32,181 nucleotides of DNA from Bacillota bacterium (GTDB taxonomy: Bacteria > Bacillota > Clostridia > Peptostreptococcales > Anaerovoracaceae): contig JAFRZB010000024.1 of the NCBI GenBank assembly GCA_017442785.1, positions 1 through 32,181 of the forward strand, given 5' to 3'. Each line of letters begins with the position of its first letter. The first letter of the stretch is position 1. Below the pieces are notes generated by a model that was not told where the DNA came from, did no database searches, and saw only the letters and a program-made list of their open reading frames with translations. Shown piece after piece: positions 1 to 32,181 of this stretch. Made by a program: the position numbers and the translations under genes.

Positions 1-204
1 ATGGGTGGATCAAAGCCGAGCTGTATTCAGAAGGCTGGCATAACAGATTTAACTCCCCTTAGGAAATGATTCAGGCATTTGTTATGTATTACAACAATAT
101 GCGACCTTCATTTGCGCTGCAATACAAAACCCCAGTCCAGTACAAAACCGAATTGGGGTTCTTGTAGCTTTTTTAAAACTGTCTACTTTGTGTTGACAAG
201 TTCA
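1..204 (+). mobile_element. IS3-family insertion sequence, right-end remnant
   Basis: The right end of an insertion sequence whose left part is outside the window. It comprises the 3' tail of an IS3-type transposase gene (separate entry) followed by about 37 bases ending in a likely terminal inverted repeat around 179-204; read on the minus strand this begins TGAACTTGTCAACACAAAG, with the TG...CA type end expected of this family. The other inverted repeat and any target duplication cannot be seen, so the outer boundary at 204 is an estimate. The transposase is interrupted, so the copy is probably inactive. Confidence 0.6.
3..167 (+). pseudogene. IS3-family transposase (OrfB), C-terminal fragment with in-frame stop
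   Basis: Frame 3 reads GWIKAELYSEGWHNRFNSP, then a TAG at 60-62, then continues in the same frame with YYNNMRPSFALQYKTPVQY and ends at TAG 165-167. The tail pattern YYN-x2-RPS-x-AL-x-YKTP is the standard C-terminus of the DDE-type rve integrase domain of IS3/IS150-group transposases. The in-frame stop just before the last conserved block shows that the gene is broken, unless the stop is a sequencing error. The 5' part, including the catalytic DDE residues, lies outside the window. No function is expected. Confidence 0.8.
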
Positions 205-223
205 CAGAGGACAGTCTTTTTTA

Positions 224-343
224 TTTGGTGGAGCGTAGGGGGAGTGTCTCTGCTTCGCAGATCCACCGTCCTGCGCCCGCTTCGGCGTGCTCGGACCATC
301 AAGGTCCACCGGACCTTGATGCCCTCTCAGGGTTCGATCCCCC
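224..343. repeat. Structured tRNA-Ala-derived element with several hairpins
   Basis: The first 20 bases (224-243) are identical to 394-413, the 3' end of the tRNA-Ala gene including CCA. Bases 330-343 are an exact reverse complement of the T-arm at 408-421. Between them, 238-243 (GGGGGA) can pair with 338-343 (TCCCCC) and enclose four hairpins: 249-261 (TCTGC/GCAGA), 268-296 (GTCC/GGAC around a C(TTCG)G tetraloop at 280-285), 297-321 (a perfect 11-bp stem with an ACC loop) and 322-332 (CCCT/AGGG). Open frames through it look spurious. It may be a tRNA-associated repeat or the scar of an element that used the tRNA 3' end as attachment site; a function is not known to me. Confidence 0.6.
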
Positions 344-354
344 AATACTATCTG

Positions 355-395
355 CAAAAAAGAACAATACCTGCCAACAGGCAGGTATTGTTCTT
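355..395 (-). terminator. Rho-independent terminator of tRNA-Ala
   Basis: A perfect 16-bp stem (360-375 with 380-395) closes a 4-base loop. Read on the minus strand it starts directly after the CCA of the tRNA and is followed by a run of T (complement of the A run at 356-361). It is the expected 3' end of the tRNA transcript. Confidence 0.85.
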
Positions 396-471
396 TGGTG
401 GAGCGTAGGGGGATCGAACCCCTGGCCTCAAGATTGCGAACCTTGCGCTCTCCCAGCTGAGCTAACGCCCC
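396..471 (-). tRNA. tRNA-Ala (anticodon CGC)
   Basis: The minus strand folds as a 76-base tRNA: acceptor GGGGCGT pairs with ACGCTCC and includes the G3:U70 wobble pair that identifies alanine tRNAs. The D-arm contains TAGCTCAGCTGGGAGAGC, the anticodon loop is TTCGCAA (anticodon CGC, reading GCG), the T-arm is GGGGTTCGATCCCCC, and CCA is encoded (396-398). It has its own promoter just upstream and a strong terminator directly downstream. The 3' end is duplicated at 224-243, which suggests that the locus has served as an integration or repeat-insertion site. Confidence 0.95.
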
Positions 472-484
472 ACGGACGCAGTAT

Positions 485-513
485 ATTGTAAACCAAAGTT
501 CGGAAAACTGCAA
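485..513 (-). promoter_or_regulatory. Predicted promoter of tRNA-Ala
   Basis: On the minus strand: -35 TTGCAG (508-513), 17-base spacer, -10 TACAAT (485-490), about 14 bases before the mature tRNA 5' end. The -35 matches only half of the consensus, the -10 five of six. It sits immediately after the stop codon of the membrane glycosyltransferase gene, so the tRNA need not depend on read-through. Confidence 0.55.
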
Positions 514-517
514 TCCT

Positions 518-1975
518 TTATTTTATATGTTCGTAAACTTTGTATCCGTCCTCTTCCACAAGCAGCTTGTAGTCGCTCTTGTTCCTTATCTGATAGTCCA
601 GAGAGTAGTCGCTCTGTACCAGCCAGTAGTCGAAATCGTACTTTTCCTGAAGCTCCTGAGCCGATATCCTTCTGTGCATGGAGTCCCAGACCTCGGCCAG
701 GATGTCCTCCTTGCCGTTGACAGACTTGAGGAAGACCTCGGCCCTGGGATCCGCGTAGCACTTAAAGCCCATCCACTCCGCGTAGGAACCGCAGTTGAAG
801 TCCGTGTACATCGTGACGTTGGTGTCCGGGTGCATGGCCTTGAATGCGTCCAGAGCCTTCCAGGCATAGGTGCTCCGCATTATGTCGTACGGGTATACGG
901 CCGTGTAGATTATGGACGCTATGACAGCAATGCCCGCTATCTTCTTAAGTACCGGCATTATGTTGTAGCCTGTTCCTATGCTCTTAAGCTGGTAGGCCGC
1001 TACGGCTCCTCCCATGAGGATGTAGAATGCGTTGTTCCTTACGGCATAGAGCGCCATGGCGAAGGTCCCCAGGCTCATCAGGAAGTGGCGGAGAGGGTAG
1101 GTCTCCTTTCTTCCTATGCGCGCTGCTATGGCCACCAGCCTGAAGGCCAGCACCGCTCCGCAGCAGCCTATTATGTCGTTGAAGCTGGAGCGCTTCACCT
1201 CGTTGATGTTGGACAGAAGGCCTCCGTCGTTCAAGGAGTTTATGAGGTACACGAAGGACCTCACCCCGTAGGGGTTTATGAGGCTGGTCAGCGCGCACGC
1301 CGCAAAAGCCGCCAGCAGGGGCCACTTCTTATACTTGCTTCCGCCTATGCCAAGCACCTTAAGCCACCCGAAGTCGCAGATGTAGGGCAGCATTATGATG
1401 AAGAATATCGGCAGCATCGTGGAGTGGAACTGCATGTACAGGAAGGACAGCAGAGGCAGGGGATAAAGCTTCTTGATATTCCCCGTCTGCGCGTATTTCT
1501 CAAGGCAGTACAGCTCCGCAAGCATGAACACATAGCTGAATATCTGCGGCCTCGTCCTTATGTAGTTGATGCCGAAGAAGCACATGTTGACGCTCGTTAT
1601 GAGCAGGCTTATGTTCTGGCTGTTGCCGGAGAACAGAAGGCAGACCTTGTAGAAGAGCCATATTATGACGCAGAAGACCAGGAGTATGAACACGTACATG
1701 CCCCAGGTCCCGAACCAGTCGTAGATCTTGTAGAAGGTTATGCAGGTGAGCCATTTCTCAAAGCTGAAGGCGAGGCCCTCGTGCACGGTAAAAGGCTCGA
1801 TGCTTGTGAATCCGTGCTCCAGGATGTAGCGGCCGTGGTTTATCGTGAACCAGAAGTCGTTGTCCATGGTGACGCCCACCCAGCAGAAGGGAAGGGCGAG
1901 GATCAGGTATTTTGAGATCTTTGCGAAGGGCGTCCCGTCGCTGATAAGAAGATTTTTAAGCTTCCGGTCCTTCAT
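518..1975 (-). CDS. Polytopic membrane glycosyltransferase, GT-C type
   Basis: Predicted 485-residue integral membrane protein with many hydrophobic segments between about residues 20 and 370 and a soluble C-terminal domain of about 110 residues. An acidic motif early in the protein (MDNDFWF, D38 and D40), in the loop after the first membrane helix, corresponds to the DxD-like motif of GT-C enzymes, which take a sugar from a lipid carrier on the outer face of the membrane. The RTRPQ motif in the middle is also common in such proteins. I place the start at ATG 1973-1975, where GAAGG lies upstream; a longer frame starting at 2041 would overlap the preceding gtrA-like gene far more. It is the last gene of a three-gene unit (GT2, GtrA, GT-C), so it is probably the extracytoplasmic transferase; acceptor and sugar are unknown. 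Confidence 0.7.
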   Translation of the reverse strand: MKDRKLKNLLISDGTPFAKISKYLILALPFCWVGVTMDNDFWFTINHGRYILEHGFTSIEPFTVHEGLAFSFEKWLTCITFYKIYDWFGTWGMYVFILLVFCVIIWLFYKVCLLFSGNSQNISLLITSVNMCFFGINYIRTRPQIFSYVFMLAELYCLEKYAQTGNIKKLYPLPLLSFLYMQFHSTMLPIFFIIMLPYICDFGWLKVLGIGGSKYKKWPLLAAFAACALTSLINPYGVRSFVYLINSLNDGGLLSNINEVKRSSFNDIIGCCGAVLAFRLVAIAARIGRKETYPLRHFLMSLGTFAMALYAVRNNAFYILMGGAVAAYQLKSIGTGYNIMPVLKKIAGIAVIASIIYTAVYPYDIMRSTYAWKALDAFKAMHPDTNVTMYTDFNCGSYAEWMGFKCYADPRAEVFLKSVNGKEDILAEVWDSMHRRISAQELQEKYDFDYWLVQSDYSLDYQIRNKSDYKLLVEEDGYKVYEHIK

Positions 1976-2405
1976 CGGGCGCCTTCTTTTTCTCCAGGAG
2001 GAGCTTTCTTGAGAAGAAATTGAATATGGCGGCAAGAGCAATGCCTGCCACCTTTACTATCAGCGGGTCGTAGCCGAGCACCTTGTTCCCCAGGAACATG
2101 ACTATCTGGTTTATCGCAAAGCCTACGGCGGCAAGGCACACGAATATTATGAATACGCGCTTCTTGCCCTTGCTCTCGTCGAAGTCGAACACGAACTTGG
2201 CGTTTGCCCAGTAGTTGTAGGTGACAGATATCGCGAACGCGAATATGTTGGACACCATGGAATCCATGTGCAGGAACCTTACGCAGATCGCAAGCACGCC
2301 CCAGTCTATTATGGACGTGGTGCCTCCGGCTATGCCGAACATAATGACCTGCTTTATGAATTCCCAGGAGAATACGATTTTTATGAGCTTCTTGATCTTT
2401 TCCAT
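1956..2405 (-). CDS. GtrA-family membrane protein (lipid-linked sugar flippase)
   Basis: About 149 residues with four predicted membrane helices, the GtrA/DPMS3 layout. Seen: a first helix FGIAGGTTSIIDWGVLAI with the family's GG-x-T-x-x-I-D pattern, the NYWANAKFVF segment between helices 2 and 3, and a basic C-terminus. GtrA proteins are believed to move undecaprenyl-phosphate-linked sugars across the membrane. The ATG at 2403-2405 overlaps the stop of the preceding glycosyltransferase gene by one base (TGATG), and the 3' end overlaps the next gene, so the three are translationally coupled. A TTG one codon earlier is a less likely start. The position between a GT2 and a GT-C enzyme fits the flippase of a three-component glycosylation system. 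Confidence 0.85.
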   Translation of the reverse strand: MEKIKKLIKIVFSWEFIKQVIMFGIAGGTTSIIDWGVLAICVRFLHMDSMVSNIFAFAISVTYNYWANAKFVFDFDESKGKKRVFIIFVCLAAVGFAINQIVMFLGNKVLGYDPLIVKVAGIALAAIFNFFSRKLLLEKKKAPDEGPEA

Positions 2406-3088
2406 CAATAATTCGATCTTAACTTTGCTATCATCTTAAGGACTTTTATTCCGTCCTTTACAGTGCTGAGCTTGGAGACGCTGCCTTCCGGCCTGTCCCT
2501 GTAGGGGATGACTACTTCCTTTACCTTAAGACCGTTCTTAAGGCTGTAGATGGCCATCTCTGTCTCTGTCTGAAAGCCCTCGGATATGGCCGGAAAATTC
2601 TTTGCGAAGCTCCTGCTGAAGGCTCTCATGCCGCTCATTATATCCGTGAGCTCTCCGTGATACATGCGGTTGACCAGCATTCTTACGAGCTTGTTTCCTA
2701 TGCCGTGCAGGGCTCTCTTGTTCTCGGTAAAGTAGCTGGAGGACAGCCTGTCGCCTATCACCATGTCCGCCTGTCCGGAGAGTATGAGCTCCGCCATCTC
2801 GGGGGCGCACTCGGCAGGGTAGGTGTCGTCCCCGTCGGTCATTACGTAGCAGTCCGCGTCTATGTCACGGAACATGCTGCGGACCACGTTGCCCTTGCCC
2901 TGTTTTCTTTCATAGCAAACAACAGCGCCGGCCTTTCTGGCTAATTCGTCCGTGCCGTCGGTGCTGTTGTTGTCATATACGTATATCTGTGCCTGCGGAA
3001 GCGCCTCGCGGAAGTCCTTTACGACCTTTTCGACGGTGAGCGCCTCGTTGTAGCACGGTATAAGAACAGCTATCTTTTCCGAAGTCAT
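2405..3088 (-). CDS. Glycosyltransferase family 2 (polyprenyl-phosphate sugar transferase type)
   Basis: A 227-residue soluble GT-A fold enzyme resembling dolichol-phosphate mannosyltransferase. Visible motifs: the N-terminal VLIPCYNEALTVEKVV nucleotide-sugar strand, DNNSTDGT, the DGDDTYP metal-binding DxD around residues 84-88, and DIMSGMRAFSR followed by GFQTETEM in the acceptor half. Family knowledge: such enzymes move a sugar from UDP- or GDP-sugar to undecaprenyl phosphate on the cytoplasmic side. Unlike B. subtilis CsbB it has no C-terminal membrane helices. It is the first gene of the unit and follows a good promoter at 3117-3145. The ribosome site (GGAAGAG) is weak and rather distant. 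The sugar cannot be predicted. Confidence 0.85.
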   Translation of the reverse strand: MTSEKIAVLIPCYNEALTVEKVVKDFREALPQAQIYVYDNNSTDGTDELARKAGAVVCYERKQGKGNVVRSMFRDIDADCYVMTDGDDTYPAECAPEMAELILSGQADMVIGDRLSSSYFTENKRALHGIGNKLVRMLVNRMYHGELTDIMSGMRAFSRSFAKNFPAISEGFQTETEMAIYSLKNGLKVKEVVIPYRDRPEGSVSKLSTVKDGIKVLKMIAKLRSNY

Positions 3089-3116
3089 ACCATGTTTCTC
3101 TTCCGATACGGGACGT

Positions 3117-3145
3117 ATTATACACTAATAAACGTATTCGGGCAA
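3117..3145 (-). promoter_or_regulatory. Promoter of the GT2-gtrA-GT-C unit
   Basis: On the minus strand: -35 TTGCCC (3140-3145), exact 17-base spacer, -10 TATAAT (3117-3122), about 30 bases before the GT2 start codon. It lies in the 64-base gap after the ABC permease gene, so the glycosylation unit can be transcribed independently of the transporter. Confidence 0.7.
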
Positions 3146-3152
3146 GGGGATG

Positions 3153-6100
3153 TCACTCCACGGATTTTAAGGATTCCACCATCTGAACTTTCTTTAGAGG
3201 CCGTTTGGTCAGCAGAAGAACTATCAGCGTGAAAACTATGGTCACCGCGAACGCCAGGGCAAAGCTCGGAAGCTTTATCCTGTCGCCGAACATTATCATC
3301 TCCATGTTAATGACGTTCATGATGAAGTGATGCTCAAGCACCCCCAGAGGAAGGCCTATAATTGCCCCGAATAGCGACAGCAGGAATATCTCCTTGAATA
3401 TGTAGGTGTTGACCTCCGTGTTGTGGAAGCCCAGGACCTTAAGGGTGGCTATCTCCCTTATCCTTTCGCTGATGTTAACCTGTGTGAGGTTGAGAAGCAC
3501 CACGAAGGCCAGGGAGCCCGCGGTGATTATTATCACCAGTATTATGAAGTCCAGAGCCTCTATCATAATGTTGAACTGCTCGGTAAGGCCGGTAAAGTCC
3601 ATGATGCTGCCGTAGCCTTCCGTCCTGCTTATCTCGGAAGAGATCTCCTCGGCTGTCTTTTCGGCGTTGCGTATGGCTATGGAGTTGTAGTGCACCGGCT
3701 CGTCGAAGACCGTGTCGTAATAGTCCTCGGACATGTACATGTAGTGCTGGAAGTACAGCTCGTAGATGACGTTTACCTTTACTTCCTTCTTTATCCCGGA
3801 GGCGGACTCTATTATCAGGACGTCGCCTTCCTTTATGCCGTTGTTTATGGCAAACTTCTCGTTTACTATCACGCCGCTGTTCCTGATCCGCACAGGAGTG
3901 CTCTTGTCGGTCTCGCGGAAGTGGAGCATGTCGTTTCCTTCGCGGGCGTCCAGCACCACCACGTTTATGGTAGGCTCCTTGCCGTTGATATATACCTTGG
4001 AGGCGTAGGTCATGTAGGGGGCGACGCCCTCGTTGGAGTCGTCCTTTTTAAGGGTATCTATGATCTCCTCTATGTTGGCGTCGCTGTCCATGTTTACGGT
4101 ATAGTCGTAGTTGTACAGCTCTCCGAACTGTATCGCGACTATGTCCGCTATGGAGTCCTTTATGCCCCATCCAAGCACCAAAAGACCGGTGCAGCCCGCC
4201 ACGCCTATTATCGTCATGAGGGCTCTTGCCCTGTAGCGTATGAGGTTCCTTGCGGTTATCCTGAAAGTGAAGGAGAGCCTGTTCCAGATGAAGGGGATCT
4301 TCTCCAGGAAGACCTTCCTGGCGTTTCTGGGCGGCTTTGGTCTCATGAGCTGGCTGGGCATCTCCTTGAGGGTCTTGTTTACCACATAGGCCGTTACGGC
4401 TGCGATCAGGACCGCAAAGGACAGGACGCTTATTGCCGCGTAGTGCAGCGGCATGTGCATCACGAGGGTGGGGAGGTCGTACATCAGCCTCCAGGTCTCG
4501 TATATGACTACCGGGAAGATGGCCATTCCCACGAACAGGCCTATGACGCTTCCCAGGAAGGAGGCAAAGAGAGCGTATCCCACGTATTTTCCGACGATCT
4601 GCCCTCTTGAAAATCCCAGAGCCCTGAATATGCCTATCTGCCCGCGCTGCTCGTCAACAAGGCGGGTCATGGTGGTAAGGCACACGAGCGCCGCTACCAG
4701 GAAGAACAGGAAGGGAAGGGATACTCCTATGGCTCCCATCTGTTTGGTGTTGTTCTCGTACATGTAGGTGGAGTAATGGCTCTCGCGGTCCAGCACCATC
4801 CATTCGGCGTCCGGAAGCTCCTCCAGCTCCTGTTTGGCCTTCCTTATGTCAAGCTCCGCCTTTTCGATCTCGGTATTGAACTCTATGAGTCCCTTGTTGT
4901 AATCCTCAAGGCCTTTCTCATATTCCTCGCGGCCCTTGCGGACGCGGTAGCGCATTACGGCTATCTCGTTCCTGGCCTGCTGCTCGGCTTCCCGGGCAAC
5001 GCGTATCTCCTCGGTCAGGGCCTCGTAGTAGAGCTTGTCTCTTGAAAGCTGATTGACCTCCTCGTAGGCGGCCTCTATGCCTCCCTCGTACCTGGTGTCG
5101 AGCTCCGCGCGCGTGCGCTCCAGCTGCTCTTTTACGAGCCCGGAGTCCGCTTCCTCCATGAGCCTTCCAAGGGCGGTGTAGGTTCCGTAGTCGGCCAGAA
5201 GCGCGGAGTAATAGTCCTCAAAGCTGCGCCCGGAATCCTTCTCTATCTGCGCTATGCGCTCCGTTGACGCCGTGTAGTTGTCCCCGTACTGCTTCTCAAG
5301 GCTCTTCTGACGGGCTATGAGCGAGTTGAGCGCTCCCTCCAGCGTGCTTATCTGGGTCTCTCCGCTTATTATCTGTATGTTGGCGTCGTCCAGCTGTTTT
5401 TTGGCGTCGTCCAGCTGCTGCTGTCCCTCCGCGCGCTTTTCCTCGAGTTCCGCCTCGCCCTCGGCTATCTTGTCCCTGTATTCCGCAAGCAGGGTGTCCT
5501 TAAGGTAGTCCTGCTGCTTTTTTGCAAAAGCGTCTATGTCGTCCTTTGCGTCCGCTATGTACTCCTTGTACCTGCTGCTGAAGGCCTCTATATCCTTTGC
5601 GCCTTTTACTGTGGCGTAGACCGTGGTGTAGTATTCCGAGATGAAGTTCTCTGCCGGCACGTATATGACCATCGCAAGGTCCTGGTTCTTGAGCGTTCCC
5701 GTGCCGAGGGTCTTGGCCATGTAGGACGGGGTCTTAACTATCCCGACTATGGTATATTCTGTCTGAGAGAACAGCTCGGAGATGTCATCGTCCTCCAGGA
5801 AGAGGCTCAGGTGCTCGCCGGTGCTGTATTCGCCCTTGGTCATTCCGCTGTCAAGGACCAGCGCCTCTCCCGGAGCCTCGGGCATCCTTCCCTCAAGGAG
5901 CTCAAAGCGGTCCAGGTTCCTCTCTGCTTCCTCCACTCTGGTGACTCTTACGCTTCCGGCGGAGGATATGCTGAAGACATCGCGGAAGCGGCTGGCAAAG
6001 ACCTCGTCTATGCATTCGAGCTCCTTAAGGGCCTCGATGTCCTCATCGCAAAAACCGTAGGAGGAATAGAACTGGATGTCCTGAAGGGACAGCTCGTCCG

Positions 6101-6245
6101 CATACCTGTCCACGTTGTCCTCCATGATGGTGCGTGTGGAAAGAAGCCCCATCATGAAGGCGGAGCCTATGAGCACTATCATCAGAAGCGATATGAACCT
6201 GTTGAAGGTCTTTTTTATAAGTCTTATCGTGTCCTTGTGGAACAT
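3153..6245 (-). CDS. ABC transporter permease, FtsX/MacB type with long extracytoplasmic coiled coil
   Basis: A 1030-residue membrane protein. A first helix (about 15-35) is followed by a large external region. Residues about 250-480 are Lys/Glu/Gln-rich heptad-like sequence, predicted coiled coil. A first FtsX block lies at about 500-640, with the typical TRLVDEQRGQIGIFRALGFS element. After a second external domain, the last FtsX block covers about 910-1020 with the REIATLKVLGFHNTEV element. It pairs with the ATPase gene just upstream (TAATG, one-base overlap). Such transporters usually do mechanical work across the membrane (lipid or lipoprotein extraction, peptide efflux, cell-wall hydrolase control) rather than classical import. 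The substrate is unknown. The adjacent TetR gene suggests an inducible stress or efflux role. Confidence 0.88.
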   Translation of the reverse strand: MFHKDTIRLIKKTFNRFISLLMIVLIGSAFMMGLLSTRTIMEDNVDRYADELSLQDIQFYSSYGFCDEDIEALKELECIDEVFASRFRDVFSISSAGSVRVTRVEEAERNLDRFELLEGRMPEAPGEALVLDSGMTKGEYSTGEHLSLFLEDDDISELFSQTEYTIVGIVKTPSYMAKTLGTGTLKNQDLAMVIYVPAENFISEYYTTVYATVKGAKDIEAFSSRYKEYIADAKDDIDAFAKKQQDYLKDTLLAEYRDKIAEGEAELEEKRAEGQQQLDDAKKQLDDANIQIISGETQISTLEGALNSLIARQKSLEKQYGDNYTASTERIAQIEKDSGRSFEDYYSALLADYGTYTALGRLMEEADSGLVKEQLERTRAELDTRYEGGIEAAYEEVNQLSRDKLYYEALTEEIRVAREAEQQARNEIAVMRYRVRKGREEYEKGLEDYNKGLIEFNTEIEKAELDIRKAKQELEELPDAEWMVLDRESHYSTYMYENNTKQMGAIGVSLPFLFFLVAALVCLTTMTRLVDEQRGQIGIFRALGFSRGQIVGKYVGYALFASFLGSVIGLFVGMAIFPVVIYETWRLMYDLPTLVMHMPLHYAAISVLSFAVLIAAVTAYVVNKTLKEMPSQLMRPKPPRNARKVFLEKIPFIWNRLSFTFRITARNLIRYRARALMTIIGVAGCTGLLVLGWGIKDSIADIVAIQFGELYNYDYTVNMDSDANIEEIIDTLKKDDSNEGVAPYMTYASKVYINGKEPTINVVVLDAREGNDMLHFRETDKSTPVRIRNSGVIVNEKFAINNGIKEGDVLIIESASGIKKEVKVNVIYELYFQHYMYMSEDYYDTVFDEPVHYNSIAIRNAEKTAEEISSEISRTEGYGSIMDFTGLTEQFNIMIEALDFIILVIIITAGSLAFVVLLNLTQVNISERIREIATLKVLGFHNTEVNTYIFKEIFLLSLFGAIIGLPLGVLEHHFIMNVINMEMIMFGDRIKLPSFALAFAVTIVFTLIVLLLTKRPLKKVQMVESLKSVE

Positions 6246-6946
6246 TAATACTCTATGTCTTCTATATCCTTCGGGGACTCGTTTATCTTAATTGACTGTA
6301 CCTTGCCGCTCTTTACGCGTATTATCTTCTGACCCATGTCGGCAAGGGCGCTGTTGTGGGTTATCATGACTACGGTCATACCGTTCCTGTAGCACATGTC
6401 CTGAAGCACCTTAAGGACCTGCTTTCCGGTTATGTAGTCCAGCGCTCCCGTGGGCTCGTCGCAGAGCAGGAGCTTGGGGTTCTTTGCGACAGCCCTTGCT
6501 ATCGCCACGCGCTGCTGCTCGCCTCCGGAGAGCTGGGAGGGGAAGTTGTTCATGCGGTCCTCAAGGCCTACCATCCTGAGCACCTCGGCAGAATCCAGAG
6601 GATCTTTGCATATCTGCCTTGCAAGGTCCACGTTCTCCTTTGCGGTAAGGTTCTGGACCAGATTGTAGAACTGGAACACGAAGCCTATGTCGTAGCGGCG
6701 GTAGTCGCAGAGCTGCCGGTCCCCGGCGCCTGATATGTCGCTGCCGTCAACTACCACGGATCCGGAGCTGACCACGTCCATGCCTCCGAGGATGTTAAGT
6801 ATGGTGGTCTTTCCGGCGCCGCTGTTTCCAAGGACCACGACGAACTCCCCCTTGTCTATGTCAAAGGAGATGTCGTCCAGGGCCTTTATCTCTACTTCGC
6901 CCATCTTGTATATCTTGCTTACGTTTTTGAATTCTATGAAACTCAT
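6245..6946 (-). CDS. ABC transporter ATP-binding protein (LolD/MacB-like)
   Basis: A 233-residue ATPase with all motifs: Walker [10 protein letters not shown] near residue 42, Q-loop [13 protein letters not shown], signature [14 protein letters not shown], Walker [13 protein letters not shown] with the catalytic Glu, and the H-switch [15 protein letters not shown] and the position of the LSGGEQQR motif are typical of the LolD/MacB/FtsE class, which works with FtsX-type permeases. It sits between the TetR gene (12-base gap) and its permease (one-base overlap), so the three form one operon. Confidence 0.95.
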
Positions 6947-6958
6947 TGCAGCCTCTTT

Positions 6959-7585
6959 TCAGAAGATTATGGAACGCGCGTCCTCGGAGAGCATCGCAAG
7001 GTAGGAGTTGAGGTATACCTTTACCGTGGATCTGAGCTCTTCCTCGCTCTCCCACGGAGTCCTTAGTATCTCTCTTATGCCGCTGAAGATGGACTGGGCG
7101 TAGCAGTCGGAGATGACCTTAAGGCGCCTGTCGTCCTTTTCCAGGCCGAAGCGCCCGGATATTATGGAAGCTATCATCCCTGCGAACCATTTGGTAAGGT
7201 CTTTGTTGAGCCTGGAGCCCATCATCAGGATGTTCAGCTCCACCCGGTGGATCTTGTAAATGTCCACCAGCCTGTCGCTTAAGGCAGTCAGCATCTCCTT
7301 AAGGTCCGCGACGGACGCCGAAAAGTCCGGGTTGTCGGAGCCGAGGCTTACTGCGCCGCCTGTAAGATCCATTACTATGTTGTTGATGGCGGCATAGGTG
7401 GGGGAGACTATGAAGGAGTTCAGATCGTCCTTGTTCTTGAAATACCTGTAGAGGTTGCCCACCGTCATCCTGCTCTTCTGGGCTATGCGCCTCATGGAGG
7501 AGCCCTCGAAGCCGTGCTCCAGGAATTCCTCCTTTGCGGAGCTTATTATGCTGTCCCTGATATCGTCCTTTAATACCTGTGCCAT
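6959..7585 (-). CDS. TetR/AcrR-family transcriptional regulator
   Basis: 208 residues. The N-terminal domain is a classic TetR helix-turn-helix: residues 10-25 IISSAKEEFLEHGFEGSS, then MRRIAQKSRMTVGNLYRYFKN at about 31-51 with the family's hallmark LYRYFKNKDDL. The C-terminal ligand-binding part is unique. I chose ATG 7583-7585 because GGAGG (7593-7597) stands 7 bases upstream; a longer frame starting at 7627 would run back through the promoter. It is followed by an ABC ATPase and permease, which it probably represses, together with itself: a palindrome overlaps its -35 box. The inducer is unknown. Confidence 0.93.
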   Translation of the reverse strand: MAQVLKDDIRDSIISSAKEEFLEHGFEGSSMRRIAQKSRMTVGNLYRYFKNKDDLNSFIVSPTYAAINNIVMDLTGGAVSLGSDNPDFSASVADLKEMLTALSDRLVDIYKIHRVELNILMMGSRLNKDLTKWFAGMIASIISGRFGLEKDDRRLKVISDCYAQSIFSGIREILRTPWESEEELRSTVKVYLNSYLAMLSEDARSIIF

Positions 7586-7597
7586 AAATGAACCTCC

Positions 7598-7650
7598 GTT
7601 TACTTTTGGTATGTTACCACAGGGCACGGAAAAAGTAAACAGTCGTTCAC
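7598..7650. promoter_or_regulatory. Candidate TetR operator region with two palindromic signals
   Basis: GTAAAC-AGTC-GTTCAC at 7635-7650 is a near-perfect palindrome (half-sites GTAAAC and GTGAAC) of the size typical for TetR operators, and it overlaps the -35 of the TetR promoter. In addition, GTTTACTTTT (7598-7607) and AAAAGTAAAC (7631-7640) form an exact 10-bp inverted repeat that spans the promoter. Both share the GT(A/G)AAC half-site, giving three half-sites. The arrangement fits autorepression. Assignment to this TetR protein is inference. Confidence 0.6.
7611..7639 (-). promoter_or_regulatory. Predicted promoter of the TetR-ABC operon
   Basis: Minus strand: -35 TTTACT (7634-7639), 17-base spacer, -10 TAACAT (7611-7616) preceded by TGG, an extended -10. 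Four of six matches in each box. The candidate operator covers the -35. Confidence 0.5.
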
Positions 7651-7708
7651 GATTATTTGAAAAAACATTCTATGCATAAAAAATTTCACCGGAATTACAT
7701 ATCAGCGG

Positions 7709-7737
7709 TTTATAATCATCCGAAACCTTGTTATAAT
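7709..7737 (+). promoter_or_regulatory. Predicted promoter of the lipoprotein-exporter operon
   Basis: -35 TTTATA (7709-7714), 17-base spacer, -10 TATAAT (7732-7737). The 10-base unit CTTGTTATAA occurs twice, at 7727-7736 and 7740-7749, so it covers the -10 and the likely start point and may be a regulatory site or only A/T-rich sequence. The -35 is weak. Confidence 0.45.
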
Positions 7738-7768
7738 AACTTGTTATAAAATGGAGGTCTGTACAAAA

Positions 7769-9214
7769 ATGACACTTAAAAATATAAAAAAGTCCGCTGC
7801 AGCTGCAGTCCTGCTGGCACTGGTGCTGATGCTTACGGCCTGCGGGGATCCCGGGCAGACCAATAACGCCGCGGGCAACAATTCCAATACACCCGGCGGC
7901 AATTCGGCAGTTCCGGCAGATCCGTCCAACACCGTACCGACGCCCGGCGGCAACACCAATGACGTCACGGATCCCGACGCGGATCTTACCCCGGTGGAGC
8001 GCGCCTACAAGCACATCAGCGAGATGTGCGCCGCGCTTAAGGATAAGGGCGAGGGCCGCATAGTCCTTACGAAGAACATCACCTCCAGGATGAGCTACAC
8101 CGGCGGCGGACCGTCCTACGAGGAGTCCTCCTCCGAGGTCTATGATACAAGCTTTTATACAGATAACAGCGGAAGGATATGCTTTGTCCGCCTGATAGAC
8201 CGCGACGGGATAGGAGTCTACTACGGAGAGCTCCAGCAGGATGGAGTGCATTACGATTATAACCTCCGCGAGCACGATGACGGCACCCGCGAATGGGTGG
8301 AGGGACCGGCTTACAACGGTGCCGTAAAGCTCCCGGCTCTTGAGGCTCTGATGCTGGACCCGCCGGAAGGGCTTGAGATAGACAACATCATCCGCGAGGG
8401 CAGCAGCTATAAGCTCATCCTTGCAAAGGGCTTCCACAGGCTGCTGACCGAGGACAGCACCGTAGATCCAGCTCTGTATACCCTGATGGACATAGGCGCG
8501 GTCTACAGCTTCGACGACAAAGGCGAGCTCACAGGCTGCACCTGGACCTACACAGAGGCCTGGGGAGACGGTGTCGCGTCCTACAGGAACGTAGTCAAGG
8601 CAGAGATGAAGCTGGATGCAGAGCACGAGATCCTTCCTCCGACCTGGTTCAGGGACGATACCAACTACGTGCGCCCCGAGTACGCGGACATTACCGAGAC
8701 CGCCAGGGAGTATCATGTCAACATCCCCGGAAAGATCATCTTCGACGTACGCGTCCCGAAGATAAAGGACAGCCTCCCCGGTGCCGACGGCATCAACAAG
8801 AGGATAGCCGAGGCCTGCGAGTTCGATCTTACCATGGACGAGACCTCCCTTAAGGAGCTCGACTACGAGTACTACGCCCTGCGCAGGACCGACTACGAGG
8901 TCTGCAGGTTCGGCAATTTCTACGAGATAATAATCACCGCCATGGACGGCATGGCCTACGGCTCGGGGACCAACGTCCAGTACTTCGTGTTCGTCTACGA
9001 CGCCGTGGGCAGCAAGGAGGCGGACGCGGAGTCCTTCCTCCAGAAGATGGGCTACACGAAGGAGGCCTTCCTTGAGGCCGCGGACGCGGACCCCGAGTAC
9101 GAGACCGTCACCGGAAAGAAGCTTACGGAAGCGTTCACCTACGAGGAGCTCCTGGAGAGATTCTACTTCGATAAGGACCAGAACCTGATATTCGTTACCG
9201 ATCTTACAGTATAG
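7769..9214 (+). CDS. Secreted lipoprotein, possible DUF3298-like C-terminal domain
   Basis: A 481-residue protein with a clear lipoprotein signal: basic start (MTLKNIKKS), hydrophobic stretch, then MLTAC with the lipidated Cys at residue 25. An Asn/Gly/Pro/Thr-rich linker (about 26-72) leads to two globular regions. The last third (from about residue 315, YHVNIPGKIIFDVRVPKI...) resembles the DUF3298/RsiV-type extracellular domain, in which a conserved INKRI-like helix follows the first strand; I am only moderately sure. Start chosen at ATG 7769 because GGAGG (7753-7757) lies 11 bases upstream; an in-frame ATG at 7751 would place that site inside the gene. The stop is 12 bases from the ABC exporter start, so it is likely co-transcribed and may act with the exporter on the outer face. 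Confidence 0.75.
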   Translation: MTLKNIKKSAAAAVLLALVLMLTACGDPGQTNNAAGNNSNTPGGNSAVPADPSNTVPTPGGNTNDVTDPDADLTPVERAYKHISEMCAALKDKGEGRIVLTKNITSRMSYTGGGPSYEESSSEVYDTSFYTDNSGRICFVRLIDRDGIGVYYGELQQDGVHYDYNLREHDDGTREWVEGPAYNGAVKLPALEALMLDPPEGLEIDNIIREGSSYKLILAKGFHRLLTEDSTVDPALYTLMDIGAVYSFDDKGELTGCTWTYTEAWGDGVASYRNVVKAEMKLDAEHEILPPTWFRDDTNYVRPEYADITETAREYHVNIPGKIIFDVRVPKIKDSLPGADGINKRIAEACEFDLTMDETSLKELDYEYYALRRTDYEVCRFGNFYEIIITAMDGMAYGSGTNVQYFVFVYDAVGSKEADAESFLQKMGYTKEAFLEAADADPEYETVTGKKLTEAFTYEELLERFYFDKDQNLIFVTDLTV

Positions 9215-9226
9215 AAAGGTCAGTTT

Positions 9227-10946
9227 ATGATAAAACGACTTGCTAAATGCATAAGGGAGTACAAGATCTTCGCCATCCTGTCTCCGCTTATGGTCATCGG
9301 CGAGGTGGTGCTGAGCGTTCTGATACCGCTCTTCATGGCAGACCTCATCGACAAAGGCATAGACGTCGGAAACATGGACGTGGTAAGGAGCATAGGCCTT
9401 AAGCTGCTGCTCCTGGCTTTAGCCTCTATGCTTCTGGGCGTCATGAGCGGAATGCTCGCCTCTACGGGAGCCGCGGGCTTTGCCAAGAACGTGCGCAGGG
9501 ACATGTACTACAACATCCAGCGCTTCTCGTTCAGCAATGTGGACAAGTTCACTCCGGCAGGCCTCGTCACCAGGATGACCCGCGACATAACCCAGGTGCA
9601 GATGTGCTACATGATGCTCACCAGGATGCTCTTCAGGGCGCCTACGAGCGTTGTGTTCGCTCTTGTGGCCGCGTTCAGGATCAACAACAGGCTGCCGTGG
9701 ATATTCGTGTGCGTGCTGCCGGTGCTGGCGGTAGGGCTGTTCCTTATCATGAAGAATGCCTTCCCGCTGTTCGAAAGGATGTTCAAGCTCTTCGACAGGC
9801 TCAACGCCGTCATACAGGAGAACGTCCGCGGCATAAGGGTAGTAAAGACCTTCGTGCGCGAAAAGGAGGAGATCTCCAAGCTGGACAGCGTCGCAACAGA
9901 GGTGAGGGACGTATCCGTAAAGGCTGAGCATATAGTGGTAATGAACGGGCCTCTGATGACCTTCTGCATGTATACCTGCATGATACTCATCTCCTGGATT
10001 GGCGCAAGGATGTGCGTCAGCGCTACCATGACCACAGGCCAGCTGATGAGCATGTTCTCCTACGTGATGCAGATACTCATGAGCCTTATGATGTCCTCCA
10101 TGCTGATACTCATGCTCACCATGTCCAAGGCGGCGGCAAAGAGGATAATAGAGGTTCTGGACGAGGAACCGGACATCAGGGAACCGGAAGAGCCTGTTAT
10201 GACAGTCGCAGACGGATCCGTGGAGTTCGAAGACGTGGACTTTGCCTACGGAAACGCCAAGCCCTGCCTTAAGGACGCGTCCTTTAAGATTGAGAGCGGG
10301 CAGACCGTAGGCATTATAGGCGGTACCGGAAGCGGAAAATCCAGCCTTGTGCAGCTGATGCCGAGGCTCTACGACGCTACTCAGGGCAGCGTATATGTCG
10401 GCGGAGTGGATGTTAAGGAAATGGATCTTACCGTCCTCAGGAAGAACGTCGCCATGGTACTGCAGAAGAACGTACTGTTTGCAGGTACCGTAGCCGAGAA
10501 CATGCGCTGGGGCAACCCCGAAGCCACGGACGAAAGAATAATATCCGCGCTTAAGACCGCTCAGGCCTGGGAATTCGTCGAAAAGCTCGAGGGCGGACTT
10601 GCCGCCGAGGTGGAACAGGGCGGAAGCAACTTCTCCGGAGGCCAGAGGCAGCGCCTTTGCATTGCAAGAGCGCTCCTGTCGGATCCCAAGATCCTGATAT
10701 TCGACGACTCCACGAGCGCCGTAGATACAGCCACTGAGGCATCCATAAGGGAAGGCCTTAAGAACGTGATGCCTGAGTGTACCAAGATAATAATAGCCCA
10801 GAGGATATCCTCCGTTAAGGACGCGGACAAGATAATCGTCCTGGACAACGGGCGCATAAGCGGCATAGGCACCCACGACGAGCTCATGAAGAGCAATATC
10901 ATCTACCAGGAAGTCTATGATTCCCAGATGAAGGGAGGCGATTTCG

Positions 10947-10954
<8 letters not shown>
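9227..10954 (+). CDS. ABC exporter half-transporter with degenerate ATP site
   Basis: 575 residues: an N-terminal six-helix exporter domain (about 15-300) and a C-terminal nucleotide-binding domain. Seen: Walker A GGTGSGKSS (365-373), signature FSGGQRQR (469-476), Walker B ILIFDDSTSAVD in which the catalytic Glu is Asp494, and a switch region IIIAQRIS where the usual His is Gln525. These two replacements are the hallmark of the non-catalytic site subunit of heterodimeric exporters such as TM287/288 or BmrCD. The canonical partner is encoded next, with an 8-base overlap. Substrates of this class range from drugs to lipids and peptides; here unknown. Confidence 0.93.
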
Positions 10955-16482
<5,528 letters not shown>

Positions 16483-16523
16483 TCTTAAGCCCTAAGCCCG
16501 AAAGGGCGGCAAACTAAAGAAAC

Positions 16524-16571
16524 GGATGCATCCGGAAGGCGGCAGAGCCTGAAGGATGCATCCTTTTTATT
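16524..16571 (+). terminator. Terminator after PFOR
   Basis: The self-complementary decamer GGATGCATCC occurs at 16524-16533 and again at 16554-16563, enclosing a small GGC/GCC hairpin, and is followed by TTTTTATT. A short GCCC-GAAA-GGGC hairpin at 16496-16507 precedes it. Together they should stop transcription from PFOR. Confidence 0.8.
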
Positions 16572-16598
16572 GTCTGTATGGTCCTGTGGTGGTATAAT
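16570..16598 (+). promoter_or_regulatory. Promoter of the phosphopolymer/choline operon
   Basis: -35 TTGTCT (16570-16575), 17-base spacer, -10 TATAAT (16593-16598) preceded by TGG, an extended -10. It overlaps the PFOR terminator tail. The predicted start near 16605 leaves only about 8 bases before ATG 16613, so the first gene has almost no leader. Confidence 0.75.
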
Positions 16599-16612
16599 CA
16601 AAAGAACGTATT

Positions 16613-18211
16613 ATGGACGATACAATGACAAAAAAGAAAAACACTTCGGCAGTCCGGCCTCTTGCGGCAGCTGCCATGATAATAGCAGCTTCGGCTCTTG
16701 CTGAAGAACTGATATTCCGCGGACTGCTGGTGCCTGGGATCAACGGCAACTGCAGCTTCTTTGGCATAGTCTTTTCCTCTGCGGTCTTTGCCGCAGCGCA
16801 TCTTATTGCGGGGAAAGGTGAAGGCCCCCGCCGCATGCTTATGCGTTTTGCCTATACAATGTCGGCCGGCCTTATCCTCGGTGTTTCTGCTGCCGCATCC
16901 GGCGGCATACTTCTTCCTTTCGTCCTTCACTGCGCGGTAAACCTTGCTTTAGCCGCGCGGTACGGTCACGTTATCACTCCGCTCTCTCTGTACATAGACC
17001 CCGGCACCGGAAGCATGCTGTTTACGGTGCTCATCGGAGTTATAAGCGCGGCGGTCTATTCCGTAAGGCTGTTTGCGGTAAAGCTTAAAATGCGCGTGGG
17101 CAGCAAGGGCGCTGAGGAGGAAGAAAAGACTCCTCTTGTGGTATTCTCGGACAACAAGCGCTACTGGAACGTCTTTGAGCCCGTCTGCAGGGAGCTTTCC
17201 GCGCGGGGCAGGAAGATCACCTATCTTACCGCCTCCGAAGACGATCCGGTGTTTAAGTGCGGCATCGAAAACATTAAGGCGGAATACATAGGCTCCGGCA
17301 GCAGCATGTTCGGACGCCTCAACAACCTGAACGCGTCCGTGGTGCTCTCCACCACGCCCGGACTGGACGTCTACCAGTGGAAGCGCTCTGCTAAGGTGGA
17401 TAAATACGTTCACATACCCCATGCGGCAAGCGAAATAGTGCTCTACCGCATGTTCGGGATAGATTACTACGACAGCGTCCTGCTCTCAGGAAAGTACCAG
17501 GAGGAGGACATACGGGCCCTGGAAAGCCTAAGGAAGCTTCCTGCAAAGGACCTTGTCATGGCCGGCATTCCTTATATGGATGAGATGGCAAAAAGGTTTG
17601 CCTCAGCAGGCCCTGCGCCTGAACATCCTCTGACGGTCCTGCTTGCACCGTCCTGGGGAAAGAGCGCCATATTCTCCGTCTACGGCGGCAATATAATAGA
17701 CGTGCTCCTCAAGACAGGATATCATGTGATAGTCCGTCCCCACCCGCAGTCCGCGCAGTCAGAAAAGGAGCTCCTGGACGGCATAATGGCCGCCCATCCG
17801 GCTTCGGACCGCCTCGAATGGAACTTCGACACGGACAACTTCGAGGTGCTCAGAAGATCCGACATACTCGTCTCGGACTTCTCGGGCGTCATATTCGATT
17901 TCACCCTTATATACGATAAGCCCGTCATCTATACGAATCCCGACATAGACCTTTCCCTCTACGACGCCTGGTGGCTGGACAAGCCGATTTGGACGGCTTC
18001 GGCGCTTCCCAGGCTGGGGAGGATGCTTACCGATGACAACATGGAGGACCTCAAGTCCCTCATTGACGAATGCCTCACGGATCCCCGCTACGAGCAGGGA
18101 AGGAAAGAGGTAAAGGCCGAAACCTGGGCCTTCCCCGGACTCGGCGCAAAGAAGGCTGCGGATTACATAGAGTCCCTGCTCAGTGATAATGTAAAGAAGG
18201 AAGATAAATGA
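16613..18211 (+). CDS. Fusion: CPBP intramembrane metalloprotease domain + CDP-glycerol-type glycerophosphotransferase
   Basis: 532 residues in one uninterrupted frame. Residues about 15-120 are a compact CPBP (Abi/CAAX-like) membrane protease core with all three motifs: EELIFR (E31, E32, R36), FAAAH (F59, H63) and HCAVN (H106, N110). A link with the segment YIDPGTGSMLF (127-137) and a further membrane helix (about 136-155) lead to a cytoplasmic domain (174-522) of the Glyphos_transf family: IPHAASE (His270), RPHP (His377) and SDFSGVIFDF (421-430), the histidine and donor-site motifs of TagF-like enzymes that add glycerol-phosphate or related units. Almost no leader precedes ATG 16613 and the ribosome site is poor; ATG 16625 is an alternative start. 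The next gene begins one base after the stop. The fusion is unusual and its biological role is not known to me. Confidence 0.85.
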   Translation: MDDTMTKKKNTSAVRPLAAAAMIIAASALAEELIFRGLLVPGINGNCSFFGIVFSSAVFAAAHLIAGKGEGPRRMLMRFAYTMSAGLILGVSAAASGGILLPFVLHCAVNLALAARYGHVITPLSLYIDPGTGSMLFTVLIGVISAAVYSVRLFAVKLKMRVGSKGAEEEEKTPLVVFSDNKRYWNVFEPVCRELSARGRKITYLTASEDDPVFKCGIENIKAEYIGSGSSMFGRLNNLNASVVLSTTPGLDVYQWKRSAKVDKYVHIPHAASEIVLYRMFGIDYYDSVLLSGKYQEEDIRALESLRKLPAKDLVMAGIPYMDEMAKRFASAGPAPEHPLTVLLAPSWGKSAIFSVYGGNIIDVLLKTGYHVIVRPHPQSAQSEKELLDGIMAAHPASDRLEWNFDTDNFEVLRRSDILVSDFSGVIFDFTLIYDKPVIYTNPDIDLSLYDAWWLDKPIWTASALPRLGRMLTDDNMEDLKSLIDECLTDPRYEQGRKEVKAETWAFPGLGAKKAADYIESLLSDNVKKEDK

Positions 18212-18212
18212 G

Positions 18213-20840
18213 ATGTCTTTAGGCGCCATACTTGAGACTATCTTCATAGGGCCGCTGAAGCTGGTGTTCGAGGTGATATTCCAGCTTGCGTACATGCTGG
18301 TAGGGATACCCGGTGTCTCCATCATCTTTTTGAGCCTGGCCATGAACTTCCTGGTGCTGCCCCTGTACAGGAGGGCGGATGCCATGCAGATGCAGGCAAG
18401 GGATACCGAGGCGAGGCTGAAGAAGGGCATGGATCACATAAAGAAGACCTTCTCCGGCAGCGAGCGAATGATGATACTTCAGACCTACTACCGTCAGAAC
18501 GATTACTCGCCTCTGAACGCGCTGCACGGGTCCATATCCCTGCTTTTGGAGATACCTTTCTTTATGGCCGCTTACCAGTTCCTTTCGCATCTGGAGCTCC
18601 TGCGGGGCGTCAGCTTCGGTCCCATAGCGGACCTGGGCGTCCCCGACGGGATGATAAGCATAGGCGGCACGGCCGTCAACGTCCTTCCCATACTTATGAC
18701 GCTCATAAACTTCGCCTCCGCGGCCCTGTATCTTAAGGGCTTCCCGCTCAAGACGAAGATCCAGACCTACGGAATAGCGCTGGTGTTCCTGGTATTCCTG
18801 TACGATTCCCCTGCGGGGCTCGTGTTCTACTGGACCCTCAACAACGTGTTCTCGCTGTGCAAGAACATAGCCTACAAGATCGCCGGAAGGGCAAAGAAAG
18901 AAAAGAAAGAGAAAAAAGAGAAGAATGCTTCTGCGCGCAGGCCTGCAGCGCCTGACAGAAAGCTGTTCATTTCTGCCGCAGTATTCCTGACGCTTCTTAC
19001 GGGGCTTCTGATACCCTCTACCTACGTTGCGGCGTCTCCGCAGGAATACTTCGATACGACACTGAACTTCAGCCCGCTGTGGTACATAGTCAGCTCGGTC
19101 TGCCTTGCCGCGGGCATATTCTGCTTCTGGTTCGGCGTCTTCTACTGGCTTGCCGGTGCAAGGGGCAAGGTGGTCTTCGAAAGAGTGCTCTGGTGCTTTT
19201 GCGGCGCTGCCGTGGTGGACTACATGTTCTTCGGCACCGGGATGGGAGTGGTCTCCTCTGTGCTCAAGTACCAGAACGGGTTGTGGTACTCATTCCTTGA
19301 AGGCATACTTAACATCGTTGCCGCCGCGGCGGCTGCGGCGCTTCTGTACTTTATTGCGCGGAAGTTCAGGAACCTGCCCAAGTCTGTCCTTGCCATAGCC
19401 TCCGCCGCCGTATTAGTGATGTCCGGCATAAACATAGTTAAGTCCGGCGCTTCCATAAGAGATGCCCGGGAGAACGGCAGCGACGCCTTCGCGCACTTTA
19501 CCTTCAGCAAGGAAGGAAAGAACGTGGCAGTCCTCTTCCTGGACCGCGCCATGGGAGAATACATACCTTATATAATTAACGAAAAGCCGGAGCTTAAGAA
19601 GACCTTCGACGGATTTACCTATTATTCCAACGTCATCTCCTTCGGCGGACACACCAACATGGGTGCGCCGGCCCTTATGGGGGGCTACGAATACACCCCC
19701 GTGGAGCTGAACAGGAGGGGGGATGAATCCCTTAAGGACAAGCACAACGAGTCCCTTAAGGTGATGCCTGTGATGTTCCTTAAGGAAGGGTTTAACGTCA
19801 CTGTCTGCGACGCGCCCTACGCCAACTACAAGTGGATACCGGACATGTCCATTTACAGCGAATGGCCCGAGATCAACACCTTCATAACCAAGGGAAAGTT
19901 CAGCAGCCTTGAAAACAAGAAGCTCATGGCAGAGAGGAACAAGCGCAACTTCTTCTGCTTCTCCCTCATGAAGACCATGCCTCTTGCTGTGCAGCTGGGC
20001 ATGTACGACGACGGCAACTACCTTATGGCCGGTGACCATCTCTCCGTAGTCCAGACATGGTATGGCACCTCCAGAGCAACAGGCATCAGCGAGTCTTTCA
20101 TGGAATCGTATCAGGTCCTGCAGAATCTCAGCAGCATGACAAGGATAAGCAGCGGAAGCGACAACAACTACCTGTTCTTCTACAACGATCTGCCTCACGA
20201 GACCATGCTTCTTAAGGAGCCTGAATACGTCCCGTCAGAGGAGGTGGACAATACCGAGTTCGACAGCCTGCACAAGGACCGTTTTGCAGCGGGAGGACGC
20301 AGGATAGACATCTGGGGCGCCGAGCAGATGGCGCATTACCAGACCAACATGGCGACGCTCATGCAGATAGGGGAGTGGCTGGACTACCTGCGGGCAAACG
20401 GAGTATACGACAACACAAGGATAATACTCGTGGCGGACCACGGATACTATCTCTATCAGACACAGGAGCTTATACACCGCGAGAACGGCCGCAGGGTGGA
20501 CATAGGCAACTATTTCCCGCTCCTCATGGTAAAGGACTTCGGAAGCACCGGCTTTACCGTCTCCGATGAGTTCATGACGAATGCGGATGTGCCCTCGCTC
20601 GCGGCAGATGACATAATACAGCATCCCGTAAACCCGTTTACGGGCAGGGACATAGACATGAAAGAGAAGACCGCGCACGACCAGTTCATAATAATGTCCA
20701 GGGACTGGAGCGTGGACTCCAACGGCGGAAACACCTTTAACCCCTCCGGATGGGCCGCGGTAACGGACGACATCTGGGACAGGGATGACTGGATCTTCAT
20801 AAACGACGATATAGTGCTTACAGAGCATAAGATACCTTAA
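18213..20840 (+). CDS. Fusion: YidC/Oxa1-like domain + sulfatase/LTA-synthase-like phosphotransferase
   Basis: 875 residues. Residues 1-225 follow the YidC/Oxa1 insertase pattern, including the NDYSPLNALHGSISLLLEIP loop and SPAGLVFYWTLNNVFSL (199-215), but the position of the functionally important groove arginine in the first core helix is Asn45. A Lys-rich linker (228-250) and about five membrane helices (250-410) lead to an extracellular alkaline-phosphatase-superfamily domain (about 435-830): LFLDRAMGEY (Asp444, metal ligand), SFGGHTNMGAPALMGG (Thr481, possible nucleophile), His708, and ADHG (Asp742, His743). This is the layout of lipoteichoic acid synthase and phosphoethanolamine transferases. 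It may attach or polymerise phospho-units on the outer membrane face. It sits between a glycerophosphotransferase fusion and CDP-choline genes. Substrates are inferred only. Confidence 0.82.
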   Translation: MSLGAILETIFIGPLKLVFEVIFQLAYMLVGIPGVSIIFLSLAMNFLVLPLYRRADAMQMQARDTEARLKKGMDHIKKTFSGSERMMILQTYYRQNDYSPLNALHGSISLLLEIPFFMAAYQFLSHLELLRGVSFGPIADLGVPDGMISIGGTAVNVLPILMTLINFASAALYLKGFPLKTKIQTYGIALVFLVFLYDSPAGLVFYWTLNNVFSLCKNIAYKIAGRAKKEKKEKKEKNASARRPAAPDRKLFISAAVFLTLLTGLLIPSTYVAASPQEYFDTTLNFSPLWYIVSSVCLAAGIFCFWFGVFYWLAGARGKVVFERVLWCFCGAAVVDYMFFGTGMGVVSSVLKYQNGLWYSFLEGILNIVAAAAAAALLYFIARKFRNLPKSVLAIASAAVLVMSGINIVKSGASIRDARENGSDAFAHFTFSKEGKNVAVLFLDRAMGEYIPYIINEKPELKKTFDGFTYYSNVISFGGHTNMGAPALMGGYEYTPVELNRRGDESLKDKHNESLKVMPVMFLKEGFNVTVCDAPYANYKWIPDMSIYSEWPEINTFITKGKFSSLENKKLMAERNKRNFFCFSLMKTMPLAVQLGMYDDGNYLMAGDHLSVVQTWYGTSRATGISESFMESYQVLQNLSSMTRISSGSDNNYLFFYNDLPHETMLLKEPEYVPSEEVDNTEFDSLHKDRFAAGGRRIDIWGAEQMAHYQTNMATLMQIGEWLDYLRANGVYDNTRIILVADHGYYLYQTQELIHRENGRRVDIGNYFPLLMVKDFGSTGFTVSDEFMTNADVPSLAADDIIQHPVNPFTGRDIDMKEKTAHDQFIIMSRDWSVDSNGGNTFNPSGWAAVTDDIWDRDDWIFINDDIVLTEHKIP

Positions 20841-20852
20841 GGAGGAACGGAT

Positions 20853-21725
20853 TTGAGCATAAAGGTCGACAATGCCGTGATTATGGCGGCTGGCACTTCC
20901 AGCCGTTTTGCTCCGCTCTCGTACGAAAGGCCCAAGGCCCTTATCGAGGTGCGCGGAGAGATACTCATCGAAAGAGAGATAAAGCAGCTTAAGGACGCCG
21001 GGATAGACGAGATAATACTCGTTACAGGCTACATGAAGGAGCAGTTCGGGTATCTTAAGGACAAATTTGGCATAGAGCTGGTAAACAACCCGGACTATCT
21101 GGTACGCAACAACAACTCCACGCTCTGGGCGGTAAAGGACAGGCTCCGCAACACCTACATCTGTTCTTCCGACAACTATTTTACGGAGGATCCGTTTGAA
21201 AAAGAAGTTGATTATCCGTACTACGCTGCGGTATATTCAAAGGGGAAGACCGCGGAGTGGTGCATGACGGAGGATAAGGACGGCTGGATAGATTCCGTGA
21301 CCATAGGAGGCCATGACGCCTGGTACATGCTGGGCCACGCCTTCTGGGACGAGACCTTCAGCAGGAAGTTCATCAGCATACTTGAGGACATCTACGAGCT
21401 TCCGGAAACGAAGGGACTTCTTTGGGAGGCCATATACATGCGCCGTCTGGACGACCTGAAGCTTAAGATGAGGCGCTACCCGGACGACATGATATTCGAG
21501 TTCGATACCCTGGACGAGCTCAGGGCCTTCGATAAGAGCTACGTAAGCGATACACGCTCGGAGATATTAAAGGGCATAGCGGGAAGGCTCGGCTGCAGCG
21601 AGGCGGAAATAACGGAAGTCAACGCGTATAAGAACGCTGACAACGCCGCCGCCGGGATACGCTTCCGCGCTCTGGGAAAGCATTGGGAATACGATTACAC
21701 AACTCAGTTGGAGAGGAAGATATAA
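20853..21725 (+). CDS. LicC-like nucleotidyltransferase (probable phosphocholine cytidylyltransferase)
   Basis: 290 residues. The N-terminal sugar-nucleotidyltransferase fold shows MAAGTSSRFAPLSYERPKAL (11-30) with the nucleotide-binding loop and Lys28, and SSDNYF with metal-binding Asp107. NNNSTLWAVKD resembles the LicC acceptor region. LicC makes CDP-choline from CTP and phosphocholine. The last 70 residues (from about 225) form an extra C-terminal helical domain beyond the usual LicC length. The start is TTG 20853, with GGAGG (20841-20845) seven bases upstream; no better ATG fits. The choline-kinase-like gene follows after three bases, which supports the substrate. Sugar-phosphate or other aminoalcohol-phosphate substrates remain possible. 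Confidence 0.8.
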   Translation: MSIKVDNAVIMAAGTSSRFAPLSYERPKALIEVRGEILIEREIKQLKDAGIDEIILVTGYMKEQFGYLKDKFGIELVNNPDYLVRNNNSTLWAVKDRLRNTYICSSDNYFTEDPFEKEVDYPYYAAVYSKGKTAEWCMTEDKDGWIDSVTIGGHDAWYMLGHAFWDETFSRKFISILEDIYELPETKGLLWEAIYMRRLDDLKLKMRRYPDDMIFEFDTLDELRAFDKSYVSDTRSEILKGIAGRLGCSEAEITEVNAYKNADNAAAGIRFRALGKHWEYDYTTQLERKI

Positions 21726-21728
21726 GAG

Positions 21729-22625
21729 ATGAGAGAAATAGTTAAGGAAGATCTGCCTAAGATAGCGGCATTGGTAAAGAAAGTCCTCGGCGAGGACAGC
21801 TATGCTTCCGTTGAAAGGCTCGGAGGGCTTACCAACCATTCTTATCATGTGATCCTTAATGACGGCAGGGAATATGTCGTAAGGATACCGGGAGAAGGCA
21901 CTGAAGAACTCATAGTAAGGGGCGACGAGAAGAAGAGCACTGAGCTCGCCTGCAGGGTGGGCGTGGACGCTCAGATGCTCTACTTCGGCGACGACGGATC
22001 CAAGGTGACAGAGTACGTGCCGGGCGCGGTCACCATGTCCGCGGAGACGCTCAAGGATCCCGTACGCATCAAAAAGATGGCCGAGATCTACAAGACCATA
22101 CACAACTGCGGAGAGGATACCGGAGTTCCTTTCGAGGTCTTCGACATGGCCGCGGGCTACGAAAAGATAATAGCGGACCTTAACGTTCCGATGTTCCCGG
22201 ACTTTGCGGAGCAGGAGAAGAAGGTCATGGAGATAAAGAAAGACGTCGACGCTCTGGTGCATCCCGTAAAGGTGCCGTGCCACAACGATCCTCTCTGCGA
22301 GAACTGGGTGGAAGGCAACGGAAGGCTCTATCTGATAGACTGGGAGTACGCCGGAATGAACGACGGCATGTGGGATCTCTCCGACGTATCCATAGAGGCC
22401 TCCTACAGCGAAGCGGAGGACGATCTTCTTCTTGAGGATTATTTTGGAAGAAAGGCCACCGTCACCGATAAAAAGCACTTCCTTGCCAATAAGATCTACG
22501 TGGATTACCTGTGGACGCTCTGGGCAAAGACAAGAGTTCCTTACAGCGGACAGGACATGGAAGACTGGGCAGCCGAACGCTACGCAAGGATGAAGGACAA
22601 CATAGCAGCCTTCGAAAAGCTCTGA
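21729..22625 (+). CDS. LicA-like choline kinase (APH fold)
   Basis: 298 residues of the aminoglycoside-phosphotransferase/choline kinase fold. Seen: N-lobe LGGLTNHSYHV (31-41), where LicA-type kinases bind ATP; the catalytic loop CHNDPLCENWV with His185, Asp187 and Asn192; and the metal-binding LIDWEYAGMND with Asp204. The wording of both C-lobe motifs is that of choline/ethanolamine kinases rather than of drug-resistance enzymes. It would phosphorylate choline for the LicC-like enzyme encoded just before it. In pneumococcus and Haemophilus the pair LicA-LicC feeds phosphocholine to surface polymers through LicD; no LicD is seen in this window. Confidence 0.85.
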   Translation: MREIVKEDLPKIAALVKKVLGEDSYASVERLGGLTNHSYHVILNDGREYVVRIPGEGTEELIVRGDEKKSTELACRVGVDAQMLYFGDDGSKVTEYVPGAVTMSAETLKDPVRIKKMAEIYKTIHNCGEDTGVPFEVFDMAAGYEKIIADLNVPMFPDFAEQEKKVMEIKKDVDALVHPVKVPCHNDPLCENWVEGNGRLYLIDWEYAGMNDGMWDLSDVSIEASYSEAEDDLLLEDYFGRKATVTDKKHFLANKIYVDYLWTLWAKTRVPYSGQDMEDWAAERYARMKDNIAAFEKL

Positions 22626-22640
22626 TAAGGAGGAAGATCA

Positions 22641-23372
22641 ATGGACGGAAAGATGACATGGACAAGCGTCATAACCCCGAGCATGTGCGATGCTTCGGGA
22701 AGGCTCGGCGTGCCCAACTCCTTTGACCTGTTCATGGACATGGCAAGCCTGGATTCCGACAGGATAGGGAACGGCGTAAGGCATCTTCTTCCGAAGGGCC
22801 GGTTCTGGGTAACGACAAAGACTGTCATAAGATTCCATAAAAGGCCGCAGATAATGGACAGGGTGGAGCTCTCCACCTGGCCGGAGGGCGTAGAAGGCAT
22901 AAAGGGCCTTAAGGGCAACAGAGACTATCTGGTGCGCTCTTTAAACGGGGAGGTCCTGCTGGACGGCAAGACCGAATGGACCATGCTGGACAAAAACGCC
23001 AACAACTACGTAGACCTCCACACGGTATATCCGGAGGACTTTGAGTTCTGCGAAGAACAGGCTTGTCCGCAGAGCTATTTCAAGATAAAGGACGATTTTA
23101 CCGAGGCTCCGTTCGCGTCTTACAAGGTGCAGGCGCTTGATACGGATTTCGTTGGCCACATGAACAACGTGGCATATGTCAGGGCTTTCGCCGACTGCTT
23201 CTCTTCGGAGGAGTGGAACAGGATGGATATAAAGGAATTGGAGATCCATTTCAGAAGACCGTGCTTTGAAGGAGACGTTCTGGACTTTTCAAGGCGTCCC
23301 GGACAGGACGGTTATACAGAGGTGCGCGCAAGCGTGGACGGCGCCACCAAGGTAATTCTCAGGTACAGGTAA
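22641..23372 (+). CDS. Acyl-ACP thioesterase
   Basis: 243 residues in the double hot-dog layout of bacterial FatA/FatB-like thioesterases. The first domain holds CDASGRLGVPNSFDLFMDMAS and a KTVIRFHKRP strand; the second begins near residue 155 with the conserved LDTDFVGHMNNVAYVR, where the Asn and His of the active site are expected. It releases fatty acids from acyl carrier protein. It has a good ribosome site (AAGGAGG at 22627-22633) and follows the choline kinase by 15 bases, so it belongs to the same transcription unit. A role in supplying or trimming acyl chains of a membrane anchor is possible but not shown. Confidence 0.9.
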   Translation: MDGKMTWTSVITPSMCDASGRLGVPNSFDLFMDMASLDSDRIGNGVRHLLPKGRFWVTTKTVIRFHKRPQIMDRVELSTWPEGVEGIKGLKGNRDYLVRSLNGEVLLDGKTEWTMLDKNANNYVDLHTVYPEDFEFCEEQACPQSYFKIKDDFTEAPFASYKVQALDTDFVGHMNNVAYVRAFADCFSSEEWNRMDIKELEIHFRRPCFEGDVLDFSRRPGQDGYTEVRASVDGATKVILRYR

Positions 23373-23385
23373 AGGAGACAGAGCC

Positions 23386-24018
23386 ATGAGAAGAAAGGAT
23401 CTTGAGGTAAAGGGAAAAGAGAACATAGAATCCATTATAGTCAGATGCAAGAGCCTGAGGCTGGGGATGATAGAGAGCGGCAAGCCCTACGTCCTGCCCT
23501 TCGTATTCGGGTATAAATGGGACGATTCCGGACTTAAGCTGTACCTGCACAGCAGCATAGTAGGAAGAAAGCGCAGCGCGCTCACAGAAGGCGCACTGGT
23601 TGCCTTTGAGATGGACCTGGACGAGGGTCTTATGGGGATGGGCCTCAATGCCAACACCTACACAAGAGCTTTTTCCGCGGTGATGGGAGAGGGCACCGTA
23701 AGCTATGCCCAGTCTCCCGAGGAGAAGATATCCTTCTTCAACTACATAATGAAACACCAGACCGGCAGAGAAGGGTTCAGCTTCAACTCTGCCTATCTGG
23801 CGGTAACAAGGGTATTCGTTATAAATGTCGATATGGACACTCTTTCTGCTTCCATGAAGGAGCTGGATACGAACCGGTATCTTCCCGAGCATTTTCCGGA
23901 GGGAGTAGCTCCTGTTCCGACAGCACCTTCGGTGCCGCTTCCGGTAAAGCCGCTTGAGATGCCGAAGTACGAGCCGGATGACAGGTTCACGGAACCAAGT
24001 GAAGACGAGTTCTACTGA
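23386..24018 (+). CDS. Pyridoxamine 5'-phosphate oxidase-like (Nim-type) flavin-binding protein
   Basis: 210 residues with the split-barrel flavin-binding fold of the NimA/PPOX group. Typical features: RCKSLRLGMIESGKPYVLPFVFGY at the start of the barrel, KLYLHSSIVGRKRSAL as the flavin phosphate-binding segment, VAFEMDLDE, YTRAFSAVMGEGTVSYAQSPEEK, and a conserved KHQTGREGFSF loop. Members reduce nitroimidazoles or bind other flavin/heme substrates; most have unknown natural substrates. A Pro-rich, acidic tail (about 168-210) follows the fold. Good ribosome site AAAGGAG. It is the last gene of the operon and converges with the CYTH gene, overlapping by seven bases. Confidence 0.82.
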   Translation: MRRKDLEVKGKENIESIIVRCKSLRLGMIESGKPYVLPFVFGYKWDDSGLKLYLHSSIVGRKRSALTEGALVAFEMDLDEGLMGMGLNANTYTRAFSAVMGEGTVSYAQSPEEKISFFNYIMKHQTGREGFSFNSAYLAVTRVFVINVDMDTLSASMKELDTNRYLPEHFPEGVAPVPTAPSVPLPVKPLEMPKYEPDDRFTEPSEDEFY

Positions 24019-24653
24019 TCGTCCCTGGAAAGACCGAGCAGGCTGAGGCCTCTTGAGTATTTAGATCTGGGCTGGAGCAGCAGGCCGTGCCTTTCGGATA
24101 CCACCTCTCCCAGCTCCAGTACTGCAAGCGGATCAGGCCCCGCGTAGTGTTCAAGCTCCATCTCAAGTATGGGGCAGCACCCGCGCGGGGTTATTATTTT
24201 GCCTCTGTCGAGGGCAAGCTCTATGATGTTGCGCTCGAAGGTGAGCCTCTTGCGCGTTCTGTCGAACTGCATTATGACCATTGGCTGCAGAGGTGATGCA
24301 TCCGTTATGCTCTTAAGAGCCGTGCCTATGGGCGTTTGCTCGAACAGAGCCGCATCCGGAGCATCGGAAGCGTGTTCTATTGCTACCGGGATGTTGATCT
24401 CCTCTCTTCTGTGGACCGCTCCGCGCACGGATCCTCCCCACTTGGCGGTAACGAATGCCGTTGCGCCTTCGGAGCGCACTCTGAGCGTTATATCCTGCTT
24501 TCTTAGGTCTCCGTCCGCAGTGTCATAGTAGATCGCCCTCATGGGAACAGTCTCTGCCTCTTCTCCCTCGGAGCACCTTATGATATCTTCATCTTCGAGT
24601 ATCTTTTCGAGCTCCGCCTCGTTTGGGAGCTCGTATTTTACTTCTATCTCCAT
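24012..24653 (-). CDS. CYTH-domain protein (probable inorganic triphosphatase)
   Basis: 213 residues. The N-terminus MEIEVKYEL carries the ExExK motif of the CYTH (triphosphate tunnel metalloenzyme) superfamily. Further charged strands fit the tunnel: YYDTADGDL, ITLRVRSEG, VTAKWGG, REEINIP, FDRTRKRLTFE, ELALDRGKI, LEMELEHY. Members hydrolyse triphosphate or make thiamine triphosphate or cAMP; small bacterial ones without a CHAD domain are most often triphosphatases. Start ATG 24653 is preceded by GGAGG (24659-24663); a frame open back to 24686 would include the promoter region. It ends in YSRGLSLLGL, a tail found in many Clostridia homologues as far as I recall. Confidence 0.85.
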   Translation of the reverse strand: MEIEVKYELPNEAELEKILEDEDIIRCSEGEEAETVPMRAIYYDTADGDLRKQDITLRVRSEGATAFVTAKWGGSVRGAVHRREEINIPVAIEHASDAPDAALFEQTPIGTALKSITDASPLQPMVIMQFDRTRKRLTFERNIIELALDRGKIITPRGCCPILEMELEHYAGPDPLAVLELGEVVSERHGLLLQPRSKYSRGLSLLGLSRDDQ

Positions 24654-24676
24654 GCTTTCCTCCGTAAAACCAGAGC

Positions 24677-24705
24677 ATATTAGCATGCCCGGAGCGTTAT
24701 TGCAA
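24677..24705 (-). promoter_or_regulatory. Predicted promoter of the CYTH gene
   Basis: Minus strand: -35 TTGCAA (24700-24705), 17-base spacer, -10 TAATAT (24677-24682) preceded by TGC, an extended -10. It lies about 25 bases before the start codon in the divergent gap shared with trigger factor. Confidence 0.5.
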
Positions 24706-24747
24706 GAGAAACATTCCGCAAAAGGACGTCATGCGTGCATATTTTCG

Positions 24748-24776
24748 TTGTTTTACACTTGATTGTATGATATAAT
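24748..24776 (+). promoter_or_regulatory. Predicted promoter of trigger factor
   Basis: -10 TATAAT (24771-24776) preceded by TGA, an extended -10, with a weak -35 TTGTTT (24748-24753) at 17 bases. About 40 bases before the start codon. I see no CIRCE or CtsR-like operator here. Confidence 0.6.
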
Positions 24777-24816
24777 CCAAACTTGCCTATTTAGCTAATT
24801 TTTCAGGAGGATATCA

Positions 24817-26250
24817 ATGACAGCTTCATATGTCGGAAAAGAAAACAACACAGTAAAGTTCACGATGGAGTTCACCGCGGAAGAATTCGAGGCAGCGATC
24901 CAGCAGACTTATCTTAAGCAGCGCGGAAGGATCCAGGTCCCCGGCTTCAGAAAGGGCAAGGCTCCCAGAAAGATCATCGAGACCAGATACGGATCCGGTA
25001 TATTCTTCGATGATGCAATAGATCAGCTGCTCCAGGAGAACTATCCCAAGGCTCTGGACGAGCTCAAGATAGATCCCATAGCCAGACCGAAGATAGATTT
25101 TGACGGCGATGAGAAGATAGAGCAGGGCAAGGGCTTCAAGGTCGTAGTAGAGGCAGAAGTCGCTCCCGAAGTAGACGTTAAGGACTACAAGGGCGTAAAG
25201 GCCGAAAGAGAGCTCAAAAAGGTAGCAGACAATGCCGTGGAAGACAGGCTCGCAACTCTTCAGAAGAGGAACTCCCGCATGATCGAGTCCGAAGAACCCG
25301 CAAACTGGGACGATACAGTCGTTCTGGACTATAAGGGATTCATAGGCGACGAGCAGTTCGAGGGCGGCACCGCGGAGGATCATTCCCTGGTGCTCGGTTC
25401 CAACGCCTTCATCCCCGGATTTGAGGCTCAGCTCATCGGCGCCAAGAAGGGCGAGGAAAAGGATGTTGTCGTTACATTCCCCGAAGAGTATCACGCTGAG
25501 AACCTTGCAGGCAAGGAAGCGGTCTTCAAGTGCACCATAAAGGACGTCAAGAAGGAAGAGCTTCCGGTCATCGATGACGATTTCGCCAAGGAAGTAAGCG
25601 AGTTCGATACCCTTGAAGAGCTCAAGGCAGACATCTTAAAGAAGGCTCAGGAGCAGGTAGACAAGGAGAACGAGTCCGCGGGCAAGGAAGCTGCTCTGGC
25701 AAAGCTCTGCGAGCTCAATCCCGTTGACATACCGGAAGCCATGGTAAACGACGAAGTCGAAGCCATGTTCGATCAGTTCTCCCAGCAGATGATGTCTCAG
25801 GGCATCAACGTGGATATGTACTGCAAGTACATGAACACCACTCCGGAGGAGATGAAGAAGAGCTTCGAGGAGGACGCAAAGAAGAGAGTCCACACCAGAC
25901 TTGTTGTAGAGGCTGTTGCGGCCAAGGAGAACATGACCGTTACCGCGGAGGAGATCGAGAAGGAGATCGAGGACCTCGCAGCTCAGTACGGTATGGAGAA
26001 GGACAGGGTAAAGGAGCTCCTCGGAAGCACCAACGGAATAGAAAAGGACCTCCTGCGCAGCAAGGCAGTAGACTTCATCTACGAGAACGCCAAGCTGACA
26101 GAGCCTAAGAAGGAAAAGAAGGCCCCGGCAAAGAAGGCAGCCAAGAAGACCGAAGAGGGCAAGGAAGAAGCCCCTGCGGAAGAGGCCGAAAAGCCCAAGA
26201 AGACGGCTAAGAAGACCACAAAGAAGGCTACTGAAAATACTGAGGAGTAG
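24817..26250 (+). CDS. tig: Trigger factor, ribosome-associated chaperone
   Basis: 477 residues. N-terminal ribosome-binding domain with the signature VPGFRKGKAPRKII (about 42-55); central FKBP-type prolyl isomerase domain (about 165-250) with DDTVVLDYKGFIGDEQFEGG and FIPGFEAQLIGAKKGE; helical C-terminal chaperone arms (about 255-430). It binds nascent chains at the ribosome exit. The last 45 residues are an unusual Lys/Ala/Glu/Pro-rich, histone-H1-like tail (AKKAAKK, KKTAKKTTKKATE) beyond the normal end of the family. Start ATG follows CAGGAGG. A hairpin after the stop partly separates it from clpP. Confidence 0.97.
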   Translation: MTASYVGKENNTVKFTMEFTAEEFEAAIQQTYLKQRGRIQVPGFRKGKAPRKIIETRYGSGIFFDDAIDQLLQENYPKALDELKIDPIARPKIDFDGDEKIEQGKGFKVVVEAEVAPEVDVKDYKGVKAERELKKVADNAVEDRLATLQKRNSRMIESEEPANWDDTVVLDYKGFIGDEQFEGGTAEDHSLVLGSNAFIPGFEAQLIGAKKGEEKDVVVTFPEEYHAENLAGKEAVFKCTIKDVKKEELPVIDDDFAKEVSEFDTLEELKADILKKAQEQVDKENESAGKEAALAKLCELNPVDIPEAMVNDEVEAMFDQFSQQMMSQGINVDMYCKYMNTTPEEMKKSFEEDAKKRVHTRLVVEAVAAKENMTVTAEEIEKEIEDLAAQYGMEKDRVKELLGSTNGIEKDLLRSKAVDFIYENAKLTEPKKEKKAPAKKAAKKTEEGKEEAPAEEAEKPKKTAKKTTKKATENTEE

Positions 26251-26274
26251 TCCTCGGCGGCTAAGCACTTAACG

Positions 26275-26306
26275 GCGGGGCTCCAAAAAGCCCCGCTTAT
26301 TGTTCT
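26275..26306 (+). terminator. Terminator or attenuator between tig and clpP
   Basis: Stem GCGGGGCT (26275-26282) with AGCCCCGC (26289-26296), loop CCAAAA, then TTATTGTTCT. The T-tract is imperfect, and no clear promoter is visible before clpP, so partial read-through is likely. Confidence 0.7.
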
Positions 26307-26319
26307 ATAAGGAGACGAC

Positions 26320-26904
26320 ATGGCCAGTTTGATACCGATGGTAGTTGAGCAGACCTCCAAGGGAGAGCGCTCTTACGACATATACTCAAGACTTTTAAAG
26401 GACAGAATAGTTTTTATCGACGGTGAGATAGACGATCAGCTCGCCAGCCTTGTGGTTGCGCAGCTGCTCTTCCTTGAGTCTGAAGATCCCGACAAGGATA
26501 TCAACATCTATATAAACAGCCCCGGCGGACAGATCACAGCCGGCATGGCCATCTACGACACCATGAACTACATTAAGCCGGACATATGCACCATATGCAT
26601 GGGCATGGCGGCTTCCATGGCGGCGTTCCTGCTCTCCTCCGGGACCAAGGGCAAGAGGTATGCTCTTCCCAACGCTGAGGTCATGATACATCAGCCGCTC
26701 GGAGGCACTCAGGGACAGGCTTCGGACATCAAGATTGCGTCCGACCACATAATAAAGATCAAGAACAAGCTCAACAGGATACTTGCGGAAAACACCGGAA
26801 AGCCACTTAAGACTGTTGAGAAGGATACCGACAGAGATAATTACCTCGATGCCGATGAGGCCCTCGCTTACGGGATCATCGACAAGATCGTGGAGAAGAG
26901 ATAA
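26320..26904 (+). CDS. clpP: ATP-dependent Clp protease proteolytic subunit
   Basis: 194 residues, the normal length of ClpP. Catalytic triad: Ser99 in [13 protein letters not shown], His124 in MIHQPLGG, and Asp173 in the [14 protein letters not shown] stretch. The strand [20 protein letters not shown] is also diagnostic. It forms the tetradecameric barrel that works with ClpX, encoded next (TAATG, one-base overlap). Start ATG has AAGGAG five bases upstream. Confidence 0.99.
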
Positions 26905-28145
26905 TGGCAAAGACATTTGACGATAAAAAAGAGATATACTGCGCGTTCTGCGGACGTCCCCAGAGCCAGGTAAGGCGCCTTATTACAGGCCCCGACGCCT
27001 ATATCTGCGACGACTGCATAGAGCTGTGCCACAGGATACTCCAGGAGGAGGCCGAAGCGGCCCAGAAGGAAGAAGCCCACGCTCAGGGCGTCATAAGCCT
27101 TCCCAAGCCCGCGGAGATAGCCGCAAAGCTCTCTGAGTACGTTATAGGGCAGGATAAGGCCAAGAAGGCCCTCGCAGTTGCGGTATACAATCACTACAAG
27201 CGCATCCTGGCCGCAGAGTCCGGGGATGACAACGACGTTGAGCTCCAGAAGTCCAATATCATAATGATAGGACCCACCGGCTCCGGAAAGACTCTTCTGG
27301 CTCAGACCCTTGCAAAGATACTGGACGTTCCGTTTGCGATAGCAGACGCCACCGCTCTTACGGAGGCCGGCTACGTGGGTGAGGACGTGGAGAACATACT
27401 CCTTAAGCTTATTGTAGCCGCGGACTACGACCTCGAGCGCGCACAGCGCGGCATAATCTACGTGGATGAGATCGACAAGCTCGCAAGGAAGACGGACAAC
27501 CCCTCCATAACAAGAGACGTATCCGGCGAAGGCGTTCAGCAGGCGCTGCTCAAGATACTTGAGGGCACCGTTGCCAACGTTCCCCCTCAGGGCGGAAGGA
27601 AGCACCCTCAGCAGGAGTTCATACAGTTTGATACTACAAACGTCCTGTTCATCTGCGGCGGCATGTTCGACGGCCTGGACAAGATAATCCAGAGGCGCAT
27701 AGGCGAGAAGACCATAGGTTTCAACTCGGACATCGTCTCCACTAAGAACATGGATCCGCACATACTGGACCACATACAGGCCGAGGACCTCTTAAGGTAC
27801 GGCCTGATACCTGAGTTCATAGGAAGGCTCCCCGTGATAGCCACTCTCGATGAGCTCTCCATAGACGCTCTGATAGACATCATCACAAAGCCCAGGAACG
27901 CCATAGTAAAGCAGTACAAGAAGCTGTTCGACATGGACGGAGTGGAGCTGGAGGTTACTGACGACGCCATAAGGAGAGTGGCGGAAAAGGCCCTTGAGCG
28001 CAAGACAGGCGCCAGAGGCTTAAGAGCCATACTTGAGACGGTAATGACTGACACCATGTTCGAGATACCTTCAAGGCCTGACATCAAGAAGGTAGTCATA
28101 ACCGCTGAGACCATAGACGGAGGAAAGGCTGAATGGCAGAAATAA
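26904..28145 (+). CDS. clpX: ATP-dependent Clp protease ATP-binding subunit ClpX
   Basis: 413 residues. Zinc-binding N-terminal domain with C13, C16, C35 and C38; AAA+ core with Walker A GPTGSGKT (123-130), pore loop GYVGED (156-161), Walker B IIYVDEID (184-191), [10 protein letters not shown], and the IGF loop (TIGFNSD) that docks onto ClpP. Unfolds substrates and feeds them to ClpP. Its start overlaps the clpP stop by one base and its end overlaps lon by 13 bases, so the three proteases are translated in a coupled manner. Confidence 0.99.
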
Positions 28146-30436
28146 TCCCTCTCATACCTTTAAGGGGGCTTACTGTTTTCCCGAATCTCGTGCTGCATTT
28201 CGACATCGGAAGAGAAAGATCCATCGTTGCGCTCGAACGCGCCATGATGATGAACCAGACGGTGTTCCTTGCAACGCAGAAGGACGCGGGGATAGAGCTT
28301 CCTACAATTAAAGAGATATACGGCGTAGGTACCGTCGCCAAGGTGAAGCAGATGCTCAAGCTTCCGGATGGCAACATGCGCGTGCTCGTAGACGGGCAGT
28401 ACAGGGGAAAGATCACCAGCGTGATCTCCGACTCCCCGTATTTTCTAGTGAACGTTACCGAGCTCGAGGAGCCTGAGACAGAGATAACTGCGGACATCGT
28501 GGCTCTTGAGAGGGCGGCTAAGACGCTCTTCGACGAATTCCAGTCCTTAAGCCCGCGCGCTCCTCAGGATAAGAAGTCCGGGCTGGACGACATAAGCGAC
28601 CCCGGGCGTCTTGCGGACATGATAGCTGCAGCGATAAACCTCAAGACCGTCGATGCACAGAAGATACTTGCCACCATAGACCCCGCCAGAAGGCTAAGCA
28701 GGGTGGTAAAGCTGCTCACCAGGGAGACCGAGATACTCAAGCTGGAGGACAAGATCAGCAGCAAGGTTAAGACCTCCATGAGCAAGTCCCAGAAGGAATA
28801 CTACCTAAGGGAACAGCTCAGGGCCATACAGGAGGAGCTCGGCGGAGGAGACGATCCTTCCGGCGAGGCCGATGCCTGGAGGAAGAAGCTCAAGAAGCTC
28901 AAGCTGGATCCCGTAGTCACCAAGAAGGTGGAGAAGGAGATAGACCAGTTCTCCAAGCTGCCGGGAAGCTCTCCTGAGGCAGGAGTAATAAGGTCCTATG
29001 TGGAGAACATACTTGATCTTCCGTGGAACACCGCGGACAAGACAGAGCTCGACATATCCAAAGCCCAGCAGATACTGGACGAGGACCACTACGGCATGGA
29101 TAAGGTAAAGGACAGGATACTTGAGTATCTGGCAGTCCAGACGCTCGCCAAGAGCAACAAGGCTCCGATACTCTGCCTCGTAGGTCCTCCGGGAGTAGGA
29201 AAGACTTCAATAGCAAGGTCCGTCGCAAGGGCTACCGGAAGGAAGTTCGTGCACATGTCTTTGGGCGGAGTAAGGGACGAGGCCGAGATACGCGGCCACA
29301 GAAGGACCTACATAGGAGCCATCCCCGGGCGCATAATGACGCTCCTTAAGGAGTGCGGCACCAAGAATCCGGTGTTCCTCTTCGATGAAGTGGATAAGAT
29401 AGGCGCGGACTTCAGGGGAGACCCTGCTTCCGCTCTTCTGGAGGTCCTGGACCCCGAGCAGAACAAGGAGTTCGTGGATCACTTCCTGGAAGTTCCCTTC
29501 GACCTTTCCGGAGTGCTGTTCATAACTACGGCAAACGGCACCGATACCATCCCTAGACCCCTTCTGGACAGGATGGAGGTCCTGGAGCTCTCCGGCTACA
29601 CGCTCGAGGAGAAGTTCAACATAGCGAAGAAGTACCTTATTCCCAAGCAGCTTAAGGCCAACGGCCTTACGTCCAGGAACATAATGTTCCGCAAGGGCGC
29701 CATCCTGGACATCATAAACTACTACACCAGGGAGTCCGGTGTAAGAGGCCTTGAGAAGAACATAGGCAGCGTCTGCAGGAAGGTCGCCAGGGGAGTAGTC
29801 TCCGGAGAGACCGAAAAGCACACCATATCTTCTAATAATATTGAGGAGTATCTCGGAAAGAAGAAGTATCACTACGACAAGCTTCTCGGAAAGAACGAGG
29901 TGGGCGTGGCCACAGGCCTTGCCTGGACCATAGTCGGCGGAGAGACGCTCTTCATAGAGACCGCTGTCCTTGATGGCGGCGGAAAGCTCTCCCTTACCGG
30001 TCAGCTGGGAGACGTTATGCAGGAGTCCGCAAGGGCAGGCATCAGCTATATAAGGGCAAACGCCAAAAAGCTCAAGATAAACGAGGACTTCTACAAGGAA
30101 AAGGACATACACATCCACATCCCCGAGGGCGCCGTTCCTAAGGACGGTCCTTCCGCTGGAGTCACCATGTGCATATCCGTTATCTCCGCGCTCACGGGAC
30201 GCCCGGTAAGAAAGGACGTTGCCATGACAGGAGAGATAACCTTAAGGGGAAACATTCTCGCCGTAGGCGGAATAAAGGAAAAGGTCCTTGCCGCGCACCG
30301 CATGGGCATCAGAAAGGTGCTCCTGCCGCAGGAGTGCAAGGCGGATCTTGAGGAGATCCCGCAGACCGTAAGGGACAGCATGGAGTTCGTCCTCATAAAC
30401 AAGGTGGATGACGCCATCAGAGAGGCCCTGGTATGA
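28133..30436 (+). CDS. lon: ATP-dependent protease Lon (LonA type)
   Basis: 767 residues. N-terminal LON substrate domain starting [18 protein letters not shown]+ domain with Walker [10 protein letters not shown] and Walker [13 protein letters not shown]-terminal protease domain with the Ser-Lys dyad, Ser674 in [11 protein letters not shown] and Lys717 in [12 protein letters not shown], at the 43-residue spacing known from E. coli Lon. The long inter-domain coiled coil ([20 protein letters not shown]) is intact. Overlaps clpX by 13 bases and engB by four (ATGA). Confidence 0.99.
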
Positions 30437-31020
30437 TCATCAGGAGCTCGGAGTTCATCTGCGCAGCGGTAAAGCCCTCGCAGTATCCTCCGGAAGGCCC
30501 CGCGGAGATAGCCTTCACGGGAAGGTCCAACGTGGGGAAATCTTCTCTCATCAACCTGATCCTCAACAGGCGCAAGCTGGCAAAGGTCAGCAGCACGCCC
30601 GGCAAGACCAGGACCATAAACTTCTATAGTATAAATGACGGTGAGTTCAGGCTCGTGGATCTTCCGGGTTACGGATATGCCAAGGTCTCCAAGGCGGAAA
30701 CTGCCGATTGGGGAAAGATGATGGAATCCTATCTTTCCGGAAGGGAAGGCTTAAAATGCGTGGTGCAGCTGGTGGACAGCAGGCACGAGCCCACGGCCCA
30801 GGATAAGCAGATGTACGAGTATCTGCGTTATTACGGACTGGACGGCATAGTGGCTGCCACCAAGGCGGACAAGCTGTCCGGAGGGGAGCTCGCGAGGAAT
30901 CTCGCGGCAATAAGAAGATCGCTGGATCTCGGCCCGGACGATGCGCTGATACCTGTATCCGCGCTTAAAAGGACCGGCACCGAGCAGCTGCTGGAAAAGA
31001 TCAGGGAGGCTCTGGAATGA
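30433..31020 (+). CDS. engB: Ribosome biogenesis GTP-binding protein EngB (YsxC/YihA)
   Basis: 195 residues. G1 GRSNVGKSS (30-38), G2 region SSTPGKTRTINFY, G3 DLPGYGYAKV (76-85), G4 TKADKL, and G5-like PVSALKRTG. This essential GTPase helps mature the large ribosomal subunit. The order lon-engB is widespread in Bacillota. Coupled to lon and to the next gene through ATGA overlaps. Confidence 0.97.
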   Translation: MIIRSSEFICAAVKPSQYPPEGPAEIAFTGRSNVGKSSLINLILNRRKLAKVSSTPGKTRTINFYSINDGEFRLVDLPGYGYAKVSKAETADWGKMMESYLSGREGLKCVVQLVDSRHEPTAQDKQMYEYLRYYGLDGIVAATKADKLSGGELARNLAAIRRSLDLGPDDALIPVSALKRTGTEQLLEKIREALE

Positions 31021-31361
31021 ACTTTCTAATGACCATGCTCAGAAGGATAAAAGGCATCTTCCCGATGATAAAGGACCGTAAGGTCGCCTGGTGGAAGAAG
31101 GTCATCATTATCGCTGCTCTGGTATATCTGTTCCTTCCCGTGGATGTCATTCCTCCGGTGATACCGGTGTTCGGATGGGCGGACGACATTGCGGTATGGG
31201 CCGCGATACTGTATTTCATGGGAGACGATCTCGACGCGCACATCTCCGATCCGGCGGGATACCGCACGGGCAGATATAATTACAACTCTGAGGACGTCCA
31301 CGAGGCGGACTTTACAGTAGTAGAAGAAGGGGAAGAGGAAGAAAAAGATGGTCGATCTTAA
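31017..31361 (+). CDS. DUF1232 (YkvA-like) small membrane protein
   Basis: 114 residues. The core is the DUF1232 motif: a hydrophobic segment KVIIIAALVYLFLPVDVIPP (residues 25-44) followed by GWADDIAVWAAILYF. A charged, Glu-rich tail follows (about 85-114). Members are widespread small membrane-associated proteins; a clear function is not known to me. The ATGA overlap with engB, a GGGAGG site upstream, and a 14-base overlap with hpt place it in the operon. Confidence 0.88.
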   Translation: MNFLMTMLRRIKGIFPMIKDRKVAWWKKVIIIAALVYLFLPVDVIPPVIPVFGWADDIAVWAAILYFMGDDLDAHISDPAGYRTGRYNYNSEDVHEADFTVVEEGEEEEKDGRS

Positions 31362-31884
31362 AAATGTTTCACAGGAGATACTTATCTCCAGAGAACAGCT
31401 CCAGGACAAGGTGAACGAGCTCGGAAAGAAGATCACCGAGGACTACAAGGGAGAGGAAGTTCTTCTGGTAGGCATACTCAGGGGGTCTGTGCCCTTCATG
31501 GCGGATCTTATGAGAGCCATAGACCTGGACATCACAATAGACTTCATGTCCGTATCGAGCTACGGCAGCTCCACCAAGAGCAGCGGCGTGGTAAGGATAC
31601 TCAAGGACCTTGAAACTCCTATAGAAGGAAAGAACGTAATTATAGTCGAGGACATAATAGACAGCGGTCTTACTCTCGACTACATAAAGGGTTACCTGCA
31701 GGGAAGGCACCCGAAGAGCCTGCGCATCTGCGCCATACTGGACAAGCCCTCAAGGCGCAAGGTCCAGATCAGGGCGGATTACGTGGGGTTCGAGGTGGAG
31801 GACAAGTTCATCGTAGGCTACGGTCTGGATTTCGACCAGCACTACAGGAATCTTCCGTACATTTCCTGGCTCAAGGAGCAGTAG
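31348..31884 (+). CDS. hpt: Hypoxanthine phosphoribosyltransferase
   Basis: 178 residues, full length for this purine-salvage enzyme, which converts hypoxanthine (and guanine) plus PRPP into IMP (GMP). PRPP-binding motif VIIVEDIIDSGLTL (97-110); the flexible loop SYGSSTKSSG (71-80); LRGSVPFMADL near the N-terminus; C-terminal FIVGYGLDFDQHYRNLPYI typical of Hpt. Last gene of the quality-control operon. An rRNA promoter starts about 100 bases downstream. Confidence 0.96.
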   Translation: MVDLKNVSQEILISREQLQDKVNELGKKITEDYKGEEVLLVGILRGSVPFMADLMRAIDLDITIDFMSVSSYGSSTKSSGVVRILKDLETPIEGKNVIIVEDIIDSGLTLDYIKGYLQGRHPKSLRICAILDKPSRRKVQIRADYVGFEVEDKFIVGYGLDFDQHYRNLPYISWLKEQ

Positions 31885-31916
31885 ATACGCTTATTTTCAC
31901 CTGAACTGCGCTGTTG

Positions 31917-31946
31917 TCCGAACATAAAGATCGGCTTTTTCAGATC
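31917..31946 (+). terminator. Possible weak terminator after hpt
   Basis: CCGA (31919-31922) can pair with TCGG (31932-31935), followed by CTTTTTC. Only four pairs, so it is a poor terminator; without it, read-through from hpt into the rRNA operon is possible. Confidence 0.25.
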
Positions 31947-32009
31947 AAAAAAATTAATTTGAAAAAACGAAAAAAAGATGTTGACAAATGGAGTGAAGGT
32001 GTCTATAAT
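31943..32009 (+). promoter_or_regulatory. rRNA operon promoter with UP-like element
   Basis: Perfect -35 TTGACA (31981-31986), 17-base spacer, perfect -10 TATAAT (32004-32009). Bases 31943-31980 are A/T-rich with A-tracts spaced like an UP element. The sequence downstream is an rRNA-type leader. This is the strongest promoter in the window. No second tandem promoter is visible. Confidence 0.9.
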
Positions 32010-32181
32010 ACCAACTGTTCGGCACAAAAAGACCGAACGGAGAACCTTGAAAACAACATAGTGCAAAGGACGAGTCAGAGAGACTTTTAAGTAAGTCTCA
32101 AGACTTGTACAAAGCAATCAGCAGATTGGTAAGGAATGAATAATTCCTTGTACAATTCCAAAAAACAATAATTTCGTAAAA
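32010..32181 (+). ncRNA. rRNA operon leader (5' part; 16S gene lies beyond the window)
   Basis: Transcript leader with a GAACCTTGAAAAC block (32042-32054), a common boxA/antitermination-region element upstream of Gram-positive 16S genes. Four hairpins are visible: GTTCGG/CCGAAC (32017-32038), GAGACTT/AAGTCTC (32080-32099), CAATC/GATTG (32115-32128) and AAGGAAT/ATTCCTT (32131-32149). The palindrome TTGTACAA occurs twice, at 32105-32112 and 32148-32155, framing the last two hairpins, perhaps as part of an RNase III processing stem. The 16S start is not reached. Confidence 0.75.

Follow-up and report, generated by a model that had tools for sequence, protein, structure and literature searches.

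The window, by which we mean the whole stretch of 32,181 nucleotides analysed here, raises the question of what two multidomain membrane enzymes might do with CDP-choline when the genes for all of these activities stand in a single operon. As the first-pass annotation of this DNA had stated, six tightly spaced open reading frames lie on the forward strand between 16613 and 24018, with gaps of 1, 12, 3, 15 and 13 bases. Gene 1 (16613..18211) joins a CPBP-type domain, a membrane anchor and a PF04464 Glyphos_transf-type transferase (hereafter Gly); gene 2 (18213..20840) fuses a YidC-like domain to a sulfatase-fold transferase; gene 3 (20853..21725; NTP transferase in Pfam) is a LicC-type CTP:phosphocholine cytidylyltransferase and gene 4 (21729..22625; Pfam choline kinase, E 4e-19) a LicA choline kinase; by their Pfam matches, gene 5 (22641..23372) is acyl-ACP thioesterase-like and gene 6 (23386..24018; Pyridox_ox_2, E 4e-7) a pyridoxamine-phosphate-oxidase/Nim-like flavoprotein. 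The one strong promoter ascribed to these genes can be traced to a forward-strand box at 16570..16598 (TTGTCT-17-TATAAT, with an extended TG), which is a consensus match only (10 of 12 positions); 10 promoter-like sites were found in 9 kb against the 5.4 expected from shuffles. The upstream PFOR gene closes with a hairpin, GGATGCATCC...GGATGCATCC-TTTTT, which was spotted by eye and is absent from the list of the scan, and the operon shares its 3' end with an overlapping, convergently oriented CYTH gene. A defence system was considered and rejected, the six operon proteins having no match in PADLOC.

In gene 1, the CPBP/Rce1-like intramembrane protease domain is N-terminal (residues ~16-111; Pfam E 5e-14) and is followed, from residue ~127, by the anchor YIDPGTGSMLFT with its YIDP motif and then by Gly (Glyphos_transf, E 2e-10), for which the PF04464 match reaches 40.7 bits against a cut-off of 22.1 and covers only positions 151-297 of 367. 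A profile of the C-terminal part, built from 20 relatives, picks out TagF-like Cps3D (E 4e-8) and TarL (E 9e-4); the PF04464 enzymes characterised to date use, to our knowledge, CDP-glycerol or CDP-ribitol as donors. In gene 2, the YidC-like domain (residues ~1-225; 60KD_IMP/YidC, PF02096, E 2e-21, 77 bits, cut-off 35) leads through further hydrophobic segments into the sulfatase-fold transferase (residues ~430-875), which clears the Pfam Sulfatase cut-off narrowly (E 1e-5, 25.1 bits against 25) and whose profile matches lipoteichoic acid synthase 4uoo weakly (E 0.007). Residues D444, T481, H662, D742 and H743 are invariant in 31 of 31 aligned fusions, and they are probably the counterparts of the LtaS metal ligands and Thr nucleophile. 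The basic residue of the YidC groove, presumably R366 by E. coli numbering, is replaced by N, S, Q or T in all 31 fusions, whereas 24 of the 25 unfused YidC-like family proteins with available loci keep Arg or Lys.

These parts also occur in a different cut. In three genomes (G097, G129 and G133) YidC and Glyphos_transf are combined in a single protein (60KD_IMP E 6e-35 to 2e-31), and in G097 and G129 a sulfatase-type gene adjoins the gene of this YidC-Gly protein. In the window form, the YIDP anchor sits on Gly (20 of 20 proteins) and never on the sulfatase protein (0 of 31). In the re-cut form, it is absent from Gly (0 of 4) and is carried by the sulfatase-type protein in 7 of 8 cases, the eighth having a YIDP variant in a small open reading frame two genes off; the motif is found in 0 of 368 control ORFs. 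One more sulfatase-type gene, at L161:4421-6115 in G347 and near a LicC-LicA gene, has no YIDP motif and was excluded from the eight, as its fetched region holds no Gly gene. At the level of sequence, these arrangements show that Gly, the YidC-like domain, the anchor and the sulfatase fold recur and permute between proteins, and we read them as the components of a putative four-part machine. All three YidC-Gly proteins have Lys in the groove, so that a groove stripped of its charge is not a general trait.

The further claim that LicA and LicC make CDP-choline is supported by comparison with known structures. LicC, which has a TTG start and a C-terminal tail of ~60 residues, matches the CTP:phosphocholine cytidylyltransferase 1jyk at E 5e-39, and LicA matches the choline kinases 3dxq and 4r77 at E 1e-44 and 1e-43, respectively. 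The choline site of LicC comprises the aromatic positions W136, Y190 and W191, to which passages in the literature add D105 and D192; in the alignment to 1jyk (own-count numbering) W136 and W191 are kept and the remaining positions read D105S, Y190L and D192E. For the choline site of the S. pneumoniae kinase, a passage of PMC4364537 gives T29, D176, V178, Y197, E213, W251, W254 and Y268, and LicA is identical at T29, D176, Y197, E213, W251 and W254 (own-count numbering), with Trp for Y268 and Leu for V178; all four aromatic positions of the quaternary-amine pocket are thus aromatic, one Tyr as Trp, and the Glu is kept. Because this pocket is conserved, phosphocholine is the likeliest cargo. 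A role of LicC as a PntC enzyme of an endogenous phosphonate pathway is unlikely, since PEP mutase was searched for and not found in the window genome, G038 and G113 and since LicA is adjacent, although salvaged substrates might still serve it.

The unit made of Gly and the YidC-sulfatase fusion recurs in 17 genomes found, a sample skewed toward one genus (g151, 8 of the 17); G282, with a match to 48 query residues, was left out of the fusion count. Gly lies within ~10 kb of the fusion in 16 of the 17. On whether the neighbourhood is conserved or scattered, the evidence is mixed: of the 23 fusion regions fetched, 18 contain Gly, but licC/licA are not general companions. In the three sampled genomes of the window genus (the window genome, G038 and G113) the two membrane enzymes lead directly to licC/licA; the MAG L010 has licC adjoining the unit and the same gene order up to the contig end, and lic genes lie near the unit in G135 and G258, while beyond the closest relatives licC/licA are replaced by phosphonate genes or by none nearby. 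G038 shares the PFOR and CYTH flanks of the window, so that simple synteny accounts for part of its agreement; in G113 the same gene order stands between different flanks.

The first-pass annotation had proposed a self-contained six-gene pathway, a view that the comparison does not support. No gene 5 relative was found in the G113 region, where neither that gene nor gene 6 has a relative downstream of LicA; G038 has, in the place of gene 5, a thioesterase relative at 33%; and gene 6 has no relatives among the compared regions. The CPBP-Glyphos fusion is likewise not a recurrent part, a CPBP-sized extension being present in only 2 of 20 Gly rows (the window and G038). With genes 5-6 and the CPBP domain not kept, a conserved six-gene system is rejected, and the CPBP domain, the thioesterase and the flavoprotein are probably lineage-specific additions.

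What the unit does keep is the company of pathways for head groups activated by cytidylylation. PEP mutase is found in 11 of 17 unit genomes versus 3 of 63 others. Among genomes of the family, LicA is present in 7 of the 9 that have a strong Gly versus 14 of 139, and in the class set 7 of the 12 genomes with a fusion have LicC-like proteins versus 17 of 379. All these counts ignore kinship; some of the LicC-like matches are just ~29-35% alike and may be PntC-type, and PEP mutase is present too in two g151 members without the fusion (G345 and G472). By region, the count is 8 of 20 versus 1 of 20 (Fisher p 0.02), an enrichment that carries little weight because its queries came from some of those same loci; LicC/LicA and PEP mutase alone, with the window genus and L010 left out, give a weak 6 of 20 unit regions versus 1 of 20 control regions. 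The fetched unit regions of 11 of the 17 genomes hold lic, phosphonate or related NTP genes, and those of the other six (G144, G204, G231, G347, G385 and G403) hold none. In G280, genes for YidC-sulfatase, NTP-CTP-PEP mutase, Fe-ADH, phosphonopyruvate decarboxylase and Gly lie on one strand. The two Gly proteins from G280 and G436 pair as sisters (support 100/100; 74% identity) with NTP (58%) and Fe-ADH (46%) as common neighbours, whereas their sulfatase partners, 41% alike, do not group together; judged from these relationships, Gly is in this one case tracking the nucleotidyl pathway.

The reading we tentatively prefer, at somewhat less than an even chance, is that of a surface head-group transfer machine with its own CDP-choline supply. 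LicA would phosphorylate choline and LicC would make CDP-choline, from which the cytosolic, membrane-anchored Gly would transfer phosphocholine to a membrane carrier, either an isoprenoid phosphate or a diacylglycerol-type lipid. Related to E. coli YidC, which scrambles lipids in vitro according to a preprint (PMC10491306), the YidC-like domain would hold the loaded lipid and present it to the outer face, where the sulfatase-fold domain, with its Thr nucleophile and metal site, would pass phosphocholine to a surface glycan or teichoic-type polymer. The cargo of this machine in relatives would be phosphonates, supplied as CMP esters. Of these steps, the supply of phosphocholine is probably the firmest; the identity of the carrier lipid and the part played by YidC are the least certain.

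The main rival to this reading, plausible although we lean against it, takes CDP-glycerol (or CDP-ribitol) as the donor of Gly, which would then build a teichoic-type lipid or polymer, with an LtaS/GacH-like YidC-sulfatase adding phosphatidylglycerol-derived glycerol phosphate outside and phosphocholine decoration proceeding separately. Such a scheme would agree with PF04464 membership and the matches to Cps3D, TarL and 4uoo, with a glycerol-3-phosphate cytidylyltransferase (TagD-type, above cut-off) ~8 kb from licC/licA in G144, and with the six unit genomes whose fetched regions hold no head-group genes; it sits less well with the pairing of Gly with NTP and Fe-ADH genes in G280/G436, with the association of the unit with PEP mutase and LicC-like genes, and with a search of the window genome in which no PF04464 protein other than Gly was found. 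A second alternative, in our view an improbable one, would have the operon merely feed CDP-choline to LicD enzymes, the membrane pair being adjacent by chance. The absence of LicD noted earlier holds for the six operon genes, among which Pfam detects none, but not for the genome, where two LicD genes on contig C33 rule out a genome devoid of LicD. Phosphocholine could hence pass through LicD, although one of the fusion proteins may, as had been guessed, take its place. The C33 genes lie with glycosyltransferase, Wzy-like and flippase genes, the only LicA found in the genome (80% complete) is that of the operon, G056, with no full fusion match, has a LicC/LicA pair (52% and 50%) beside LicD-like proteins, and the synteny shared with G038 points the same way. 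Set against this are the gene order kept in G113 amid other flanks and in L010 to the contig end, the co-occurrence counts, and C33 itself, which holds its own two LicC-like genes and whose transporter and residues look like those of aminoethylphosphonate handling.

The cargo may also be questioned. If LicC and LicA acted on ethanolamine or another amino-alcohol, phosphoethanolamine would be carried, a notion to which we give little credence. It could draw on S105, L190 and E192 in LicC in place of pneumococcal D105, Y190 and D192, as well as on NTP-CobD-like fusions, possible head-group makers, which are found close to Gly in G303 and, in G144, close to licC/licA; the LicA pocket, with its four aromatic positions and its Glu, argues against it. 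So do the choline-binding-type repeats of G135, where four proteins bearing them separate the lic genes from the unit. Not every protein with such repeats binds choline; a single match was obtained in G038 and another in G113, none passed in the window genome, G144 and G148, and the overall count (5 of 12 fusion genomes versus 33 of 379) is weak.

Known systems resemble the proposed transfer machine in part. The pneumococcal lic1 pathway shares the choline kinase and the CTP:phosphocholine cytidylyltransferase, and choline-binding-type repeats near the unit (G135), but the operon offers, in place of LicD or a LicB-like gene, the Glyphos_transf enzyme of gene 1 and the YidC-sulfatase fusion of gene 2. 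LtaS and GacH belong to the same superfamily and combine a membrane part with an outer sulfatase-fold domain; they are not known to have a YidC domain, and the profile match of gene 2 to LtaS is weak (E 0.007). From TagF, TarL and Cps3D, Gly differs in being short, in its YIDPGTGSM anchor and in having lic, phosphonate or NTP genes nearby in 11 of 17 genomes. PptA and EptA use phospholipid donors in Gram-negative bacteria, and surface delivery of phosphocholine or phosphonates from cytosolic CDP/CMP donors is understood mainly through LicD. PptA is likewise an alkaline-phosphatase superfamily transferase, one that according to a passage of PMC10434233 puts phosphocholine on pilin, as is EptA, but the operon adds to such an enzyme a fused YidC-like domain, a linked CDP-choline supply and Gly. 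In the Pnt clusters, as described in PMC6697681, a zwitterionic head group is likewise activated by cytidylylation before transfer, PntC being a LicC relative, and later phosphonyl tailoring steps are called enigmatic; in a text search of that paper LicD comes up a single time, with no occurrence of sulfatase, YidC or glycerophosphotransferase.

It is conceivable, if somewhat unlikely, that the unit represents a new class of envelope machine that moves interchangeable, cytidylyl-activated head groups from CDP/CMP donors to the outside. Its cargo would then comprise phosphocholine, phosphonates and perhaps phosphoethanolamine, with Gly as cytosolic loader, YidC as membrane passage, a shared anchor and the sulfatase fold as outer transferase, that is, a phospho-head-group counterpart to three-component sugar transfer systems in which domains are permuted between two proteins by lineage and YidC is retooled away from protein insertion. 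The unit supplies specific candidate genes for the head-group delivery step in this bacterial class, and the two ways in which YidC is joined to phospho-group transferases may present a case of an insertase fold put to new use in envelope lipid or head-group handling. No description of the unit was found among the literature matches listed. Relatives on plasmids amount to 16 records, every one matching the YidC part only, and a search of genome contigs returned at least one relative among the matches listed; one relative comes from a sheep's stomach.

The six open reading frames of the operon proposed by the first-pass annotation were found where it had placed them, with gaps of 1, 12, 3, 15 and 13 bases, and its predicted families are backed by Pfam and PDB matches (CPBP plus Glyphos_transf, YidC plus sulfatase, LicC and LicA), the same sources identifying the last two products as acyl-ACP thioesterase-like and Pyridox_ox_2 proteins; its 'strong promoter' amounts to a good consensus match and nothing beyond it. 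By an alignment with hand-counted numbering, LicA is identical to the pneumococcal enzyme at T29, D176, Y197, E213, W251 and W254 and differs at two positions (Y268 to Trp, V178 to Leu), among the choline-site residues named in the accessible part of the source. At the choline-site positions compared, of which 136, 190 and 191 are aromatic in the pneumococcal enzyme, LicC retains W136 and W191 but has S105, L190 and E192. This LicA is the only one found in the window's genome (80% complete). The LicC tail of about 60 residues (21534-21725) resembles by eye the opening stretch of a kinase domain, which would fit an origin of LicC from a truncated LicC-LicA fusion such as that at L046:1228-2994.

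The first two genes, encoding the Glyphos_transf-type transferase (Gly) and the YidC-sulfatase fusion, form a unit that recurs in 17 genomes drawn from a family set, a class set and one sheep-omasum MAG (L010, Clostridia bacterium). A full-length fusion is found in 5 of 148 family-set genomes, and a fusion match, omitting one of 48 residues and counting the window's genome, in 12 of 391 class-set genomes; the 17 genomes hold one to at least four copies each, 31 proteins in total including the window's. Gly is present in 18 of the 23 fusion regions fetched outside the window (18 from the class set, L010 and four from the family). The proposed co-occurrence of both fusions with licC/licA held in part: in 16 of the 17 genomes a Gly gene is found no more than about 10 kb from a fusion (the exception being G385), and LicC and LicA directly follow the unit in all three sampled genomes of the window's genus, but the CPBP-sized N-terminal extension is confined to 2 of 20 Gly proteins (recognised by Pfam in the window and by alignment in G038, with length alone used to judge the remainder). 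Flanking PFOR and CYTH genes are common to the window and G038, not to its congener G113. In L010, LicC lies at a contig end and a 71% LicA opens another contig; G144 carries licC/licA on a different contig from the unit. Just upstream of the unit, G135 encodes LicA, a fusion of LicC to a kinase, and four choline-binding-type repeat proteins, the four being consecutive between the lic genes and the unit (L046:3112-10362).

A permuted version of this arrangement occurs in G097, G129 and G133, of the window's family, in which a single protein joins the YidC domain to the Glyphos_transf enzyme (Pfam E-values of 6e-35 to 2e-31 and of 8e-9 to 1e-7, respectively). In G097 and G129 a separate sulfatase-type protein is encoded next to it (profile E-values of 4e-13 and 1e-16; Pfam Sulfatase above cut-off only in G129); in G133 no such neighbour could be recognised. 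A short YIDPGTGSM-type anchor marks Gly in the window form (20/20, versus 0/31 YidC-sulfatase proteins) and the sulfatase-type protein in the re-cut form (7/8, two of the eight, in G001 and G092, being on short contigs with no Gly visible; versus 0/4 Gly, of which that of G014 begins at a contig end and could lack its YidC part), and is found in none of 368 ORFs of 20 control regions. For the eighth protein, in G129, a variant YLDPST stands instead in a small ORF beside YidC-Gly; a motif-less sulfatase-type gene near the G347 LicC-LicA gene, with no Gly in its fetched region, was left out of the count. Because anchor, YidC, Gly and sulfatase parts are permuted between proteins, the comparison provides good evidence that they would function jointly. 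The re-cut unit of G097 has a divergently oriented LicC-LicA fusion gene beside it, and in G001 another such fusion gene is found about 1.4 kb upstream of the YIDP-type sulfatase gene. In G014, four tandem YIDP-anchored sulfatase-type genes immediately follow Gly (L153:1224-9493).

D444, T481, H662, D742 and H743, to which we assign what are presumably the roles of the LtaS/PptA-type residues, are invariant in the alignment of all 31 fusions, fitting an active site of that type. The E. coli YidC groove Arg, which we take to be R366, aligns with N45 of the fusion; among unfused YidC-like proteins of the family, 24 of 25 carry R or K there, and all three YidC-Gly proteins carry Lys. The YidC-sulfatase fusions have N, S, Q or T instead (31/31), so that an ordinary insertase role for their YidC domain seems unlikely. 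According to a preprint (PMC10491306), the YidC of E. coli can act as a lipid scramblase in vitro, so passage of a loaded lipid through the YidC-like part would be possible. With the fusion as query (E up to 0.001), a second YidC homologue was reported in G038 and none in the window's genome or G113, which may reflect genome incompleteness or low sensitivity.

Head-group-type genes lie in the fetched unit regions of 11 of 17 unit genomes, when phosphonate and lic genes are counted along with the NTP genes of G303 and G436; G144, G204, G231, G347, G385 and G403 have none there. Phosphonate genes adjoin the unit in G280, G526, G454 and G258, the last with LicC-type genes and a LicD besides. On one strand, G280 carries YidC-sulfatase, a 671-residue triple fusion (PntC-like NTP transferase, CTP_transf_like and PEP mutase; L120:4964-6976), Fe-ADH, phosphonopyruvate decarboxylase and Gly. 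Of the 17 unit genomes, 11 encode PEP mutase (not found in the window's genome, G038, G113, G144, G303 or G403) against 3 of 63 others, a non-random comparison (G149-G202 plus nine chosen; Fisher 3e-7 on raw counts, kinship ignored) in which one genus, g151, holds 8 of the 17 and two of the three other positives (G345, G472). Likewise ignoring kinship, 7 of the 12 unit genomes of the class set have LicC-like proteins (E up to 1e-30) against 17 of 379 others, although some matches, at 29-35% identity, may be PntC-type; in the family set, LicA was found in 7 of the 9 genomes with strong Gly (E < 1e-27) against 14 of 139 others. Among 20 control stretches from the same contigs, one has PEP mutase with decarboxylase and none LicC or LicA, versus 6 of 20 unit regions with genes of this set, the window's genus and L010 left out. 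NTP transferases fused to a CobD-like aminotransferase/decarboxylase, which could supply a cytidylyl-ethanolamine-type donor, lie near Gly in G303 (L122:3093-5009) and near licC/licA in G144 (L130:5964-7775).

In a single case, the Gly proteins of G280 and G436 are sisters in the Gly tree (support 100/100; 74% identity) and both have NTP and Fe-ADH genes as neighbours, while the sulfatase proteins paired with them, 41% alike, do not cluster together; this points to Gly as the user of the nucleotidyl product. We read the unit, tentatively and at somewhat under even chances, as a machine for phosphocholine made up of a loader, a passage part and an outer transferase. The genes present, their families and residues, the permutation of parts and the associations are seen in the sequences; donor, carrier, acceptor and YidC role are steps that we infer. 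The main rival, a teichoic-type path based on CDP-glycerol together with LtaS-like transfer, has a real if modest chance of being correct. Literature searches on YidC-sulfatase/lipoteichoic, YidC-CDP-glycerol, phosphonate and phosphonyl tailoring topics (most subscription journals being outside their scope), and on Clostridia lic/teichoic genes, Lachnospiraceae choline-binding and GacH/LtaS-phosphocholine, returned no description of the unit among the matches listed, judged by title and opening of the abstract. We file it as a variation on known surface-decoration pathways, with a modest chance that it forms a distinct class of its own.

The first-pass annotation had also noted the lack of LicD, which does not extend to the whole genome, since another contig, C33, carries two LicD genes along with genes for a Wzy-like protein and a flippase, as well as two LicC-like genes, of which one is fused to an ABC permease (L042:2597-7057 and L042:5-871 for this transporter with its permease-LicC/PntC-like cytidylyltransferase fusion). 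Against aminoethylphosphonate models the transporter scores below both cut-offs (PhnT2, 324.6 of 457.7 bits; phnS2, 165.7 of 392.75), and the Glu found at two positions of the AEP enzyme Tde-PntC recurs at both of them in each LicC-like protein. The contig thus resembles a phosphonate-salvage locus more than one for choline handling, in which case its LicD pair need not be the genome's phosphocholine transferase; possibly, the salvage feeds directly into surface decoration.
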